From assembly GCA_035635555.1 (NCBI GenBank), contig DASQAT010000016.1, forward strand, positions 62,001 to 126,000: a stretch of DNA of 64,000 nucleotides, given 5' to 3'. The notes under the pieces were generated by a model. That model saw only the letters and a program-made list of their open reading frames with translations, was not told the origin of the DNA and made no database searches. Source of the DNA: Candidatus Dormiibacterota bacterium. GTDB lineage: Bacteria > Acidobacteriota > Polarisedimenticolia > Gp22-AA2. Shown here piece after piece: positions 1 through 64,000 of the stretch. Position 1 is the stretch's first letter; each line of letters begins with the position of its first letter. The translations under genes and the position numbers were made by a program.

Positions 1-2
1 CG

Positions 3-158
3 GAGGGCAACCTGAACGTTCCCTCCGTGGTCCTCCTGAACCAGGTCCGGACCATCGATAGACGGCGCCTGGTGAAGCGACTCGGCAGGCTGCGTCCCGA
101 CACCATGAAGCTCGTGGATCGGGCGCTCCAGATCAGCCTGGGCCTCGTGGGACTATGA
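3..158 (+). CDS. MazF/PemK-family toxin, C-terminal fragment
   Basis: This is the last 51 codons of a gene whose start lies outside the window. The visible part carries PSVVLLNQVRTIDRRRLVKR followed by a helix ending ISLGL, which matches the C-terminal strand and helix of MazF/PemK-type endoribonuclease toxins (the family cleaves mRNA and pairs with a small antitoxin). The catalytic N-terminal half and any antitoxin gene are off the edge, so an active toxin-antitoxin pair cannot be confirmed. Its TGA overlaps the ATG of the next gene (ATGA), which suggests co-transcription. Confidence 0.75.
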   Translation, partial: EGNLNVPSVVLLNQVRTIDRRRLVKRLGRLRPDTMKLVDRALQISLGLVGL

Positions 159-577
159 GGCGACAACAGGATCTCAAGACCCTCGTCGTCCTGGCCCTCG
201 CGATCCTGGCCAACGGGGCGGGAAATCTCAGTCTGAGCTACGGAATGAAGTCGGTGGGCCCCCCTGGAGCCTGGACGCTGCCCGGTCTCTGGGCCGTTGT
301 CGGCACCGCGCTGTCAAGCCTGCCGGTCATCGCGGGAGGGCTTCTGCTCCTGATTTTCTTCGCGCTGTTCCTGGCGCTCCTCTCGTGGGCCGATCTCAGC
401 TACGTCCTGCCGATGATCTCGTCCTGCTTCGTCGTGAGCGCACTCCTGGGGCACTTCGTGCTCGGCGAACAGATCTCTCTCGTCCGCTGGGCGGGCATAG
501 CACTCGTGTCGATCGGTGTGCTGCTCGTCGGCCGGACCGGCCCTTCGAGCCACGCTTCGAGGGCGCCGGCCTCGTGA
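155..577 (+). CDS. SMR/EamA-like small membrane transporter, subunit 1
   Basis: A 140-residue protein with four hydrophobic segments at about 9-29, 55-78, 83-103 and 108-125. This is the topology and size of the small multidrug resistance and half-EamA transporters. The pattern WADLSYVLPM in the third segment and WAGIALVSIGVLL in the last are typical of EamA-type sequences. The ATG overlaps the TGA of the upstream MazF-like gene, and its own stop overlaps the GTG of a second protein of the same family, so the two probably form a heterodimer in the inner membrane. The substrate is unknown; polyamines, quaternary amines or undecaprenyl-linked sugars are all possible for this fold. Confidence 0.8.
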   Translation: MRRQQDLKTLVVLALAILANGAGNLSLSYGMKSVGPPGAWTLPGLWAVVGTALSSLPVIAGGLLLLIFFALFLALLSWADLSYVLPMISSCFVVSALLGHFVLGEQISLVRWAGIALVSIGVLLVGRTGPSSHASRAPAS

Positions 578-942
578 TCACGGTTCTGCTGGTCGGCGTC
601 ATCGTCCTCTGCTTCTCGTTCGGGGACATCGCGCTCACGCGCGGGATGAAGCAGGCGGGCGAGGTGTCCTCCCTCCGCCTGGCCGTCCTCAACGAGGTCG
701 GCGGCCGCGCCATCCGATCCCCCCTCGTCCTGCTCGGCGGAGCGCTGCAGATCGTGGCCTTCGTCACGTATCTCGTGGCCCTGTCGCAGCGCGACTTGAG
801 CTACGTGTTCCCCCTGACCGCCACGAGCGACATCGTCACGACGCTCGCCGCCCGTTACCTGCTGCACGAGCGGGTGTCGCCCACGCGCTGGGCCGGGGTC
901 GTTATCGTCTCCGTCGGCATCGCCCTGATCTCCGCCTCCTGA
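574..942 (+). CDS. SMR/EamA-like small membrane transporter, subunit 2
   Basis: A 122-residue four-helix membrane protein related to the preceding one. It shares the RDLSYVFPLTAT segment and a closing WAGVVIVSVGIAL helix. I chose the GTG at 574 because it overlaps the upstream stop (GTGA), the protein begins directly with a transmembrane helix there, and the longer reading further upstream is an out-of-frame shadow of the first subunit. Coupled paired genes of this family usually encode obligate heterodimers with the two subunits in opposite orientation. The substrate is not predictable from sequence. Confidence 0.8.
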   Translation: MITVLLVGVIVLCFSFGDIALTRGMKQAGEVSSLRLAVLNEVGGRAIRSPLVLLGGALQIVAFVTYLVALSQRDLSYVFPLTATSDIVTTLAARYLLHERVSPTRWAGVVIVSVGIALISAS

Positions 943-949
943 CACATCC

Positions 950-979
950 TTGACAGCCGGAAGCGCCCGAGGGTATACA
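950..979 (+). promoter_or_regulatory. sigma-70-like promoter for the MopE-like gene
   Basis: TTGACA at 950-955 and TATACA at 974-979 are separated by 18 bases, just after the stop of the transporter pair. The first start signals of the next gene lie about 50-75 bases further on, so this would give a leader containing the AGGAGG at 1021-1026. Confidence 0.6.
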
Positions 980-1055
980 CGGCTCACTGACATCCTCGAT
1001 CCGCTGACCCGGCCGCCGACAGGAGGCGACCATCGTCAAAGGTGGCCCGCGCACC

Positions 1056-2402
1056 GTGCCCGCATTCGTCCCGTTCGCCCTGGCCGCCATGGCCATCCTG
1101 GGCGTCGCGGGAGACTTCGCCGAAGCCGCGTCGACCCTCGCCGACTGCTCCCTTCCCGACGATACGTGCAACGGGATCGACGACGACTGCAACGGTGTGG
1201 TCGACGACGACGGAGTCGGCTACGACCTGGACGACGACGGTGTTCCGAACGCCTGCGACAATTGCCGCTACACCGTGAATCCTCTCCAGCAGGACCTGGA
1301 CGGGGACGGCGAGGGGGACGACTGCGACCTCGACGACGACCTGATCCTCGTCACCCTCCCCGACCAGAACCTCGTCTTCTGGCAGCAGGAGCGGCCGTTC
1401 ACCCGGTTCAACCTCTACCGCGGCAACCTTTCGGCGCTCGCCGACGCCGACGGGAACGGTGCGGCCGACGACTACGGCCCCTGTCTCGACCCGGACGATG
1501 CGAGCGGCGGATTCTTCGATTCCAACAATCCTCCGCCCGGTGAAGGATTCCTCTATCTGGTCACCGGCATCGATTCCACCGGGGAGAGCTCGATGGGCCA
1601 GGCGAGCAGCGGGGCCGTGCGCCCCAACCTGCACCCGTGCGAGCCGCGCATCTTCGGCCACCCGCCGGTGATCCAGAGCGTCACGTTCCTGGTGAATCAG
1701 CAGGAGTTCGTCCAGTGCGATTTCACGACCGTCCTGGAGGACTGGTTCTGCGTGAACGGGATACCCGGGACTCACGCCGACCCCGGGATCTTCCTCGAGG
1801 GGATCTACAACCGGCTGCAGTTCCAGGTGCGCGCGACCGACCCCGACTCGACGCCCGAGCAGGAGAACATCCTGCTGGTGAGCGCCAGTTTCCCCGATCC
1901 GAACGGCCTCGGGGAGATCTCGCTCGTGCTGTTCGACGATGCCTCCCAGAATCTCTTTCGGGTCAATCAGGTTGCCAACTTTCCCGAGGAGTGCTCGGAG
2001 GACCCCGTCTCCGGATCCTGCGAGTGTCACGGGGCGACCTACGCTCTGAGCTCCGGAGATCTCGTCACACACGACACCGTCTACACGCGGAATCTCGGCG
2101 TCACGAGCGCGTACGCAGATCCCCTGCTCATCGATTGCATCCGTCGCGCGACGGGCCAGACGACCTTCCAGGCGCCGGCCGGCACGAACTTCGTCTTCAA
2201 GATCGAAGTGGTGGATCGCCAGGGCAACCTGACCGCCTGGCCGCTGTCCCCTTCTGCGACGACGGGCCAGGAGTCGTTGCAGTGCTCCGGCGACCCCTGC
2301 GGCTGCTGCATGCTCTTGCCCCAGCCGCCCGCCGGCTGCGGCGGCCTGCCGGGGATGACCTCGCCAGCCTATCCCGACGGCTACTGCCTCTCCCTTCCCT
2401 GA
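1056..2402 (+). CDS. secreted MopE-like/thrombospondin-3 Asp-rich protein
   Basis: A 448-residue protein with an N-terminal hydrophobic export signal (about residues 1-24). Next comes a MopE-type motif (CNGIDDDCNGVVDDDG) and a thrombospondin-type-3 calcium-binding stretch of repeated DxDxDG units with paired cysteines (about 40-105). The remaining 340 residues have no family I recognise and end in a cluster of Cys and Gly. Such proteins are exported and bind calcium through the Asp loops; the role is unknown. The GTG at 1056 has no close ribosome site. A perfect AGGAGG (1021-1026) sits five bases before an in-frame ATC at 1032, so the true start may be that rare codon, or an ATG misread in the sequence. 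Confidence 0.75.
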   Translation: MPAFVPFALAAMAILGVAGDFAEAASTLADCSLPDDTCNGIDDDCNGVVDDDGVGYDLDDDGVPNACDNCRYTVNPLQQDLDGDGEGDDCDLDDDLILVTLPDQNLVFWQQERPFTRFNLYRGNLSALADADGNGAADDYGPCLDPDDASGGFFDSNNPPPGEGFLYLVTGIDSTGESSMGQASSGAVRPNLHPCEPRIFGHPPVIQSVTFLVNQQEFVQCDFTTVLEDWFCVNGIPGTHADPGIFLEGIYNRLQFQVRATDPDSTPEQENILLVSASFPDPNGLGEISLVLFDDASQNLFRVNQVANFPEECSEDPVSGSCECHGATYALSSGDLVTHDTVYTRNLGVTSAYADPLLIDCIRRATGQTTFQAPAGTNFVFKIEVVDRQGNLTAWPLSPSATTGQESLQCSGDPCGCCMLLPQPPAGCGGLPGMTSPAYPDGYCLSLP

Positions 2403-2456
2403 CCGACCCGGCCGATGGTCGCCGTGGGTTACCATAGGGTCGCGATCGGAGTCCCC

Positions 2457-3692
2457 TTGAGAATCCTGGCTCTCATCATGCTGTCGGCGTCTCTTTCCGG
2501 AGGACAGGCGTTCCTCTTCGACGCCGCTGCCGCCGGCGCTCCATCGTCCCGGGATCCCGACGCGGCGGTCGCCGCCGCGATCAACCGGCTGCGCGGCGTC
2601 CACCTCGAGGGGATGTCCGCGGCCGACAAGGACGCCCTGGGAGCGCGCCTCGACCGGGCCTGGGACGTCCTCTACGACCATCCCGAAGAGGCGGAGAAGG
2701 CGATCGTCGAGGTGCTCGCGACCGAGAAGGACGACAATTTCCTTCTCGTCGACCTGGCCCACATGCTGACAGTCCTCGACCCGGACCACCCGGAGCCGGC
2801 CGCCGCCGCCCTGCTCAAGGCGAAGGTGACGGCCGACCCGCCGGGGACCTTCCACGCCGCGGCGAACATGGCGGCGGCGCACTGCGCCGCCTGCCTCCCC
2901 GCGGTCCTGAGGATTCTGGAGATCAAGAACGCAGACACGCTGATCGTCGAGCACGCCCTGCCGATCGACCCGGAGCTGATGCTCGTCTTCACGCTCGGCC
3001 AGTACGGCGACGACGCGATCGCACCGGTCAGCTCGAAACTCTCGTCCGACAACTGTGTCGTGAGGGGGAACGCGGCGCTGGCGCTGGGTGTCCTGCAGCC
3101 GCCGACTATCCCGGAGCCTGTGCGCACGATCGCCGCCGGCGACGCCTGCGAAGACGCGCGCGGCAGGGCCTGGGCCGCGCTCGGGCTCCTCGACGACCCG
3201 CAGCTGGTCGGCGCCGTGACGAAGCGGCTCGCCGGCGCGCCTCCGGCGCCGAAGATCGAGCGTCTCGGCATCGTGCACGGGCTGGCCGCGGCGTTCTCGC
3301 CGGCGGCGAAGGCTCCGCTCAAGAAGCTGACGAAGGACTCCGACTCCGAGGTCGCGTCCGCGGCGCGGCGCGCCCTGCTCGGACTCGACGAGCTTCAGAA
3401 GCGCATGGATCAGATCAAGAAGGACCGCGCCGGGGTCTCTCCGAGAAAGCGGGCGAAGATGATCCGGAAGCTCGAGAAGGCGGTCCGTGCCGGGCGCATC
3501 GATCTCGGAATCGAGCCGGACGATCTGCTGACGACCCTGACCCCTTCCGACATCCCGCTCCTCAACCGCGCGCGCGCGGCCGTGCTCTCCCGGCTCTCCG
3601 ACGAGTGTCTCGACGAGTACTACCCGATGACGCACGCCGTCCGAGCGCTGCGCGGCTCCCTCGCCTCCCCGGGCGTGGCGCCGCGCGACTGA
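2457..3692 (+). CDS. exported HEAT-repeat protein
   Basis: About 411 residues from a TTG start at 2457, chosen because a GGAG lies just upstream and the product then opens with a basic residue and a hydrophobic export segment (about residues 2-20). The body is alpha-helical, with Ala/Leu-rich pairs of helices of the HEAT or PBS-lyase type (for example the NAALALGVLQ and RGRAWAALGLLDDPQL units). It ends with a charged helix rich in Lys and Arg. HEAT solenoids bind other proteins. The gene begins about 55 bases after the MopE-like gene on the same strand, so the two may be co-transcribed. No specific function can be given. Confidence 0.75.
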   Translation: MRILALIMLSASLSGGQAFLFDAAAAGAPSSRDPDAAVAAAINRLRGVHLEGMSAADKDALGARLDRAWDVLYDHPEEAEKAIVEVLATEKDDNFLLVDLAHMLTVLDPDHPEPAAAALLKAKVTADPPGTFHAAANMAAAHCAACLPAVLRILEIKNADTLIVEHALPIDPELMLVFTLGQYGDDAIAPVSSKLSSDNCVVRGNAALALGVLQPPTIPEPVRTIAAGDACEDARGRAWAALGLLDDPQLVGAVTKRLAGAPPAPKIERLGIVHGLAAAFSPAAKAPLKKLTKDSDSEVASAARRALLGLDELQKRMDQIKKDRAGVSPRKRAKMIRKLEKAVRAGRIDLGIEPDDLLTTLTPSDIPLLNRARAAVLSRLSDECLDEYYPMTHAVRALRGSLASPGVAPRD

Positions 3693-3746
3693 GATCGTCC
3701 GCGACTCTGCTCCCTGCCGGCCGCAGGAACCGGCCGGCGCGGCTGC

Positions 3747-6671
3747 TCAGGGCAGATTCGGTGGTCTTCGGATCGGTGCCGAGGTCGTGCCTCCCTGGTT
3801 CATTTCCATCATGGCGTCGTTCAGCTCTCTCTGATCGCGGTCCAGGCTCTGCTGACCCAGTCGGCCCCAGTTGATGGCCCGCACCAGGTCGTTGAGCGCG
3901 CGGATCCGCGACGGCGTAGCGGGCGCCTGCCGCCCCAGCACCGCTCGGGCCGCCTGTTCGCGCACGGAGGCCTCGCTCAGCTCCTCCAGGACATGCTGCG
4001 TCATGCTCCTGGCTCCTGCAAGGTTGCGAATCACGAACTGGTCGAGCGTGACGCCGATGATGACGTTGATTGTTTTCTGCGCCTCGACGCTGACACCGTT
4101 CTCGCTGTACGTGGCGTGGATCGTGACCGGCTGTACGGGTGTGAACAGCTCGGTGGTTGTGAGGACCCCGTTCGTGTCAAGACTGGCGGACGGGGCAGAG
4201 TCGATCGACCACTGGGCGACCAGTGTCCGGTTGCGCACCCGGCCGTCGTCGTAGTAGGCCATCGCCGAGAACTGGGCGGTCGAGTTCTCCTGGACCTGCG
4301 AGGGTCCGGCAATCTCGAGCTTCACCAGCGTGGCCGGCGAGAACCCGGGCATCGAAATGGCGGTCAGGACTCCGTTCGCCGACGCGATGTAGAGCATGTC
4401 GTCTCCAAGCGCGAGGTTTCCTCCGACTGGATAGCTCCAGACGAGATCGCGTTCGAGCAGGTCGACCGCGAAAGTGCTGGTGCCCGTGGTCGCGATCACG
4501 TGCGACTCGGTCACGATCAGCGTGTTCGTGAGCGCGCCGCCGAGGGACTGCCAGGACCAGACCTCCGCTCCGGTGTCCTCATCGAGCACGGCCAGCCCGC
4601 CGTATCTGATCGCGTAAATCGCTCCGTGGGCGACCGACGGCTGTCCCGTGAACCCGCCCGCGATCTCGAAGCGGATCGACCGGGACTGGGTGTCGAAGCT
4701 GATCAGGCGACCGTTGTGGATGGCCAGGACGTCGTGAGAGGCGCCGAGGACCGGCGCCAGATTCATGCTCCAGCCATTCCACTCGAAGTTCCGGTCCTGG
4801 ATCATGAAGACCGGCACGCCGGTGAGTCGGTTGAAGACGTAGAGGCCTGGACTGTAGGAGCCCACGTACGCGTAGGCGTAGGAGTCGTCCACCGCCGGCG
4901 TCCACTGGTCGTACTGCTGCAGTCCGACGAACCAGCGCTGCTGGCCTGAGAATGCGTCGAAGGCGTACATCCCGCCGTAGTAGCCGCCGTCGACGTACAC
5001 CGTGCCGTTGAAGATGGTCGGTGCGTAGTAGCGCTCCCACTGGGCCGCGTGAGGCACCTTGAAGACTCGATCGCCCGTCTCGGCGTCGAACGCGTACAGC
5101 CAGGTGTCGCTGGCATGGTCGCCGGTCTGGATGTAGACATTGCCATATGCGTAGGCCGGCGGATTGACCGAGAAGACCCTGCCGAAATCCTTCGACCAGA
5201 GCGTCTCGCCGTCCCGGGAGTCGAGGGCGAAGAACGCGGGGCCGCTGCCGAAGTAGGTCAGGAGGGACACGAAGACCCGCCCTCCCGCCTCGGTCACCGG
5301 GTTGAGCGGCTTACCGGCCGCCACCGTCCGCTGCCAGCGAACGGCGAACGACTGCGGCTCCAGGATGACGGGCAGCCAGCCGCTGTGGCTGCTGTCGGCC
5401 TGGTACATCTCCCACGACTCGGCCAGCGCCGCCGATCCACCCGCGACCAGGAGGACGACCTTGTCGGCCTGCACCTCGATCCCGCCCTCCGTGTAGGTGG
5501 CGTGGAGGGTGAGCGGGGCCGGCGAGGGGTCCGGCGTGCCGGTGGAGAGGAGCCCGTGGTCGACGCTGGCGAGGGCGGCCGGCTCGACCGCCCAGGTGGC
5601 CGCGTCGGTGACGTTCTTCTGCACGCCGTTCTCGTACAGCACGGTCGCGAAGAATTGGGCCGTGGACTGCGCCGGCACCTGCGTCGAGCCGGCGATCGCG
5701 AGGCCTGTGACCTTCGGGACCGAGATCGGGTGCGCGAAGTCCACCACCCCGGAATAGGAGTAGTAAAAGGATGTCGAGAACGTGTCCTGGGTCCAGGTCG
5801 CGTTGTACAGCGTGTAGGTCACCTCGAACGGCACGATCGCCCCGACGGGAGCGCTGAAGTAATTGAACCGGTCGCCATAATACGTCGGGTCGTTCGACAG
5901 GATTTCGGCCCGGCCGCGCAGCACCGCGGTGGTCGCGCCCGCCACCGTCTCGATCACGAGCGCCCCCGACGCGCCCAGCGATCCCTGCGACGAGTGGTCA
6001 CCGGAGTCGAAGTCCGTCTGGTCGTACAGCAGGCCGTTTGGCGGCGGGCCGAGGACGTAGCGGATCGTCTGACCCGAGACCTCCACGTGATCAACCATTG
6101 GCTCGAAGAGCCGGTACGTGCCTGCGCCGCTCTGCCAGCTCGACCCGTTATTGAGGTAATAGGTCACAGCACTTCCCAGCACGCCGACGGCCGCGCCCGG
6201 CTGGAAGGTCTGGTAGTAGCCTCCGGACGTCGTCATCCGATCGATCGTCGGGGGGCTTGTCAACTGCGGGGCCGGCTGCCCGGTGGCCTGATCCAGAGCG
6301 GCCTCTCCGGACGCGGGGTCAAGCAGCTCGACGTGGCCGTCCGGCCCGATCCGGATGCCCCGGTCCGGGTCGTCATGCGTCACCCGGCGGATCGCCGGAT
6401 CGATCGGGGCGCCCGTATACGCTCCCGTTCCCGTCCAGTCCGCGCCGGCAACGCTCGCGAGCAGCGACTGGACGTACGGAACGAGCCGCAGCGGCTTGCC
6501 GTCCGGACGCTGGACGGCGTAGGCGTTTCCGCTCTCGTCCATGACGCCAATCAGCTCGCCCGCAGTGTTTCTGACGCCCAGCGAGGGCGTTTGCGAGCCC
6601 GTCAGCGCACCGCTTCCCACAATACCAAGCACCATGATCGACAGCAGGCACAGCAGAGCTCCGCGCTTCAT
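3747..6671 (-). CDS. secreted PQQ-like beta-propeller protein with Ig-like domains
   Basis: A 974-residue exported protein. The start at 6671 has AAAGGAG eight bases upstream and gives a standard signal peptide (about 1-25). A beta-sandwich N-terminal region is followed by an Ig-like domain of the Big_2 type (about 320-410). Then comes a beta-propeller of PQQ-enzyme-like blades (about 430-770) with repeated units such as FALDSRDGETLW, YAFDAETGDRVF and YAFDAFSGQQRW, and a second Ig-like domain (about 775-865). A helical tail closes the protein. The Asp/Gly blade motifs are structural; I see no evidence of quinoprotein dehydrogenase chemistry. A surface or periplasmic scaffold or binding role is likely. 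It has a good promoter at 6764-6793. Confidence 0.85.
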   Translation of the reverse strand: MKRGALLCLLSIMVLGIVGSGALTGSQTPSLGVRNTAGELIGVMDESGNAYAVQRPDGKPLRLVPYVQSLLASVAGADWTGTGAYTGAPIDPAIRRVTHDDPDRGIRIGPDGHVELLDPASGEAALDQATGQPAPQLTSPPTIDRMTTSGGYYQTFQPGAAVGVLGSAVTYYLNNGSSWQSGAGTYRLFEPMVDHVEVSGQTIRYVLGPPPNGLLYDQTDFDSGDHSSQGSLGASGALVIETVAGATTAVLRGRAEILSNDPTYYGDRFNYFSAPVGAIVPFEVTYTLYNATWTQDTFSTSFYYSYSGVVDFAHPISVPKVTGLAIAGSTQVPAQSTAQFFATVLYENGVQKNVTDAATWAVEPAALASVDHGLLSTGTPDPSPAPLTLHATYTEGGIEVQADKVVLLVAGGSAALAESWEMYQADSSHSGWLPVILEPQSFAVRWQRTVAAGKPLNPVTEAGGRVFVSLLTYFGSGPAFFALDSRDGETLWSKDFGRVFSVNPPAYAYGNVYIQTGDHASDTWLYAFDAETGDRVFKVPHAAQWERYYAPTIFNGTVYVDGGYYGGMYAFDAFSGQQRWFVGLQQYDQWTPAVDDSYAYAYVGSYSPGLYVFNRLTGVPVFMIQDRNFEWNGWSMNLAPVLGASHDVLAIHNGRLISFDTQSRSIRFEIAGGFTGQPSVAHGAIYAIRYGGLAVLDEDTGAEVWSWQSLGGALTNTLIVTESHVIATTGTSTFAVDLLERDLVWSYPVGGNLALGDDMLYIASANGVLTAISMPGFSPATLVKLEIAGPSQVQENSTAQFSAMAYYDDGRVRNRTLVAQWSIDSAPSASLDTNGVLTTTELFTPVQPVTIHATYSENGVSVEAQKTINVIIGVTLDQFVIRNLAGARSMTQHVLEELSEASVREQAARAVLGRQAPATPSRIRALNDLVRAINWGRLGQQSLDRDQRELNDAMMEMNQGGTTSAPIRRPPNLP

Positions 6672-6763
6672 GGTCGAGCTCCTTTTTGTGGGGATCCGCC
6701 CATCAGGCGGATCTCTCTGTTCAGCTTCCCGGGTCGTTTCACGAGTGAGCAAAAGATGGCCGG

Positions 6764-6793
6764 AGCATAGGCCCCACCCGAGGGAATTGTCAA
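6764..6793 (-). promoter_or_regulatory. sigma-70-like promoter for the PQQ-propeller gene
   Basis: On the minus strand TTGACA (6793-6788) and TATGCT (6769-6764) are 18 bases apart, upstream of the ATG at 6671. The -35 overlaps a TTGTCA on the plus strand (6787-6792). With TATCGT at 6812-6817 this could form a weaker promoter, with a long 19-base spacer, for the divergent GFA gene. Confidence 0.6.
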
Positions 6794-6847
6794 TTGGCCG
6801 CTGGCGTGTGCTATCGTCCTTCTCGCTCACATCTCCGGAGGGGGACG

Positions 6848-7264
6848 ATGTCCAGGACGGAGGAGGTCCACGAGGGTTCGTGCTGCTGCGGGCGCGTGAC
6901 GTACCGGATGCAGGGGCCGTACGGCACGTTCAGCCACTGCCATTGCACCGATTGCCGCAAGACACACGGCGCCGCGTTCGCCACCTACATCGGCGTCGCC
7001 GGCGCGCGCTTCAGTTTCCTCAAGGGGGAGAGCGAGGTCGGCAGTCACACGACCGAATCAGGCACGCGCCGCACGTTCTGCCGTCACTGCGGCTCGACCC
7101 TCACCGGCACCGTGGCGGCCGAGCCGGACAATATCTACGTCGCGACCGGGACTCTCGACACGCCTCTTGATCGGAAGCCCGAATACCACATCTTCCTTCG
7201 CAGCAAGGTCCCCTGGATCGAGATCCACGACGGCCTGCCGCAGCACCAGAAGTTCGCGGATTAG
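6848..7264 (+). CDS. GFA-family (CENP-V/GFA) zinc-binding protein
   Basis: A 138-residue protein with the cysteine pattern of the GFA family (Pfam glutathione-dependent formaldehyde-activating enzyme fold). It has GSCCCGRV near the N-terminus, HCHCTDCRKTHG in the middle and FCRHCGSTL later, together forming structural and labile zinc sites. GFA members bind glutathione or other thiols. Most are not proven formaldehyde-activating enzymes, so the substrate is open. The ATG at 6848 follows a GGAGGGGG ribosome site. It stands alone, divergent from the PQQ-propeller gene and convergent with the His/Asp-tail gene. Confidence 0.85.
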   Translation: MSRTEEVHEGSCCCGRVTYRMQGPYGTFSHCHCTDCRKTHGAAFATYIGVAGARFSFLKGESEVGSHTTESGTRRTFCRHCGSTLTGTVAAEPDNIYVATGTLDTPLDRKPEYHIFLRSKVPWIEIHDGLPQHQKFAD

Positions 7265-7267
7265 GCG

Positions 7268-7298
7268 GCCTCGCGGGAGCCGGCGGCCGCGGCGAGGC
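7268..7298. terminator. GC-rich hairpin between convergent genes
   Basis: GCCTCGC at 7268-7274 pairs with GCGAGGC at 7292-7298 around an internal GC-rich loop, in the 42-base gap between two convergent stops. There is no T tract, so it is only a possible bidirectional terminator. Confidence 0.3.
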
Positions 7299-7306
7299 GA
7301 CCGGCC

Positions 7307-8026
7307 TCAGTCGTGATCGTGGTCGTGACCGTGATCGCCCTGATCGTTGTCGTGGTCGTGGCCATGGCCGTGCCCGTGATCCTTCGACCCTTTCCTGCCG
7401 CCGCGATCGTCGTAGCCGCCGCGACGTCCGTCATCGCGACCGCGACCGCCACGGTACGGACGGCCCCTCTTCTCGGCGACGAAGACCTCGACCGGCGTGC
7501 CGCGGCCGCGGGCGCGGCAGACTTCGTAGGGAGCCATTCGCGCCGTGCGCGCCCCGACCTGCACATTGACGAGACCGACGATGTCGTTGTCGCTCAGGCG
7601 CACGCCGCGCGGATTCCTTCTCCAGTACCCATAGGCGTGACCGTACGGGGGACCGGGATCGCGATCGATCCCGTAGAACAGGACGTCCGGACGCACGCCC
7701 ACTCTGTCGAAGATGATCGACCAGGACATCCCGCGGGCGCGCAGATCGACGATGTAGCCCGGCGGCCGGCCGCACTCGTGGGCCAGGAACAGGACGACCG
7801 GCAGGTCGACGTCGACGTACTGCAGTCTGGGCAGGACCGGCTCGAGGGCGACGCGGTCATACCCGTAATTGCTGACCGCCACGTTCAGGAACATCTGCCG
7901 GTCGTTGCTGACGCGATCCATGCTGAACAGGAAGTCGAACGACGCCCCGGCGTGCGCCGGGATCGGGGCTGCGCAGAGGGCCAGCCCCAGGATCAGTCCG
8001 GAAATCAATAATGATCGATGCTTCAT
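7307..8026 (-). CDS. exported protein with His/Asp-rich C-terminal tail
   Basis: A 239-residue protein with a clean signal peptide (about 1-26, ending AHA). The folded middle has no family I can name; it contains a YVDVDLPVVLFLAHECGRPP segment. A basic Gly/Arg/Asp-rich linker follows, then a tail of alternating His, Gly and Asp from about residue 212 to the end. That tail resembles nickel- or zinc-buffering tails in metallochaperones, but no enzyme partner is adjacent, so metal binding is an inference from composition. The ATG at 8026 has GGGAGG six to eight bases upstream. It is probably transcribed alone. Confidence 0.7.
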   Translation of the reverse strand: MKHRSLLISGLILGLALCAAPIPAHAGASFDFLFSMDRVSNDRQMFLNVAVSNYGYDRVALEPVLPRLQYVDVDLPVVLFLAHECGRPPGYIVDLRARGMSWSIIFDRVGVRPDVLFYGIDRDPGPPYGHAYGYWRRNPRGVRLSDNDIVGLVNVQVGARTARMAPYEVCRARGRGTPVEVFVAEKRGRPYRGGRGRDDGRRGGYDDRGGRKGSKDHGHGHGHDHDNDQGDHGHDHDHD

Positions 8027-8213
8027 TTGGACCTCCCTTCACGACTGCACGGGCTTCGTGAACAGCAAACGTGATGCCACGCCGCGAGCATTGCAAGCGC
8101 GGCTGGGAAAATCCATGGGCATCAACCGGTTAGCCTTGCCTGCGCGAGGCCCGGGCAGGCTCCGGGCGCGCAGGATCGACTGGAAATGTCACCTCGCGTG
8201 GACGGACGAGCGC

Positions 8214-9554
8214 TCAGGCCAGGCGCCGGGCGCCCCGTCCTCTCCAGATCTGGCTGGTCCGGCGGGCCGGCGGCGCTGCCTCGGCGACCGGCTGGCTGGG
8301 CGCGGTGCGGTGCGCCTGACTGTCTGGGCGCCACGGCCGCGGCTGCCCGGGACGCGGCATCTGCGGCCGCTGCGGAATCCGTGCCGGCGACTGCGGCGCC
8401 AACCGGGGCCCCGGCCGCTGCGCCGTTCCCCCGTCGGCGAATCCCGGCACGACCCTGCGCTCCAGGGTCTGGCCGATGAGCGCCTCGATCCCGCGCACGT
8501 GCGGGTGATCTTCCGGAGAGACCAGCGACAGAGCGTCGCCGGTCGCCCCGGCGCGTGCCGTGCGCCCGATGCGGTGGACGTAGTCCTCGGGAACGTTCGG
8601 CAGATCGTAGTTGACCACGTGGTCGATGCCGTCGACGTCGATGCCGCGGCCGGCGATGTCGGTGGCGACCATCACACGGGCCCGTTTGCCGCGGAACGCG
8701 TCGAGCGCCCGCGTCCGCTGGGACTGGCTGCGGTTGCCGTGCAGGAGCGCGACGGCGTGACCGCGTCCTTCGAGATGACGGGCCAGCTTATCGGCGCCGT
8801 GCTTGGTGCGCGTGAACACCAGCGTCAGGCCGCGCGCCTCGGTCTCGAGCAGGTGCGCCATCAGGTCGCGCTTGCGGCCGCTCGTGACCGGCAGCAGCGT
8901 CTGCCGCACGCCATGGGCCGGAGCCGAGCGGCGCGGCGCCACCTCGACGTGCACCGGGTCGCGCTGGATCTCCTGCGCAAGGCGGCGGATCGCGTCGGGC
9001 ATGGTCGCCGAGAACAGCAGCGTCTGGCGGACCCTGGGAAGAACGCCGATGATGCGGCGCACGTCCTTGATGAACCCCATGTCGAGCATGCGGTCCGCCT
9101 CGTCCAGGACCAGCACCTCGAGACTTCGGAAATCGACGTTGCGGCGCTGGATGTGATCGAGAAGCCGCCCCGGTGTCGCCACCAGGATGTCGACGCCGCG
9201 GCGCAGCTTCGATTCCTGCGGCTGCAGGCCGACGCCGCCGTGCACGACCGCGGAATCGAGCCGCACGTGGCGGCCATAGACCCGCAGCGCCTCGGTGACT
9301 TGCAGCGCCAGCTCGCGCGTCGGGGTCAGGATCAGCGCCCGCAGGCGGCCGCGTGCTCCGGCGCGCAGGCGATTGAGGATCGGCAGGGTGAATGCGGCGG
9401 TCTTGCCGGTGCCGGTCTGGGCGCAGCCGATGAGGTCGCGGCCGGCCAGGATGGCGGGGATGGCGCCCGCCTGAATCGGCGTGGGCGTCTCATACCCCTC
9501 TTCGCGCACCGAGCGCGCAATCTCCTCTGCCAGTCCAAGTTCAGTGAATGACAC
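8214..9554 (-). CDS. DEAD-box ATP-dependent RNA helicase (RhlE-like)
   Basis: About 446 residues with the full DEAD-box set. There is a Q-motif region (TPTPIQ), Walker A AQTGTGKT, PTRELALQ, TPGRLLD, Walker B LDEADRMLDMGF and motif III FSATMP. In the second RecA domain are the VATDIAGRGIDV and HRIGRTARAG motifs. The protein unwinds structured RNA using ATP and acts in ribosome assembly or mRNA decay. The C-terminal tail (about 375-446) is Pro/Arg/Gln-rich and disordered, as in RhlE-type proteins, and probably binds RNA. I chose the GTG at 9554 because AAAGGAG lies about ten bases upstream and the conserved FTELGL segment follows at once. It stands as a single gene. Confidence 0.92.
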   Translation of the reverse strand: MSFTELGLAEEIARSVREEGYETPTPIQAGAIPAILAGRDLIGCAQTGTGKTAAFTLPILNRLRAGARGRLRALILTPTRELALQVTEALRVYGRHVRLDSAVVHGGVGLQPQESKLRRGVDILVATPGRLLDHIQRRNVDFRSLEVLVLDEADRMLDMGFIKDVRRIIGVLPRVRQTLLFSATMPDAIRRLAQEIQRDPVHVEVAPRRSAPAHGVRQTLLPVTSGRKRDLMAHLLETEARGLTLVFTRTKHGADKLARHLEGRGHAVALLHGNRSQSQRTRALDAFRGKRARVMVATDIAGRGIDVDGIDHVVNYDLPNVPEDYVHRIGRTARAGATGDALSLVSPEDHPHVRGIEALIGQTLERRVVPGFADGGTAQRPGPRLAPQSPARIPQRPQMPRPGQPRPWRPDSQAHRTAPSQPVAEAAPPARRTSQIWRGRGARRLA

Positions 9555-9681
9555 GATAGTGACTCTCCTTTCGCCGGCGCCCGTGGCGCACGGCGGTTGA
9601 TGACCACGGCCACCTGGCCGCGGCAATACTTTGCATGTGAACCTTGAGGGAACTGTTTCGGCTCTAGCGTTCTAGGCTGGA

Positions 9682-9699
9682 ACCCGCTCCTGAGCGGGT
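9682..9699 (-). terminator. small hairpin downstream of the LiaF-like operon
   Basis: ACCCGCT and AGCGGGT form a seven-base stem with a four-base loop, about 115 bases past the stop of the LiaF-like gene. No U tract follows on the minus strand, so its function as a terminator is uncertain. The rest of 9555-9812 shows no coding potential I can support. Confidence 0.3.
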
Positions 9700-9812
9700 C
9701 GACTTCGGTGTGCGAAGACTGCCTGCTCGTGGTTCAGTTGCAGGGTGATCATAGGGGCAATGGGGGGGAATGTCCAGCATTACTTTTCGGGCGCCTCGCA
9801 GAGGCCCGTCGC

Positions 9813-10700
9813 TCAACGCGTCCGGACCAGGACGCGATTGAACACTCCGTCCAGGGCCAGGCGGTACCCCGGCACGCCGTCCGCGCCCCCGGCGGCGCCA
9901 CCTGCGGCGCCCCCCCGGTCGACGACGTTGAAGACTCCGTCGGTCGTCACCCGGACCGGCGTTCCGGCAGGGACCTCGATCTCGACCTGGTTGAACGCCC
10001 CATCGAGATCGAGACGGACGTCCGAGGCGGGCGCTCCGAGGCGCAGCCCCAGGTCGTTGAACGCACCGTCGATCGCGAGGCGCGACACCGGGGTCGCGGG
10101 GAGATTCAACCGCGTCGCCGTGAACGCCAGGTCGAGGTCGAGCGCGACCGGCAGGCCGGCCGCGACACCGAGCTCGCAGCGCGCGCGCCGGCGCCCGGGC
10201 AGGACGATGAACGCGTTCTTCCACACGGAGTTTGTCACCCGCACGCGGCCGCCCGCCGCGGTCTCGACCCGCACGGAATGCCGGCCGGCCTCGGTCGCGC
10301 GCCCCTCCGCGAGCAGGTTGCGCGGCAGACGCTTCGACTCGACATCGAAGCCGGCGAGCGCCAGCCGCCCCTCGAGCGTCCAGGCGGACGCGTCGGCCGG
10401 TCGCTCGAGCCGGAGCACCGTCCAGTCCCCCTCCGTTTCGGCGTCGCCGGAGTGAAGCGCCACGTACATCAGCGTCCCGAGGACCAGGACCGGCCCCAGG
10501 AGGACCAGCCAGGGGAAGGGGCTGCGCTCGAACACCAGCCGGATGCCGATGGCGACCAGGAGCATCGGCCAGTACGCCGCGGCGTCGGCCCAGAACATCG
10601 CCGGCAGCAGGCTCTGCGTCGTGAGCAGGAGGAAGGTGCCGATGCCGAGCAGGTAGAAGCCGCGCGACAGGCGGACCCAGCGGTTGCCGTCGTCGTTCAC
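9813..10700 (-). CDS. LiaF-like membrane protein with DGxFN repeats
   Basis: A 295-residue protein. The N-terminal 100 residues form a four-helix membrane domain of the LiaF/DUF5668 type. The rest is a beta-solenoid-like region resembling LiaF and toast-rack domains. In its last third the unit DGAFN or DGVFN recurs four times, each starting a short beta turn. In Firmicutes, LiaF-type proteins restrain envelope-stress signalling. Here the gene is coupled by a GTGA overlap to a PspC-domain gene, which supports a membrane-stress role. I chose the GTG at 10700 because of this overlap; longer readings only add shadow sequence. Confidence 0.75.
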   Translation of the reverse strand: MNDDGNRWVRLSRGFYLLGIGTFLLLTTQSLLPAMFWADAAAYWPMLLVAIGIRLVFERSPFPWLVLLGPVLVLGTLMYVALHSGDAETEGDWTVLRLERPADASAWTLEGRLALAGFDVESKRLPRNLLAEGRATEAGRHSVRVETAAGGRVRVTNSVWKNAFIVLPGRRRARCELGVAAGLPVALDLDLAFTATRLNLPATPVSRLAIDGAFNDLGLRLGAPASDVRLDLDGAFNQVEIEVPAGTPVRVTTDGVFNVVDRGGAAGGAAGGADGVPGYRLALDGVFNRVLVRTR

Positions 10701-11197
10701 GGTCTCTTTCCGGCACGGCCGCGCGCCGCCTCGAGGATCAGGAAGGCGCCGACGGCGATCAGGATGACCGGCCACAGGTTCGCCAGCCGCGCCCATTGCG
10801 GCCAGTGCAGCCACGACAGCCGATCCAGGAGGAACAGCGCGCCGAGCACGATCAGGATCCCCCCGGCGACGGCGCGGCTCCGCCCCCCTCTCCGGGGCAG
10901 ACGCTGGAACTCGTCGGCGAGCCGGTCCCCCGCCTGGCGCACCGAGTCGACCATCCTGTCGACCGCAGGCGTTCCGGTCGATGCGCCCGGATGCGCCGCC
11001 GCACCCTCGCCCCGATCGTCGCGCGGCATGACGATCCAGCCGACGACATAGGCCACGAGACCGGCCCCGCTCAGCGCCGTGAGCGCGATGAACACGATGC
11101 GCGCCAGGACCGGGTCCACGTCGAAATACTTCGCGAATCCGGCGGCGACTCCGCCCAGGACGGCGTTCCGCGTGTCCCTCGTCAGTCGTCGTTCCAT
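10697..11197 (-). CDS. PspC-domain envelope-stress protein
   Basis: A 166-residue protein. The first 65 residues are a typical PspC domain: MERRLTRD, then NAVLGGVAAGFAKYFDVDP, then a hydrophobic helix ending VGWIVMPRDD. A cytoplasmic linker and two further hydrophobic segments near the C-terminus resemble the membrane part of its LiaF-like neighbour. PspC proteins sense membrane damage and signal to phage-shock components; no PspA or PspF gene is seen nearby. The ATG at 11197 is preceded by GGAGGGG. It lies 11 bases after the amidotransferase-like gene and overlaps the LiaF-like gene by four bases. Confidence 0.88.
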   Translation of the reverse strand: MERRLTRDTRNAVLGGVAAGFAKYFDVDPVLARIVFIALTALSGAGLVAYVVGWIVMPRDDRGEGAAAHPGASTGTPAVDRMVDSVRQAGDRLADEFQRLPRRGGRSRAVAGGILIVLGALFLLDRLSWLHWPQWARLANLWPVILIAVGAFLILEAARGRAGKRP

Positions 11198-11208
11198 GCT
11201 CCCCTCCG

Positions 11209-12093
11209 TCACATCGTGCGGCCGGGCTCGCGATCGCGCAGGCAGAGACGCACGAAGTTGTCGAGCATCAGGCGCGCCGGGCCCGGCTCGAAACGCTCCA
11301 GGCGATCGAGGAGGCGCTCGACGTGCCCCTCCGCCGGCAGGCCGTGCGCCCGCGCGTCCTCTTCGAGGATCCGCCGGCGCAGCAGGATCAAGTCGCGCAG
11401 GATCCCCGGCGTGGCCTCGGGATTGAACTGCACCCCCCACACGCTTTCACCGACGCGGAACGCCTGGATCGGCGCGCTGTCGTTGCCGGCCAGCAGGACG
11501 CCGCCCGGCGGGAGAGACTCCACGCGGTCCTCGTGCGTCGCCAGGACCGGGAGAGGAGACGGCAGTCCCTCGAACAGCGGGTCGAGCCGCGCCTCCGTGG
11601 TCGGCGTCACCTCGACCCTCCCGATCTCCCACCCGGCCGGGCTCCTCACCACGCTCCCGCCGCGCGCCCGGGCCAGCGCCTGACAGCCGAAGCAGACCGC
11701 CAGGACCGGCACGCCGATCTGGTCCGCCCCGCGCAGGAAGGCGGCGAGCCCGTCCATCCACGGCTCGGGCCTGAGGACCGACTTCACAGACCCGGTGACG
11801 ACGACACCGACGTGCGACGTCAGGTCCGGGATCGGCCCCCGCGTCGCGTCGCACAGATCGAACGCCAGATCGTGCTTCGCCAGGGCATCCCTGAACCAGC
11901 GATCGTAGTCGCCGTGGGTGCGCTGCACCTCGACGGCCGTCGAGCCGGTCCTGACGATCAGGATGCGGGGCAGAGTCTGCAGGAACATCGGAGGGACACT
12001 GCGCCCGGTCAGCGGCCGCGGCCCCGCCGCTCCGGGCGGCGGCGCGCCGCGCGCCCGTCCGGCGATCGCGGCGTCCTCGTCGCGCTTGGTCAT
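11209..12093 (-). CDS. class I glutamine amidotransferase-like protein, catalytic His replaced
   Basis: A 294-residue protein of the GMP-synthase-like GATase1 family. The nucleophile elbow is present as AVCFGCQAL (Cys about 134). The region that should read GVQFHPE, holding the catalytic His and Glu, reads GVQFNPE (Asn about 224, Glu about 226). With the His missing, ordinary glutaminase activity is doubtful; the protein may bind a ligand or use another base. A C-terminal helical region of about 60 residues follows. I chose the ATG at 12093 because GGGAGG lies just upstream. It heads an operon with PspC and LiaF-like genes. The first 35 residues look disordered, so a later start at 11988 is possible. 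Confidence 0.8.
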   Translation of the reverse strand: MTKRDEDAAIAGRARGAPPPGAAGPRPLTGRSVPPMFLQTLPRILIVRTGSTAVEVQRTHGDYDRWFRDALAKHDLAFDLCDATRGPIPDLTSHVGVVVTGSVKSVLRPEPWMDGLAAFLRGADQIGVPVLAVCFGCQALARARGGSVVRSPAGWEIGRVEVTPTTEARLDPLFEGLPSPLPVLATHEDRVESLPPGGVLLAGNDSAPIQAFRVGESVWGVQFNPEATPGILRDLILLRRRILEEDARAHGLPAEGHVERLLDRLERFEPGPARLMLDNFVRLCLRDREPGRTM

Positions 12094-12141
12094 GACGCCT
12101 CCCAAGGCACAGGAGCCCGGAGTGTCCCGGGCCCGCCCATG

Positions 12142-12171
12142 TTGTGCTCGCCGTCGCGTCTATCCTATGCT
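12142..12171 (+). promoter_or_regulatory. weak promoter for the membrane-protein/AKR operon
   Basis: TTGTGC (12142-12147) and TATGCT (12166-12171) are 18 bases apart. Only seven of twelve positions fit the consensus, but it is correctly placed upstream of the 12238 start and divergent from the amidotransferase-like gene. Confidence 0.35.
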
Positions 12172-12237
12172 CAAATGCTCCCGGCGCGGCGCCTCACGTC
12201 GCCGGATGTCGCTCGACAAAACGAGGGGTCGCCCCGG

Positions 12238-13089
12238 GTGAAAAAAACCGTCGCGCTCACGCTCCTGCTGGCGGCGCTGCCGCTCGCGCTGCTCCTGCCC
12301 GGCTCGCCGGGACGCCTGGGCGGACCTCTGATGTACCGTCTCCTCGTGACGTGGGGCGTGCCGATCGCCGCCGCCCTCCTCGCCGCTCTCCTCTCGCTGC
12401 GGGGGGCGCGCGGTCTTCTCTTCCCGGGCGCCCCGCGGACGATGCGGCGCCTACTTCCCTGGTGCTTCGCCGCCCTCGTCGCCGATTTCTCGTTCCTCGG
12501 CGCAGGCCACCTGCTCGGGTGGGTCACGTTCACGTACGGCGACCAGGGGTACAGCGGTCACCCGGCGCGCACCGTGCTGTGGGGGCTGCCGCTCTGCCTT
12601 GTCGTCGGTGTCTTCGGGTGGGAGTGGGCGCTCAGGCGGACGCTGTTCGTCTCCTGGGCGCGCTACACCGGGCGGCCGATCGCCCTTCTGATCTCGTGCG
12701 CCCTGGGTATAGCACTCGCGGCCCCCGCGATCCTCCCCGGTCTGATGGTCCCGGACCCGGCCTACGTCGCCGCGGCCTTCGTGGTGGTCGCCTGCCGCGA
12801 GATCTCCTGCGGGCTCATCTTCGCCTCCGGGGCGGGGCTCCCTGCGGCGGGGATCTACCGCGGACTGTTCGCCTATCTCGACACGTTCGTCCTCAACGAC
12901 TGGTACAGCGTCCAGTTCCCCGCCGCGAACTACACCACGAGCGAGCCGATGTTCTATGTCGTGCGCGCGGCCGCCGCGGTCCTCTCGGCCGCGCTGGTCG
13001 CCGCCGGGACCCACCGGGCGTCGCGCGCCGGAGAGGCCGCGGCGGCATCCGCCGTCCCGGCCCGGCCGGCCGCGGGGACGCGCTCGTGA
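12238..13089 (+). CDS. polytopic membrane protein of unknown function
   Basis: About 283 residues with seven predicted transmembrane helices. I do not recognise the family. Polar residues inside the membrane region (ADFSFLGAGHLLGW, CREISCGLIF) and a conserved-looking loop with LNDWYSVQFPAANYTTSEPM could form a binding site. The GTG at 12238 has GAGGGG upstream; an ATG at 12175 is an alternative. The stop overlaps the GTG of a second membrane protein, and the cluster continues into a Tat-exported aldo-keto reductase, so the membrane proteins may support that enzyme, for example as an electron or substrate channel. This last point is speculation. Confidence 0.7.
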   Translation: MKKTVALTLLLAALPLALLLPGSPGRLGGPLMYRLLVTWGVPIAAALLAALLSLRGARGLLFPGAPRTMRRLLPWCFAALVADFSFLGAGHLLGWVTFTYGDQGYSGHPARTVLWGLPLCLVVGVFGWEWALRRTLFVSWARYTGRPIALLISCALGIALAAPAILPGLMVPDPAYVAAAFVVVACREISCGLIFASGAGLPAAGIYRGLFAYLDTFVLNDWYSVQFPAANYTTSEPMFYVVRAAAAVLSAALVAAGTHRASRAGEAAAASAVPARPAAGTRS

Positions 13090-13526
13090 CCGGGGACGGC
13101 GTCCCGGCCGCCGCGCCCCGCCCCCCCTGCTGGGTCACCTGCGCCGTCTTCGGCCTGGTCGTGATGGTCACCTGGACCCTGGTCATCAAGTACCTGGCGC
13201 CGGTCCTCTATTTCGTCTCGGAGCGCGCCGCCGGCCGCGAGCCTCCCGGCGTGCCGATCATGTGGGACTTCTGGTGGGTGGCGCACCTCGTCCTGGCGTG
13301 GATGCTGTGGCGCCGGTATCGCCGGGCCTGGGCCTTCGGGGTCGCGGTCTCGGCGCTCGAGATCCTCATCGTGACCGTCAAGTTCGTCGCCTACCTTCGC
13401 GCCCCCGACCTTTCTTTCTGGCGCCTCCTGTGGTTCACTAACAAGGTCTACGTCCTGGCGTTCTTCGTGATCCTCCTCGTCGTGCTTCTCAAGAGGAGAA
13501 GATGGCCCGATCCCGAAGCACCGTGA
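13086..13526 (+). CDS. small four-helix membrane protein of unknown function
   Basis: A 146-residue protein with four hydrophobic helices (about 15-38, 62-80, 85-102 and 120-138) and short charged loops (WRRYRRAW). It starts at a GTG overlapping the upstream stop (GTGA), and its last 25 bases overlap the start of the aldo-keto reductase gene, so translation of the three is probably coupled. No family is recognised. A membrane partner for the reductase or an unrelated small transporter subunit are both possible. Confidence 0.7.
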   Translation: MTGDGVPAAAPRPPCWVTCAVFGLVVMVTWTLVIKYLAPVLYFVSERAAGREPPGVPIMWDFWWVAHLVLAWMLWRRYRRAWAFGVAVSALEILIVTVKFVAYLRAPDLSFWRLLWFTNKVYVLAFFVILLVVLLKRRRWPDPEAP

Positions 13527-14737
13527 AGCGCCGCGCCCGCCGCGATCTCAGCCGGCGCGCCTTCCTGAAGCAGGCGACCCTGGCCACGGGCGCCGTCGCC
13601 GCGACCGCCCTCGGCACGGCGGCGGTCCCGGTCTCCGGCGCCGCGACCGGATCGGCCGGCGCGATGCGTCATCGCACCCTCGGACGGACCGGCCTCAGCG
13701 TCTCCGAGATCGGATTCGGCGGCTACCCGATCGACGATCCCGCGATCGTCCCGTACGCCCTGGACCACGGCATCAACTACATCGACACGGCGCACTGCTA
13801 CCGCGGCGGCCGCAGCGAAGAGATCATCGGGACCGCGCTCAAGGGACGGCGCAAGGACGTCGTCCTCACGACCAAGTGGTGCCCGCACCACGTCGGCAAG
13901 CCGGCCACGAAGCGGGTCTTCCTGGACATTCTCGACGACAGCCTGCGGCGTCTGCAGACCGACCACGTCGACGTCGTGCTGAACCACGAGGTCGGCAGGA
14001 ACTCCGACGGCACAGGCGTGGAGCGGCTGAAGAACCCCGAGATGTTCGAGGCGTTCGAAGAGGCCAGGAAGGCCGGCAAGGTCCGCTACCTCGGGGCCAG
14101 CGGCCACGACCCCGACCTGATGGACGTGATGCACTACGCCGTCGACTCGGGGAAGTTCGACGTCCTCCTGTGCCGCTATTCGTTCCTCGATTACCCGGAG
14201 CAGAACGCGCTGATCGAGAAGGCGCGCGCGAAGGGGGTCGGCGTCATCGCGATGAAGACGCTCGCCGGCGCCAAGGGGGCCGACCTCGACAAGTTCCGCG
14301 ATCGCTACACGACCTTCAAGCAGGCGGCCCTCAAGTGGGTCCTGTCGAACCCGAACGTCTCGAACCTGATCATCTCGATCAACAGCACGCGCCAGGTGGA
14401 CGAGTACACGCCCGCTTCCGGCCGGCCGCTGGAGAAGGCCGACCTCGATATCCTGCAAGAGTACGCCGAGACCTTTTCGACCCAGGTCTGCCGCTTCTCG
14501 GGCGCCTGCCTGCCCGCCTGCCCCGAGAACGTCCGCATCGCCGACATCCTGCGCTTCTCGATGTATTACAACGACTACAAGCAGGAGAACCGCGCCGTCG
14601 AGTCGTACGCCCGGCTCGTCGCCTCCGAGCGCGCCGCCCACTGCGCCCACTGCGCCGGCTTCTGCGAGCAGGCCTGCGCCTACGACCTGCCGATCAAGAC
14701 ACTCCTGATCCGGGCGCACAAGACGCTGTTGTCTTGA
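13502..14737 (+). CDS. Tat-exported aldo-keto reductase with C-terminal Fe-S cysteines
   Basis: A 411-residue protein. Residues 1-45 form a twin-arginine signal (SRRAFLK at 17-23, then a hydrophobic Ala-rich stretch), so the folded enzyme would be exported. The core is an aldo-keto reductase barrel: RTGLSVSEIGFGG, IDTAHCY, TTKW and LNHEV supply the usual Asp, Tyr, Lys and His. The last 90 residues carry two cysteine groups (CRFSGACLPACP and CAHCAGFCEQAC), the pattern of a 4Fe-4S-binding ferredoxin-like extension seen in one AKR subfamily. AKRs normally use NADPH, which is scarce outside the cytoplasm, so an Fe-S electron route is plausible. The ATG follows GAGGAGA. Confidence 0.88.
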   Translation: MARSRSTVKRRARRDLSRRAFLKQATLATGAVAATALGTAAVPVSGAATGSAGAMRHRTLGRTGLSVSEIGFGGYPIDDPAIVPYALDHGINYIDTAHCYRGGRSEEIIGTALKGRRKDVVLTTKWCPHHVGKPATKRVFLDILDDSLRRLQTDHVDVVLNHEVGRNSDGTGVERLKNPEMFEAFEEARKAGKVRYLGASGHDPDLMDVMHYAVDSGKFDVLLCRYSFLDYPEQNALIEKARAKGVGVIAMKTLAGAKGADLDKFRDRYTTFKQAALKWVLSNPNVSNLIISINSTRQVDEYTPASGRPLEKADLDILQEYAETFSTQVCRFSGACLPACPENVRIADILRFSMYYNDYKQENRAVESYARLVASERAAHCAHCAGFCEQACAYDLPIKTLLIRAHKTLLS

Positions 14738-14762
14738 CAGGACCGGCGAATCTTCTTATCGT
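14734..14762 (+). promoter_or_regulatory. sigma-70-like promoter for the Ig-like lipoprotein
   Basis: TTGACA (14734-14739) and TATCGT (14757-14762) have a 17-base spacer. The -35 overlaps the stop of the aldo-keto reductase gene. An AAAGGAG precedes the ATG at 14798. Confidence 0.65.
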
Positions 14763-14797
14763 CCCGACGCGTCGGTCGTCCTCGAAAGGAGCTGCGC

Positions 14798-15649
14798 ATG
14801 CGAACCCTCACGCTCACAGCGCTCGTCCTGTCGCTCATGCTCGGGCTCGCCGGCTGCGCGGACAAGAAGCCGGCGAAGATCAACATCGACGCCTCGCAGC
14901 CCGTCACGAACACGAGCTACTTCACGCTTCCCGCCGCCGCCGTCAACGCCAAGGGGGAGGCGATCGCGGGTGTCGCGCTGGCCTGGACCGGCGGTCCGGC
15001 CGACGTCCTGGAGGTCTCGGACGCCGGCAACCTGCGCTGTGCGAAGACGGGGGACGCGACGCTCACCGTCTCGGCCGGGGCCGTGAACCAGCGCGTCGAT
15101 GTGAAGTGCCGGATTCCCGTGGAGATCGGCATGCCGCCGGACGTGCAGGTCGTCCTGGGAGCGGCGCCCGTGGCCCTGCACGCGCGCGCGCTCGGCGAGG
15201 GGAGCGCGCCGCTCGAGGAGGTCGCCGTCCAGGTGACGTCCTCGGACCCCTCGATCGTCACGGTGGACGGGGACATGGTCAAGGGGGTCGCCGTCGGCAA
15301 GGCGCACCTGCAGGCCACCGCCGGCGGGGTCACGACCGTCACGCCGGTCGAGGTCGTCGAGAAGATCGTCTCCGAAGCGCTGACGCTGCGTGACGGCGCG
15401 AGCAAGGCGTTCGCGCTGCAGCCGGCGTACTACCTGATCACGATCGAGTTGAAGGTCGACGAGAGGCTGAAGCAGGGGGTGACGGTCGGCTGGAGCGGGA
15501 CCGCCTGCGAGAACCAGCCGGAGAAATCGTCCCAGCGGTTCAACTGCCGCGTGCTGGAGCCCGCCACCATGACCGTGACGAACCCGAAGCTGATGGGGGT
15601 CGGCGCGACGGTCTCGGGGACCGTCAACGTCTACCGCGTTCCGGGCTAG
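14798..15649 (+). CDS. lipoprotein with Big_2-like Ig domains
   Basis: A 283-residue protein with a lipoprotein signal whose lipobox is LAGC, giving an acylated Cys at about position 20. The body contains two Ig-like units of the Big_2 type. The clearest, around residues 125-190, holds the pattern SSDPSIVTVDGDMVKGVAVGK typical of the family. A C-terminal beta-rich region with a Cys pair (TACEN and FNCRV) may form a disulfide. It is anchored in a membrane and probably adheres to or organises the cell envelope. It has its own promoter at 14734-14762 and ends four bases into the convergent phosphatase gene. Confidence 0.8.
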   Translation: MRTLTLTALVLSLMLGLAGCADKKPAKINIDASQPVTNTSYFTLPAAAVNAKGEAIAGVALAWTGGPADVLEVSDAGNLRCAKTGDATLTVSAGAVNQRVDVKCRIPVEIGMPPDVQVVLGAAPVALHARALGEGSAPLEEVAVQVTSSDPSIVTVDGDMVKGVAVGKAHLQATAGGVTTVTPVEVVEKIVSEALTLRDGASKAFALQPAYYLITIELKVDERLKQGVTVGWSGTACENQPEKSSQRFNCRVLEPATMTVTNPKLMGVGATVSGTVNVYRVPG

Positions 15650-17799
15650 AGGGTGGCGAAGGGAGAGGCGTCGCGCACGATCGGCGGCGGCACGACCGTC
15701 TCGGAGCGCATTTCGGACCGCGTCGCCGTCCAGTCCCCCACCCTCAGGACCAGGAGCGTCGCGTCGTCGGCGGCGTCCTTCTTGCCCCGGTGATCCTGGT
15801 AGGCGCGCTCGACCCGCGCCAGGAGATCGGCAGGCCCCCTGGAGCCGGCCTCCGACAGCAGCGTCTCGAGACGCGCCGGGCCGAACACGCCGCCGGCATC
15901 ATCCTCCGCATCGACCAGACCGTCGGTGTAAAGGAACAGCCGGTCGCCCGGCTCGAGGGAGATGGTCTTCTCGGCGTAGGCGCCCCCCGACATCAGGCCG
16001 ATCGGGCGTCCGGTCGGGTCGAGCCGCTCGAGCCGGCCGTCCCGCCGCAGCACGAACGGGCTCTCGTGGCCGGCGTTGACGTACCTGAGCGCGCGCCGCG
16101 CCGGATCGAGGACCCCCAGGAACAGGGTGAGATAGACCTCGGGCGGAGTTGACGTCTCCACGTCGCGGTCGAGCTGCCGGGCGAACGTCGCGAGATCGGT
16201 CTCGAGCGGGATGCGCGCCTTGATCGTCGCCTGCAGGTTCGCCATCAGGAGCGCCGCCGGCACCCCCTTGCCGGACACGTCCCCCATGAGCAGCGCCACT
16301 TCCCCGCCCGGAAGATCGAAGTAGTTGAAGAAGTCCCCCCCCAGCTCGTGGGCCGGGATCGACAGACCCTGCAGCTCCGCGAACGGGTAGAGCATCGGCT
16401 TCTTCGGGAGCAGCTCGTTCTGGATCCTGCGGCAGAGCTCCAGCTCCTTGCGCAGCCGCTCCTGCTCCACCAGGCGCTCCTGGTTCGCTTGCAGGTCGCG
16501 CGCCATCCTGTTGAACGCCTGGGCGAGCTGCCCCAGCTCGTCGCGCGAGCGGACCGGCACCTGCGTGTCGAGACGTCCCGCCGCCAGCTCGCCGGCGGCG
16601 CGCGTCAGGTCGGAGAGGTTGTGCGTCATGCGGCGCGAGATCGGCACGATGCCGAAGAGCGCCAGCGCCGCCAGGCCCAGGCCGGCCCCCAGGTTGCGGG
16701 CCGAGGCGCTGCGTATCTCGCCGAGCGCCGCGCCGACCGGGCGGGCGATACCGAACACCAGGCCGGTCACCGGGTCCTCGCGCGTCACCACCACCCAGTT
16801 CTCATCCGGCGAGACGCCGATGCGGAACTTCCCGTCACTCCGGCTCGCGGCCGGCTCCTCGCGCACCCCTCCCTTCCCGACGGCGTTCGCCTGCCCCGAG
16901 GCCGCCGCCTCCTCGAGGCCGCGCAGCGTCGGCAAATCCGCCTGGTTCGGGGTGAACAGGTTTCCGGAGCCGTCGAGGGCGAACGGGATCTCCCCCTGCT
17001 CGCGCTTGGTCTGCGACAGAATCTCGCGCAGGAGGCGGTCGGCGCTCACCTTTGCCTTCAGGTGCCCGACCGTCTGGCCGTTGCGTATCAGCGGACAGCC
17101 GAACTCCTGCTTGAGAGCCAGGGCCGCCCGGGGTTCCGGCGGCCTCTCCTTCTCCGCCGCGGCCCGCCGCGCCTCGACCTCGGTCCTTATCCTGTCCTTC
17201 ACGATCTTCAAGATATCCTGGCCACCCTGGCCCAGGTTGTCGTCCAGCTCCTTCTTGATCTTCCCGGCCTCCTCGGCCGTCAGAAACGACGCGGCCATCT
17301 TGATCACCGGCTGCAGCTTCGGGTCCTTCGCGAGCTCGCCGACGATGCGCGGCAGGGGGACGACGATCGACTGCCGGTCCGCGGGCGTCCCCGGTCGTGA
17401 GGGGAGGGGCGCATGAGAGCCGGTCGCGTGCCCGCCGTCCGGCGGCTCCGGGGGGCCTGGGCTCGGGGTGAACTCGAAGGAGTCGATGAAGTTCGCCGTC
17501 TCGCCGAGCGCCGCCACCAGCCGGCCGACGAGCATCGCGTCGGGCTCCTCGACCTCCGCCTTCGACCCGCCGCGCGTCTCGGGGAAGGGGAGCGATTCGA
17601 GCATGTCGATCCGCCGGCTCAGGTTGGCCGTGACGACGCCCATGCGGTTGTTGATCTCGCCCGCCATGCGGGACGATTCCGCTTCGACCGTCCGCCGCAA
17701 CGCGCGCGCGGAGGTTTGGTAGGAGTACAGCGTGATGGCCCCCAGCGGCACCACGGCCAGGAGCAGGAACGCCAGGATCAGCTGGGTGCGGAGTTTCAT
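15646..17799 (-). CDS. HAMP-domain SpoIIE-type PP2C phosphatase, membrane bound
   Basis: A 717-residue signalling protein. It has an N-terminal membrane helix (about 7-27), a long extracytoplasmic sensor region (about 28-370) with Pro-rich and charged segments, a second membrane helix, a HAMP domain (ITRRMT-like start, then RDELGQLAQAFN), a short coiled coil and a SpoIIE-type PP2C domain to the end. The phosphatase motifs LGGDFFNYFDL, MGDVSGKGVPAALLM, NAGHESPF and YTDGLVDAED are all present, with the Asp residues that bind Mn or Mg. The family dephosphorylates Ser/Thr on anti-sigma-factor antagonists (partner switching), but no such antagonist or anti-sigma kinase is seen here. It may pair with targets elsewhere. 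Confidence 0.92.
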   Translation of the reverse strand: MKLRTQLILAFLLLAVVPLGAITLYSYQTSARALRRTVEAESSRMAGEINNRMGVVTANLSRRIDMLESLPFPETRGGSKAEVEEPDAMLVGRLVAALGETANFIDSFEFTPSPGPPEPPDGGHATGSHAPLPSRPGTPADRQSIVVPLPRIVGELAKDPKLQPVIKMAASFLTAEEAGKIKKELDDNLGQGGQDILKIVKDRIRTEVEARRAAAEKERPPEPRAALALKQEFGCPLIRNGQTVGHLKAKVSADRLLREILSQTKREQGEIPFALDGSGNLFTPNQADLPTLRGLEEAAASGQANAVGKGGVREEPAASRSDGKFRIGVSPDENWVVVTREDPVTGLVFGIARPVGAALGEIRSASARNLGAGLGLAALALFGIVPISRRMTHNLSDLTRAAGELAAGRLDTQVPVRSRDELGQLAQAFNRMARDLQANQERLVEQERLRKELELCRRIQNELLPKKPMLYPFAELQGLSIPAHELGGDFFNYFDLPGGEVALLMGDVSGKGVPAALLMANLQATIKARIPLETDLATFARQLDRDVETSTPPEVYLTLFLGVLDPARRALRYVNAGHESPFVLRRDGRLERLDPTGRPIGLMSGGAYAEKTISLEPGDRLFLYTDGLVDAEDDAGGVFGPARLETLLSEAGSRGPADLLARVERAYQDHRGKKDAADDATLLVLRVGDWTATRSEMRSETVVPPPIVRDASPFATL

Positions 17800-17918
17800 G
17801 CGGAGAGAATACCACCCTCCCGGGGCCGCCGGCGACCGCCGGAAAAACTTCGGGCGCGGGACCGGTCACCCGGCACGCCGCGCCCGCTATTCCGGTCAGG
17901 CTTCGACCAAAAAGGGGG

Positions 17919-18218
17919 TTAGCCCTTCTTGATGTCCGTCACACCTTCGTGCTCGCCCTTCTCGTTGTCATGGCAGGTCAGCGTGACCTTGTCGCCGGCC
18001 TTGAAGTTCTTGAGCTCATCGACGGCCTTGTCCATCACCGGGGCGGTCTTCTGTTCCCCCTTCTCGTCCTTGATGGTGATGGTCTTCCCTTCCATGTCGA
18101 TGGACACGACGGTCGCCTTCACCTGGTGTGTCTTGCCGGCGGCGAGGGCCGGCGAAACCACCCCAAGGACGAGGGCGGCGACGAATACTGCGCAAACCAC
18201 AGCGGCCAGTTTCTTCAT
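17919..18218 (-). CDS. small exported protein, OB-fold-like
   Basis: A 99-residue protein with a standard signal peptide (about 1-26, ending ALA). A compact beta-rich domain follows, with the repeated pattern KATVVSIDMEGKTITIKDEKGE and a later KAGDKVTLTCHD. It resembles the periplasmic OB-fold proteins of the DUF5666 and CusF types, but the metal-binding residues of CusF cannot be assigned. One Cys and one His lie together near the end (LTCHDNE). The ATG at 18218 follows GGAGG. It appears monocistronic. Confidence 0.75.
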   Translation of the reverse strand: MKKLAAVVCAVFVAALVLGVVSPALAAGKTHQVKATVVSIDMEGKTITIKDEKGEQKTAPVMDKAVDELKNFKAGDKVTLTCHDNEKGEHEGVTDIKKG

Positions 18219-18353
18219 AGTGCCTCCACAGGACACGAGCGGTTATGACCCCGAGCGCGGATCATACTTCAGAATGTGGTCCAGGGATCCCTTTGATTGC
18301 GGTCCCGTGAGACCCGCTCCCGGGCCCGCCCCCCTCCTGTATGATCGCGCCCC

Positions 18354-19778
18354 ATGCGCGACCCCAGGAAGCCAAGGTGGCCCCTCGAGCCGGTGTCGGG
18401 CGATCTGCGCCGTCTCATCGACGCCTGCGCCGCCTACGTGGTCGCGCACATCGACTCGCTGCCGGAGCAGCCGTCGTTCGACGTCGATGGCGCGGCCGAG
18501 CTCGCCTCGACCTTCGACGAGCCGGCCCCCGACCAGGGTCGCCCCATCGAGGCGATCCTCGCGAGGCTCGGGCCGGCCGTCCTGAAGTCGTTCACGACCG
18601 CCGGCCCTGGATACCTGGCGTTCATCCCGGGGGGCGGCATCCCGTCGGCGGCGATCGCGGACTTCGTCGCCACGTCCGTGAACCGCTTCGTGGGGGTCGC
18701 GGCGGCGGCCCCCGCCCTGGCGCGCATCGAGGCGCAGACGATCTCCTGGCTCGCAGGGCTCATGGGATACCCGCCGGCGTCCGGAGGGATCCTGACGTCC
18801 GGCGGCTCCCTGTCCAACCTCGTGGCCCTGGTGACGGCGCGCGCGGCGAGGCTGCCGGAGGACTTCCTCGGCGGGACGATCTACCTGTCGGACGAGACGC
18901 ACCTGTCGGTCCTCAAGGCGGCCCGCATCGCCGGCTTTCCCGATCGGAACGTCCGGCGCATCCCGGTGGACGGGCGTTTCCGGCTGCGGCCGGACCGTCT
19001 GGAGGCCGCCATCGAGGAGGACCGCGCCGCGGGACGCCGGCCGTTCTTCGTCGTCGCCAACGTCGGGACGACCAACACCGGCGCCATCGATCCGCTGCCG
19101 GAGATTCTCGACATCGCGCGCCATCACGGCTTGTGGACGCACGCCGACGCGGCGTACGGCGGCTTCTTCCGCCTAGTCCCCGAGGGGGCGGCGCGCATGA
19201 GAGGGATCGAGCGCTGCGACTCGATCACCCTCGACCCTCACAAGGGGCTGTTCCTGCCGTACGGGACCGGCTGCCTCCTGGTGCGCGACCCGGAGACGCT
19301 GCGGCGGGCGCACCGGATGGAGGCCGGCTACCTGCAGGACGTGAGCGCGGACCCGGGGGCGCCCAACTTCACCGACCTCTCCCCCGAGCTGTCGCGCGAC
19401 TTCCGCGGACTGCGCCTGTGGCTGCCGATCATGCTGCACGGCGTGCAGGCGTTCCGCGATCAGATCCAGGAGAAGCTGGACCTGGCGATCCTGGCCCACG
19501 ACGCGCTGAAGGACGATCCGCTGTTCGAGATGCTGGACGAGCCCCAGCTCTCGATCGTCGCCTTCAGGGCCCGCCCGCCCGCCGGCGACCCGGACCTCTT
19601 CGGCGCCGAGGTCCTGCGCCGGGTCAACTCCCGGCGCCGCGTGTTCCTGTCGAGCAGCACCATCGGCGGGCGCTACGTCCTGCGCATCTGCGTCCTGAGC
19701 TTCCGCACCCACGCCGATCGCGTGCGCGACGCGGTCACCGCCCTGCGGGAGGAGGCCCGGCGGCTCGCGGGCGCCTGA
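18354..19778 (+). CDS. PLP-dependent amino-acid decarboxylase, group II
   Basis: A 474-residue enzyme of the aromatic-amino-acid/glutamate decarboxylase group. Recognisable features are GPGYLAFIPGGG near the N-terminus, LTSGGSLSNLVAL (phosphate-binding region), HADAAYGGF with the Asp that contacts the pyridine nitrogen, and SITLDPHKGLFLPYG with the Schiff-base Lys. The reaction is decarboxylation of an L-amino acid to an amine; the specific substrate cannot be read from sequence. A TATGAT at 18340-18345 lies eight bases before the ATG, so the mRNA may have almost no leader. Its end overlaps the convergent SET-domain gene by 44 bases. Confidence 0.9.
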   Translation: MRDPRKPRWPLEPVSGDLRRLIDACAAYVVAHIDSLPEQPSFDVDGAAELASTFDEPAPDQGRPIEAILARLGPAVLKSFTTAGPGYLAFIPGGGIPSAAIADFVATSVNRFVGVAAAAPALARIEAQTISWLAGLMGYPPASGGILTSGGSLSNLVALVTARAARLPEDFLGGTIYLSDETHLSVLKAARIAGFPDRNVRRIPVDGRFRLRPDRLEAAIEEDRAAGRRPFFVVANVGTTNTGAIDPLPEILDIARHHGLWTHADAAYGGFFRLVPEGAARMRGIERCDSITLDPHKGLFLPYGTGCLLVRDPETLRRAHRMEAGYLQDVSADPGAPNFTDLSPELSRDFRGLRLWLPIMLHGVQAFRDQIQEKLDLAILAHDALKDDPLFEMLDEPQLSIVAFRARPPAGDPDLFGAEVLRRVNSRRRVFLSSSTIGGRYVLRICVLSFRTHADRVRDAVTALREEARRLAGA

Positions 19779-20238
19779 GTCGCTGTGACAGGAGCGTGCC
19801 GCGGCAGCGCGCGGCGCCGCAGCGGCAGGCGTAGCGTTCGGGGTGATCCTCGTCCGAGCCCCCTTCGCGCGCGTACGCGTAGTCGTAGGTCAGCTCCACA
19901 CCGGCCGGGATGTCCCGGAGCGCCGTGATGAACACGCGGCCGGCCTCGATGACCGGGGCGCAGTTCGGCTCGCACGCGTGGTTGAGGTAGCGGGCGGGGC
20001 CGCCGCCGGCCGCCGCGTCGATGACGGTGTCCCGGTCGACGGTGAACAGGAAGGTGTGATGACGCCGCATACCGGCGTCGTCGTAGCGCGCGTCGGCCTC
20101 GGCGTGCGTGATCCTCTCCCCCGTGTACTCGACGACGCGCGTGCCGCGCGGTATGAGGCGTGCCGCGAATCCCCCCAGCCCCTGGATCGGCGAGGGGCGG
20201 ACCTCGAAGAGACGGTTGCCGCGCTTCGGCCGGGACAT
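19735..20238 (-). CDS. SET-domain protein lysine methyltransferase
   Basis: A 167-residue SET domain with little else. It opens with PSPIQGLGGFAA and GTRVVEYTGE and has the cofactor motif LNHACEPNC. ELTYDYAY carries the catalytic Tyr, and a post-SET cysteine cluster (CRCGAARCRG) completes a zinc site with the earlier Cys. It would transfer methyl groups from S-adenosylmethionine to lysine. Bacterial SET proteins of this size are often thought to be acquired from eukaryotes; the target is unknown. Its ATG overlaps by one base (TGATG) the stop of the exported peptidase gene, so the two are co-translated. The C-terminus overlaps the convergent decarboxylase gene. Confidence 0.88.
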   Translation of the reverse strand: MSRPKRGNRLFEVRPSPIQGLGGFAARLIPRGTRVVEYTGERITHAEADARYDDAGMRRHHTFLFTVDRDTVIDAAAGGGPARYLNHACEPNCAPVIEAGRVFITALRDIPAGVELTYDYAYAREGGSDEDHPERYACRCGAARCRGTLLSQRLRRPRAAGPPPAGR

Positions 20239-21215
20239 CAGTGGACGGTCTCCTCCGGCGGCGCCGGCTCCTCCTCGGCCTGCCACGCCTCGAGGATGCG
20301 GCGCGTGCGTGCCCGGCGCCGGGCGCCGGCGAGGAGGGCGAGAAGCGTGATCCCGGTCCACAGCGCCGTCGTCCCGGTCAGGGCGGGGACCCAGCGGTAG
20401 AGCAGGAGGCTGCCGCGCCGCCAGTCGGTCTCCGATCGGTCGAGCGGCACGCCGGTCGCCGCCTGCCAGGCCTCGGGGAACGGGCGGACCCTGGCCTCGC
20501 GCACGATGTCGCGCACGACCGACTGGCCGTAGGTTTTCACTGTCCACAGGAGAAAATCGAACGAGGCGGCGTAGGCCGCGCGGGCCCTGTCGTCCGAGGC
20601 GTCGAAGGCGGCGTCGAGCTCGGCCAGGGGGGGCAGGCGACCGGTCAGGACCGACGACGAGTACACCAGCACGTCGCGCATCCCCCAGGAGCGCTCGATG
20701 CCGGTCGCGACCCCCTCGCCGAACCAGCGCGGCAGACCTGGTCCCGCGGCATCGTACAGAAGCATGTGCGTCGCCTCGTGGGCCAGGACCGACGAGAGAT
20801 CGGCGTACGGATAGCGGTCCGCCTCCGCCACCCGGATCGCGCCGGCGCGCGCCGCCGGAACGATGAAGCCGGCCGCCCACGGCGGCGCCTGCGCATCGAC
20901 GGCGCGCACGGCCGGGTCCATCGCGGGGCCGACGGGGATCAGCGTGATCCGATAGGGCGCCGCCGCGCGCACTCCCAGCTCCTGCTCGACCCGCGGCAGG
21001 AGCGTGCGGGCGTCGCGCGCCAGCCCCTCGAGCCTGCCCCGCTCCGAGGCAGGCGCCTCCAGGACACAGTCGCCGACCTCGATGCGGAGCAGGGGTGCAG
21101 TCGCTCCGGCACTCGGCCTCCCCTCGGGAGCGCCGGGCGCCGGAGCCGCCGCAGCCGCCACGATCACGAGGCTCGCGAGAAGGCTCCCCGTTCTGGAGTA
21201 TCCTCTTCGGCTCAA
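20238..21215 (-). CDS. exported gluzincin-like peptidase (HExxH) with membrane anchor
   Basis: A 325-residue protein. From a TTG start at 21215 it has a signal peptide (about 1-29), then an alpha/beta domain with HEATH at 146-150 and a downstream Glu in FGEGVA (about 167). This is the zinc-binding arrangement of peptidase MA-type gluzincins. A membrane helix near 293-315 is followed by a charged cytoplasmic tail, so the active domain faces the periplasm. The much longer open frame upstream is only a shadow of plus-strand genes. The start is supported by a GGAG eight bases upstream, inside the palindrome shared with the divergent gene. It is co-translated with the SET-domain gene. Confidence 0.82.
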   Translation of the reverse strand: MSRRGYSRTGSLLASLVIVAAAAAPAPGAPEGRPSAGATAPLLRIEVGDCVLEAPASERGRLEGLARDARTLLPRVEQELGVRAAAPYRITLIPVGPAMDPAVRAVDAQAPPWAAGFIVPAARAGAIRVAEADRYPYADLSSVLAHEATHMLLYDAAGPGLPRWFGEGVATGIERSWGMRDVLVYSSSVLTGRLPPLAELDAAFDASDDRARAAYAASFDFLLWTVKTYGQSVVRDIVREARVRPFPEAWQAATGVPLDRSETDWRRGSLLLYRWVPALTGTTALWTGITLLALLAGARRRARTRRILEAWQAEEEPAPPEETVH

Positions 21216-21217
21216 GC

Positions 21218-21227
21218 GGAGATCTCC
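21218..21227. promoter_or_regulatory. palindromic ribosome site shared by divergent genes
   Basis: GGAGATCTCC is its own reverse complement. On the plus strand GGAG lies nine bases before the GTG at 21231; on the minus strand GGAG lies eight bases before the TTG at 21215. Only 15 bases separate the two start codons, so each promoter must lie inside the other gene. Confidence 0.55.
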
Positions 21228-21230
21228 ACC

Positions 21231-22127
21231 GTGCCGCGGATGCCCGTCATCCCGCTCATCCTCCTCCTCGCGCCGGCCCCGCCCCCTTCCGCCGCGACCG
21301 GCTCGGATGCGTCGAAGGAGCTCGTCGTCTGCGCCCCCGGCTACCCCGGCGATACCGCCTCGGCGCAGCCCACGATGGACCTGTTCGCGAAAGCCGCCTC
21401 CGACGCCGCCGAGTGGCCTGCCGGCAGCCTGCATGCCGTCTACTTCGAGACGGCCGAGGGGGGGCTGCGGCGCCTGGCCAGAAACGACGCGGCGCTCGCT
21501 CTCGTGTCGCTCCCCTTCTTTCTTCAGCACGAGAAAGAGATGGGGCTCCAGGCGAGGCTCCAGGTCGCGGAGGACTCGGGCGCTCTCGCCGTCTGGAGCC
21601 TGGCGGCCCGCCGGGGCAGGGTACCATCTTCGGCCGCGCTCGACGGCTTCGAGATCACCGGGGTGGCCGGCTACTCGCCGGAGTTCATCCGCGGCCCGGT
21701 CCTGGGAGAGTTTGGACCGCTCCCCCCGACCGCCCGCGTCACCTCCACCGCCAACGTCCTGTCGGCGCTGCGGCGCGCGGCGTCGGGTGCTTTGATCGCC
21801 GTGGTCCTCGACGACGCGCAGACCCGGGCGCTCGCGACCCTGCCGTTCGCGGAGGACCTCGAGATCGTGGCGCGCTCCGCTCTGATGCCGCGGACTCTCC
21901 TGTGCACCGTCGGCGGCCGGCTTCAGCCGCGGCGGTCCGAGAGGATGGTCCGTGGACTGGAGAAGCTGCACACCGATCCCGCGCGCGCCGAGATCCTGAA
22001 GACGATGCGGATGACCCGCTTCGAGCCGGTCGACACGATGTCGCTCGACGCCGCCCGGCGCCTGTTCGCTGCGGCGGGGAGGCCCGCCGCCCCGGCGGGC
22101 ACTCCGGCGGGCAAGACCGGCCGGTGA
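21231..22127 (+). CDS. PhnD-like periplasmic substrate-binding protein
   Basis: A 298-residue exported protein with a signal peptide (about 1-24). The sequence follows the PhnD/phosphate-phosphonate binding-protein pattern: an opening strand (ELVVCAPGYP), a low-count hinge around VSLPFFLQH, and AALDGFEITGVAGYSPEF followed by the second lobe. The typical ligand-binding Ser/Thr motif of true PhnD proteins is not obvious, and no ABC permease or ATPase is adjacent, so it may serve sensing or an outer-membrane system. The GTG at 21231 has the shared GGAG nine bases upstream; an ATG at 21240 is the alternative. It is the first gene of a probable four-gene operon. Confidence 0.7.
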   Translation: MPRMPVIPLILLLAPAPPPSAATGSDASKELVVCAPGYPGDTASAQPTMDLFAKAASDAAEWPAGSLHAVYFETAEGGLRRLARNDAALALVSLPFFLQHEKEMGLQARLQVAEDSGALAVWSLAARRGRVPSSAALDGFEITGVAGYSPEFIRGPVLGEFGPLPPTARVTSTANVLSALRRAASGALIAVVLDDAQTRALATLPFAEDLEIVARSALMPRTLLCTVGGRLQPRRSERMVRGLEKLHTDPARAEILKTMRMTRFEPVDTMSLDAARRLFAAAGRPAAPAGTPAGKTGR

Positions 22128-22933
22128 TCGAGGAACGCCGGACTCCCGCGGCGGCGATCCTGCTGGGACTCCTCGCCACGGGATGTGCCGCCGCACTGCG
22201 GGAGCCGCGGCCGATCGTCGAGCTGGCCGGCGGCGCTCCTGCCGCCGACCTCGCGGAAGCGGCGGAGCTCCTGTCACGGGCCGAGGCGCTGTTCGCCGAG
22301 CGCGACGTCGAGAAGGCGGGCACCGCGGCGGGGCTTTACCTGCGCGCCGCCGCGGCCGATGACGCGCCGATCGCGGCGCTTCTAGGGGCGGTGCGCGCCG
22401 ATGTCTGGCTGACCGATCACGAGAGCGACCCCGGCCCCCGCGGGCGGGCGGCCGCCGCCGCGGTCGAGGCGGCGCAGTGGTGCACCCGGAGGAGGCCGGC
22501 GGATCCGGCCTGCGACTACTGGCTTGCCGCCGCCCTCGGCGTGCAGGCGCGCGAGAGACCGTCGACCGGCCTGTCCGCCCTGCCGGAGATCGAACGGGCG
22601 TTCGAGAAGGCCCTGCGGAACGCCCCCGAAATCGACGAGGCCGGGCCGGACCGGGCGCTGGCTCTTCTGTATCTTCGCGCCCCGGGATGGCCGGCCGGGC
22701 CGGGCGATCCGGAAGTCGGCCTGGAACATGCGCGCGCGGCCGTCGCGCGGCGCCCCGGCCATCCGCCGAACCAGCTGGCCCTCGCCGAGGCGCTCCGGGC
22801 CACGGGCGACGCGCAGGGGAGCCGCGCGGCGTATGGGCGCGCGCTGGCTCTCGCCCGGGAGATGACGGATCGGGGGGACAGGGACGCCCCGGACTGGGTG
22901 GCCGAGGCCGAGAGGGGGCTCGGCGACCGTTGA
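22124..22933 (+). CDS. TatT-like TPR lipoprotein
   Basis: A 269-residue protein with a lipoprotein signal (lipobox LATGC, acylated Cys about residue 22) and an all-helical body built of TPR-like pairs. It resembles TatT, the partner protein of some TRAP-type uptake systems; these trimers present a binding cavity in the periplasm. No TRAP membrane genes are present, so the resemblance is structural only. The GTG overlaps the upstream stop (GTGA), which ties it to the PhnD-like protein, and 42 bases separate it from the next gene. Confidence 0.75.
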   Translation: MIEERRTPAAAILLGLLATGCAAALREPRPIVELAGGAPAADLAEAAELLSRAEALFAERDVEKAGTAAGLYLRAAAADDAPIAALLGAVRADVWLTDHESDPGPRGRAAAAAVEAAQWCTRRRPADPACDYWLAAALGVQARERPSTGLSALPEIERAFEKALRNAPEIDEAGPDRALALLYLRAPGWPAGPGDPEVGLEHARAAVARRPGHPPNQLALAEALRATGDAQGSRAAYGRALALAREMTDRGDRDAPDWVAEAERGLGDR

Positions 22934-22975
22934 GTCCCTTGCGTGACACGGCCGGTCTGAGGTAAAGAGGTACGC

Positions 22976-25222
22976 ATGCGGACAACCAAATCGTTGCTCT
23001 GGGCCTTCGCGGCCGTGAACCTGGCCGGTGCGGCCTTCGCCGCCGATGCGGCCACACCCCCCCCGACGCGCCAGGTCAGGCTGGGGGTGGTCGATCTCTC
23101 CGCGCGCCTTCCCGGAGACCTCATGTCGCCCGAGGGGAGGAGCCGTTGGGACCTGAAAACGGTCCCGCTCGCGAGGACGTTCGTCCGGTCGTTCTCCGAG
23201 ACGGCCGACGGGATCATCCTTCAGGATGCGTCGGCGGGCTCGGAGCTCTCCAGGGTCGCCTATAAAGATGACCGTGAGGCCGTCGAGGGGGCCGCGGCCG
23301 CGCGCCGCTGGCTCTTCCCCGATCATTTCCCCGAGCTGCTCCGCCCCGGTTCGCGGAGCGTGCTCGAGTTCAGCGAGGAGCGGGACGGGCGCCAGGAGAG
23401 CGTGCGCGCCGAAGTGGCCATCGTCGGGATCGGCTGGCTCGATCTCCCCTCAGGTCCGCGCGAGGTCGTCCTGCAGCGGGCGCTCCTGTCGCGCTACGCC
23501 GGCGGTGGCCGTGGTCCGGTCCCCGAGAGGGTGATGCACCGCTTCATCGATCCGCGCGCCGGTGTCATGGCGGAGATCGTCCGTTCGACGGCCGCCTCCG
23601 GCGGGGGCGCGATCACCGAGGCGGTGGTCGTCGAGCGGGTCCTGGCCGGCGCCGCGACGCTGAAGATCTACGTGGAGCAGCTCGACACGCCGGCGTTCAG
23701 CGGCATCTCCTACGGCTGGGACAAGGGGGCGGGCACGACGATCGCCTCGATGACGCCGCAGGGGTACGCGACCATGGGGGACCTGATCGCGGCCAACGCG
23801 TGGGATTTCTCGGCCAACACCTCGGGCGCGGGGGAGGACGTCTCGACCGGCGTGCCGGTGACGGCGGCCGAGACCTGCAACTCCACCCAGTGCGGCTACA
23901 ACCCCGGCGGCCTCTTTCCGAACCGGATCCTGAGCCGCGAGGACCTCACCCCGAACGGCGGCACTCTCAGCAAGACCAACGCGGTGACCGAGCGCGAGAC
24001 GCGGGCCTCCGACGTGACGGTCTGGCTGCGCGGCGGCTCGCAGTTCGAGGGGTCGAACGCCGCCGCGCCGAACGGCGAGAGTCGATTCTGCTACGTCAAC
24101 GACGACGGTGTCGCCCGCACGCCGGTGCCGATCTGGCGTTTTCCCGACCAGGATCCCCTCGGCTGGTTCATGCAGCCGGGAGACGCGGCCTGGGTCGGCG
24201 GCCCGTTCAACTGCGAGCAGAACATCTTCAACGCGGTGTGCGGCGTCGGCGGCATCGTCCCGAAGCTCTGGACAAAAGGATGCACCGGCACGGTCGGCAC
24301 GCACACCGGCACGCAGTCCGGGCAGGTGCTCAAGGGGGGCGTGGTCACGCTCCCCTCGGGTCACACGTTCAACGCGCTCCTCGTGAAGACGGTCGCCGAC
24401 TTCTGCGTCTACATCGGCTCGAGCTGCGCGTCGTTCCTCAAGGCGGACGAAGTGCGCACGTTCGTCTACCTGTGGCAAGTGCCGGTGATCGGCACGGTGG
24501 CCCGCCTCACCTCGGTGCAGAACGCCGCCGACGGCACCTCCTTCACCAGCGTGGCGGGGACCGACTTCATCTTCGGTCTCTTTCCCCCGCTGAGCATGAC
24601 CGTGAACGGCACGACCGACACGACCGCTTCGATCACATGGGACCCGGGGCGCGACACCCACCGGATCAGCGGCTACAAGGTGTACTGGGGGACCACCTCC
24701 GGCTCGGGAGGCCCGTACGCCTTCGACTCGACGCGGAACCCCGGGCAGATCGCCCTGGCCGGCACCACCGCGACCATCTCGGGGCTCTCCGCCGGCACCA
24801 CGTACTACGTCACGGTGACGTCGCTGTCCGCCTACCGGGACCCCTCGACCGGCGTGACGACGACGTACGAGAGTCTGCTCTACCCGACGCAGGTGTCCGG
24901 CGACCCGGCGTTCGTCTACCCGATCGAGGTGCAGGCGACCACGTCCGGCGGGACCTGCATCCCGACGACCGAGGTCACGAACCTCACGCTCCAGACGGCG
25001 ACGGGCGGCGCGATCACGTTCTGCTGGAATCCGGTGTCCGACCCCTGCCTCCAGGGGTATGAAATCCTCTCCGCTCCATCCCCCACGGCCGCCGGCAATT
25101 TCTCCGTCCTGGCCGACACCGGCACCGGGACCTGTTTCACGGGGAGCGCGCCGTTCGGCTACTTCCTGGTCGTGGCGCGCGGCACCGGCGGCACCGGCCC
25201 GTGGGGCGCCTACGGACGGTGA
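22976..25222 (+). CDS. secreted protein with fibronectin type III domain
   Basis: A 748-residue exported protein with a signal peptide (about 1-23, ending AFA). A long beta-rich N-terminal half is followed by Cys pairs (CNSTQCGYN, CGVGG, CVYIGSSC). Near residues 535-640 lies a fibronectin type III domain with the TASITWDPG, GYKVYWG and GLSAGTTYYVTVTS signature. A further beta-sandwich closes the protein. The disulfides and fn3 fold suggest an extracellular adhesin or polysaccharide-binding role. It is followed without a gap by the TonB receptor, whose GTG overlaps its stop, suggesting a matched receptor and ligand or accessory pair. Confidence 0.78.
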   Translation: MRTTKSLLWAFAAVNLAGAAFAADAATPPPTRQVRLGVVDLSARLPGDLMSPEGRSRWDLKTVPLARTFVRSFSETADGIILQDASAGSELSRVAYKDDREAVEGAAAARRWLFPDHFPELLRPGSRSVLEFSEERDGRQESVRAEVAIVGIGWLDLPSGPREVVLQRALLSRYAGGGRGPVPERVMHRFIDPRAGVMAEIVRSTAASGGGAITEAVVVERVLAGAATLKIYVEQLDTPAFSGISYGWDKGAGTTIASMTPQGYATMGDLIAANAWDFSANTSGAGEDVSTGVPVTAAETCNSTQCGYNPGGLFPNRILSREDLTPNGGTLSKTNAVTERETRASDVTVWLRGGSQFEGSNAAAPNGESRFCYVNDDGVARTPVPIWRFPDQDPLGWFMQPGDAAWVGGPFNCEQNIFNAVCGVGGIVPKLWTKGCTGTVGTHTGTQSGQVLKGGVVTLPSGHTFNALLVKTVADFCVYIGSSCASFLKADEVRTFVYLWQVPVIGTVARLTSVQNAADGTSFTSVAGTDFIFGLFPPLSMTVNGTTDTTASITWDPGRDTHRISGYKVYWGTTSGSGGPYAFDSTRNPGQIALAGTTATISGLSAGTTYYVTVTSLSAYRDPSTGVTTTYESLLYPTQVSGDPAFVYPIEVQATTSGGTCIPTTEVTNLTLQTATGGAITFCWNPVSDPCLQGYEILSAPSPTAAGNFSVLADTGTGTCFTGSAPFGYFLVVARGTGGTGPWGAYGR

Positions 25223-28212
25223 GACCCGCCCGGCGACCGTCCGGCCTCCCGCCGATAGCGCTCGCCGTCCTGCTGCTGGTCGCAACCTCCTCGGCACGCG
25301 CGCAATCGACGAGCGCCTCGATCACCGGGGCCGTGCGCACGCGCGACGGCCTGCCGGCGCCGGGGGCCGTGGTCGTGGCGCGCTCCGTCGCGACCGGGAT
25401 CGAGCGGGCGGTCCCCTGCGGCCCCGACGGGCGCTACCGCATCGAGCTCCTCGCCCCCGGCGACTGGACGGTCGTGGCGCACCTCGGCGATGCTCTCGCC
25501 AGCGAGCCGAGGAATATCGCGCTGCACCTGCAGCAGGTGCTGACGCTCGATTTCGAGGTCGGCTCATCGCTCACCGAAAGCGTCACGGTCCGCGCCGACA
25601 CACCGCTCGTCGACCCGGCCAGGACCGATGAAGAGCTGCGCCTTCAGTCGAAGCAGATCGACGACCTCCCCCTGAACGGCCGGAGCTTCACCGACCTGGC
25701 GCTCATCGATCCCGCGGTCCTGCCGTCGCCCCCGGGCGGGTTCTTCGGCGAGCGTTCCGCGGTCATGGTGCTGAACGGCCAGTCGGCGCGGGCCAACTCC
25801 TTCCTGGTCGACGGGTTCGACAACAACGACTTGACCTCCGGCACCTCCCTGAACGCTTTCTTTTCGCAGCAGGTGATCAAGGAGGCGGTGGTCCTGAAGC
25901 ACCAGTTCATGCCGGAGTTCGGGCGCGCCTCGGGCGGCATCATCAACATCATCACCCAGCAGGGGACGAACGACCCGCAGGGGACCGCCTTCGTGCAGGG
26001 GGTGAGCCGCCACGTGAACGCCGCGGGGGAATTCGTCTCGTCGCTGCCGGGCGCGGGCGCCATCGACGACACGCCGTCGCGCCTGCAGACCGGGTTCAGT
26101 CTCGGCGGCCCGCTGCGACGCGACAAGGCGTTCTATTTCGTGGCCTACGAGCACCTGGGAGAGGACACCATCGTGCCGTTCACCGGTGTGGACCGCAACG
26201 GTGTCGCGGGCGGATTCGTCACGGCCCCCAACCGTGACGACAATTTCTTCCTGCGGACCGATTTCAACCTTCCCGGCGCGCAGACCCTGATGATGCGCCT
26301 CTCCGGGGACAGGCGGTCCACCAGCGACATGAACGTTGGAGGGACCAGCACTCCGGAGACCGGCTTCCAGCTGGACGAGCGGGACGTGCAGCTCGCCGCC
26401 TCCCTGAACACCGTCCTGACGCCGGCGCTGCTCAACGAGGCCCGCCTGATCGTCGGCACCTCCGGGTTCGATCAGTTCGCGAACTCCAGCCGTCCGGGCG
26501 TCGACCGGCCGTCGGGAAGCTTCGGGGGCAACAATCTCAATCGACAGCTGCGGGACGAGGACCGCGTCCAGCTCGTCGACGACGTCACCTGGACCCGGGG
26601 TCCGCACTCCCTGAAGCTCGGCGTCGATGTCATCCGCTCGCGCACGCGCATCCGGACGCGCTTCAATCCGAACGGCAACTTCCTCTACGAGACCGACGCG
26701 CCGTTCGAGCCGGGGGATTGCGGCGACCTGAACGCATCCGACGTCGCGACGTACGGCGACAACCCCATCCCCTGCGATGGCAACCCGGGCGTGGACGACG
26801 ACGGGGACGGTGTGATCGACGAGCCCGGGCTGATCCGCACGTACCCGGAGTTCTTCCAGCTCATCGAAGGGGAGCCGTCCGCCGTCCTGAACGACACCCG
26901 TTACGGGCTGTTCGCGCAGGACTCGTGGCGGGCCGGGAACCACCTGGTCCTCGACTACGGTCTGCGCTACGACCTGAGCACCTTCCGCCTGCCCGCGGAC
27001 ACCTCGGTGCCGTCGATCTTCGAGAACGGCGGCGCCCACCCCGACGCCGACAACATCGCGCCGCGCCTGGGTTTCGCGATCACGCCGAAGACCGACGGTC
27101 CGATGGTGATCCGCGGCGGCGCCGGGATCTTCTACGACAAGCTGGTCCTGGGCTTCCCTTCGGTGGCGGCGATCACCTCCGGCACCCAGATCGGCCTGCT
27201 CTTCCCCCAGGGGACGGCGCTCGAGATCACCGAGAACCTGGTCGAGCAGGTCGGCATCGACGCCATCAAGGCGGGGCTCGTCTTCCCTCCCGAGCTCATC
27301 CTGCGCTTCTCCACCGGCACGAGGCTCGACACGCCGTACACCGCGCAATACAACCTGGGGGCCGAGTGGCGCGCCGGTGAGCGCGGGGCCGTCGAGGTGG
27401 ACGCCACGCGCGTGCTCGGCTACCACCTGGCGCTGCTGCGCGACCTCAACCCGCCGATTCCTCAGCCCCCGGGGCTCGCTCCCGTGCATCCCGACGGCAC
27501 GGTCGGATCGATCGCCGCCATCGTCACGGAGGGGCGATCGTGGTACAGCGGCCTGAGCCTCTCCTACCAGCACCGCGGTGAGAACGTCTGGTACTCCGCC
27601 GGCTACACTCTGTCGCGCGCCGAGGACCTCGGGCCGGATCCGCTGAAGGGGGGCATCTCCCTGCCCCCCGATTCGAGCAACATCACGGCCGAGCGGGGGC
27701 TGAGCGACTCGGACCGGCGCCACCGCTTCGTGTTCGTGGGGGAGGCTCCCCTGCCGTGGCTCGGCCTGCGCGCCTCGGGGACGATCCAGATCGCCTCCCC
27801 CACTCCCTTCAACGTCACGACCGGCCGGGACGAGAACCAGGACGGCGTTACGAGCGACAGACCTCCGGGCGTCCGCCGCAACACCGGCAGCTCGACACCG
27901 CTCGATCCGATCAACACGGTGCGCCAGAAGGCCAACATCCTGCGGCAGGAGGTCGGTCTCGCACCTCTGCCGCTCCTGACCTCGATCCCGGACGCCCCCT
28001 GGCTCGCCCAGGTCGATCTGCGCCTGACCCGGCCGTTCGCGTGGGGCGACCGCAACGCCGCCGGCGCGCTCTACATCCAGGTCTTCAATCTTCTGGGGAG
28101 GTTCAACGGCGGGCCGATCGAGGGGCGGGTGATCTCGCCCGACTTCGGCCGGGCGATCGGTCAGGCCGGCCCGCCACGCACCATCGAAGCCGGTCTTAAG
28201 ATTGGGTTTTGA
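25219..28212 (+). CDS. Oar-like TonB-dependent outer-membrane receptor
   Basis: A 997-residue receptor. After the signal peptide comes a carboxypeptidase-regulatory-like domain (SITGAVRTRDGLPAPGAVV). The plug domain follows (LPLNGRSFTDL, NGQSARANSFLVDGFDNND) and then a large barrel with RDKAFYFVAYEHL and repeated aromatic strand ends to the C-terminus. This architecture is common in Acidobacteriota and Myxococcota (Oar family) and imports or secretes large substrates using TonB energy. One barrel loop holds an Asp-rich DDDGDGVIDEPG, a likely calcium loop. The GTG at 25219 overlaps the upstream stop and is preferred; a GTG at 25201 is possible. It is the last gene of the operon. Confidence 0.88.
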   Translation: MRPARRPSGLPPIALAVLLLVATSSARAQSTSASITGAVRTRDGLPAPGAVVVARSVATGIERAVPCGPDGRYRIELLAPGDWTVVAHLGDALASEPRNIALHLQQVLTLDFEVGSSLTESVTVRADTPLVDPARTDEELRLQSKQIDDLPLNGRSFTDLALIDPAVLPSPPGGFFGERSAVMVLNGQSARANSFLVDGFDNNDLTSGTSLNAFFSQQVIKEAVVLKHQFMPEFGRASGGIINIITQQGTNDPQGTAFVQGVSRHVNAAGEFVSSLPGAGAIDDTPSRLQTGFSLGGPLRRDKAFYFVAYEHLGEDTIVPFTGVDRNGVAGGFVTAPNRDDNFFLRTDFNLPGAQTLMMRLSGDRRSTSDMNVGGTSTPETGFQLDERDVQLAASLNTVLTPALLNEARLIVGTSGFDQFANSSRPGVDRPSGSFGGNNLNRQLRDEDRVQLVDDVTWTRGPHSLKLGVDVIRSRTRIRTRFNPNGNFLYETDAPFEPGDCGDLNASDVATYGDNPIPCDGNPGVDDDGDGVIDEPGLIRTYPEFFQLIEGEPSAVLNDTRYGLFAQDSWRAGNHLVLDYGLRYDLSTFRLPADTSVPSIFENGGAHPDADNIAPRLGFAITPKTDGPMVIRGGAGIFYDKLVLGFPSVAAITSGTQIGLLFPQGTALEITENLVEQVGIDAIKAGLVFPPELILRFSTGTRLDTPYTAQYNLGAEWRAGERGAVEVDATRVLGYHLALLRDLNPPIPQPPGLAPVHPDGTVGSIAAIVTEGRSWYSGLSLSYQHRGENVWYSAGYTLSRAEDLGPDPLKGGISLPPDSSNITAERGLSDSDRRHRFVFVGEAPLPWLGLRASGTIQIASPTPFNVTTGRDENQDGVTSDRPPGVRRNTGSSTPLDPINTVRQKANILRQEVGLAPLPLLTSIPDAPWLAQVDLRLTRPFAWGDRNAAGALYIQVFNLLGRFNGGPIEGRVISPDFGRAIGQAGPPRTIEAGLKIGF

Positions 28213-28221
28213 CGCGGGACT

Positions 28222-30750
28222 TCAGTCGCCGGGGGCCGACGGCGTGCGCTGCAGCGCGAACTGGATGACCGCCTGCTGCTCCAGCATGTGCGCGCGCGCC
28301 GAGCCGGTGGCGGGGCTGGCGCTCTCGGCGCGGCTGACCGAGGCGAGGTGGCGGTCGCCGAGAAGACCCTGCAGGTGCTTGCGCACGAAATCGAGCGCCC
28401 CCATGTTGCGCGGCTCCTCCTGCACCCAGACGATCTCGGTCGCGGCCGGGCAGGCCTCGAGCAGCGCGGCGATCGCCGCCCTCGGAAACGGGTAGAGCTG
28501 CTCGAGGCGCACGATGCCGGTGCGCGTGTCGTGGCGCCTGTCGCGCTCCGCTTTGAGCTCGTGCGCGATCTTGCCGGAGCACAGGAGGACGCGGGCTGCC
28601 TCCACGATCGTCTCGTCGGGGATCACCGCGCGGAACCGCCCTGTCGTGAAGTCCGCGATCGGCGACGACGACGCCGGGGCGCGCAGCATCCCCTTGGGGG
28701 TGAGCACCACGAGCGGCTTGCGCCAGCGTCGTCGGGCCTGCCGGCGCAGCAGATGGAAATACTGCGCCGCGCTCGTCGGCTGGCAGACCTGGATGTTGTC
28801 CTCGGCGGCGAGATGGAGGAAGCGTTCCAGCCGGGCGCTCGAGTGCTCCGCCCCCTGTCCCTCGTAGCCGTGCGGCAGGAGGAGGACGAGGCCGGACAGG
28901 AGCCCCCACTTGTCCTCTCCCGCCGCCAGGAACTGGTCGATGATGACCTGGGCGTTGTTGGCGAAGTCCCCGAACTGCGCCTCCCACAGGACGAGGGTCT
29001 CGGGCGAGTCGCGGCTGAACCCGTACTCGAACCCGAGAGGGGCGGCCTCCGACAGCGGTGTGTCGTAGATCGCGAAGCGGGCCTGTCCCTCCCCGACGTG
29101 CGCCAGCGGGTAGTGCTCGGCCCCGGTCTCGGTGTCGACCAGGACCGCGTGTCTCTGGTTGAAGGTGCCGCGCCGGCTGTCCTGGCCGCTCAGGCGGACC
29201 GGCGTCCCCTCGACGAGGAGCGAGCCGAAGGCGAGCGCCTCGGCCATGCCGAAGTCCACCGGCCGGCGGCCGCGCCCCATCTCCAGACGCTGCTCGAGAC
29301 CGCGGGCGACCTTCGCGTGCGCGTGGAAGCCCGCGGGGAGCGTGGTGATGAGGCGTGCGATCTCCTCGAGCCTGCCGGCCGGCACGGCGGTGTCCACCTC
29401 GAGCGTCTCGTCGTAGCGCCCGCCCGTGTAGCCGTCCCAGTACTTCGGCAGCGTCCGCATCGGCGGGACCTTGGTCATGGTCCGGCCCCGGTCCAGCTCG
29501 GCCTGCAGCCGCGTGTTGATCTCGCGCTCCAGGCCCTCCGTCTCGTCCCGTGAGGCGCCGATCCGCTCCGCGTACGTCTGCCAGAGCATCGGAAGATCCT
29601 GGATCGTCCTGTAGAGGAGCGGCTGGCTCGTGGTCGGGTCGTCCACCTCGCTGTGACCGTAGCGGCGGAAGCCGATCAGGTCGACCACCACGTCGGTGTG
29701 GAACCTCGCGCGGTACTCGAGCGCCAGGCGGCCGGCCCGCGCCGCCGCCTCCGGGTCGAAGCCGTTGACGTGCAGGATCGGAGCGTCCAGCCGGCGCGCC
29801 ACGTCGGCCGCGAAGCGCGTCGACTGCAGGAAGCGCGGCTCGGTCGTGAAGCCGATCAGGTTGTTGATCACGACGTGCACCGTCCCTCCGACCGTGAACC
29901 CCGGAATCTCGGACAGATTCAGGGTCTCGGCCGCGATCCCCTGCCCCGCGAATGCGGCGTCGCCGTGCAGCACGATCGGCACGATACCGGCGCGCGGCTC
30001 CACGGTGCTCCGGGGGCCGGTCGCGGCCAGCCTCTCCTGCCGCGCCCGCGCGCGCCCCATCACGACCGGATCGACCGCCTCCAGGTGGCTGGCGTTCGAC
30101 ACCAGGTGGACGTCCAGGTCCCGGCCCGCGGTCCCGCGGTAGCTCCCGGTCGCCCCCAGGTGATAGCGCACGTCGCCGCTTCCCTGGACGCTCTCGGGAG
30201 CGATGTCCTCGAACTGCGCGAACAGGCACGAGGGGGGGACGCCGACGAGGTTCGCCATCACGTTCAGCCGGCCGCGATGGCTCATACCGATGAGCGCGAT
30301 CACGGCGCCCGCTTCGGCCGCGGCGTCCAGGACGGCGTCCAGGAGGGGGAGGAGCGACGCCGCTCCTTCCAGGGAGTATCGCTTGGTCCCGACGTAGCGG
30401 GCGTGCAGGAAGCGCTCGAAGAGATCCGCCTCCGCCAGGCGCCGCAGCAGACGCTTCCGGTCCGCCGCGGTGGGCGGCGCCTCCATCCGCTCGGCGATGA
30501 AGCGGCAGCGATCGGGATACGGCAGACGCATGAAATCGGCGCCGATCGGTCCGCAGTAGATCGATCGCAGGTGCCTTGCCTCGCCGCCCCTCTCCGCCAG
30601 CCGCAGCGCCTCGTCCAGCTCGGGATGATGGAAAGGCGCCAGCCGGCCGAGCGGGTCCAGGTCGGCGGCGAGGTACCCCCAGCGCCGCAGGATGTCGGCG
30701 ACGCGCGGGTCGGCGTCCGATACGGGAGAACCGGTCCTGGTCCGGGTCAC
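28222..30750 (-). CDS. sucA: 2-oxoglutarate dehydrogenase E1 component (SucA-like)
   Basis: An 842-residue thiamine-diphosphate enzyme that decarboxylates 2-oxoglutarate in the TCA cycle and passes succinyl groups to E2. Diagnostic parts are GMSHRGRLNVMANL, the ThDP site GDAAFAGQGIAAETLNLS with INNLIGFTT, and the C-terminal transketolase region with IDQFLAAGEDKWG. It is somewhat shorter than typical SucA (about 930 residues), mainly at the N-terminus, so tight E2 binding may differ. No E2 or E3 gene is adjacent, so the complex partners are encoded elsewhere. The GTG at 30750 is the only good start, and no clear ribosome site precedes it. Confidence 0.9.
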   Translation of the reverse strand: MTRTRTGSPVSDADPRVADILRRWGYLAADLDPLGRLAPFHHPELDEALRLAERGGEARHLRSIYCGPIGADFMRLPYPDRCRFIAERMEAPPTAADRKRLLRRLAEADLFERFLHARYVGTKRYSLEGAASLLPLLDAVLDAAAEAGAVIALIGMSHRGRLNVMANLVGVPPSCLFAQFEDIAPESVQGSGDVRYHLGATGSYRGTAGRDLDVHLVSNASHLEAVDPVVMGRARARQERLAATGPRSTVEPRAGIVPIVLHGDAAFAGQGIAAETLNLSEIPGFTVGGTVHVVINNLIGFTTEPRFLQSTRFAADVARRLDAPILHVNGFDPEAAARAGRLALEYRARFHTDVVVDLIGFRRYGHSEVDDPTTSQPLLYRTIQDLPMLWQTYAERIGASRDETEGLEREINTRLQAELDRGRTMTKVPPMRTLPKYWDGYTGGRYDETLEVDTAVPAGRLEEIARLITTLPAGFHAHAKVARGLEQRLEMGRGRRPVDFGMAEALAFGSLLVEGTPVRLSGQDSRRGTFNQRHAVLVDTETGAEHYPLAHVGEGQARFAIYDTPLSEAAPLGFEYGFSRDSPETLVLWEAQFGDFANNAQVIIDQFLAAGEDKWGLLSGLVLLLPHGYEGQGAEHSSARLERFLHLAAEDNIQVCQPTSAAQYFHLLRRQARRRWRKPLVVLTPKGMLRAPASSSPIADFTTGRFRAVIPDETIVEAARVLLCSGKIAHELKAERDRRHDTRTGIVRLEQLYPFPRAAIAALLEACPAATEIVWVQEEPRNMGALDFVRKHLQGLLGDRHLASVSRAESASPATGSARAHMLEQQAVIQFALQRTPSAPGD

Positions 30751-30751
30751 G

Positions 30752-30779
30752 GTGACGAGTCTACCACCCGGGCTATAAT
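30752..30779 (+). promoter_or_regulatory. promoter with perfect -10 for the ankyrin gene
   Basis: TATAAT at 30774-30779 is a perfect -10. GTGACG at 30752-30757 is a partial -35 with a 16-base spacer. GGAGGGAG and the ATG at 30804 follow. Confidence 0.6.
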
Positions 30780-30803
30780 GCGCCCCCCCTGGAGGGAGAC
30801 GCG

Positions 30804-31385
30804 ATGCAACCCGAGATCGAGATCTTCGGCGCCCTGGTCACCGGCGACACCGGGACGTTCAGGCGCCTGCTGGGCGAGCACCCGGACCTCGCCAACGCCC
30901 GCAACGAGAACGGCGACTCGCTCCTGATGACGGCGGCCTACATGGGGCGGCGGGACCTCTTCAACCTGTTGATCGAGAAAGGGGCCGGCGTGAGCCTGTT
31001 CGAGGCCTCGGCCCTGGGGCTCGTCGAGCGCGTCGTGGAACGTCTCTCGGACGAGCCCGCCCTCGTGAACGCGTACAGCCATGACGGCTGGACCGCGCTC
31101 CACCTCGCCTCCTTCTTCGGCCACGGGGACGTGGCGAACCTCCTGCTGGCGCGCGGCGCCGACGTCAACGCGCGCTCGAAGAGCACGCGGTTCGCCAAGG
31201 AGAACACGCCGCTGCACGCGGCGGCCGCCAACATGCAGGTCGGAGTCGCGGAGATCCTCATCGCACACGGCGCCGACGTGAACGCCAAGGACGGCAGCGG
31301 CTTCACGCCGCTGGCGCTGGCGGCCAACAGCAAGAACGACCTGATGGTCGTGATTCTCCTGGAGAAGGGGGCGCAGATCGCCTGA
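30804..31385 (+). CDS. ankyrin-repeat protein
   Basis: A 193-residue cytoplasmic protein (no export signal) made of about five ankyrin units. Good ones are GDSLLMTAAYMGRRDLFNLL, DGWTALHLASFFGHGDVANL and TPLHAAAANMQVGVAEIL. The fold is a protein-binding scaffold; the partner is unknown. It has a perfect -10 element upstream and a good GGAGGGAG ribosome site. It ends 33 bases before the convergent stop of the iron operon. Confidence 0.88.
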   Translation: MQPEIEIFGALVTGDTGTFRRLLGEHPDLANARNENGDSLLMTAAYMGRRDLFNLLIEKGAGVSLFEASALGLVERVVERLSDEPALVNAYSHDGWTALHLASFFGHGDVANLLLARGADVNARSKSTRFAKENTPLHAAAANMQVGVAEILIAHGADVNAKDGSGFTPLALAANSKNDLMVVILLEKGAQIA

Positions 31386-31418
31386 TGGGGCGCGGACCCG
31401 CGCGGGTCCGCCGCCGTG

Positions 31419-32498
31419 TCATCCGGTCGCTCCCCGGCCCGCGGCGCAGCAGTCGCCGCGCGGGATCGGCTTGCCGTGCGGGCAGGCCGGCGGGTGGTTG
31501 AGGAAGCCGCAGATCGAGTCGGTCATCACGGGCGACAGGATGTGCTCGAAGAAGCACGCCTCCTCCTCGACCACCGACTCGTGCATCTGGAAGGTCTCCG
31601 AGAACAGCGTCTCGGCGAGGCGGTGCCTGCGGATCAGGTTCTCGGCGCGGCGGCGGCCTTCTTCCGTGAACGCCAGACCGGCGGCGCCGAGGATCCCGCG
31701 CGCGCGCATGCGCTCCAGGAGCTGCGGCGTCGCCAGGCGGGCGCCGATGGCGCAGATCTCGTGGGCGGCCGCGTCCCCCTCCCCCTTCAGCCAGAGATAT
31801 TCCAGAACTTCGTCGATCGCCTCCTCGTCCTGCTGCAGCGTCAGGAATTCGCCGGCGACGCGGCCGTGCTCGAGCTGGATCTGCCGCGACGCCCGCCGGC
31901 CCACGACCAGGTCGTGCGTCACCATCACGATCGTCTGGCCGGCGTCGTGCATCTGCTCGAACAGATCCAGGACGGCCCGCTCGTTCTCCGCGTCGAGCGA
32001 GCCGGTCGGCTCGTCGGCCAGGACGAGCTTCGGCCGGTTGATGAGCGCCCGCGCGATGCAGATCCGCTGCTTCTCCCCGCCCGAGAGCTGCGACGGCAGG
32101 TGCCGCAGGCGCTGGCCGAGACCGACTCTCTCGAGCGCCGCGACCGCCTCCCTCTCGTCCGCCATGCTGTGGAGATACTGCGCCAGCATGACGTTCTCGA
32201 GCGCCGACAGGTACGGGATGAGGTGGAACTGCTGGAACACCAGGCCGACGGACTCACGGCGGTAGCGGATCAGGTCCGGGCGCGAAATGCGCTGGAGGTC
32301 GAGGCCGTCGACGACGACACGCCCTTCGTCCGCCCTGTCGAGCCCGCCCAGCAGGTTCAGGAGGGTCGTCTTCCCCGACCCGGACGGTCCCATGACGGCG
32401 AGCCACTCCCCCTGCTGGATCGCCAGGCTGACGCGGTCGAGGGCGCACACCCCCCGGTCGTAGCGGCGCGTGACCTCTTCGATCTCGACGAAGGGCAT
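31419..32498 (-). CDS. ABC transporter ATPase fused to a DtxR-family metal-sensor domain
   Basis: A 359-residue protein with two parts. Residues 1-220 are a MacB/LolD-type ATPase: Walker A GPSGSGKT (37-44), Q-loop (89-90), signature LSGGEKQ (138-144), Walker B VLADEP (159-164) and H-loop His 195. Residues 223-350 match the DtxR/MntR repressor family: a weak winged-helix (223-290), then EEGRRRAENLIRRHRLAE and EEACFFEH with Cys 315, Glu 318 and His 319 in the metal-site positions, and CPHGKPIP at 339-346. The His usually found in HxEAC appears to be Glu. It probably energises the two upstream FtsX-type permeases and may sense cytosolic iron. It is the last gene of the iron operon. Confidence 0.92.
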   Translation of the reverse strand: MPFVEIEEVTRRYDRGVCALDRVSLAIQQGEWLAVMGPSGSGKTTLLNLLGGLDRADEGRVVVDGLDLQRISRPDLIRYRRESVGLVFQQFHLIPYLSALENVMLAQYLHSMADEREAVAALERVGLGQRLRHLPSQLSGGEKQRICIARALINRPKLVLADEPTGSLDAENERAVLDLFEQMHDAGQTIVMVTHDLVVGRRASRQIQLEHGRVAGEFLTLQQDEEAIDEVLEYLWLKGEGDAAAHEICAIGARLATPQLLERMRARGILGAAGLAFTEEGRRRAENLIRRHRLAETLFSETFQMHESVVEEEACFFEHILSPVMTDSICGFLNHPPACPHGKPIPRGDCCAAGRGATG

Positions 32499-32504
32499 GA
32501 CGCG

Positions 32505-33710
32505 TCAGTCTCCCCGGAGGGCCGCGGCCGGCTGGATCGACAGCGCGTGGCGCAGCGGCAGGAGAACGGCGGCGAAACAGATCAGGAGCGAGGCGAGCAG
32601 GACTGCCGGCACGACCGACAGCCGCGGCTCGATGGCGGCCCCGAACAGGCCGCTGCCGATGACCCTCACGAGGATCGCACCGAGGGCGGTCCCGGCGAGC
32701 GCCCCGATGAGGCCGAGGAGCCCCACCTCCCCCAGGAACATCTTGAAGATCTCACCGTCGCCGGCGCCGATCGCCCGCGCCAGCCCGATCTCCGACTCGC
32801 GCTCCACCACCATCGACATCAGCATGGTCACGAGACAAAGGCCCGACAGGACCAGGACGACGAGGGTGAGGAGGAGCATCATGCGGTCGAGCCGGCCGAG
32901 GAGCGCCCCCTCGGTCCGGGCGATGGCGCGCACCGGACGCGCCTCCACTCCCGGCAGCGCCGCCGCGATCCGCGCCGCGGCCCTCTCCACCGCCCGCGGT
33001 CCGCCTTCGACGGACACCGCCGCGAACGACATGCGCCCCTCCTGGCCGGTGAGCTCCTGCAGGACCGGGAGCGGCACGAAGATCTGCTCGTCCTCCGCCT
33101 CGCCGGTCGAGACGACCCCCGCGACCCGGAGCGCCGCCTCGGCCGGAGCACCGAGACGGGCGACGTCCCCCGGCTTCAGATCGGCGCGCGCCGCCAGCGA
33201 CACCCCCAGGACGCAGGAGCGTGTCTCCCCGGACGCGACCGCGCCCGTCTCCTCGGTCCGCCAGGCGGGATAGAGGCGGCGCAGCCGGGCGAAATCGGCG
33301 CCGACGAGTGTTGCCGCCTGGTCCGCGACGCTCCCGGCGGCGAGGAGGACCGGCGCCACCACGACATCGTCTCCCAGGAGACCGATCACCCGGCCCGCCA
33401 CCGCCTCGTCCAGACCGGCCCCGCGCCCCGGGCCGCCCGCCGCGAGGGAGGCGGATCCCGCCGCCGGAAGAATCAGGAGGTTCGGGCCGTACGAGCGCAG
33501 CTCGCGCGACATCTTCTCGCGGAGCCCGGCCTTCAGGTTGAGGACCGTGGCGATCACGGTGGCGCCGACGGTGATGGAGAGCAGGGCCAGGAGGAACGCC
33601 GGGCCGCGCAGGTTCAGGGAGCGCAGGAGGAAGCGGGCCGATGTCACCCAGCGGGCGGGCTCCGCATGCAGTCCGGCGCGCGGACGTCCGGGACTCCCCC
33701 TAGAGGCCAC
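32505..33710 (-). CDS. FtsX/MacB-type ABC permease, second copy in iron operon
   Basis: A 401-residue permease with a membrane helix near 33-55, a large periplasmic domain (about 60-270), and three C-terminal helices containing the FtsX signature (ERESEIGLARAIGAG). It ends LSIQPAAALRGD, typical of this family. Two such subunits with the downstream ATPase would form a MacB-like ABC complex. In the Campylobacter p19 system, similar permeases accompany an FTR1 iron permease. The GTG at 33710 overlaps the stop of the preceding permease gene by 11 bases. A GTG about 20 codons later is a possible alternative start. Confidence 0.88.
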   Translation of the reverse strand: MASRGSPGRPRAGLHAEPARWVTSARFLLRSLNLRGPAFLLALLSITVGATVIATVLNLKAGLREKMSRELRSYGPNLLILPAAGSASLAAGGPGRGAGLDEAVAGRVIGLLGDDVVVAPVLLAAGSVADQAATLVGADFARLRRLYPAWRTEETGAVASGETRSCVLGVSLAARADLKPGDVARLGAPAEAALRVAGVVSTGEAEDEQIFVPLPVLQELTGQEGRMSFAAVSVEGGPRAVERAAARIAAALPGVEARPVRAIARTEGALLGRLDRMMLLLTLVVLVLSGLCLVTMLMSMVVERESEIGLARAIGAGDGEIFKMFLGEVGLLGLIGALAGTALGAILVRVIGSGLFGAAIEPRLSVVPAVLLASLLICFAAVLLPLRHALSIQPAAALRGD

Positions 33711-35010
33711 GCAGCACCTCGGCCGGGCGGAAGGTCAGGATGCGGCGCGCCGGGACGATGAACCCGCCGATGGTGATCACGAGAGCCACGGCGACCGCCA
33801 GCGGAAGGGCGAACGGACGGATGGTCACGGGCGCGCCGAAGACCGAGGCCGAGATGAAGCGCGCCATCAGCCCGCCGGCCACCGCCCCCAGAAGACCGCC
33901 CGCCGTCCCCAGGACCACCGCCTCCGCCAGGAACAGACCGACGACGCGCGCGTTTCCGGCCCCCATCGCCTTCAGAAGACCGATCTCCGCGCGTCTCTCC
34001 AGGACACTCGTCGACAGGGCGCTCGTCACCGCCAGGGCCGATGCCGTGGCCGCCAGAAGCGCGATGATCGCCATCAGCCCCGAGATGCGGTCGAGGATGA
34101 TCCCGTCCGAATCGGCTACGCGTCGGATGACGCGCGCCTCGGCGCGCGGCACGGCGCGCGACAGCTCGAAGGCGATCGAGGACGGAAACGGCGTGCAGGT
34201 CCAGCGTTCGAAGTCCTCCGGCCGCATCTCGCCCGGCCTGGTCCCGAGTCTCTCGTACACGGCCGACTCCGGAGTCGTCAGGGCGCGGACGAACACCCGC
34301 GACACCCGCCCGTCGAGCCCCGACAGCGTCCAGGCCGTCTCGATCGGGACGAGGATCGCGTCATCCTCCTCGCCTCCCGCCGTCAGGATCCCGGTGATCA
34401 GGAGGTGCTCCGGGCGCCCCGCGACCTCGATCGTCAGCCCTCCTCCTGGACGAAGACCGAGGGCGCGGGCCAGGCCGCTTCCCGCGACAGCCTCAGGAGC
34501 GCTCCCGGTCCGCCCGGCGGCGGGCGACTCGCGGGGCCAGGTCCCCGCGACGCTCCAGTACGGGTTCAGCGCGCGCACGCCGGTCCGCAGCGGCGGCCCG
34601 TTCTCCGCGACTTCCCTGTCGAACCAGGTGCCGCGCAGGAGGACGGCGCGCCCGCCGGCCCCCGCGAGGTCCAGCCGCGCGGGAACGTCCAGGATCGGCG
34701 CGAACGCCAGGATGTTGTTCTTCCAGAAGTTGTCGCGGACGCTTCCGAGGGCGGATGCATCGAGATAGGAGGGGGCGCGCAGCGCCGACACGTCCTCGCC
34801 TCCGACGACGACCTGGGCGGCGCCCCCCTTCGGCAGGACGACGAGGTTGGCGCCGAACGAGTTCAGCTCGCCGCTGATCTTGTCGTCGATGTCGAGGGCG
34901 ATGTCCCCCAGCGCCGCGGCCGCGCAGGTGCCCAGCGCCACGGCCGCCAGGATGACGGCCCGGCGCCGCTTCCGGCGCAGGAACGAGAGCCCCACCAGAC
35001 GCAGGAACAT
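33700..35010 (-). CDS. FtsX/MacB-type ABC permease, first copy in iron operon
   Basis: A 436-residue permease: an N-terminal helix after MFLRLVGLSFLRRKRRR, a large periplasmic domain (about 45-310), and a C-terminal three-helix FtsX domain with LERRAEIGLLKAMGAG and a closing FRPAEVLRGL. The order and length match the permease pair beside FTR1 genes in p19-type iron operons. I chose the ATG at 35010 because AGGAGA lies eight bases upstream and it follows the FTR1 stop by 11 bases. The periplasmic domains of the two permeases differ, so they probably form a heterodimer. Confidence 0.88.
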   Translation of the reverse strand: MFLRLVGLSFLRRKRRRAVILAAVALGTCAAAALGDIALDIDDKISGELNSFGANLVVLPKGGAAQVVVGGEDVSALRAPSYLDASALGSVRDNFWKNNILAFAPILDVPARLDLAGAGGRAVLLRGTWFDREVAENGPPLRTGVRALNPYWSVAGTWPRESPAAGRTGSAPEAVAGSGLARALGLRPGGGLTIEVAGRPEHLLITGILTAGGEEDDAILVPIETAWTLSGLDGRVSRVFVRALTTPESAVYERLGTRPGEMRPEDFERWTCTPFPSSIAFELSRAVPRAEARVIRRVADSDGIILDRISGLMAIIALLAATASALAVTSALSTSVLERRAEIGLLKAMGAGNARVVGLFLAEAVVLGTAGGLLGAVAGGLMARFISASVFGAPVTIRPFALPLAVAVALVITIGGFIVPARRILTFRPAEVLRGL

Positions 35011-35021
35011 GCGTTCGTCTC

Positions 35022-36335
35022 CTAGGATCCCGGCGGCTTCGCCTGCTCGCGGAGCACCTTCCTGAACGCCGGCGCCTCCTGACGCAGGTCCTGGACCGAC
35101 ACGACCAGCGATCCGTCCTCGTCCCGGTGCGGCAGAGGGATGGGGTTGCAGCCGCCGCCCGTCCCGAGCGTCGCCGGGTTGATGTCCGCGGCGCACGCCA
35201 GACAGACCAGCCTCCCCTTCACGTCGGCGTAGCCGTGCGCCCCGCAGACCTGGCAGGCGTCGAACACCGGGACCATCCGGCCGCCCGACTTCTTCACGAT
35301 GAAGCGCACCACGACACCGTCCACCTCGACTCCGAAGCGGTGCAGGCGCCCGTCCGCGAGTTCGGACTCGCTCACGCGCACAAGCCCCTCGCCGTCCGGC
35401 TGCAGCATCAGGGGGGGATCGATCCCCTTCGGCAGGCGCGTGAAGGCGAACGACACCGTCAGCGAGGCGATCGCCAGGATGCCGGCCACGGCGAAGGTCC
35501 GTTTCCAGAGCCTGTCCCGGCGGAGACCGGCCAGCGCCAGGCGCTTCTCCGGGCCTTCGAGCGACTGCGCCTGCTGCGCGCGGGCCCGGTCGGCGCGGCC
35601 TGGAACGAGCAGCACGATGAGCGGCAGGGCGAGGAGCGAGACCAGGAGCATGACGTTGTTGCGCACGATCGGTCCGATGAGACGCATCTCGCCGCTGCCC
35701 AGCGGAATCGTGCCGCGCTCGCCGAACTCGTGCAGGCCGCCGACCAGGAGCTGCGCCGCCAGGACGAACAGCACGACGGCGGTGACGTTGAAGAATCGCT
35801 GCAGATCGACGCGCGCCGTGCCGCGCACGAACGACACTCCGAACAGGACGGCCAGGGCGATGCCGACAAGCCCGGCGAAGAACGCCAGGAGGGCGTCGGT
35901 CGTCAGATCGACCGCGGCCAGGAACAGCACGGTCTCGACCCCCTCGCGCAGGACCAGGGCGAAGGTCAGGCCGAACAGACCCGCGCCGACCGCCCCGGCG
36001 TCCCCCGCGGCCGGGGCGCGCGCGGCGATCCTCTCGACACGCGCCTCGATCGTCTGCTTCAGGCGCCTGCCGGTCCGGAGCATCCAGATCACCAGGCTCG
36101 TGACCAGGATCGCCCCGGCGATCATCAGCCAGCCTTCGTACGCCTCCTCCTGGATGTCCAGGGCGGCGAAGACGGCCGCACAGCCCAGGCTCCCCGCGAC
36201 CCCCGCGGCCAGGCCCCGGTAGACGAAGCGGGAGAGCGACTCGCGCCCGGTCTTGCGCAGGTAGATGAGGATGATGCCGACGACGAGGGCCGCCTCGATC
36301 CCCTCGCGCAATGTCACCACCAGGGCCTCGAACAT
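35022..36335 (-). CDS. FTR1-family iron permease fused to FtrD-like cysteine domain
   Basis: A 437-residue fusion. Residues 1-245 are an FTR1/EfeU iron permease with seven helices and the two REGxE motifs that carry iron (REGIE 10-14, REGVE 130-134). After a linker and another helix (281-298) comes an exported domain (300-437) of the FtrD-like iron-sulfur type (formerly DUF2318). Its motif is GGRMVPVFDACQVCG, with Cys at about 361, 364, 378, 381 and 396 and the closing GGCNPIP. In Campylobacter these are separate genes (FTR1 and a DUF2318 protein) of the p19 iron system. Its ATG overlaps the Fur stop by one base (TGATG). It probably moves iron inward, with the Cys domain handling redox or delivery. 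Confidence 0.93.
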   Translation of the reverse strand: MFEALVVTLREGIEAALVVGIILIYLRKTGRESLSRFVYRGLAAGVAGSLGCAAVFAALDIQEEAYEGWLMIAGAILVTSLVIWMLRTGRRLKQTIEARVERIAARAPAAGDAGAVGAGLFGLTFALVLREGVETVLFLAAVDLTTDALLAFFAGLVGIALAVLFGVSFVRGTARVDLQRFFNVTAVVLFVLAAQLLVGGLHEFGERGTIPLGSGEMRLIGPIVRNNVMLLVSLLALPLIVLLVPGRADRARAQQAQSLEGPEKRLALAGLRRDRLWKRTFAVAGILAIASLTVSFAFTRLPKGIDPPLMLQPDGEGLVRVSESELADGRLHRFGVEVDGVVVRFIVKKSGGRMVPVFDACQVCGAHGYADVKGRLVCLACAADINPATLGTGGGCNPIPLPHRDEDGSLVVSVQDLRQEAPAFRKVLREQAKPPGS

Positions 36336-36796
36336 CAGCCTTGCTTCCTCGCGGCCCGGCGGGCCCCGCCGTCGCCCGCGCAGGCGCTGCAGTATCCCCG
36401 GATCTGGTGCGTGTGCCCGGTCATGACGAATCTCTTCCGGCGGCAGACCTCCACCTGGATGCGCTCCACCTCCGGACTCTCGAACTCGAGGATGGTGCCG
36501 CAGCCCAGGCAGATCATGTGATCGTGGTGGTGCCGCCCGACCATCAGCTCGTAGCGCGCCTGACCGTGGGCCATCTCGACCTTGTGGATGAGCCCCGAGT
36601 CGACGAGACGCGGCAGGTTGCGGTAGAGAGTCGCGCGCGAGACTCCGTGCCCGGCCTTGCGCAGGCGCATTAGCAGGTCGTCGACGTCGAAGTGCCCGCG
36701 CACCGACACCACGTGGTCGAGGATGACACGCCTCTCGCGCGTCATCTTCAGATTGTGCCTGCTCAGGTACTGCGCGAACCGCTCGATGACCTGCAC
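36335..36796 (-). CDS. Fur-family metal-responsive regulator
   Basis: A 153-residue repressor. It has a winged-helix with recognition helix SRATLYRNL (53-61), the metal-binding HHHDH (89-93) with a further His in GHTHQIRG, and two Cys pairs (96/99 and 136/139) that form the structural zinc site of Fur proteins. It is the first gene of the iron operon and overlaps FTR1 by one base, so it likely controls its own operon through the palindrome at 36844-36860. Members of this family sense Fe, Zn, Mn or peroxide; the neighbours favour iron, but the sequence alone does not prove it. Confidence 0.92.
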   Translation of the reverse strand: MQVIERFAQYLSRHNLKMTRERRVILDHVVSVRGHFDVDDLLMRLRKAGHGVSRATLYRNLPRLVDSGLIHKVEMAHGQARYELMVGRHHHDHMICLGCGTILEFESPEVERIQVEVCRRKRFVMTGHTHQIRGYCSACAGDGGARRAARKQG

Positions 36797-36843
36797 GTGG
36801 GCCGCCCCCGCCCCCCGGCGCGCATCCGGACGCGCGCCGCTAG

Positions 36844-36860
36844 TTGCAACACAGTCTCAA
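36844..36860. promoter_or_regulatory. Fur-box-like palindrome at the operon start site
   Basis: TTGAGACTGTGTTGCAA on the minus strand is a 17-base imperfect palindrome with five of eight pairs matching (TTG with CAA, AC with GT). It begins at the last base of the -10 hexamer, where a bound repressor would block transcription. The outer TTGA and CAA resemble Fur boxes. Confidence 0.5.
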
Positions 36861-36888
36861 TTATCCTTCCGGGATAGCGCCCTGTCAA
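36860..36888 (-). promoter_or_regulatory. sigma-70 promoter of the iron operon
   Basis: On the minus strand TTGACA (36888-36883) and GATAAT (36865-36860) are separated by exactly 17 bases. The -35 covers the stop codon of the upstream MFS gene. The first gene (Fur) starts about 60 bases downstream. Confidence 0.75.
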
Positions 36889-38093
36889 ACCGGCGGCGCC
36901 GTTCCGGCTTCCTCGGGGGGGCGGGTGCGGCGGAAGGCCGCGAACAGCAGCACGTCGTAGGCGATCTTCATGACCGAGCCGATGAGCAGGGGGGTCATCA
37001 GCGACCAGCCGGTCATGAACCAGCCGGCGAACGACGGGGCGATCGCCCAGGCTCCGACGCGCACCAGGTGGGTGACCCCCGAGGCCAGGGTGCGCTCCTC
37101 TGGGCGCACGACCGCCATGACGTAGGACTGTCGCGTCGGGACATCCATCTCGACCAGCCCCTCGCGCAGGAGGAACAGGATCGCCGCGACGGGGAAAGTG
37201 GGGGCGAATGCCACGGTGACGAGAAGGAGGCTCGAGGGGACGTGCGTGAAGACCATCGTGTTCACCAGGCCGATGCGGCGCGACAGCCAGGCGGCGCCGA
37301 GGTGGGACACGGCGTTGAAGATCCGCGCCCCGAAGAACAGCAGCCCGAGGATCCCCTCGCCGACCGAGAACCGCTCGTAGAAGAACAGGGTCAGGAGCGC
37401 GGTGGTCAGGAACCCGCCCGCCAGGCTGTCGAATGCGAACAACGACGCGATCCGCCACAGCACGCGGCGCGTCCCGGGGCTCACTTTCGTCTTCGGCAGG
37501 CCCGGGGCGCGCTCGACCCTGGGCGACAGTCCGAGGTAGAGACCGGCCGTGACGAGCATCAGGACGGCATAGACGCCGACACCGGCCCGGAACGACGCGA
37601 TGTCCGCGACGCCGAGACTCCGCAGCAGGGCCGGCAGGCCGGCCAGGAGGGCGCCGAGGGCGTGGCCGATATCCTGCAGGACGTTGTACCAGGCGAACGC
37701 CTGCGTGCGCCCGGCGTCGTCCACGGTGGCCGGCAGGATGACCTGGTCGAGGATGAGCGAGGCGCCGCGGTCGCGCCCCATCCCGTTCACCATCCCCAGA
37801 AATGCCGCGGCCCCGGCGGCGAACGGGTGGGCGGTCAGGGCGAACCCGAGCCCGCCGCAGGCGGCCAGGAGGGACAGGACGAGAAGCGAGCGCTTGCGCC
37901 CCATGTCGTCGCCGATCAGGGTGACGACGAGCGCCGCGGCCGCGCAGCCGAAGAGCCCCGCCCCGACCACGTAGCCGATGCGGGCGGGGTCGAAGTCCAG
38001 GCGCGCCATGAAGACGCCCATGAGGACTCCGATCATCCCGGTCGCCAGGGCCCGCACGAACGCCGCGGAGTACAGGATGGTGCGATCGGTCAT
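36885..38093 (-). CDS. MFS transporter
   Basis: A 402-residue inner-membrane protein with about 12 helices. The loop between helices 2 and 3 has the MFS motif in the form GDDMGRKRSLL, and the halves are joined by a basic loop around residue 200. The substrate is not recognisable; sugar, drug or metabolite export are all possible. It lies directly upstream of the iron operon on the same strand, but the operon has its own promoter, which overlaps this gene's stop codon, so the link may be accidental. The ATG at 38093 leaves a short N-terminus before the first helix. Confidence 0.85.
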   Translation of the reverse strand: MTDRTILYSAAFVRALATGMIGVLMGVFMARLDFDPARIGYVVGAGLFGCAAAALVVTLIGDDMGRKRSLLVLSLLAACGGLGFALTAHPFAAGAAAFLGMVNGMGRDRGASLILDQVILPATVDDAGRTQAFAWYNVLQDIGHALGALLAGLPALLRSLGVADIASFRAGVGVYAVLMLVTAGLYLGLSPRVERAPGLPKTKVSPGTRRVLWRIASLFAFDSLAGGFLTTALLTLFFYERFSVGEGILGLLFFGARIFNAVSHLGAAWLSRRIGLVNTMVFTHVPSSLLLVTVAFAPTFPVAAILFLLREGLVEMDVPTRQSYVMAVVRPEERTLASGVTHLVRVGAWAIAPSFAGWFMTGWSLMTPLLIGSVMKIAYDVLLFAAFRRTRPPEEAGTAPPV

Positions 38094-38143
38094 CGGGGAA
38101 TCCTAGCATCCGCCACCGGACGGATCGATCCCCGGCGCGATCT

Positions 38144-38172
38144 TTGACAGACGGCGGGCCGAAACATAAATT
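38144..38172 (+). promoter_or_regulatory. sigma-70-like promoter for the exported protein at 38212
   Basis: TTGACA (38144-38149) and TAAATT (38167-38172) are 17 bases apart. AAAGGAG precedes the ATG at 38212. This is divergent from the MFS gene. Confidence 0.65.
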
Positions 38173-38211
38173 GAGACCGCCATGACCGTCACGGCTCGAA
38201 AGGAGCTCTCG

Positions 38212-39147
38212 ATGAGACGTCCGAACCTCAATCGTGCAGTGTTGCCGGCCCTGGCCGGCCTTCTGGCGGCCCTGGCGCCCGGGACGAATCCGGCCCGCGC
38301 GGGGGACCTGCAGCGAACCATGGAATCGCGCTGGCGCGGGGCCTGGGTCCTGACATCCTTGGACACCTACTCCGACTGCGGCGGCTTCCACACCGACAAC
38401 CAGGTGAGCGGCACCCTGGTCAGCAGCAAGGGGCGGTTCCGCTTTCGCGCCGGCGAGCTGGGGCAGGTCGGCAAGGTCGACGTCAAGCGCTCGCGGATCG
38501 AGATCCTCCTCAGCCTGCCCGAGCCGGTCCTGACCTCCTTCCGGGACGGACCGTTCACGCTGTACAACGAGAACCGCTGCCTGATCGAGCTGGACGTGGA
38601 CCTGCCGCGATCCATCGTGTCGAACGACGACGCGAACGCGGTCGAGACTGCCCTCAAGCCGATCATCGGCCGGTTCGCCAGCCAGGAGGAGGCGACGCGG
38701 GCGAAGACGTGGAACCATCGCCAGCGCGACGCCTACCCCGCCGATTACGACCGCACCCTCGCCGAGCACGCCGCCTGGAAGGCGAAGCAGGCGAACGCCG
38801 GCATCCAGGCCAGGCTCGACAAGGCCATGGAGGAGACCACGCGGCTCAGCGACAGGATCACCGGTGATCCCAGCTACCTGAAGGGGTTCGCCGCCGGCGT
38901 CGAGGCGATGAAGTCGATCGACCTGACGAGGTGCAACGATCTGCTCAGCCGCGACTACGGAAATTTCGCGGCCGGACCGTCGAGCGTGATGGCGGCCCTG
39001 GGCGGAGAGGCCGCCAACCAGTACTCGCGCGGCTTCCAGGACGGGCAGCGTCTGGTCTTCGGCCTCGAGTCGCTGCGGCGGCTGCCGTCGTGCATGGTGC
39101 CGGTGCCGGAGGTCTCCTCGGACGCGCCCCGGCCGCGGGGGAACTAG
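38212..39147 (+). CDS. exported protein of unknown function
   Basis: A 311-residue protein with a signal peptide (about 1-30, ending ARA). The mature part is a beta-rich N-terminal half with a Cys in YSDCGGFHTDN, then a long helical region (about 165-225) with many Lys, Glu and Ala. It ends in a Ser/Pro-rich tail with a second Cys pair (RCNDL and SCMVP). I do not recognise a family. The ATG at 38212 was chosen for its AAAGGAG ribosome site; an in-frame ATG 30 bases earlier has none. The end overlaps the convergent beta-barrel gene by four bases. Confidence 0.7.
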   Translation: MRRPNLNRAVLPALAGLLAALAPGTNPARAGDLQRTMESRWRGAWVLTSLDTYSDCGGFHTDNQVSGTLVSSKGRFRFRAGELGQVGKVDVKRSRIEILLSLPEPVLTSFRDGPFTLYNENRCLIELDVDLPRSIVSNDDANAVETALKPIIGRFASQEEATRAKTWNHRQRDAYPADYDRTLAEHAAWKAKQANAGIQARLDKAMEETTRLSDRITGDPSYLKGFAAGVEAMKSIDLTRCNDLLSRDYGNFAAGPSSVMAALGGEAANQYSRGFQDGQRLVFGLESLRRLPSCMVPVPEVSSDAPRPRGN

Positions 39148-39737
39148 AAGATCGTCACCGGCGCCGGGTGGTGGTGCCCGATCCGGAAGGTGAGCCCCGC
39201 CCCGAGCGAAAGATGGAAGTAGGAGTGCTCGAACGCGTCGCCGCCGGGGATCGAAAGCTCGACCCGCAGGGCCACGGCGCTCCTTTTGCCGAAGAAGAAC
39301 CGGCTCCCGCCCCCGATCTGATAGCCGGTCTCGGTGTCGCTGGACGACAGGCCGACCGCCTCGATCCTGGTCTTCGCGATGCCGACGCCGAGAAGGACGT
39401 ACGGCACCACGTCCTCGCGCGGATGGAAATTGACGACCAGATTGACGAGGGCGAGGCTCAGCGTCATGCTCCGCTCCGCCCCGGGGAGTGGTGTGGTCTC
39501 GACGCGGCCGCGCGTGATCTGTCCCTCCCACTGCAGCAGGTCCGTCATGTGCATCCCGCCTCGCAGCGACCAGCGTCCGCCGGTCTCCCCCAGAAGCTCC
39601 GGGTCGAAGCGCTGCCGCGCGTAGTCGACTCCGACTTCGCCGTCGCGCTCCCTGATCCCCGCCCGGGCCGGAGCGACCGGAGCGACGATCAGGAGGATCC
39701 CGGCGATGACGATCGACCGGACGGGGCGCCCGGTCAT
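39144..39737 (-). CDS. outer-membrane beta-barrel-like protein
   Basis: A 197-residue exported protein with a signal peptide (about 1-27, ending ARA). The mature part alternates polar and hydrophobic residues in strands with turns (YVLLGVGIAKTRIEAVG, GYQIGGGSRFFFGKRSAVALRV). It ends ...AGLTFRIG plus a short tail, the look of an eight-stranded OmpA/OmpX-type barrel with opacity-like Gly/Tyr strands. It starts at an ATG overlapping the stop of the small lipoprotein gene (ATGA), so the two are coupled. The function is unknown. Confidence 0.75.
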   Translation of the reverse strand: MTGRPVRSIVIAGILLIVAPVAPARAGIRERDGEVGVDYARQRFDPELLGETGGRWSLRGGMHMTDLLQWEGQITRGRVETTPLPGAERSMTLSLALVNLVVNFHPREDVVPYVLLGVGIAKTRIEAVGLSSSDTETGYQIGGGSRFFFGKRSAVALRVELSIPGGDAFEHSYFHLSLGAGLTFRIGHHHPAPVTIF

Positions 39738-40177
39738 CGGAGGACCGTCCAGGCCCCCGACGTCCCCAGACCGCACGTGCACGCGGGGCACGAGTCGCTC
39801 GTGAGCCGATAGTTCCCGTCAATTTCGCGGCCGCCGTTCATCGCGCCGTCGAACAGGAAAACGCCCTCGCTTCCGGCAGCCTCCCCGATGCTGACCGCGA
39901 AGTGCACGTCGTCCTGGTTGAAGGCCACGGTCCGGTCACCCGTGCCGCGGTCCTGGCCGCCGGGGCAGGAGGGCCCGGTGAGGACCAGCGTCACGTCGTA
40001 GAGCGTCAGATCGCCGAACGCCCTCTTCCCCGCGAACGTGACCTGGAGGCTCCCCGCGATCCCCCCGGCGGTCCACTGCCCGTGCCAGGTCCCTTGGAGA
40101 TCGATCTCCGGGTTCCCGGTGCATGCCCAGCAGGCCGGCAGGAGAGCGACGACCAGAATCCGCGTCAGAATCTTCAT
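39734..40177 (-). CDS. small lipoprotein-like exported protein
   Basis: A 147-residue protein whose start gives a hydrophobic signal ending in a Cys-rich site (LLPACWAC). One of these Cys is probably acylated, although the lipobox is not canonical. The mature part is beta-rich with DLQGTWHGQW and DGNYRLTSDSCPAC, a lipocalin-like or calycin look that I cannot confirm. Two Cys pairs near the C-terminus (SDSCPACTC) may bind metal or form disulfides. It is coupled to the barrel gene, and a promoter may lie at 40197-40225. Confidence 0.65.
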   Translation of the reverse strand: MKILTRILVVALLPACWACTGNPEIDLQGTWHGQWTAGGIAGSLQVTFAGKRAFGDLTLYDVTLVLTGPSCPGGQDRGTGDRTVAFNQDDVHFAVSIGEAAGSEGVFLFDGAMNGGREIDGNYRLTSDSCPACTCGLGTSGAWTVLR

Positions 40178-40196
40178 GGATGTGAGAACTCCCCGA

Positions 40197-40225
40197 ACCC
40201 TAATCCATGCGGCCCTGGGCGTCAA
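40197..40225 (-). promoter_or_regulatory. possible promoter for the lipoprotein/barrel pair
   Basis: On the minus strand TTGACG (40225-40220) and TAGGGT (40202-40197) are 17 bases apart. The -10 is weak (three of six). Confidence 0.35.
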
Positions 40226-40240
40226 GCGGGGACGGCGCAG

Positions 40241-40270
40241 TTGACGCGTCCGGCCCGCTCGCCCTATTCT
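40241..40270 (+). promoter_or_regulatory. promoter for the VPS10-like gene
   Basis: TTGACG (40241-40246) and TATTCT (40265-40270) are 18 bases apart. A CCGGAGG ribosome site and the ATG at 40302 follow. Confidence 0.55.
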
Positions 40271-40301
40271 TCGCCGCTCCAACAACTCTCCGGAGGCCCT
40301 C

Positions 40302-43091
40302 ATGTCCTGGTCAAAGCACCGCTCCGCCCGAACTGCTCCCGTCCCCTTCATCCTGCTCTTCGCCTGCTTCGCCTCTCTGCCGCCGCTCCTCGGGTCCAGC
40401 GGCGCGGCGACGAAGAAGAAACCCGCTTCAGCGGAGAGCCCGGGCAAGGGGGCGGCTTCCGGAGAGACCGGTCCGGTCGGGGCGGAGCTGTTTCGATCCT
40501 TGTCGTGGCGCTCCGTCGGTCCCGCCAACATGGGAGGCCGGATCAGCGAGATCGCCCTGGTTCCCGGGAAGCCGGCGCAGTTCTTCGTCGCCACCGGGAC
40601 CGGCGGGCTGTTCAAGACGGGCAACGCGGGGACGACGTTCGCGCCGATCTTCGACGAGCAGACGGTCCTGTCGATCGGCAGCGTCGCGGTCGCTCCGTCG
40701 AACCCGGACATTCTCTATATCGGCACGGGGGAAGGGAACGGCCGCAACTCCTCCAGCTGGGGCAACGGGATCTACAAGTCGACCGACGGCGGCGAGTCGT
40801 TTGCCCGCGTCGGCCTCCTCGACTCGCGGGACATCCCACGTCTGGCGATCCATCCCAGGAACCCCGACATCGTGTTCGCGGCCGTCATGGGCCACCTGTG
40901 GGACGCCAGCAAGGAGCGCGGGCTCTACCGGACCATCGACGGCGGCAAGACCTGGACGCCGGCCCTGCAGATCGACGAGGACCACGGGTGCATCGACGTC
41001 GTCCTCGACCCGTCGAACCCGGACGTCGTCTACGCCGCCCTGTACGCGCGCAGGCGCACACCGTGGTCGTTCACGAGCGGCGGCTTCGGCGACAAGGGGG
41101 GCATCTACAAGTCGACCGACGGCGGGAAGTCGTTCCGGCGGCTCGTGGAAGGGTTGCCGAAGAAGACCGGCCGGATCGGCCTCGCCCTGTCCGCCGCCGC
41201 CCCGGCGCACGTCTACGCCGTGATCGAGGCGGACGACGCCGGCACGACCCCCATCGACGAGAACCTCAGCAAGGCGGGGGGCGTCTTCAGCAGCACCGAC
41301 GCCGGCGGGCACTGGACGCGTCTCAGCCAGTTCGCGCCCCGGCCGTTCTACTTCAGCAAGATCGTCGTCGACCCGAAGGACGAGAATCGCATCTACGTCC
41401 TCGGGTTCAACCTGTCGGTGTCGGACGACGGCGGCCGGACGTTCCGCGCCAACGGCGCCGTCCTGCCGCACGTGGACTGGCACACTCTGGTCGTGGACCC
41501 CAACGACACCGACCGGCTCCTGGCCGGTTCGGACGGCGGCGTCTACGAGAGCCGCGACCGCGCCAAGACCTGGCGCTACCTCGACAACGTCCCCCTGGGA
41601 GAATTCTACGAGATCGGGCTCGGGATGGATTTCCCCTACACGATCTGCGGCGGCCTCCAGGACAACGGCACGTGGTGCGGGCCGTCGCGGGGCACCGACC
41701 TGTTCGGCGAGAGCGACGAGAAACGGATGAACATGTCCAACCGCGACTGGTTCACCGTCTGGGACGGTGACGGCTACTACGCGCAGATCGATCCGCGCAA
41801 TCCGGCCTTGATCTACGCGGAATCGCAGCAGGGTTTCGCCGGGCGGATCGATCTCGCCACGAGCCGGATCAAGCTCCTCCGCCCCCAGCCCAAGGAGGGG
41901 ATGCCCGGCTTCCGTTTCAACTGGAACAGCCCGCTGCTGCTCTCGAAGCACGACCCGGAAGTCCTGTACCTGGGCGGGAACCGCCTGTTCAGGCTGACCA
42001 GGAGGGGGGATGCCTGGGAGGCGATCTCCCCCGACCTGTCGAACCGCGACGTCGAGAAGATCGTGACGACCGGGTCGGGCGCCGAGACGCACGGGACGAT
42101 CGTGGCGCTCGCCGAATCGCCCCTCAAGGCCGGTCTCCTGTGGACGGGAACGGACGACGGCAACGTCCAGGTCACGCACGACGACGGCAAGACCTGGCAG
42201 AACGTCGCCGGAAAATTGCCGTCGGTCCCGAAGGGCACGTACGTGTCGCGTCTCGAGGCCTCCCACTTCGAGCCGGGCGCCGCGCTGTCCGCCTTCGACG
42301 GGCACCGCACGGGCGACAACCGGCCGTACATCTTCGAGACGCGCGATTTCGGTTCCACCTGGAAATCCCTGGCGGGCAACCTCCCCGGCGACGGGCCGGT
42401 GCGTGTCGTGCGCGAGGACCCCGCGAACGAAAATCTGCTGTTCGCCGGGACCGAGTTCGGCCTGTTCGTCAGCTTCGATCGCGGCGGGCACTGGGTGTCC
42501 CTGCGCGGCGATTCGCTCCCCCCGGTCCAGGTCCACGATCTTCAAGTCCATCCGCGCGATCGGGACCTCGTGGCGGGGACGCACGGCCGCTCCATCTTCA
42601 TCCTGGACGACATCACCGGGCTGGAGCAGATGACCGCCGAGGCGATGACGAAGCCGCTGGCGCTGTTCAACCCGCGCCCGGCCCGCGGCTTCTACCTCCT
42701 GGGGAAGACCGCCGTGTGGGGCAACGATCGCTTCGGTGCGAAGAACCCCCCCTTCGCCACTATCAACTACTGGGTCAAGGAGCGTTCCGCCGAGGGGGCG
42801 AAGCTGACGATTTCCGACGCGCGCGGCCAGACCGTGCGCGAGCTGACCGGTCCCGCCGAGCAGGGGCTGAACCGGATCGCCTGGGACCTGACGCGGGACA
42901 AGCAGCAGCGGATCGACCCGCCCGAGGCGCAGGCGTCGGGCCAGACCCCGTTCGTCCCGGCCGGCGAGTACGACCTGACGCTCAGCGTCGCCAAGGAAAA
43001 AGCGAAGGCGAAGCTGAGCGTCGTCCATCCGGCGGGCGTCGGGCCTGAAGCGCCGGCGTCCCTCTCGGATCGACCCGGCGACAGCGACTGA
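40302..43091 (+). CDS. exported VPS10/sortilin-like beta-propeller protein
   Basis: A 929-residue exported protein (signal peptide about 1-36). The body is a large propeller of BNR/Asp-box units: repeated S/T-x-D-G-G-x-T-W motifs such as KSTDGGESF, RTIDGGKTW, SSTDAGGHWT and SFDRGGHWV. This belongs to the VPS10 or glycosyl-hydrolase-74-like propellers that are abundant in Acidobacteriota and Bacteroidota. A C-terminal beta domain (around residues 800-900) with a FlgD-like Ig look ends the protein. The fold binds or cleaves polysaccharides or peptides; the catalytic Asp residues of GH74 enzymes cannot be assigned, so enzymatic activity is unproven. Confidence 0.88.
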   Translation: MSWSKHRSARTAPVPFILLFACFASLPPLLGSSGAATKKKPASAESPGKGAASGETGPVGAELFRSLSWRSVGPANMGGRISEIALVPGKPAQFFVATGTGGLFKTGNAGTTFAPIFDEQTVLSIGSVAVAPSNPDILYIGTGEGNGRNSSSWGNGIYKSTDGGESFARVGLLDSRDIPRLAIHPRNPDIVFAAVMGHLWDASKERGLYRTIDGGKTWTPALQIDEDHGCIDVVLDPSNPDVVYAALYARRRTPWSFTSGGFGDKGGIYKSTDGGKSFRRLVEGLPKKTGRIGLALSAAAPAHVYAVIEADDAGTTPIDENLSKAGGVFSSTDAGGHWTRLSQFAPRPFYFSKIVVDPKDENRIYVLGFNLSVSDDGGRTFRANGAVLPHVDWHTLVVDPNDTDRLLAGSDGGVYESRDRAKTWRYLDNVPLGEFYEIGLGMDFPYTICGGLQDNGTWCGPSRGTDLFGESDEKRMNMSNRDWFTVWDGDGYYAQIDPRNPALIYAESQQGFAGRIDLATSRIKLLRPQPKEGMPGFRFNWNSPLLLSKHDPEVLYLGGNRLFRLTRRGDAWEAISPDLSNRDVEKIVTTGSGAETHGTIVALAESPLKAGLLWTGTDDGNVQVTHDDGKTWQNVAGKLPSVPKGTYVSRLEASHFEPGAALSAFDGHRTGDNRPYIFETRDFGSTWKSLAGNLPGDGPVRVVREDPANENLLFAGTEFGLFVSFDRGGHWVSLRGDSLPPVQVHDLQVHPRDRDLVAGTHGRSIFILDDITGLEQMTAEAMTKPLALFNPRPARGFYLLGKTAVWGNDRFGAKNPPFATINYWVKERSAEGAKLTISDARGQTVRELTGPAEQGLNRIAWDLTRDKQQRIDPPEAQASGQTPFVPAGEYDLTLSVAKEKAKAKLSVVHPAGVGPEAPASLSDRPGDSD

Positions 43092-43107
43092 TCGATAATG
43101 CCGGCTG

Positions 43108-43446
43108 ATGGGCCCGAGCCGGTACGTCAACATTTTCATCGAGCCGAACCCGAACTGCCCGGAAGGGTGCAGCCAGCGCTTTCAGGCGGTCGGCGAGCCG
43201 CGGACGGTCCGGCGCATCCGCTACTCGCCCGGCGCCGGGACCCTGGTCGAGTGCCTGGTCGAAGGAGTGTCGAGCGCCGACGGCGGCGCCTGTCCCGCCC
43301 GGGCCGTGAGCGTCGAGGATTCGGGGGCGGGCACGGTCACCCTCGTGTACGGCGGCGACTGGGGCCTGCGACTCAGTCCGAGCGGAGGCGGCCCCTCGTT
43401 GGGGGAGCCCTACCTGCTCGTGGATGATGATGACATCCTGGAGTGA
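43108..43446 (+). CDS. small hypothetical protein with Cys-rich start
   Basis: A 112-residue open frame between two solid genes. Codon third positions are mostly G or C in this frame, which supports real coding; the overlapping frame from 43098 gives an Arg/Pro/Ala-rich shadow. The product has CPEGC near the start, a beta-rich middle and an acidic end (DDDD). No clear ribosome site precedes the ATG, and no family is recognised. It could be translated by read-on from the VPS10-like gene, which ends 16 bases upstream. Confidence 0.5.
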   Translation: MGPSRYVNIFIEPNPNCPEGCSQRFQAVGEPRTVRRIRYSPGAGTLVECLVEGVSSADGGACPARAVSVEDSGAGTVTLVYGGDWGLRLSPSGGGPSLGEPYLLVDDDDILE

Positions 43447-43522
43447 ATCGTGGTATGACATGCACCCGCAAGGCCAGCACCGGCCGGACCGACCGGCCAT
43501 TCGCACAAGGAGGCTCCCCCGC

Positions 43523-44269
43523 ATGACACGCAGAACCCTGTTCCTGTCCTTCGCCGTAATCGCCCTGGCCGGCGCCGCCCTGGTCGCCCGGGCGGCCGAC
43601 GCCTCCAAGACCGAGGCTCCGAAGACCCCCTGGAAGATAGTCGGCCAGCTCGAGGAGGCGTGTTCGTGCAGCGCCGCCTGTCCCTGCTGGTTCGGCTCGA
43701 AGCCGACGCGCATGACCTGCGGCGGCGGTCAGTTCATCTTCATCGACAAGGGGACCTACGGCAGCGTGGCCCTGGACGGCCTGTCGGTCGGCAGCATGCT
43801 CGAGAGCCCCGAGGGGAAGAGCATGATGGAATCGTTCGGCAACTTCAAGTTCAGCAACGTCTATGTCGACGAGAAGGCCACCCCGCAGCAGCGCGAGGCG
43901 TTGCTGGTGATCGCGAAGGTGCTGGGGTCCGAATCCTCGCCCAAGAGGGAGATCCGGTACGTGCCCATCAACCGCACGATCTCCGGCAAGGAGCACGCCA
44001 TCTCGCTCGGTCAGTACGGCAAGTTCTCCGGCCACCTGATCGAAGGAGGCCTGGGCGGCTCCGCCCGGATCGTCAACCCGCCGGGGGCGGACCCTCTGCA
44101 CAAGGAGTACGAGCAGGGGACGACCACGCAGATCGTCTACAACGACGCGGGCAAGAACTGGAGCTTCGAGAACTCCAACTACATGTTCGGCACGTTCCAG
44201 ATCGACAGCGAGATGTACGAGAAGTACACCGCCGGTCTGGCGCAGAAGATGGCGCAGAAGAAGAACTGA
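43523..44269 (+). CDS. exported DUF1326-family protein
   Basis: A 248-residue protein with a signal peptide (about 1-26) followed by a DUF1326 domain marked by the cysteine motif CSCSAACPCWFG. Many DUF1326 members occur near thioredoxin-like or haem/copper-handling genes; their function is not established. The four Cys in that motif could bind a metal or form a redox centre in the periplasm. The long beta-rich remainder has no other Cys except the one in RMTCGG. The ATG at 43523 follows AAGGAGG. A strong terminator closes the gene at 44295-44336. Confidence 0.85.
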   Translation: MTRRTLFLSFAVIALAGAALVARAADASKTEAPKTPWKIVGQLEEACSCSAACPCWFGSKPTRMTCGGGQFIFIDKGTYGSVALDGLSVGSMLESPEGKSMMESFGNFKFSNVYVDEKATPQQREALLVIAKVLGSESSPKREIRYVPINRTISGKEHAISLGQYGKFSGHLIEGGLGGSARIVNPPGADPLHKEYEQGTTTQIVYNDAGKNWSFENSNYMFGTFQIDSEMYEKYTAGLAQKMAQKKN

Positions 44270-44294
44270 GGCGCCGGGCCACTCTCCGACATCC

Positions 44295-44336
44295 GGGCCG
44301 GGCGGCGCCCTCGCGGCGCCGCCCGGCCCTTCTTTT
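44295..44336 (+). terminator. strong intrinsic terminator after the DUF1326 gene
   Basis: A perfect 15-base stem (44295-44309 with 44315-44329) with a five-base loop is followed by TTCTTTT. It ends transcription of the DUF1326 gene just before the convergent glycosylase gene. Confidence 0.9.
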
Positions 44337-44349
44337 CAGTCCCCGGCTC

Positions 44350-45006
44350 TCAGGCGCCGTCCACGGGAGCGCGCGGCTCGAGGGCGCGCCACAGGTACCA
44401 GGAGGCCACCGTCCGGTGAGGCCGCCAGCGCTCGCCACGGCGCAGCACCTGCCGCGGCGTCGGCAGCGCGCGGGTGCCGAAGGCGAGGCGGAACCCCTTG
44501 CGGATGCCGTAGTCGGCGGCGGGGAGGACGTCCGGACGTCCGAGCCTGAAGATGAGGAGCATCTCGACGGTCCAGCGTCCGACGCCGCGCACCCGGGTGA
44601 GGCGGTCGACGATCTCGTCTTCGTGCATGCGCCGCAATTCGCGCAGCGGCGGGACAGTGCCGTCCTTGGTCCTCGCGGCCAGATCCTTGAGGGCCGCGAC
44701 CTTGGCGCGCGACAGTCCGGCTCCGCGCAGCGCTTCGTCCGTCTGCCCCAGCACGTCGTCGGGCGACGGGAAGCGGCGCGGCCGGAACAGCGCAACAAAC
44801 CGGCCGTGAATCGTCGCGGCGGCGCGGCCGGTGAGCTGCTGGTACACGATCGCCTCCGCGAGGCTGGCGAAGGGGCTCTGGATCGCGTCCAGCTCCAGAC
44901 GGCAGGGGCCCACTCTCCTGATGAGACGGGCGAGCGGCGGGTCGGCGCGCGCGAGCACACGCACCGCCGCACGGGTGTCGAGGCCGGGGGGTCGTTTCCT
45001 GGTCAT
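44350..45006 (-). CDS. AlkA-type DNA-3-methyladenine glycosylase II
   Basis: A 218-residue base-excision-repair enzyme. The core has the helix-hairpin-helix VRGVGRWTVEMLL and the following catalytic segment DVLPAADYGIRKG, whose Asp before YG is the expected catalytic residue. An N-terminal part includes AEAIVYQQLTGRAA (substrate pocket). It removes alkylated purines from DNA. It lacks the Ada-like N-terminal extension of E. coli AlkA and is shorter (218 against about 280). The ATG at 45006 was chosen because the frame upstream is a shadow; the ribosome site is weak. Confidence 0.9.
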   Translation of the reverse strand: MTRKRPPGLDTRAAVRVLARADPPLARLIRRVGPCRLELDAIQSPFASLAEAIVYQQLTGRAAATIHGRFVALFRPRRFPSPDDVLGQTDEALRGAGLSRAKVAALKDLAARTKDGTVPPLRELRRMHEDEIVDRLTRVRGVGRWTVEMLLIFRLGRPDVLPAADYGIRKGFRLAFGTRALPTPRQVLRRGERWRPHRTVASWYLWRALEPRAPVDGA

Positions 45007-45074
45007 CAGAGCGATGATACCGCGACGGTGATAAAGTGTCGCGTCCCGCGTAGACCGAAGGGACGGAGGACGTC

Positions 45075-46115
45075 CTGCGAACCCTGATCCTGGCTGCGGT
45101 GCTTGCCCTGACGCCCGGTCCCATCCTGGCGCACACCGGCTCGGTGCCCGCCACGACCACGCCACCGCAGGAAAAGAAAGGACCGGAGTTCAAGCTCGAG
45201 AAGCTGTCGGACCGGGCCTACTGCCTGTACGGGCGGGGGGGAAACGTCGGCTTTCTGGTGACGGACGCCGGGATCGTGGTCGTGGACGATCAGTATGAGG
45301 AGGTGGCGCAGGGTGTCGTCGATCAGATCCGCTCGGTGAGCGAGCGGCCGATCCGGTACCTGGTCAACACCCACTACCACGGCGATCACACCGGGGGCAA
45401 CCCGGTGTTCGTCAAGTTCGCGGAGATCATCGCGCACGACACCGTCCGTCCTCGGCTTCTGGAGTACCCGGAGACGGTCAAGAAGACATTCCCTGACAAA
45501 GTGCGACGGATCCAGGAGGAGATCGATCGCATCAAGGACGCGACCGACCCGTACCGCATCGCCCTCGACAAGGACCTGGGGCTGCTCAATTTCCTCCTGA
45601 AGGACGCCCTCGACTACGACCCGGCCAAGGCCGCGCCACCGGGCCTCACCTACGACGGCTCGGTGCGTCTCTGGCTGGGTGGCCAGGAGGTGGACGTCCT
45701 GCACGTCGCCCCCGGTCACACGGACGGCGACTCGATGGTCTATTTCGCGGGCCAGAAGGTGCTGCACATGGGTGACCTGTTCTTCAACGGCATGTACCCG
45801 TTCATCGACGTCTGGGCCGGCGGCTCGGCGCTCGGCTACGTCAAGAACATCGATCGGATCCTGTCGATCGTCCCGGCCGACACGCGGGTGATCCCGGGCC
45901 ACGGTCCCGCCACGGACGTGGCCACGCTGAAGAGGTTCCGGGACTTCATGTCGGACCTGATCGCCGCGGTCGAAAAGGCCGCCAAGGGCGGCAAGTCGAA
46001 GCCCGAGGCGGTGCGGACCATCACCATGGACCAGTACCCGGAGATCAAGCCGCAGTCCCGTACGCTCGGAAACGAAATTTCGGTCATCTACGACGAGATC
46101 GCCCCGGCGCGCTAG
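45075..46115 (+). CDS. exported metallo-beta-lactamase-fold hydrolase
   Basis: About 346 residues with a signal peptide. The MBL zinc motifs are NTHYHGDHTGGN (HxHxDH), the later His in APGHTDGDS, the Asp in HMGDLFF and the His in IPGHGP, so two zinc ions are expected. It belongs to the broad exported MBL hydrolases related to subclass B3 lactamases; a lactonase or esterase role is equally possible. I chose a CTG at 45075: GGAGGA lies just upstream and it gives a full signal peptide (RTLILAAVLALTPG). The GTG at 45099 is the usual start-codon alternative but would cut the signal. Confidence 0.85.
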   Translation: MRTLILAAVLALTPGPILAHTGSVPATTTPPQEKKGPEFKLEKLSDRAYCLYGRGGNVGFLVTDAGIVVVDDQYEEVAQGVVDQIRSVSERPIRYLVNTHYHGDHTGGNPVFVKFAEIIAHDTVRPRLLEYPETVKKTFPDKVRRIQEEIDRIKDATDPYRIALDKDLGLLNFLLKDALDYDPAKAAPPGLTYDGSVRLWLGGQEVDVLHVAPGHTDGDSMVYFAGQKVLHMGDLFFNGMYPFIDVWAGGSALGYVKNIDRILSIVPADTRVIPGHGPATDVATLKRFRDFMSDLIAAVEKAAKGGKSKPEAVRTITMDQYPEIKPQSRTLGNEISVIYDEIAPAR

Positions 46116-46241
46116 TCGCGCCCTCAGGGCAAGACCCTACGACTGAATTGGGGCATCGACCCCATTCCCCGGGACCCCGTCGCGCCCGCATAATCTCGAC
46201 ACGATTGACGCGCGATGTTCGTGCGCCAGGAAGGGGGACTC

Positions 46242-46940
46242 ATGATCAGCATCGTCCTGGCCGACGATCACAAGGTGGTGAGGGAGGGGCTGCGCCTCCT
46301 GCTGCAGGGGAATCCCGACTTCTCGGTCGTAGGGGAGGAGTCCGACGGCCTGCGCGTTGTGGATCTGGTCGACCGGCTGAGACCCGACGTCCTGGTGGCG
46401 GACCTCATGATGCCGGGGCTGGGAGGCCTGGAAGTGACGCGGAGGGTGACGAAGCGGACTCCGGGGACACGGGTCGTGATCCTGTCGATGCACGATGATT
46501 CGGCGTACGTCTGGGAGGGACTGAACAACGGCGCCAGCGCCTACGTCCTCAAGGACGCCGGCGCCGACTGCCTGACGCAGGCCGTGCGCGAGGCGGCCGC
46601 GGGGAGGCGGTACATCAGCCCACCCCTCCGCGAGGCGGACCTGCAGGATTACGAGCGCATCAGGGGCGACGCCCCGCGCGATCCCTACGATCGGCTGACC
46701 GACCGCGAGCGGGAGGTGCTGCACCTGACCGCCGAGGGGCTCACCGGGCCCCAGATCGCCGCTTCGCTCGGGATCAGCCCGCGCACCGCCGAGACCCACC
46801 GCGCCAACATCCTGAAGAAGCTTCAGCTGCGCGGCAAGACGGATCTCGTGCACTTCGCTCTCGGACGCGGTCTCGTCCGCCCGAACGCCCGCCACGCCGG
46901 CCGGCCGCAGGCCGGCGTCCCCCCGGCGAAGATGTCGTAG
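46242..46940 (+). CDS. NarL/FixJ-family response regulator
   Basis: A 232-residue transcription regulator. It has a receiver domain (about 1-120) with DDHK at the acidic pocket, the phosphorylated Asp in VADLMMPG and a conserved Lys in VLKDAG. A LuxR-type helix-turn-helix follows (LTDREREVLHLTAEGL, ASLGISPRTAETH, LQLRGK). It activates or represses genes after phosphorylation by a sensor kinase; no kinase is adjacent, so the partner is elsewhere. The ATG at 46242 follows AAGGGGGA. It is convergent with the HD-GYP gene, six bases between stops. Confidence 0.92.
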   Translation: MISIVLADDHKVVREGLRLLLQGNPDFSVVGEESDGLRVVDLVDRLRPDVLVADLMMPGLGGLEVTRRVTKRTPGTRVVILSMHDDSAYVWEGLNNGASAYVLKDAGADCLTQAVREAAAGRRYISPPLREADLQDYERIRGDAPRDPYDRLTDREREVLHLTAEGLTGPQIAASLGISPRTAETHRANILKKLQLRGKTDLVHFALGRGLVRPNARHAGRPQAGVPPAKMS

Positions 46941-46946
46941 GAGTGT

Positions 46947-47897
46947 TCAGGACGAGCGCAGGCAGCGATCCAGGGTCTCGAGAACGTCCGGGTCCCACCA
47001 GCCCCTGCGCACCTCTTCGCGCATGATCTCCATGCACTTGGAGTGAGGCAACGCGTCGCGATAGGGTCTTCGGGTTGCGAGGGCGTCGTACACATCGACC
47101 ACGCTGAGAATGCGCACCACCAGGGGAATCTCCTTCCCCTGCAATCCATCCGGGTACCCGGACCCGTCGAGCCGCTCGTGGTGGTGGCGGATGAGCGGGA
47201 CGACCTTCTCCATGGTGCGCATCGAACGGCAGAGGTCGGATCCGACGACCGGGTGGCTGCGCATCGTGACGAGCTCCTCCGGCGTGAGGGGCCCAGGCTT
47301 GTTGAGGACCGCGTCGGAGACCGCGATCTTGCCGAGGTCGTGGAAGATCCCCGCGAGGTAGAGAGACTTGAGATCCCCGTCCGGAACGTTCATCGCCCGG
47401 CCCACCAGTGTGCCGTAACGGCCGAGCCGCCGGCAATGGTCGCCCGTGTAGCGGTCCCGGCTCTCGACCACCAGCGCGATGCTCTCCAGGACCCGCGACG
47501 CGTGCTCGAACTCATCCGTGAAGTGCTTGAGCGACAGGAGAGAGCGCACGCGGGTCGTGAGCTCGACGACGTTGAAGGGCTTGGTCAGATAATCGTCCGC
47601 GCCCAGCTCGACCGCCTTGACCTTGTCGGGAAGCTGGTCGAGCGAGGTGAGCATGACGATCGGGACGAGACGTGTCTTCGGATCCTCTTTCAGCGCCTGA
47701 CAGACGGCGTATCCGTCGCGCCGCGGCATCACGACGTCGCACAGGATGAGGTCGGGCGCCTCGCGTGCCACCGCCTCGAGAGCCTCCTCGCCGTCGGCCG
47801 CCTCCGTGATCCGATACCCGAGGGGCTCGAGGACGTCGCGGACGATTTGCCGGTTCGCTTCCTGATCGTCCACCACGAGGATACGCGCACCCTGCAC
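46947..47897 (-). CDS. response regulator with HD-GYP c-di-GMP phosphodiesterase domain
   Basis: A 316-residue protein. The receiver domain (about 1-120) has VVDDQEANR, the acceptor Asp in LILCDVVMPRRDG and the Lys in LTKPF. The HD-GYP domain (about 140-315) has HDLGKIAVSD, HHHERLDGSGYPDGL and the final DVYDALATRRPYR, with all metal ligands present. It hydrolyses cyclic di-GMP to GMP or pGpG in response to phosphorylation, affecting motility or biofilm. I chose the GTG at 47897 because GGGGGAGGTGG lies upstream. It is convergent with the LuxR-type regulator, so the two are not one operon. Confidence 0.92.
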   Translation of the reverse strand: MQGARILVVDDQEANRQIVRDVLEPLGYRITEAADGEEALEAVAREAPDLILCDVVMPRRDGYAVCQALKEDPKTRLVPIVMLTSLDQLPDKVKAVELGADDYLTKPFNVVELTTRVRSLLSLKHFTDEFEHASRVLESIALVVESRDRYTGDHCRRLGRYGTLVGRAMNVPDGDLKSLYLAGIFHDLGKIAVSDAVLNKPGPLTPEELVTMRSHPVVGSDLCRSMRTMEKVVPLIRHHHERLDGSGYPDGLQGKEIPLVVRILSVVDVYDALATRRPYRDALPHSKCMEIMREEVRRGWWDPDVLETLDRCLRSS

Positions 47898-48073
47898 TGT
47901 TCCACCTCCCCCCGCCCCCGTGCCGCCGGAGAATCGCACAGCGGGGCGGCACGACGTGAATGTTCGGGCGCTACAATCGAAAATAGGTGCCGGCCGGGGG
48001 GTGTCAAGCAGCCCCGCGACTTCCCGGCGAAAAAGGGGATCACGAAAGTGTGCTCACCGGGCGTGGCAGACAC

Positions 48074-49612
48074 ATGAGCGATCGTGGACGGGTCGTCGTC
48101 CTGTTCCGCGCCGGCCTCGGCCTGGTCTTCCTGGCCGCCTTCCTGTCGCTCGCGGTGCAGCTGCGCGACCTGGTCGGAACGCGCGGGCTCCTGCCCTGGG
48201 TCGAGTTCCTGGCGCGTCTCGGGTCGACCCACGCGGGCCTGCTGGACCGCCTGCTCGCCTTCCCCACCCTCTTCCTCTTCATCCACGGCGACGCGGCGTT
48301 CCTGATCGTTCCGCTTCTCGGCGCCCTGATCTCGATTCTCCTGGTTCTCGGGATCGGAGGGCGCGCCGTTCCGTTCGTCCTGTGGTTCCTGTACCTGTCG
48401 TGCATCACCGCGGGGCGCGACTTCTTCTATTACCAGTGGGACAACCTTCTCATGGAGACTTCCCTTCTGGCGATCCTCCTCCCGGGACAAGGCACGCTCC
48501 TCGACCTCGCCCGCGGACGGCCGCTGCCGGAGCCGCAGCCGATCGCGATCTTCCTCGTGAAGTGGCTCCTGTTCCGGCTGCTGTTCGAGTCGGGGCTGGC
48601 GAAGATCGAGGCGGGGAAGGACACCTGGCTGAACCTGACCGCGATGACCTACTACTACGAGACCGCCCCCCTCCCCTCCTGGGGCGGCTGGCTCGTCCAG
48701 CAGTTCCCCCTCTGGTTCCATCAACTCTCGGTCTTCTTCACGTTCTTCGTCGAGATGCCGCTGGCGGTCCTGATCTTCCTGCCGCGGCGCTTCCGCCTGC
48801 TGTTCTTCGCGATCCACCTTCCCTTCCAGCTGTCCATCGGCCTGACGTCGAACTACGGGTTCTTCAATCTCCTGTCGATCGTGCTGAGCCTCTCCTGTCT
48901 CGAGGACCGTGACCTCGATGCGGCGTTCGGGCTCGCGGACAGGTTGCTGCGACCCCGCCGACCCGGCGCAGCGGAGGCGCAGACGGCGGTCGCGGAGAGC
49001 GCCGCCCCCCCCGCGGGGGTGCGGCGCGGCATTCTCCTCGCGCGTGTCCCCGGCTGGGCGCTGGCGCTCCTGCTGGTGCCCGCCTCCACCGTCGAGGCGC
49101 TCGGCTATTTCGCGCCGTCGATGGTGCAGGGTCAGGGCCTGGCGCGCCTCCGGGGCCTGTATCTCCCGTTCCGGAGCATCAACGTCTATCACCTGTTCCC
49201 GGGTATCCTGCGCGAGCGGATCGTCGCCGAGATCGAGGGAACCTCCGACGGCGCGGAGTGGAGGCCGTATCATCTGCGCTACGCGCCGGGCGATCCGCGC
49301 GATCCCCCGCCGACGACCTTTCTGCACAACCCGCGCTTCCCGTTCCACTACTCCTTCTGGACGCTCGGACGCGGGCGCCGCGACGAGGAATACATCGGCA
49401 ACCTGGCGCGGCGGCTGTGCTGCGATCCCGGCGCTCTGGCGCCCCTGTTCAAGGACGATCCGTTTCCCGCCACGGGTCCCCGCGCCCTGCGCATCGTCTA
49501 CTACCGTTACCGCTTCGGGCGCCGCGCCGACCTGGCTCTCGGGAATTACTGGCTGAGGGAGCAGGTGGGGGGACCGACGCGCCCCTATACCTGCTCGTGC
49601 GCGCCGCCTTAG
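48074..49612 (+). CDS. lipase maturation factor (LMF) family membrane protein
   Basis: A 512-residue polytopic membrane protein (about 10 helices) with the LMF family landmarks YQWDNLLMETSLLAI, KWLLFRLLFESGLAK and MTYYYETAPLPSWGGW. The C-terminal 150 residues form a soluble domain (VYHLFPGIL and YHLRYAPGDP). In vertebrates LMF1 folds secreted lipases in the ER; the bacterial role is not established. The nearest exported neighbours are a BON/DUF1207 protein and a propeller protein, not a lipase. The ATG at 48074 gives a short basic N-terminus before the first helix. A TACAAT at 47972 may be its -10, but no -35 is clear. Confidence 0.88.
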   Translation: MSDRGRVVVLFRAGLGLVFLAAFLSLAVQLRDLVGTRGLLPWVEFLARLGSTHAGLLDRLLAFPTLFLFIHGDAAFLIVPLLGALISILLVLGIGGRAVPFVLWFLYLSCITAGRDFFYYQWDNLLMETSLLAILLPGQGTLLDLARGRPLPEPQPIAIFLVKWLLFRLLFESGLAKIEAGKDTWLNLTAMTYYYETAPLPSWGGWLVQQFPLWFHQLSVFFTFFVEMPLAVLIFLPRRFRLLFFAIHLPFQLSIGLTSNYGFFNLLSIVLSLSCLEDRDLDAAFGLADRLLRPRRPGAAEAQTAVAESAAPPAGVRRGILLARVPGWALALLLVPASTVEALGYFAPSMVQGQGLARLRGLYLPFRSINVYHLFPGILRERIVAEIEGTSDGAEWRPYHLRYAPGDPRDPPPTTFLHNPRFPFHYSFWTLGRGRRDEEYIGNLARRLCCDPGALAPLFKDDPFPATGPRALRIVYYRYRFGRRADLALGNYWLREQVGGPTRPYTCSCAPP

Positions 49613-50748
49613 AAGGCGTAGGCGATGCCGATCCCGTAGTACCTGACATCGACCTGGAAGAACTGTCCGTGCGGAGCGTGACCGTTGTAATACTCGAGCA
49701 GAAGCTGGGTCGATCGGGCGTCCCCGTAGGGACTCCTGAACAGCAGCCCCGCCTTCGCGCTCCAGTCCCGGTCCCAGCCGGTCTCGCTCCAGGCCTCGAC
49801 GTCGAGGCCGGCGACGAGGCGCGAGGTATGCCAGTGGACCGGGTTCCCCCGGTACTCGGCCCCCGCCTGCAGCCGGCTCCGCCCGACGTCCGAGGGATCG
49901 ATCGTCACGATGCGCGTGCCGCCGAAATAGGCCCGCGCCCCCGCCCTCTCGTACGAGCCGAGCACCTCGACCGCCTCGTAGCTCAGATTGATCCGCGGCG
50001 CGGGCGGCACAGGCTGCGTGTCCTGGGTCTGCAGCAGGAACTCGTCCCCCAGGTGGGACGACTGGTGGAACAGCCTGAGGCGCGCCGACCAGGGGCCGCT
50101 GCGGTAGCTCAGCGGAAAGCCGACGTAGTAATCCGCGTTCAGGAGGTCCATGGACGGTGTGTCGAGGTTGAAGATCGCGAACACCGCGCCGCTGATTCCG
50201 AGCTGCCAGCCGTCCCCGGGATGCCCGCGCGGCCAGCGCAAAAGCCCGAAGTTCTCGCCGAATCCGACCGAGGCGATGTCGAACCTTCCGCTCCCGGTGC
50301 GCCAGCGCTGCCAGGTCATGTGGAAACGCGGCTGCTTCTGGTCGGCCAGGGGGGGCGTGAACAGATCTCCCGCCGGGAAGCGCACCGTGGCCCGTCCGGG
50401 AGGGGGACGGAGCCATTCGATCCAGCTCTTGAAGCGACGCCGATCACGCGTGTCCTCGACCTCCAGGCGGTTGACCACGCGGCGGACCCCCTGGAAGGCG
50501 ATCACCGCGTCGACAATCCGATCGATCTCCTCCGGTGTCGTGACCGTACCGCTCAGTGTGACGACACCGTTTTCGACCGCGACCAGGAGTCTGTCCCGCC
50601 GCAGGTGCAGGACCTGCTCCAGGTAGGAGACGATGTAGCCGCGCAGGAAGACGTCGTCGGCCGGCTCCTCCTGGACCGCGGCCCGGACGGGAAGGAACAT
50701 GACCAGGAGGGATATCGTCAGCCCCGGAAGAAACGATCGGAGGCGCAT
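49609..50748 (-). CDS. exported BON-domain/DUF1207 outer-membrane protein
   Basis: A 379-residue exported protein (signal peptide about 1-23). A BON domain (about 35-100; NGVVTLSGTVTTPEEIDRIV and VRRVVNRLEV) is joined to a DUF1207-like beta-barrel (about 115-379) with NADYYVGFPLSYRSG, LRLFHQSSHLGDEFLL and a final strand ending in Phe, which fits an outer-membrane insertion signal. BON domains bind phospholipid or peptidoglycan, so it may stabilise the envelope. The combination of BON and DUF1207 in one protein is uncommon to my knowledge. It converges with the LMF gene, overlapping by four bases, and is divergent from the propeller protein. Confidence 0.85.
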   Translation of the reverse strand: MRLRSFLPGLTISLLVMFLPVRAAVQEEPADDVFLRGYIVSYLEQVLHLRRDRLLVAVENGVVTLSGTVTTPEEIDRIVDAVIAFQGVRRVVNRLEVEDTRDRRRFKSWIEWLRPPPGRATVRFPAGDLFTPPLADQKQPRFHMTWQRWRTGSGRFDIASVGFGENFGLLRWPRGHPGDGWQLGISGAVFAIFNLDTPSMDLLNADYYVGFPLSYRSGPWSARLRLFHQSSHLGDEFLLQTQDTQPVPPAPRINLSYEAVEVLGSYERAGARAYFGGTRIVTIDPSDVGRSRLQAGAEYRGNPVHWHTSRLVAGLDVEAWSETGWDRDWSAKAGLLFRSPYGDARSTQLLLEYYNGHAPHGQFFQVDVRYYGIGIAYAF

Positions 50749-50772
50749 GGGCGTGGATCCTACGGCATCTTC

Positions 50773-50801
50773 TTGACGAACAGGCGATCGCGTCGTAGTT
50801 T
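50773..50801 (+). promoter_or_regulatory. promoter giving a leaderless transcript
   Basis: TTGACG (50773-50778) and TAGTTT (50796-50801) are 17 bases apart. The GTG start at 50808 lies seven bases after the -10, where transcription normally begins, so the mRNA would have no leader and needs no ribosome site. Confidence 0.45.
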
Positions 50802-50807
50802 CCAGCC

Positions 50808-53702
50808 GTGAAGCCGACCCCGGCAAGGACCAGGCTCCGCCGCGCCTTCCCGGCGATCCTTCTTGCGGTCTCGGCCCTCGCCACGGGGGTGGCCGGTCAT
50901 GCCGGGGGGCCGGCTCCGGCTGCGTCGCGCGCGGAAAGCGGCGCCGCGCGCCTGCTGCGCCTGCGGGCCCGCATGCGCGCGAAGATCGTCCGCAAGGGCG
51001 GGCGCTCCCGTCCGGACCGTGCGGACGGTATGGCGGGCCCCGTCGCGCCGCTCCCCTTTTCGCCCGAGGTGCAGGCGAGCCACGGCGTGGCCGGCACGCA
51101 GAGCGAGACCACGGTCGCCGCGTTCGGCAGCCACGTCGTCGTCGGCTTCAACCAGGTCAACGGGAACCGCGGCTCGGGCGTCGCGTATTCCACCGACGGC
51201 GGCCAGACGTTCACCGACAGCGGCGGGCTGCCGGTCGGCGGTGCATTGCCGAAGGAGCTCCTGGGCGATCCGTCCGTGACCGTCTGCGGCGACGGCACGT
51301 TCTATTACTCCAGCATCTACTTTCCCAACGCGACCGATTCTGCGCTGGCGGTGAACGTCGGGACGTTTTCGGGGGCGACCCTCGCCTGGACCAATCCCAG
51401 AGTCGCGATCACGTCCACGAACGACTTCCTGGACAAGCCGTGGCTCACCTGCGATCGCGCCACCAACACCCTGTACCTCGTCTACACGCGCTTCGTGAAC
51501 GGGAACATCAACCTGTCCGGTCCGCTGCAGATCGAGATCCTCAAGTCGGTCGACGGTGCGTCCACCTGGACCGCCCCGCTCATCCTGGAGGCCAGCCCGA
51601 CCGAGTCGGTGCAGATCGCCTACCTCGCGATCGGACCCGGAAGCGAGGTCTACGTCCTGTGGGAGCGCGGCCTGGACGACATCACCGCCGCCGTGACGCA
51701 GCTGGAGCTCCGCCGGTCGTTCAATTTCGCCGTCAGCTTCGATCCGACGGTCATCGTGCGGGTCATGACCCCCTCGTTCTTCCCCGCCAATGTCGGCTAC
51801 AACCGCGAGGACGTCATCGAGGAGGGGACCGTGGCGGCCGACACCTCGACCGCGGCGACCCGCGGGAACCTCTACGTCATCTGGGTGGAGCGCGAATCGC
51901 CGTCCATGCCGTCCCGGGACGTTTTCCTGTCCCGCTCCACCGACCGCGGGACGATCTGGTCCGCCCCCGTGCGCCTGAACGACGACACCCCGGGCAACGA
52001 CCAGGTGATGCCGTGGGTGTCGGTCAGCTCCGCGGGTGCCGTCGAGGCCTTCTGGTACGACCACCGCAACTGGGCCGGCATGCACACGGTGGACGTCTAC
52101 GCCGCCCGCTCCCTCGACGGCGGGCATACATTTGGTCCGAACTTCCGCGTCACGACCTCACCGTCCTCGTGGTTCGCGCCGGCGACCTTCACGCCGAACT
52201 TCGGCGACTACATCCAGTGCGCGAGCGAGGGGAACGCCTTCTATCCCTCCTGGGCCGACGCCCGCAACAACGACATCGACGTCTTCGTCGACCACGTCGC
52301 GACCGACACGTGCGGCAACGGCGTCCCCGATCCGTTCGAGCAGTGCGACGACGGCAACCTGCTGGACGGCGACTCCTGCTCCGGCGCCTGCGCCGCCACC
52401 CCGTGCGGCAACGGCACCCTGGAGGGGAGCGAGCAGTGCGACGACGGTAACCTCAAGAGCGGGGACGGCTGCTCGGAGACCTGCCGGCGGGAAGTGTGCG
52501 GCGACGGGATCGTCCAGCCGGGCAACAAGGAGGAGTGCGACGACGGCAACCTGACGTCCCTGGACGGCTGCTCCTCCACCTGCCTGATCGAGATCGACCG
52601 GATGGCCTTCATCGCCGACGAGCGCTCCCGCCTGGCGCTCATCAGCACCACCAGCGGCCGCACGATCCAGATCGGCGACCCGGGGTTCCACGAGATCGGG
52701 GACCTGGCGTTCTCCTCCGCCGGCCGGCTCTTCGGCGCGACGCAGCACAACGTCAACCTGTCGATCGGGTACAACGGCGTGCTCTTCGACATGGCCCCGC
52801 TCGGGCTGCCGGGGCGTGGCTCGCTCATCGGCGCGACGGGCCAGGCCGCGATCACGGCAATCGACTTCCATCCGGCCACCGGCGCGCTGTACGGCATCGG
52901 CGTCGATGACGCGGGCGCGAGCCGCCTCCTGACCCTCGATCCGACGACCGGTGCCGTGGTGTCGATCATCGGAGACCTCGGACTGGTCGCCGCCCGCGCC
53001 CTGGCGTTCGACGACGCGGGGACGTTGTTCGTGTCCGGCCAGACGACGACGGTGGCACCGCAATCCCTGTTCACGGTTGATCCCGCGACCGCAGCCAAGA
53101 CGCTCGTCGGCGGGCCGATCTTCTCGAACGTCGCTCTGTCCGGCATGGACTTCAGCCCCGGCGGGACGCTGTACGGCATCGCCCTGCGCGGCACCGGAGC
53201 GGACGGGGGCCTCCTGTCGATCAACAGGAACACCGGGACCGGCACGCTGCTGTTCACGACGGGCCGCATCAACCAGCAGGGGATTCGCTTCGCCCCGCTG
53301 ACGGCGCTCGACCACGACCTGGACGGGATCCACGACATCGCCGACTGCGCTCCCACAGACCCGCTGAACGGGCCGCCCGGACCGGTCGCCGGTCTCGATT
53401 TCACCGACTCGCGCGCCTTCACCTTTTCGCCCGCACCCGGTGCGCGGTTCCACAACACCTACCGCGGCACCATCACGGCCCCCCTGGGCACGCGTCCCCC
53501 CGGCAGCGTCTTCGATCACGCCTGTCTCGAAAGCGACGACTCGGAGGGAAACGGCGACCTGGTCTCCAGCGACGCGTCGAATCCGCCCGCCAGGACCGCC
53601 TTCTACTACCTGGCGGGGGGCGAAGGATGCGGCGACGGTCCGCTCGACTCCGACCCGGCGCATCCGATCCCGATCCTGGTCGCCTGTCCGACTCCTCCCT
53701 AG
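50808..53702 (+). CDS. secreted BNR-propeller protein with DUF4215 cysteine repeats
   Basis: A 964-residue exported protein. After a signal peptide (about 1-33) comes a sialidase-like BNR propeller (about 95-500; SVDGASTWTAP, RSTDRGTIWSAP, RSLDGGHTFGP). Three DUF4215 repeats follow (about 504-600; CGNGVPDPFEQCDDGNLLDG and relatives). Next is a second, PQQ/DUF4394-type propeller (about 605-850; FHPATGALYGIGVDDAGASR) and a C-terminal beta domain with an Asp-rich loop (DHDLDGIHDIADC). DUF4215 is typical of myxobacterial and acidobacterial surface proteins. Sugar or protein binding at the cell surface is likely; no sialidase catalytic residues can be assigned. The GTG follows the -10 at once. Confidence 0.83.
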   Translation: MKPTPARTRLRRAFPAILLAVSALATGVAGHAGGPAPAASRAESGAARLLRLRARMRAKIVRKGGRSRPDRADGMAGPVAPLPFSPEVQASHGVAGTQSETTVAAFGSHVVVGFNQVNGNRGSGVAYSTDGGQTFTDSGGLPVGGALPKELLGDPSVTVCGDGTFYYSSIYFPNATDSALAVNVGTFSGATLAWTNPRVAITSTNDFLDKPWLTCDRATNTLYLVYTRFVNGNINLSGPLQIEILKSVDGASTWTAPLILEASPTESVQIAYLAIGPGSEVYVLWERGLDDITAAVTQLELRRSFNFAVSFDPTVIVRVMTPSFFPANVGYNREDVIEEGTVAADTSTAATRGNLYVIWVERESPSMPSRDVFLSRSTDRGTIWSAPVRLNDDTPGNDQVMPWVSVSSAGAVEAFWYDHRNWAGMHTVDVYAARSLDGGHTFGPNFRVTTSPSSWFAPATFTPNFGDYIQCASEGNAFYPSWADARNNDIDVFVDHVATDTCGNGVPDPFEQCDDGNLLDGDSCSGACAATPCGNGTLEGSEQCDDGNLKSGDGCSETCRREVCGDGIVQPGNKEECDDGNLTSLDGCSSTCLIEIDRMAFIADERSRLALISTTSGRTIQIGDPGFHEIGDLAFSSAGRLFGATQHNVNLSIGYNGVLFDMAPLGLPGRGSLIGATGQAAITAIDFHPATGALYGIGVDDAGASRLLTLDPTTGAVVSIIGDLGLVAARALAFDDAGTLFVSGQTTTVAPQSLFTVDPATAAKTLVGGPIFSNVALSGMDFSPGGTLYGIALRGTGADGGLLSINRNTGTGTLLFTTGRINQQGIRFAPLTALDHDLDGIHDIADCAPTDPLNGPPGPVAGLDFTDSRAFTFSPAPGARFHNTYRGTITAPLGTRPPGSVFDHACLESDDSEGNGDLVSSDASNPPARTAFYYLAGGEGCGDGPLDSDPAHPIPILVACPTPP

Positions 53703-53726
53703 CCTCGAACCGTCCGGGCATTTCCC

Positions 53727-53756
53727 TTGACCGTGCGCGCGCGGCGGGCCTACGAT
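53727..53756 (+). promoter_or_regulatory. promoter of the kinase gene with very short leader
   Basis: TTGACC (53727-53732) and TACGAT (53751-53756) are 18 bases apart. The ATG at 53768 is 12 bases after the -10, so the transcript would have a leader of only a few bases. Confidence 0.6.
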
Positions 53757-53767
53757 GATGCGCCGCT

Positions 53768-56700
53768 ATGAACTGTCCCCGTTGCGGATGGCCCAATCCG
53801 GAGACAGCGGGGCAGTGTTCTGCCTGCGCGTCGACACTCTCGCCTGACCCACCCGCCGCGGACGGCGAGGGCGCGGACACTCCCACCCGCACCGGTATCG
53901 GAGGCGGGAGCGATCGCACGCTCACCACCTCCGGTGTTGCCCGCTCCGCGACCGGCGGATACGGCTTCGCCCCGGGCGCCCGCCTCCTCCCCGGCACCCT
54001 CCTCGGCACGCGCTACGAGATCCTGACGACCCTCGGAGAGGGGGGCATGGGGACGGTGTACAAGGCTAAGGACCGCGAGCTCGGACGCCTCGTGGCGCTG
54101 AAGGTCATCCGGCCCGAGATGGCCTCGCGGCCGGATGTCCTGGAGCGCTTCAAGCGCGAGATCCTGCTGGCCAGCCAGGTGACCCACAAGAACGTCCTGC
54201 GCATCCATGATCTGGGGGAGGCCGGGGAGATCCGTTTCATCTCGATGAGCTACGTCGAGGGGACGAATCTCAAGGGGCTCCTGGAGCGCGAAGGGGCGCT
54301 GTCGCTCGAGAAGGGGCTGCCCCTGGCGCGGCAGATCGGCGAGGCGCTGCAGGCGGCGCACGACGCCGGCATCGTGCACCGCGACCTGAAGCCGCAGAAC
54401 ATCCTCATCGATCAGGACGGCAACGCCTACATCGCCGACTTCGGGATCTCGCGCTCCCTGGCCGAGGGGGGAACGATGACCGACACCGGGACGATCCTCG
54501 GCACGGTGGACTACATGTCCCCCGAGCAGGCGCGCGGCGAGACGCCGGATCACCGCGGCGACATCTACTCCTTCGGCGTGATCCTGTACGAGATGTTCAC
54601 GGGCAATCTGCCGTTCCGGGCCTCGAACGCCCTGTCGATCATGATGAAGCGTCTGCACGAGGACGCGCCGACGATGCGGCAGGCCCGGTCCGAGGTGCCG
54701 GCCTGGCTGTCGGCCGTCGTCGCGCGGGCGATGCAGCGCGACCCGCACGACCGCTACCCCAGCGCCGGTGACCTGCTGCGCGATCTCGAGCGGCAGCGCG
54801 CCTCGCGGTCCTGGCGGCGTTTCGCGGCAAAGCGCTACCTCGTGCCGGCCGCGGCGCTGACCCTGGCCCTGCTCGTGGCCTGGAACCCGTTCCACCTGAC
54901 CTGGCCCCCCTGGGGAGCGTCCCTGGCACCTCCGCCCCGCACCTCCCTCGTCCTCCTCCCGTTCCAGAACGCCACCGGCGACCCGCGATACGACTGGGTG
55001 CGCACGGGGCTCCCGAGCCTGATCCGTTCGGAGCTGATCGAGGCCAAAGCGCTCCGGCTGGTCGGCGAGGACCGGGTCAAGGAGGTGCTGGCCTCGCTGA
55101 AGCTCGGCGACGACCTCGACCCGACGCCGACGACTACCCGCCGGATCGCCTCGCTCCTCGGCGCCGAGAACGTCCTGGGAGGGCGGATCGTGCGAATCGC
55201 CGACCGTCTGCGGATCGACGCGACCTTGCGGCCTGCGGGCGGATCGTCCTCAACGGCGGCGGCGCCGACGGACGCGAGCGCGCTGGTGGTGGACGGTGAG
55301 GGGGACAAGGCGATCTTCACGATGGTGGACGATCTCACGCGCCAGGTGCGCGAGCGTCTGGGTGTCGCGGGCGGGCTCCTCGAGAGGCGGCGCGGCGCCA
55401 CCGAGCTGTCGACGAAATCGGTCGAGGCGCTGTCCCTGTACGGCGATGGGCTGGCGCTGGCTCGTTCCGGAAACCAGCTCGAGGCGGTGAAGCGCCTGAC
55501 GGCGGCGCTCGACAAGGACCCGCAATTCCACGTCGCCCGCGCCCTCCTGGCCGAGACTTACGACCGTCTGGGATACACCGACAAGGCAACGGCGGAAGCG
55601 GCCAAGGCCGTGTCCGGGATCGGCTCGACCTCCCCTTACGAGTCCGCGCGCATCCGGGCCGTGCAGGCCCGACTCACCAACAACAGCGCGGGAGCCCTCA
55701 AGGCCTACCGCGAGCTGTGCGAGCTCGCGCCGAACAATGCCGAGGTCTTCTTCGACTTGGCTGCGGCGCAGGAGGAAGCGGGGGATCTCGAGGGCGCCTT
55801 GAAGTCACTGCAGCGGGTGATCGCCCTCGACCCCAAGCATCCGAGCGCCTTCTACGCGCTCGGACGTGTCCACAACAAGCTCGGGAAGGGAGCGGAGTCT
55901 CTCAAGGATTTCAACACCGCCCTGGCCCTCCACACCGAGACGGGGAACGAAGAGGGGAGGGCCGCTGTGTTGAACGGCCTGGGGAACACCTACCGGTACC
56001 TCTTGGGCCAGCCGGACGAGGCGCTGAAGAACTACATGGCGGCCCTCGAGATCCGGCAGCGGATCGGCGACCGCCGCGGCGTTGGGGTCACCCTGCGCAA
56101 CCTGGCGTCGATCCAGCGCGAGCTCGGCAGGCACGAGGAGGCCATCCAGTCGGTCAAGAACGCCCTCGCCATCAGCCAGGAGATGGGCGACAGAGAGGGA
56201 CTGGCCTACGGGTACTCGGAGCTTGGAGACATCCAGCAGGACGCCGGCCGGCCCGAAGCGGCCCTCGCCGCATACCAGGAGAGCCTCAAGATCGTCCGCG
56301 ACATCGAAGACCCGGTGAACCTGGCCCGGGGTCTCGCCAGCGTCGGCTACATCAACAGTGTCCTGGGACGCTACGTCGAGTCGTTCATCTTCCTCAAGGA
56401 AGCGCTCGCCAAGCGACGCGAGATCGGCGACAAGGTGGAGATCGTCCGGTCGCTCATCGACCTCGGCCTCGTCGAGCAATTGCAGGGGCGCTTCGAGGAG
56501 GCCCTCAAGTATGAAACCGAAGGACTGACGATGGCGCGCGACATCGGCGAAAAGGTGTGGATCGGCATCCTGTCGGCGAACCTGTCGAACATCCACGAGG
56601 ACCAGGGGGAATACGGACCAGCCCTGTTTCTCCTGGCCGACGCTCAACAGATGGCCAGGGAGGCGAACGACACGACGCTATCCACGACCTGTCTCGTCTA

Positions 56701-57388
56701 CCTTGGAAGCGTGCGCCGACAGCTGGGCGACTCTCAGGGAGCCGACGGCGCCCTGAAGGAAGCGCTACGCCTCGCCGGAAAGATGAAGAATGCGCCGCTC
56801 CTGGCGGAGGCGCTCAGCACTCAGGCGGCGCTCCTTCTGGAAGGAGGGCAGCGCGCCCGGGCCCTCGCCGTCGCGAAAGAGGCGGTCACGCAGGCCCGCG
56901 CCGCGAACGACCAGCGCCTCATACTGCTGGCGCGTCTGCGTGAGGCGGAAGCCTCCCAGTCGGCCCGCGATCTGGAACAGGTCGCCAGCGCCGCGTCGAA
57001 CATCGGGCTCGCCCCGCTGACCGCCGCCACCCGCCTGGCCCTGGCGAGAGTCCACCTGGCCGCCGGCCGGGGGCGAGATGCGGCAAGGGAGGCGGAGCTG
57101 GCCCAGCACCTCGCCTCCCCGATCCACCTGCGGGACGTGCAGTTCCAGTCCCTCCAGATCGCGTGCAAGACTTTGAAATTGCAGGGAGAAGCAGCCGCCG
57201 CCCGGGACCGGGCGGGCCAGGCGCTCGGGGTGCTCGAGGACATGCGCCAGGGGCTCGCGGGAACCGACCTCAAGACGTTTCTTGCACGACCCCTGACGGT
57301 CGAGTTCGCCCGGCAAGCGGAGGCGCTGTTCAAGGGACCCGACCACGCCGCGGAGACAGCACGCCTGCAGTCGCTCCTGAAGCCGTAA
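53768..57388 (+). CDS. zinc-ribbon Ser/Thr protein kinase with TPR domain
   Basis: A 1206-residue kinase. An N-terminal zinc ribbon (Cys 3, 6, 17 and 20) is followed by the kinase domain (about 83-342). It has the Gly loop EGGMGTVY, Lys 112, HRDLKPQN at 204-211, DFG at 224-226 and the GTVDYMSPEQ activation-loop end, so it should be active. A membrane helix (357-372) places the rest outside the cytoplasm. That part is an FGGY-free beta domain and then many TPR units (about 550-1060; for example NGLGNTYRYLLGQPDEALKNY). This resembles the Pkn-TPR kinases of Acidobacteriota, with the external TPRs as a possible sensor. It leads a cluster with an FHA-phosphatase downstream. Confidence 0.9.
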   Translation: MNCPRCGWPNPETAGQCSACASTLSPDPPAADGEGADTPTRTGIGGGSDRTLTTSGVARSATGGYGFAPGARLLPGTLLGTRYEILTTLGEGGMGTVYKAKDRELGRLVALKVIRPEMASRPDVLERFKREILLASQVTHKNVLRIHDLGEAGEIRFISMSYVEGTNLKGLLEREGALSLEKGLPLARQIGEALQAAHDAGIVHRDLKPQNILIDQDGNAYIADFGISRSLAEGGTMTDTGTILGTVDYMSPEQARGETPDHRGDIYSFGVILYEMFTGNLPFRASNALSIMMKRLHEDAPTMRQARSEVPAWLSAVVARAMQRDPHDRYPSAGDLLRDLERQRASRSWRRFAAKRYLVPAAALTLALLVAWNPFHLTWPPWGASLAPPPRTSLVLLPFQNATGDPRYDWVRTGLPSLIRSELIEAKALRLVGEDRVKEVLASLKLGDDLDPTPTTTRRIASLLGAENVLGGRIVRIADRLRIDATLRPAGGSSSTAAAPTDASALVVDGEGDKAIFTMVDDLTRQVRERLGVAGGLLERRRGATELSTKSVEALSLYGDGLALARSGNQLEAVKRLTAALDKDPQFHVARALLAETYDRLGYTDKATAEAAKAVSGIGSTSPYESARIRAVQARLTNNSAGALKAYRELCELAPNNAEVFFDLAAAQEEAGDLEGALKSLQRVIALDPKHPSAFYALGRVHNKLGKGAESLKDFNTALALHTETGNEEGRAAVLNGLGNTYRYLLGQPDEALKNYMAALEIRQRIGDRRGVGVTLRNLASIQRELGRHEEAIQSVKNALAISQEMGDREGLAYGYSELGDIQQDAGRPEAALAAYQESLKIVRDIEDPVNLARGLASVGYINSVLGRYVESFIFLKEALAKRREIGDKVEIVRSLIDLGLVEQLQGRFEEALKYETEGLTMARDIGEKVWIGILSANLSNIHEDQGEYGPALFLLADAQQMAREANDTTLSTTCLVYLGSVRRQLGDSQGADGALKEALRLAGKMKNAPLLAEALSTQAALLLEGGQRARALAVAKEAVTQARAANDQRLILLARLREAEASQSARDLEQVASAASNIGLAPLTAATRLALARVHLAAGRGRDAAREAELAQHLASPIHLRDVQFQSLQIACKTLKLQGEAAAARDRAGQALGVLEDMRQGLAGTDLKTFLARPLTVEFARQAEALFKGPDHAAETARLQSLLKP

Positions 57389-57404
57389 AAGGGGGCGATT
57401 CCTA

Positions 57405-57434
57405 TTGACAAGAGGGGACGTTCGGGGATATTTG
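57405..57434 (+). promoter_or_regulatory. possible promoter for the MopE-like protein
   Basis: TTGACA (57405-57410) is followed after 18 bases by TATTTG (57429-57434), a moderate -10. It lies in the 109-base gap after the kinase gene. Confidence 0.4.
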
Positions 57435-57496
57435 AGTCGGCAGAATCCGTAAAAAACCGCAGTGGACGTGTGTTTCGCGCAATGGAGGAGATGAAA

Positions 57497-59635
57497 TTGA
57501 GTCGCGCAATATCGAACCTGAACCGGGTCATTTTCACCATCCTGATCGTTCTCGTGTCCTCCGCCGCCTCATCGACCGCAGCGGCGACGGTCACAACCTA
57601 TCCGGACCCCGAGTCGTTTCTCGCCGCCGCCGGCGGAGGGGAGCTGACGCACGAAGGGTTCGACGCCTTCACCTCAGACACAGTGATCGGCGACCAGATC
57701 CCCGGAGTCGTGTTCTCGTCTCCGAACAGCGGCATCGATGGGTATGTCAGCATCCACGTGATCGGCCACAGCGCGGCTTCGAGCGCGCCGAACATGCTCG
57801 TCGGCGGCTCGGTTTCGGGCATCGAGAGCCCCTATCTTCAAACGATTTACCTCGACTTCCATCCGTCGATCACCGCCTTCTCGTTCTACCTGACCGCCTA
57901 TGATCCGGCGGCGACTCCCGCTTCTGTGAAGTTCGAGTTCGGCGACGACAGCACCGCTACCCTGCCCCTGTCGAACGACTCGGACAGCGAGTCGACCCCG
58001 GTGTTCTTCGGTGCTGTTGCCGACGGGCCGATCTTCCGCGTGGTCATCACCGCCGGGACGGTGACGGGCATCTCCGAGGAATTCGGGGTCGACGACGTGC
58101 GGTTCGGAATCGCCGCCTCGGAGACCGATACGACCCCGCCGGTCTGCAGCGGCGCTCCGGCGACCGAAGGAGGAGTCCGCGGCATCGATGGGACGGCGAC
58201 CGATTCCAGCGTGATCGGGTGCATCGACTGCCTCAGGTCCGTCGCGTCTGGTTCCATCCATCCCGAACAGGTCCAGTCGGGTATCGTGAGTGTGGCGCTG
58301 GAAGAGGGGGAGTCCAACGTGCGGCTGACTGTGGACCCCTTCGATCCGGGGGCGCCGTCCGTCGATTTCCGCGTCGAGCCGATCGATGCGGGCGCAAACG
58401 GGCAGGGGACTGTGGTGGCGACCGATGGCGGCGGCAACAGGTGCACCCTTCACGCCACCTTCCGCGCCCTCGGACCCGGTCCGCTCTCCAATCAGACGAT
58501 CTGCCTCGCCGACGGCCTCCTGTTCAGCATCAGCAATGGCGGCGGGACACCGGCCGGTGCCGCCGCCTGCTCGGCGAACTTGCCGAACGGCGACGAGCCG
58601 GCGTTCCCTCCCGGCTACCAGCCATCTCCGCCTGACGATCCGTTTCCGTGCCAGGTCCTGACGATCGACTCGCCGGTGTCCGGTTCGACCGACATGGTCC
58701 TCAAGAAGGACGGCGAATTCGAGCCCAATCTGCGGATGCTGTACTCCCACTCGTCCGATGTCGGCGGTGTCCTGACTTATCCTCCCTTCACGGACGTAAC
58801 CCTCTCGGTCGACCAGATCGCCACGGTCACCCCCGACCCGACGCGCGCCAAGGGTGCGGCGCAGTGGTCTCCGGTCAAGATCGCTTGCGGACTCGTGAGC
58901 GAGGACGCCCGCCTGTCCTACTGCGCCGGACTCGGCGGCGCCCCCGGGCCCGATGCGGACGGCGATGGCTACACCCTGTGCGGCTCGGCGACCCGGGCCG
59001 CCGACTGCAGCGACCAGCGCGCCTTCATTAATCCCGGGGCGACGGAGCTGTGCAACGGTCTCGACGACAACTGCGACGGAGTCCCCGACGACGGGCATCC
59101 GACCGCGGGGGCGGGTCTTCCCTGCACCGTGGTGCAGACCGGTCTTTTCGGCGCCTGCACCCACGGTCTCACCTCGTGCGCGGACGGTCCGATGGTCTGC
59201 AAGCAGACGGTCTTACCGGTCCAGGAGGTCGCCTGCAACGGTGCCGATGACGATTGCGACGGTCACATCGACGAGGCCTACGTCTTCGACGGATACCTGG
59301 CGCCGATCAAGGCCGGCAGCCCGACCGTGTTCCTCAAGAAGCGGGGGGCGATCCCGGTGAAGTTCCAGCTCCGCGACTGCGCGGGTGCGAACATCCCCAA
59401 CGCCGTCGCCAGGATCGAGGTCCACTTCGTCGCCAACGGCGTGGTGGGCGACCAGGCCATCGACATCGGCAGCGTCGGAAGCGCCAACACGGACAATCTC
59501 TATCGCTACGATCCGACCGCGCAGCAGTACATCTATAATCTGAGTGCCTCGTCCCTGCAGTCGAACTCGCTCTACCTGATCAGGACGATCCTCGACGACG
59601 GGACGGTGCATGACGTGACAATCGGGATCAAGTAG
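57497..59635 (+). CDS. secreted MopE-like protein with PxKF domain
   Basis: A 712-residue exported protein from a TTG at 57497, chosen because GGAGG (57484-57488) lies eight bases upstream; an ATG at 57482 would put that site inside the gene. After the signal peptide come a PEP-like beta domain (about 30-200) and Cys-rich Ig-like parts. Two MopE metal-binding motifs follow (CNGLDDNCDGVPDDG and CNGADDDCDGHID), then a PxKF domain to the end (KKRGAIPVKFQLRDC). The Asp loops should bind calcium. It is a probable surface protein of unknown role, the second such protein in this window (see 1056). Confidence 0.78.
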   Translation: MSRAISNLNRVIFTILIVLVSSAASSTAAATVTTYPDPESFLAAAGGGELTHEGFDAFTSDTVIGDQIPGVVFSSPNSGIDGYVSIHVIGHSAASSAPNMLVGGSVSGIESPYLQTIYLDFHPSITAFSFYLTAYDPAATPASVKFEFGDDSTATLPLSNDSDSESTPVFFGAVADGPIFRVVITAGTVTGISEEFGVDDVRFGIAASETDTTPPVCSGAPATEGGVRGIDGTATDSSVIGCIDCLRSVASGSIHPEQVQSGIVSVALEEGESNVRLTVDPFDPGAPSVDFRVEPIDAGANGQGTVVATDGGGNRCTLHATFRALGPGPLSNQTICLADGLLFSISNGGGTPAGAAACSANLPNGDEPAFPPGYQPSPPDDPFPCQVLTIDSPVSGSTDMVLKKDGEFEPNLRMLYSHSSDVGGVLTYPPFTDVTLSVDQIATVTPDPTRAKGAAQWSPVKIACGLVSEDARLSYCAGLGGAPGPDADGDGYTLCGSATRAADCSDQRAFINPGATELCNGLDDNCDGVPDDGHPTAGAGLPCTVVQTGLFGACTHGLTSCADGPMVCKQTVLPVQEVACNGADDDCDGHIDEAYVFDGYLAPIKAGSPTVFLKKRGAIPVKFQLRDCAGANIPNAVARIEVHFVANGVVGDQAIDIGSVGSANTDNLYRYDPTAQQYIYNLSASSLQSNSLYLIRTILDDGTVHDVTIGIK

Positions 59636-59645
59636 GGTCGTAGAA

Positions 59646-59680
59646 CCCGGCGGCGCCTCCCGGCGCCGCCGGGCCCTTCT
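59646..59680 (+). terminator. intrinsic terminator-like hairpin
   Basis: A perfect 12-base GC stem (59646-59657 with 59662-59673) with a four-base loop is followed by a short CCCTTCT tail, between the MopE-like and the FHA-phosphatase genes. Confidence 0.65.
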
Positions 59681-59696
59681 CGCCGCGGGGCCGGAC

Positions 59697-61370
59697 ATGG
59701 ACTTCCTGACGGTCATTACGCCCGAGGGGTCGAGTGTCCGCCGCGACATCGACGCCGACAACCTGCGCATCGGGCGCGCCTCGGGGAACGATCTGGTCCT
59801 CAAGGACCTGAACGTCTCCCGCACCCACGCCGCCATCGTCAGGCAGGCCGACGGCGTGTTCGTCCTCGATGCCGGGGGGAAGAACGGCACATTCGTCAAC
59901 GACCGGCGCATCGGAGAGCCGACCCGCCTCAGCCCGGGTGACCGGGTCCGCCTGGGATCGACCCTCCTGATCTTCAACGGCGCCACGATCCCGAGCGTCG
60001 AGTTCAGCGACCGGCCCCTCCTGCAGGGCGCCGGCACGACCTACTTCTCGCCGACCGGGCTGCGGACGCCCGAGCTGCACGACGTCCCGCTGATCCTAGA
60101 GGCGAAGACGCCGTTCCCGCCCCCCGCGGACCGCGCCTCCGCCGCCTCCATCGCCGCCATCATCCAGGAGGCCAACGAGCAGCTGGTCTTCCATCGTCCG
60201 CTCCCCGAGATCCTGGAGACCATCATGGATCTCGCCCGGCGGGCCGTGCCGTTCGAGCGCGGACTTCTCATGCTGCGCGCGGGTGAGACCCTCCTGGCCC
60301 AGGTCATACGGGTCCCGCCCGACGAGGCCGGCTCCACCATCTCGATCAGCAAGACCATCGCGGACCGCGTGATGCGGAAGCAGGAATCGATCCTGACGAG
60401 CGACGCCCTGATCGATGACCGCTTCCGCCTGGGACACAGCGTCGAGGCGCAGCAGCTCCGGTCGGTCATGTGCGTCCCCCTGTGGAACAACCGCGATGTG
60501 ATCGGACTGATCTACGTCGACAACCGCCACAGGGCCGCGTTGTTCAGCGAGGAGAGCCTGCGTCTCCTGACCTACCTGGCCAATGTCGCGGCCGTGAAGA
60601 TCGAGAACGCCCGGCTGTTCGAGCAGGTCGTGGCCAAGGAGCGGATGGAGCAGGAGCTGCAGAAAGCGCGCGAGATCCAGGAACATCTGCTGCCGGCCCA
60701 GGGGCCGCCGATCCCGGGATACGAGGTGTACGGACACAGCGCCCCCTGCCAGGCGGTCGGCGGCGACTATTTCGATTACGTGGAGCTTCCGGGCGGGCAT
60801 TACGGCATCGGGCTGGGGGACGTGGCCGGCAAGGGGTTGTCCGCCGCGCTCCTGATGGCCTCGTTCCAGGCGAGTCTGCATGCCCTGTGCGAGATGGGGC
60901 TGTCGCCGGACGAGACGATCACCCGGCTCAACCGGCACCTGAACCGGCGCATTCCCCAGAACCGCTTCGTCACCTTCTTCTACGGAGTCCTGGATCCGGA
61001 GCGCCACACCCTGACGTATGTCAACGCCGGGCAGAACCCGCCGTGCCGGGTGCGCGCCGGGGCGGAGGTCGAGCGGCTGACGGCGACCGGTCCGCCCCTG
61101 GGGATGCTCGCCGGCGCCGCCTTCCGCGCCCACAGCCTGGAGATCCTCCCAGGCGACGTCGTGCTCTGCTTCAGCGACGGCGCGACCGAAGGACGAAGCG
61201 CTTCGGACGAGGAGTTCGGCGAAGCGCGCCTCATCGAAATCGCGCGGCAGGATCCCTCGGCGACTCCCGAGGACATCGTCCATCGCGCCGCCGCCGCGGT
61301 CGAGAGCCACTGCGCCGCCTCGCCACGGCAGGACGACATCACGCTGGTGGTGCTGAAGCGGTCGGCCTGA
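59697..61370 (+). CDS. FHA-GAF-SpoIIE-type PP2C phosphatase
   Basis: A 557-residue cytoplasmic signalling protein. An FHA domain (about 23-93) has the phosphothreonine-binding residues RIGRASGNDLVLKD, SRTHA and NGTFVN. A GAF domain (about 150-310) comes next. A SpoIIE-type PP2C domain (about 345-555) has AVGGDYFDYVEL, GLGDVAGKGLSAALLMA, NAGQNPP and CFSDGATEG with the metal-binding Asp residues. The FHA domain would dock it to a phosphorylated protein; the kinase two genes upstream is an obvious candidate partner. The phosphatase may reverse the kinase's signal or act on an anti-sigma antagonist. The ATG at 59697 is the only start that keeps the FHA domain whole. Confidence 0.93.
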   Translation: MDFLTVITPEGSSVRRDIDADNLRIGRASGNDLVLKDLNVSRTHAAIVRQADGVFVLDAGGKNGTFVNDRRIGEPTRLSPGDRVRLGSTLLIFNGATIPSVEFSDRPLLQGAGTTYFSPTGLRTPELHDVPLILEAKTPFPPPADRASAASIAAIIQEANEQLVFHRPLPEILETIMDLARRAVPFERGLLMLRAGETLLAQVIRVPPDEAGSTISISKTIADRVMRKQESILTSDALIDDRFRLGHSVEAQQLRSVMCVPLWNNRDVIGLIYVDNRHRAALFSEESLRLLTYLANVAAVKIENARLFEQVVAKERMEQELQKAREIQEHLLPAQGPPIPGYEVYGHSAPCQAVGGDYFDYVELPGGHYGIGLGDVAGKGLSAALLMASFQASLHALCEMGLSPDETITRLNRHLNRRIPQNRFVTFFYGVLDPERHTLTYVNAGQNPPCRVRAGAEVERLTATGPPLGMLAGAAFRAHSLEILPGDVVLCFSDGATEGRSASDEEFGEARLIEIARQDPSATPEDIVHRAAAAVESHCAASPRQDDITLVVLKRSA

Positions 61371-61399
61371 AACAGGAGCCTCGCTCCGGGAGGACCCCG

Positions 61400-61876
61400 A
61401 TGGAACAGACGACGGACGTGACTCCCTTGAATCCGGAAAGCAACAGCCTCCCGATGGCCCTGCTCGCGGGCGGTGCCGCCGCCGTCGTCGGAGCGGCGCT
61501 GTGGGCGACCATCACCGTGGTGACCAACATGCAGATCGGCTGGATGGCGATCGGCATCGGCTTCCTGGTCGGCTACGCCGTGCGAAGATTCGGGAAGGGG
61601 TCGGAGCCGACGTTCCAGGTCCTGGGGGCCGTGCTGTCGCTGCTCGGCTGTCTCGCCGGCAATCTCCTGATCGTCTGCGTGATGGTCGGCCGGCAGGAGA
61701 ACATCCCTCTCCTGACCATCGTGACGCACCTTCACCCTTCGGTCATCGTGGACCTGATGGTGGAGACGTTCAGCCCGATGGACCTGGTGTTCTACGCCAT
61801 CGCGGTCTACGAAGGGTACCGTTTCTCGCGCGCCCCGGTGCCGCGGACCGTGAGCGTGCCCAATCTCAACGTGTGA
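61400..61876 (+). CDS. small four-helix membrane protein
   Basis: A 158-residue membrane protein with four helices (about 17-38, 43-60, 72-95 and 115-140) and a short basic loop (RRFGKG). The ATG at 61400 follows GGGAGGA. It starts 29 bases after the FHA-phosphatase stop and may be co-transcribed with it. I do not recognise the family; several small membrane proteins beside FHA or kinase genes have no known role. The end overlaps the convergent methyltransferase gene by 11 bases. Confidence 0.75.
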   Translation: MEQTTDVTPLNPESNSLPMALLAGGAAAVVGAALWATITVVTNMQIGWMAIGIGFLVGYAVRRFGKGSEPTFQVLGAVLSLLGCLAGNLLIVCVMVGRQENIPLLTIVTHLHPSVIVDLMVETFSPMDLVFYAIAVYEGYRFSRAPVPRTVSVPNLNV

Positions 61877-62600
61877 ATTTCAGGCAGGATTGATCGACGA
61901 TCCAACGGGCGTCCCAGAAGCCCTTGGTGTAGTCGTCCTTCGGGTTCGAGAGCATCTGCGAGATCCCCGCCAGGCTGAACCCGGCCGCCAGCACCTCGCG
62001 GACGATGACGTCGTCGGCGATGCGGTGGTTCTCCGCGTCGCGGCCGCTGGCCGTGCGGGAGTCGATGATTCCGAGAGTCCCGCCCGGCTTCAGGAGGCGC
62101 TTGATCTCCGCCAGCGCCTCCGCCGGGTTCTTCAGATCGTGGTAGTTCCTTATGGTGAGGACCGCGTCGAACGACCCCGCCGGGAGCTTGGCGAGCGCCT
62201 TCGCCAGGTCCCCTCCGAATCCCTGCGGCTCCGGCATCACGACCTCCTCGACGTTGGGGAGCGCGAGCGGCTGGAAGCGCTTCTGCCAGGCCTCATGGTC
62301 GTAGGACGCGAACCCTACGACCTTCCCGTTCGAACCGACCGCCTGGCTCAGGAGGAGCGTCAGGTAGCCGTTCCCGGGGAACAGGTCCATCACCTTCATG
62401 CCGTCCTTGACCCCCCAGAAGGCCATCAGCTCGACCGGCCTGTTGTAGGAGTCGCGGTCCTTGTCGGTGTCGGTGCGCCCCTTGGCCTTCAGGTCGAGGG
62501 TCGCGGCCCGGAGCGGTGGCGTGGTCGCGACGGCCAGTGCCGCGACCAGAAGCGTCGGAACGGTGCACTGGAGAAGATTCGAGAGCCGGTGTGGCGTCAT
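61866..62600 (-). CDS. exported class I SAM-dependent methyltransferase
   Basis: A 244-residue protein with an apparent signal peptide (about 1-32, ending LRA). The methyltransferase fold follows: motif I KVMDLFPGNGYLTLLL, a later acidic region (FDAVLTIRNYHDL) and GGTLGIIDSR. The core is a normal class I methyltransferase, but S-adenosylmethionine is not expected in the periplasm. Either the signal is a membrane anchor, or the protein is processed and used inside the cell, or it binds another ligand. Similar exported proteins occur in several Proteobacteria. The ATG at 62600 follows AGGAGG. It is convergent with the membrane protein gene. Confidence 0.82.
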   Translation of the reverse strand: MTPHRLSNLLQCTVPTLLVAALAVATTPPLRAATLDLKAKGRTDTDKDRDSYNRPVELMAFWGVKDGMKVMDLFPGNGYLTLLLSQAVGSNGKVVGFASYDHEAWQKRFQPLALPNVEEVVMPEPQGFGGDLAKALAKLPAGSFDAVLTIRNYHDLKNPAEALAEIKRLLKPGGTLGIIDSRTASGRDAENHRIADDVIVREVLAAGFSLAGISQMLSNPKDDYTKGFWDARWIVDQSCLKFTR

Positions 62601-62732
62601 CGCTGCGGTCCTCCTGAGAGTCGTGTGCAGGGGGCCGCGATTTCTATCACGCCCGGCGGGGGAGGTCAACTCGGAAACCGGCTGAAACCGGCGGGCGGCC
62701 TCACGGCTCCACCCGCCGGCACCACAGCCCGT

Positions 62733-63071
62733 TCAGCGGGACCAGGCTCCCGCGATGTGGAAGCGCGCCCCGCCCTGGTAGACGTAGTGTCCCGGCACCC
62801 AGACCGGCTCGCAGTAGCCGGGCTCCGCATAGTACGGCGGCGGGTCGTAGACATGGACGGGGGCCGGCGCGAACAGCGGCACGCCAAAGCCGAAGAACAG
62901 CCGGGTGCGGTACCTGGGCCTCGAGTACGGGGCGTAATACCCGCTGTGGTACCCTCCTCGGGAGTAGCGGACAGGGTGTCCCCGGTAGTGGTCACGGTGA
63001 TCGGCCAGGACCGGAGTCGCCAAGGCGAGCCCCAGGGTCATGAGCACCGCGAGCGTCAGGATCTTCTTCAT
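62733..63071 (-). CDS. small exported Tyr/Pro-rich protein
   Basis: A 112-residue protein with a signal peptide (about 1-23, ending LA) and a low-complexity body rich in Tyr, Pro, Arg and His. It ends with a WVPGHYVYQGGARFHIAGAW segment related to YXWGXW-type repeats of small outer-membrane or surface proteins. The function is unknown. The ATG at 63071 follows GGAGGAGG, a very strong ribosome site, which suggests high expression. It is probably a single gene. Confidence 0.75.
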   Translation of the reverse strand: MKKILTLAVLMTLGLALATPVLADHRDHYRGHPVRYSRGGYHSGYYAPYSRPRYRTRLFFGFGVPLFAPAPVHVYDPPPYYAEPGYCEPVWVPGHYVYQGGARFHIAGAWSR

Positions 63072-63203
63072 CTGGACACCTCCTCCGGTACTTCCGCCAC
63101 GGCGATTCCGGCGGTCGGCCGGGGCACGCGGCGTCTTCATCTGAGCGTATTAGCAAACCGCCTGCCAACCCGGAATGTACCCTGCCGTGGGCACTCGGAA
63201 TGA

Positions 63204-63235
63204 AGAGGGGGTGACCCTGGAGCGTCACCCCCTCT
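63204..63235 (-). terminator. intrinsic terminator-like hairpin after the protease gene
   Basis: A perfect 12-base stem (63204-63215 with 63224-63235) and an eight-base loop lie just past the protease stop. On the minus strand TTCATT follows, a weak T-rich tail. Confidence 0.65.
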
Positions 63236-63249
63236 CTTCGACTCCGGAG

Positions 63250-64000
63250 CTAGTAGGCCACGAACGGATCCGTGCGTACGACCTTGACGGGCACCCCATC
63301 GACCTGCGTGGGGACGCGTGACTGCACCGGCCGGGTCGAATCGACGTAGACGACGAGCGCCACCCGGCTCGGGTCATCGTCCATCACGCCCACCCCCACG
63401 CCGATGATCTCGGGATTCCGCATCATGTCGGGAGCGTGCCGGTCCTTGACCATGGTGGCGAAATCGAGATCGTTCTGCAGCGGCTCGCGACCGAAGCCGG
63501 TGGCGGCCGACGCCGAGGTCGGGGCGGTGCACGTCGACGTGCCGACGAAGCCGACCCCCAGGGACCCGATGACATCCTGGATCGGGTTGCCGATGGTGCT
63601 GGAGCTGCTGCCGGCGAACAGGAGGGCGACCGGCGCGTTGTCGCCGTTCGTCTCGCTGCCGGTATTGCTGCACGACCCCGATAGGATCAACGAGCCGGAG
63701 TCGCCGCCCGCGCTGAAGGTGGTGCTGTTGATCACCACCTGGTTGGTGTAAGCGATGACGAACTTCTTACCTTTGCCGCAACTTCTCTGGTACTGGACGT
63801 TGACGTTGGTGCTGATCGATGCGATGGTTCCCTGCTGGCAGCCGGTCGTCCGGCCGCTCTTCGCCACCGCCAGCCCGACCCGCGGGGTTCCGGGTGTCGC
63901 GCACGGGACACCGATGTCCAGGATCTTGCCGCCGGCGTCCATGAGTCCTGGACGCACCGCCGCGAGAGCCGCATCGACGTTCTGCGTCCCGAGCGGCACC
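63250..64000 (-). CDS. trypsin-like serine protease, C-terminal part
   Basis: The last 250 codons of a gene that begins beyond the window edge. The product is a chymotrypsin-fold serine protease: the nucleophile region is SAGGDSGSLIL (GDSGS instead of the usual GDSGG), preceded by beta strands and Cys residues fit for disulfides (CQQGTIAS, QRSCGKG). The catalytic His and Asp would lie upstream, outside the window, so an active triad cannot be confirmed. The C-terminal region (GVGVGVMDDDPSRVALVVYVD) resembles trypsin-like proteases with a short extra domain. A hairpin at 63204-63235 probably terminates it. Confidence 0.78.
   Translation of the reverse strand, partial: VPLGTQNVDAALAAVRPGLMDAGGKILDIGVPCATPGTPRVGLAVAKSGRTTGCQQGTIASISTNVNVQYQRSCGKGKKFVIAYTNQVVINSTTFSAGGDSGSLILSGSCSNTGSETNGDNAPVALLFAGSSSSTIGNPIQDVIGSLGVGFVGTSTCTAPTSASAATGFGREPLQNDLDFATMVKDRHAPDMMRNPEIIGVGVGVMDDDPSRVALVVYVDSTRPVQSRVPTQVDGVPVKVVRTDPFVAY

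Follow-up and report, generated by a model that had tools for sequence, protein, structure and literature searches.

We consider it highly likely that a predicted operator for the ferric uptake regulator Fur covers the start of an operon that is led by fur itself and continues with iron-uptake genes, that metal-loaded Fur represses this operon, and that the same Fur also controls a second operon led by apbE. The switch is of a familiar type and the bacterial lineage is little studied. This lineage, represented here by metagenome-assembled relatives alone and placed in subdivision 22 by those that are named, thereby gains a candidate Fur regulon and a Fur box tested by comparison. The genus Polarisedimenticola is tied to Acidobacteriota subdivision 22 in PMC8528874. 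Among the top matches of a search of the open-access literature, judged mostly from their listings, none dealt with a Fur box of Acidobacteriota.

Promoter, predicted operator and the fur-led operon

The window, that is, the whole stretch of 64,000 nucleotides that was analysed, contains on its minus strand (36888–36844) a −35 element TTGACA (36883..36888), a spacer of 17 nt and a −10 element GATAAT (36860..36865). The original prediction had named this arrangement, TTGACA-N17-GATAAT, and direct reading of the sequence confirms it. The reading also bears out the claim of a 17-base imperfect palindrome at the end of the −10 element. This is the predicted Fur operator TTGAGACTGTGTTGCAA (36844..36860, minus strand), assigned from sequence reading and conservation. 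It has one T, the last base of GATAAT, in common with the −10 element, and 10 of its 17 positions equal those of its own reverse complement. Judged from the spacing to the −10 element, the start site would fall at about 36853, inside the predicted operator. Upstream and outside the operon lies an MFS transporter gene (36885..38093, minus strand), whose 3′ end overlaps the promoter such that its TGA stop codon sits inside the TTGACA of the −35 element.

The first gene downstream is fur (36335..36796, minus strand; GTG start, 153 aa). Its product, the sole match to PF01475 in the genome, scores 104 bits, which supports the claim that the first downstream gene encodes a Fur protein. Among 20 aligned homologues, both CxxC pairs (C96, C99, C136 and C139) are invariant or nearly so, as are H35, E83, H91, H93 and E104; we take these residues to be the structural zinc and regulatory metal ligands. 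The regulatory site of the Fur type presumably consists of His33, Glu81, His88 and His90, plus a Glu where PerR has Asp. The best matches among solved structures, 6d57 and 4ets, have chains named ferric uptake regulation protein, and we take both to be C. jejuni Fur. The best NCBIfam equivalog is a Fur model (85.3 bits, below its cut-off of 200), and the NCBIfam Fur models outrank those of PerR and Zur, with all of them below their own cut-offs. On these sequence comparisons Fur, as against Zur, PerR or Mur, appears the best assignment for the protein, though an uncertified one.

Four further genes follow on the same strand, each assigned by profile match: a 437-aa protein that joins an FTR1 iron permease to an FtrD-like membrane Fe-S domain (35022..36335), an FtsX-like ABC permease (33700..35196), a 401-aa FtsX/MacB_PCD-like ABC permease (32505..33710), and a 359-aa ABC ATPase that carries a DtxR-type metal-binding/dimerisation domain, PF02742 (31419..32498). 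The open reading frame of the first ABC permease overlaps the FTR1 gene by 175 nt because its start is uncertain; the true start probably lies further downstream than listed. Because the genes overlap or lie a few bases apart, they are likely to form one transcript. Neither P19/FetP (PF10634) nor FeoB_C has a match in the 99%-complete genome, and no thioredoxin is encoded among the five operon genes. As P19 has no match, we call the operon FTR1-ABC type and not a FetMP system.

A further near-consensus promoter, TTGACA-17-TAAATT, was seen on the plus strand of the window (38144–38172), followed by a TTGAGA half-site. It precedes a 321-aa gene (38182–39147) whose product has no Pfam match. This site was rejected as a Fur box, since only the TTGAGA half-site is there and the right arm is absent.

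The box among relatives and at a second site

The promoter stands out in the window, where TTGACA-N15-19-NATAAT occurs once; 100 dinucleotide shuffles gave 0.01 on average. Counts of the palindrome are close to background. With at most two mismatches, TTGAGAN5TTGCAA has one match in the window against 0.60 expected, and with at most three mismatches TTGAGAN5TCTCAA has two against 8.87 expected, which is below chance. At up to two mismatches the latter pattern finds 29 places in the genome and its reversed control 16. The exact 17-mer, with up to three mismatches, finds three places in the 4.28-Mb genome and its control none; one of the three (L003) lies inside a glycosyltransferase-like open reading frame and was set aside as chance. 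Palindrome statistics alone were rejected as evidence, as the counts at loose stringency lie close to background or under it. The box stands above chance because of its conservation and because of a second site, ahead of apbE. The concern that the palindrome might recur at random across the genome is justified at loose stringency, but conservation sets the two promoter-placed sites, those of fur and apbE, apart.

By a GC3-based gene call, in which single assignments are approximate, 17 of the 29 loose matches fall inside genes and 12 outside, the latter including the fur and apbE sites. The original prediction had proposed scanning the genome for the palindrome ahead of iron genes. Such a scan does find the fur and apbE operons; by reading, none of the other extragenic matches has an iron-linked gene, including six (L039, L041, L047, L176, L178 and L182) that have some gene start within 400 nt.

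Fur homologues occur in 54 of 60 genomes, and the best match in each of the 30 best-scoring genomes was taken as a locus. A TTGAGAN5TCTCAA box scoring at least 9/12 precedes 24 of these 30 genes. In 23 of the 24 boxed loci the score was reached by 0–5 of 300 dinucleotide shuffles, and in the remaining one (L011) by 16 of 300. No box of at least 9/12 was found upstream of six homologues (L028, L029, L030, L032, L033 and L034), which are more distant (32–37% identical). When the upstream regions of the eight same-family loci are aligned, the invariant columns number 25, every one of them in the −35 element with its two preceding bases, in the −10 element or in the box, despite variation in the promoter spacer and the 5′ leader. 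TTGACA and the ATAAT of the −10 element are invariant in all eight, and in each the box begins on the last −10 base. The promoter spacer is 17–18 nt in all 12 same-family and same-order loci, and across 12 loci the box lies 15–57 nt from the start of the matched gene.

The classical Fur box is a 7-1-7 inverted repeat, TGATAATNATTATCA. The window box matches it at 8 of 14 positions, which is weak taken alone. The boxes of the four same-order loci, TTGAGAATGATTATCAA in two of them and TTGAGAACGATTATCAA and TTGAGAATGATTCGCAA in one each, match it at 11–13 of 14 positions in the same register, with 13 in two of these relatives. The window box had been noted to depart from the classical sequence, as it does, and perhaps to define a motif of its own lineage; the aligned sequences favour reading it as a variant that has drifted from the classical 7-1-7 box rather than as a separate motif. 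On the same alignments we read the lineage form as TTGAGA-N5-TCTCAA, whose right arm has become TTGCAA or TCGCAA by drift. All four same-order boxes lie 0–12 nt downstream of the −10 element, three of them at 10–12 nt. The box is thus more than promoter sequence, because its position shifts relative to the −10 element and yet it is kept.

A second collection of named loci gave 20 with scores of at least 10 and 60 below 10 among the best 80 of 551. The 20 higher-scoring loci of these best 80 include records from Acidobacteria, Zixibacteria, Rokuibacteriota, Eisenbacteria, Latescibacterota, Planctomycetota, Poribacteria, Nitrospirae, Actinomycetota and Bacteroidetes. A score of 10 was also reached by single-base shuffles at many named loci, so that single cases among them are no proof. 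The two sets of loci overlap, with at least G003, G004, G006, G007, G011, G012, G014 and G032 recurring among the named records.

The similar box ahead of apbE in the same genome is TTGAGACTGAGTCGCAA. The operon (4235–9348 of L165, G000 contig 10) encodes ApbE, a porin-like protein, an FMN_bind protein, a membrane protein and a TPR protein, of which the porin-like and membrane proteins have no Pfam match; a thioesterase gene diverges from it. By reading, the box lies just downstream of a TTGACA-type promoter, 11 nt past a −10-like TAGAGT. Matches to apbE number 14 in 13 genomes, and three were left out (G001, at a contig start; G012, 39% identical; and a second G009 copy, 37%). The box scores 10–11/12 in all 11 loci examined, those of the own genome and ten relatives, and in nine of the 11 a TTGACA was read upstream of it. 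In three same-order genomes, G009 (L050), G010 (L196) and G011 (L049), a second Fur-family gene stands between box and apbE, and in G008 (L064) the stretch between them resembles, by eye, the remnant of a broken Fur-family gene. The apbE site may derive from a promoter that once served a fur paralogue.

A one-mismatch search in 14 chosen genomes of relatives gave 44 places against 19 for the control. Seventeen of the 44 became loci and 16 were examined. Ten of these precede fur, a Fur-family paralogue, apbE, feoB or a CbiX/ferrochelatase-like gene; in the class relative G024, for instance, the box precedes feoB. The other six (L048, L053, L056, L059, L060 and L062) have no iron-linked gene by reading, and L059 and L060 are perfect 12/12 boxes without an obvious iron gene downstream.

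Other readings of the palindrome and the proposed mechanism

The DtxR-type fusion is the oddest neighbour in the operon. Its PF02742 domain scores 87 bits and matches IdeR and DtxR chains, and an AlphaFold model of the fusion (mean pLDDT 63.9, low to moderate) hints at a winged-helix-like helix pattern ahead of this domain. Full-length matches to the fusion occur in 10 of 60 genomes, the own genome included; the same-family genomes G002, G004 and G007 lack one and are 63–88% complete. In an alignment of nine of the ten proteins, EAC.FEH is kept in all nine, and three of the nine carry Gln in place of His in R[HQ]RLAE. None of the paper titles listed by a literature search describes an ATPase-DtxR fusion. 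We hypothesize that the DtxR-type domain may gate the ABC ATPase directly by iron. In the phylum relative G044 a Fur-family gene lies directly 3′ of a similar ABC ATPase without the DtxR-type part (L169, 5601–6980).

Could another regulator bind the palindrome, with fur merely one of its targets? The ATPase-fused DtxR-type domain would be an example, as it is encoded within the same operon and its model has the winged-helix-like pattern. We consider this very unlikely. Genomes that lack a full-length match to the fusion, e.g. G032, G016, G018 and G045, have the box ahead of fur, and it also stands ahead of Fur-family paralogues and feoB; moreover, the same-order boxes fit the classical Fur box. 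The DtxR box is of the TTAGG type, unlike the box in the window.

There is very little to be said for the reading that the conserved bases are promoter sequence only (−35, −10 and discriminator) and the palindrome arises by chance. Such a reading would fit the imperfect palindrome and the contact between box and −10 element in the family of the window, but in three of the four same-order loci the box lies 10–12 nt past the −10 element and is still there, and a similar box occurs 11 nt past TAGAGT at the unrelated apbE promoter. Inverted repeats near transcript starts can fold, so the repeat might serve not as a DNA operator but, once transcribed into the 5′ leader, as an RNA hairpin; this is most improbable, since a start site inside the box would leave only half of it transcribed in the family of the window and the distance from box to gene start varies.

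The preferred reading, suggested by the sequence comparisons, is that ample iron very probably leads Fur to shut down the operon that encodes it. Autoregulation, which had been proposed as the simplest explanation, is well supported by comparison: the box is kept in relatives, near-classical boxes occur in the same order, and a single Fur-family gene was detected in the genome. We infer the binding, its metal, the repression, the start site and transcription as a single operon, and the switch would operate as follows. With ample Fe(II) in the cytosol, Fur dimers loaded with metal would sit on the box and cover the −10 element and the start site, by which initiation by RNA polymerase would be blocked. 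When iron is scarce, the operon of fur, FTR1-FtrD, the two FtsX-like permeases and the ABC ATPase would be expressed. The net effect would be iron-dependent autorepression of fur together with its importer. From the conserved second box, the same Fur very probably also controls the operon of ApbE, the porin-like protein and the FMN_bind protein.

A bolder picture, which we find doubtful though possible, is that the Fur regulon of this Acidobacteriota lineage has shrunk to two operons, the FTR1-FtrD-ABC importer and the ApbE/FMN-binding extracytosolic redox operon. Together they would work as a single machine for iron assimilation, with neither P19 nor FeoB detected, in which the ATPase-fused DtxR-type domain, as a second check on iron, would sense imported iron directly and throttle ATP hydrolysis.

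Comparison with known systems

The lineage box has the register, half-site spacing and promoter placement of the classical Fur box. It differs in its arms, TTGAGA and TTGCAA/TCGCAA, and the window copy in the 8 of 14 matches given above. The E. coli consensus is quoted in PMC545781. According to the same paper, lineage-drifted Fur boxes are already known, e.g. WTGAAAATNATTTTCAW in deltaproteobacteria, where this dFUR box is a 17-bp palindrome ahead of fur and feoAB, and the predicted dFUR regulons of Geobacter are small, like the candidate regulon described here. Both the dFUR box, as presented there, and the window box are thus lineage-drifted 17-bp palindromes ahead of fur, with 9 of 14 matches between the dFUR core and the window box. 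The dFUR box precedes feoAB, whereas the targets in the window genome are the FTR1-ABC and apbE operons and FeoB_C has no match. In Enterococcus faecalis, the Fur sites TGAGAACGATTCTCA (ahead of feoAB) and TGAGAATGATTCTCA have TGAGAA arms, and iron-uptake operons with such boxes are derepressed in a fur mutant, as stated in PMC6056675. The TGAGA arms and the spacing of these sites are those of the window box; the phylum and the targets are different, and the right arm in the window is TTGCAA.

The operon itself is similar to the fetMP-fetABCDEF cluster of Campylobacter jejuni, and in particular to its fetM-fetABCD genes; the cluster carries an upstream Fur site (PMC10783030). An FTR1-type permease, DUF2318 (FtrD-like), two ABC permeases and an ATPase are common to both. 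The operon in the window differs in that it is led by fur, has the permease and the FtrD-like domain in one protein, is without a P19/FetP match or thioredoxin, and has an ATPase that carries a DtxR-type domain.

FMN-binding proteins have a proposed link to P19/FTR1 iron clusters (PMC8238504), and this link fits the apbE operon as a predicted second Fur target. Like the ApbE/FMN-binding extracytosolic flavinylation clusters described there, which are connected with iron assimilation, the apbE operon would tie ApbE and an FMN-binding protein to iron control. It differs as a separate locus that shares its box with the FTR1 operon, in a genome where P19 was undetected. On our reading, two kinds of system would be linked, with an FTR1-ABC importer and a flavinylation operon at another locus serving a single iron pathway.
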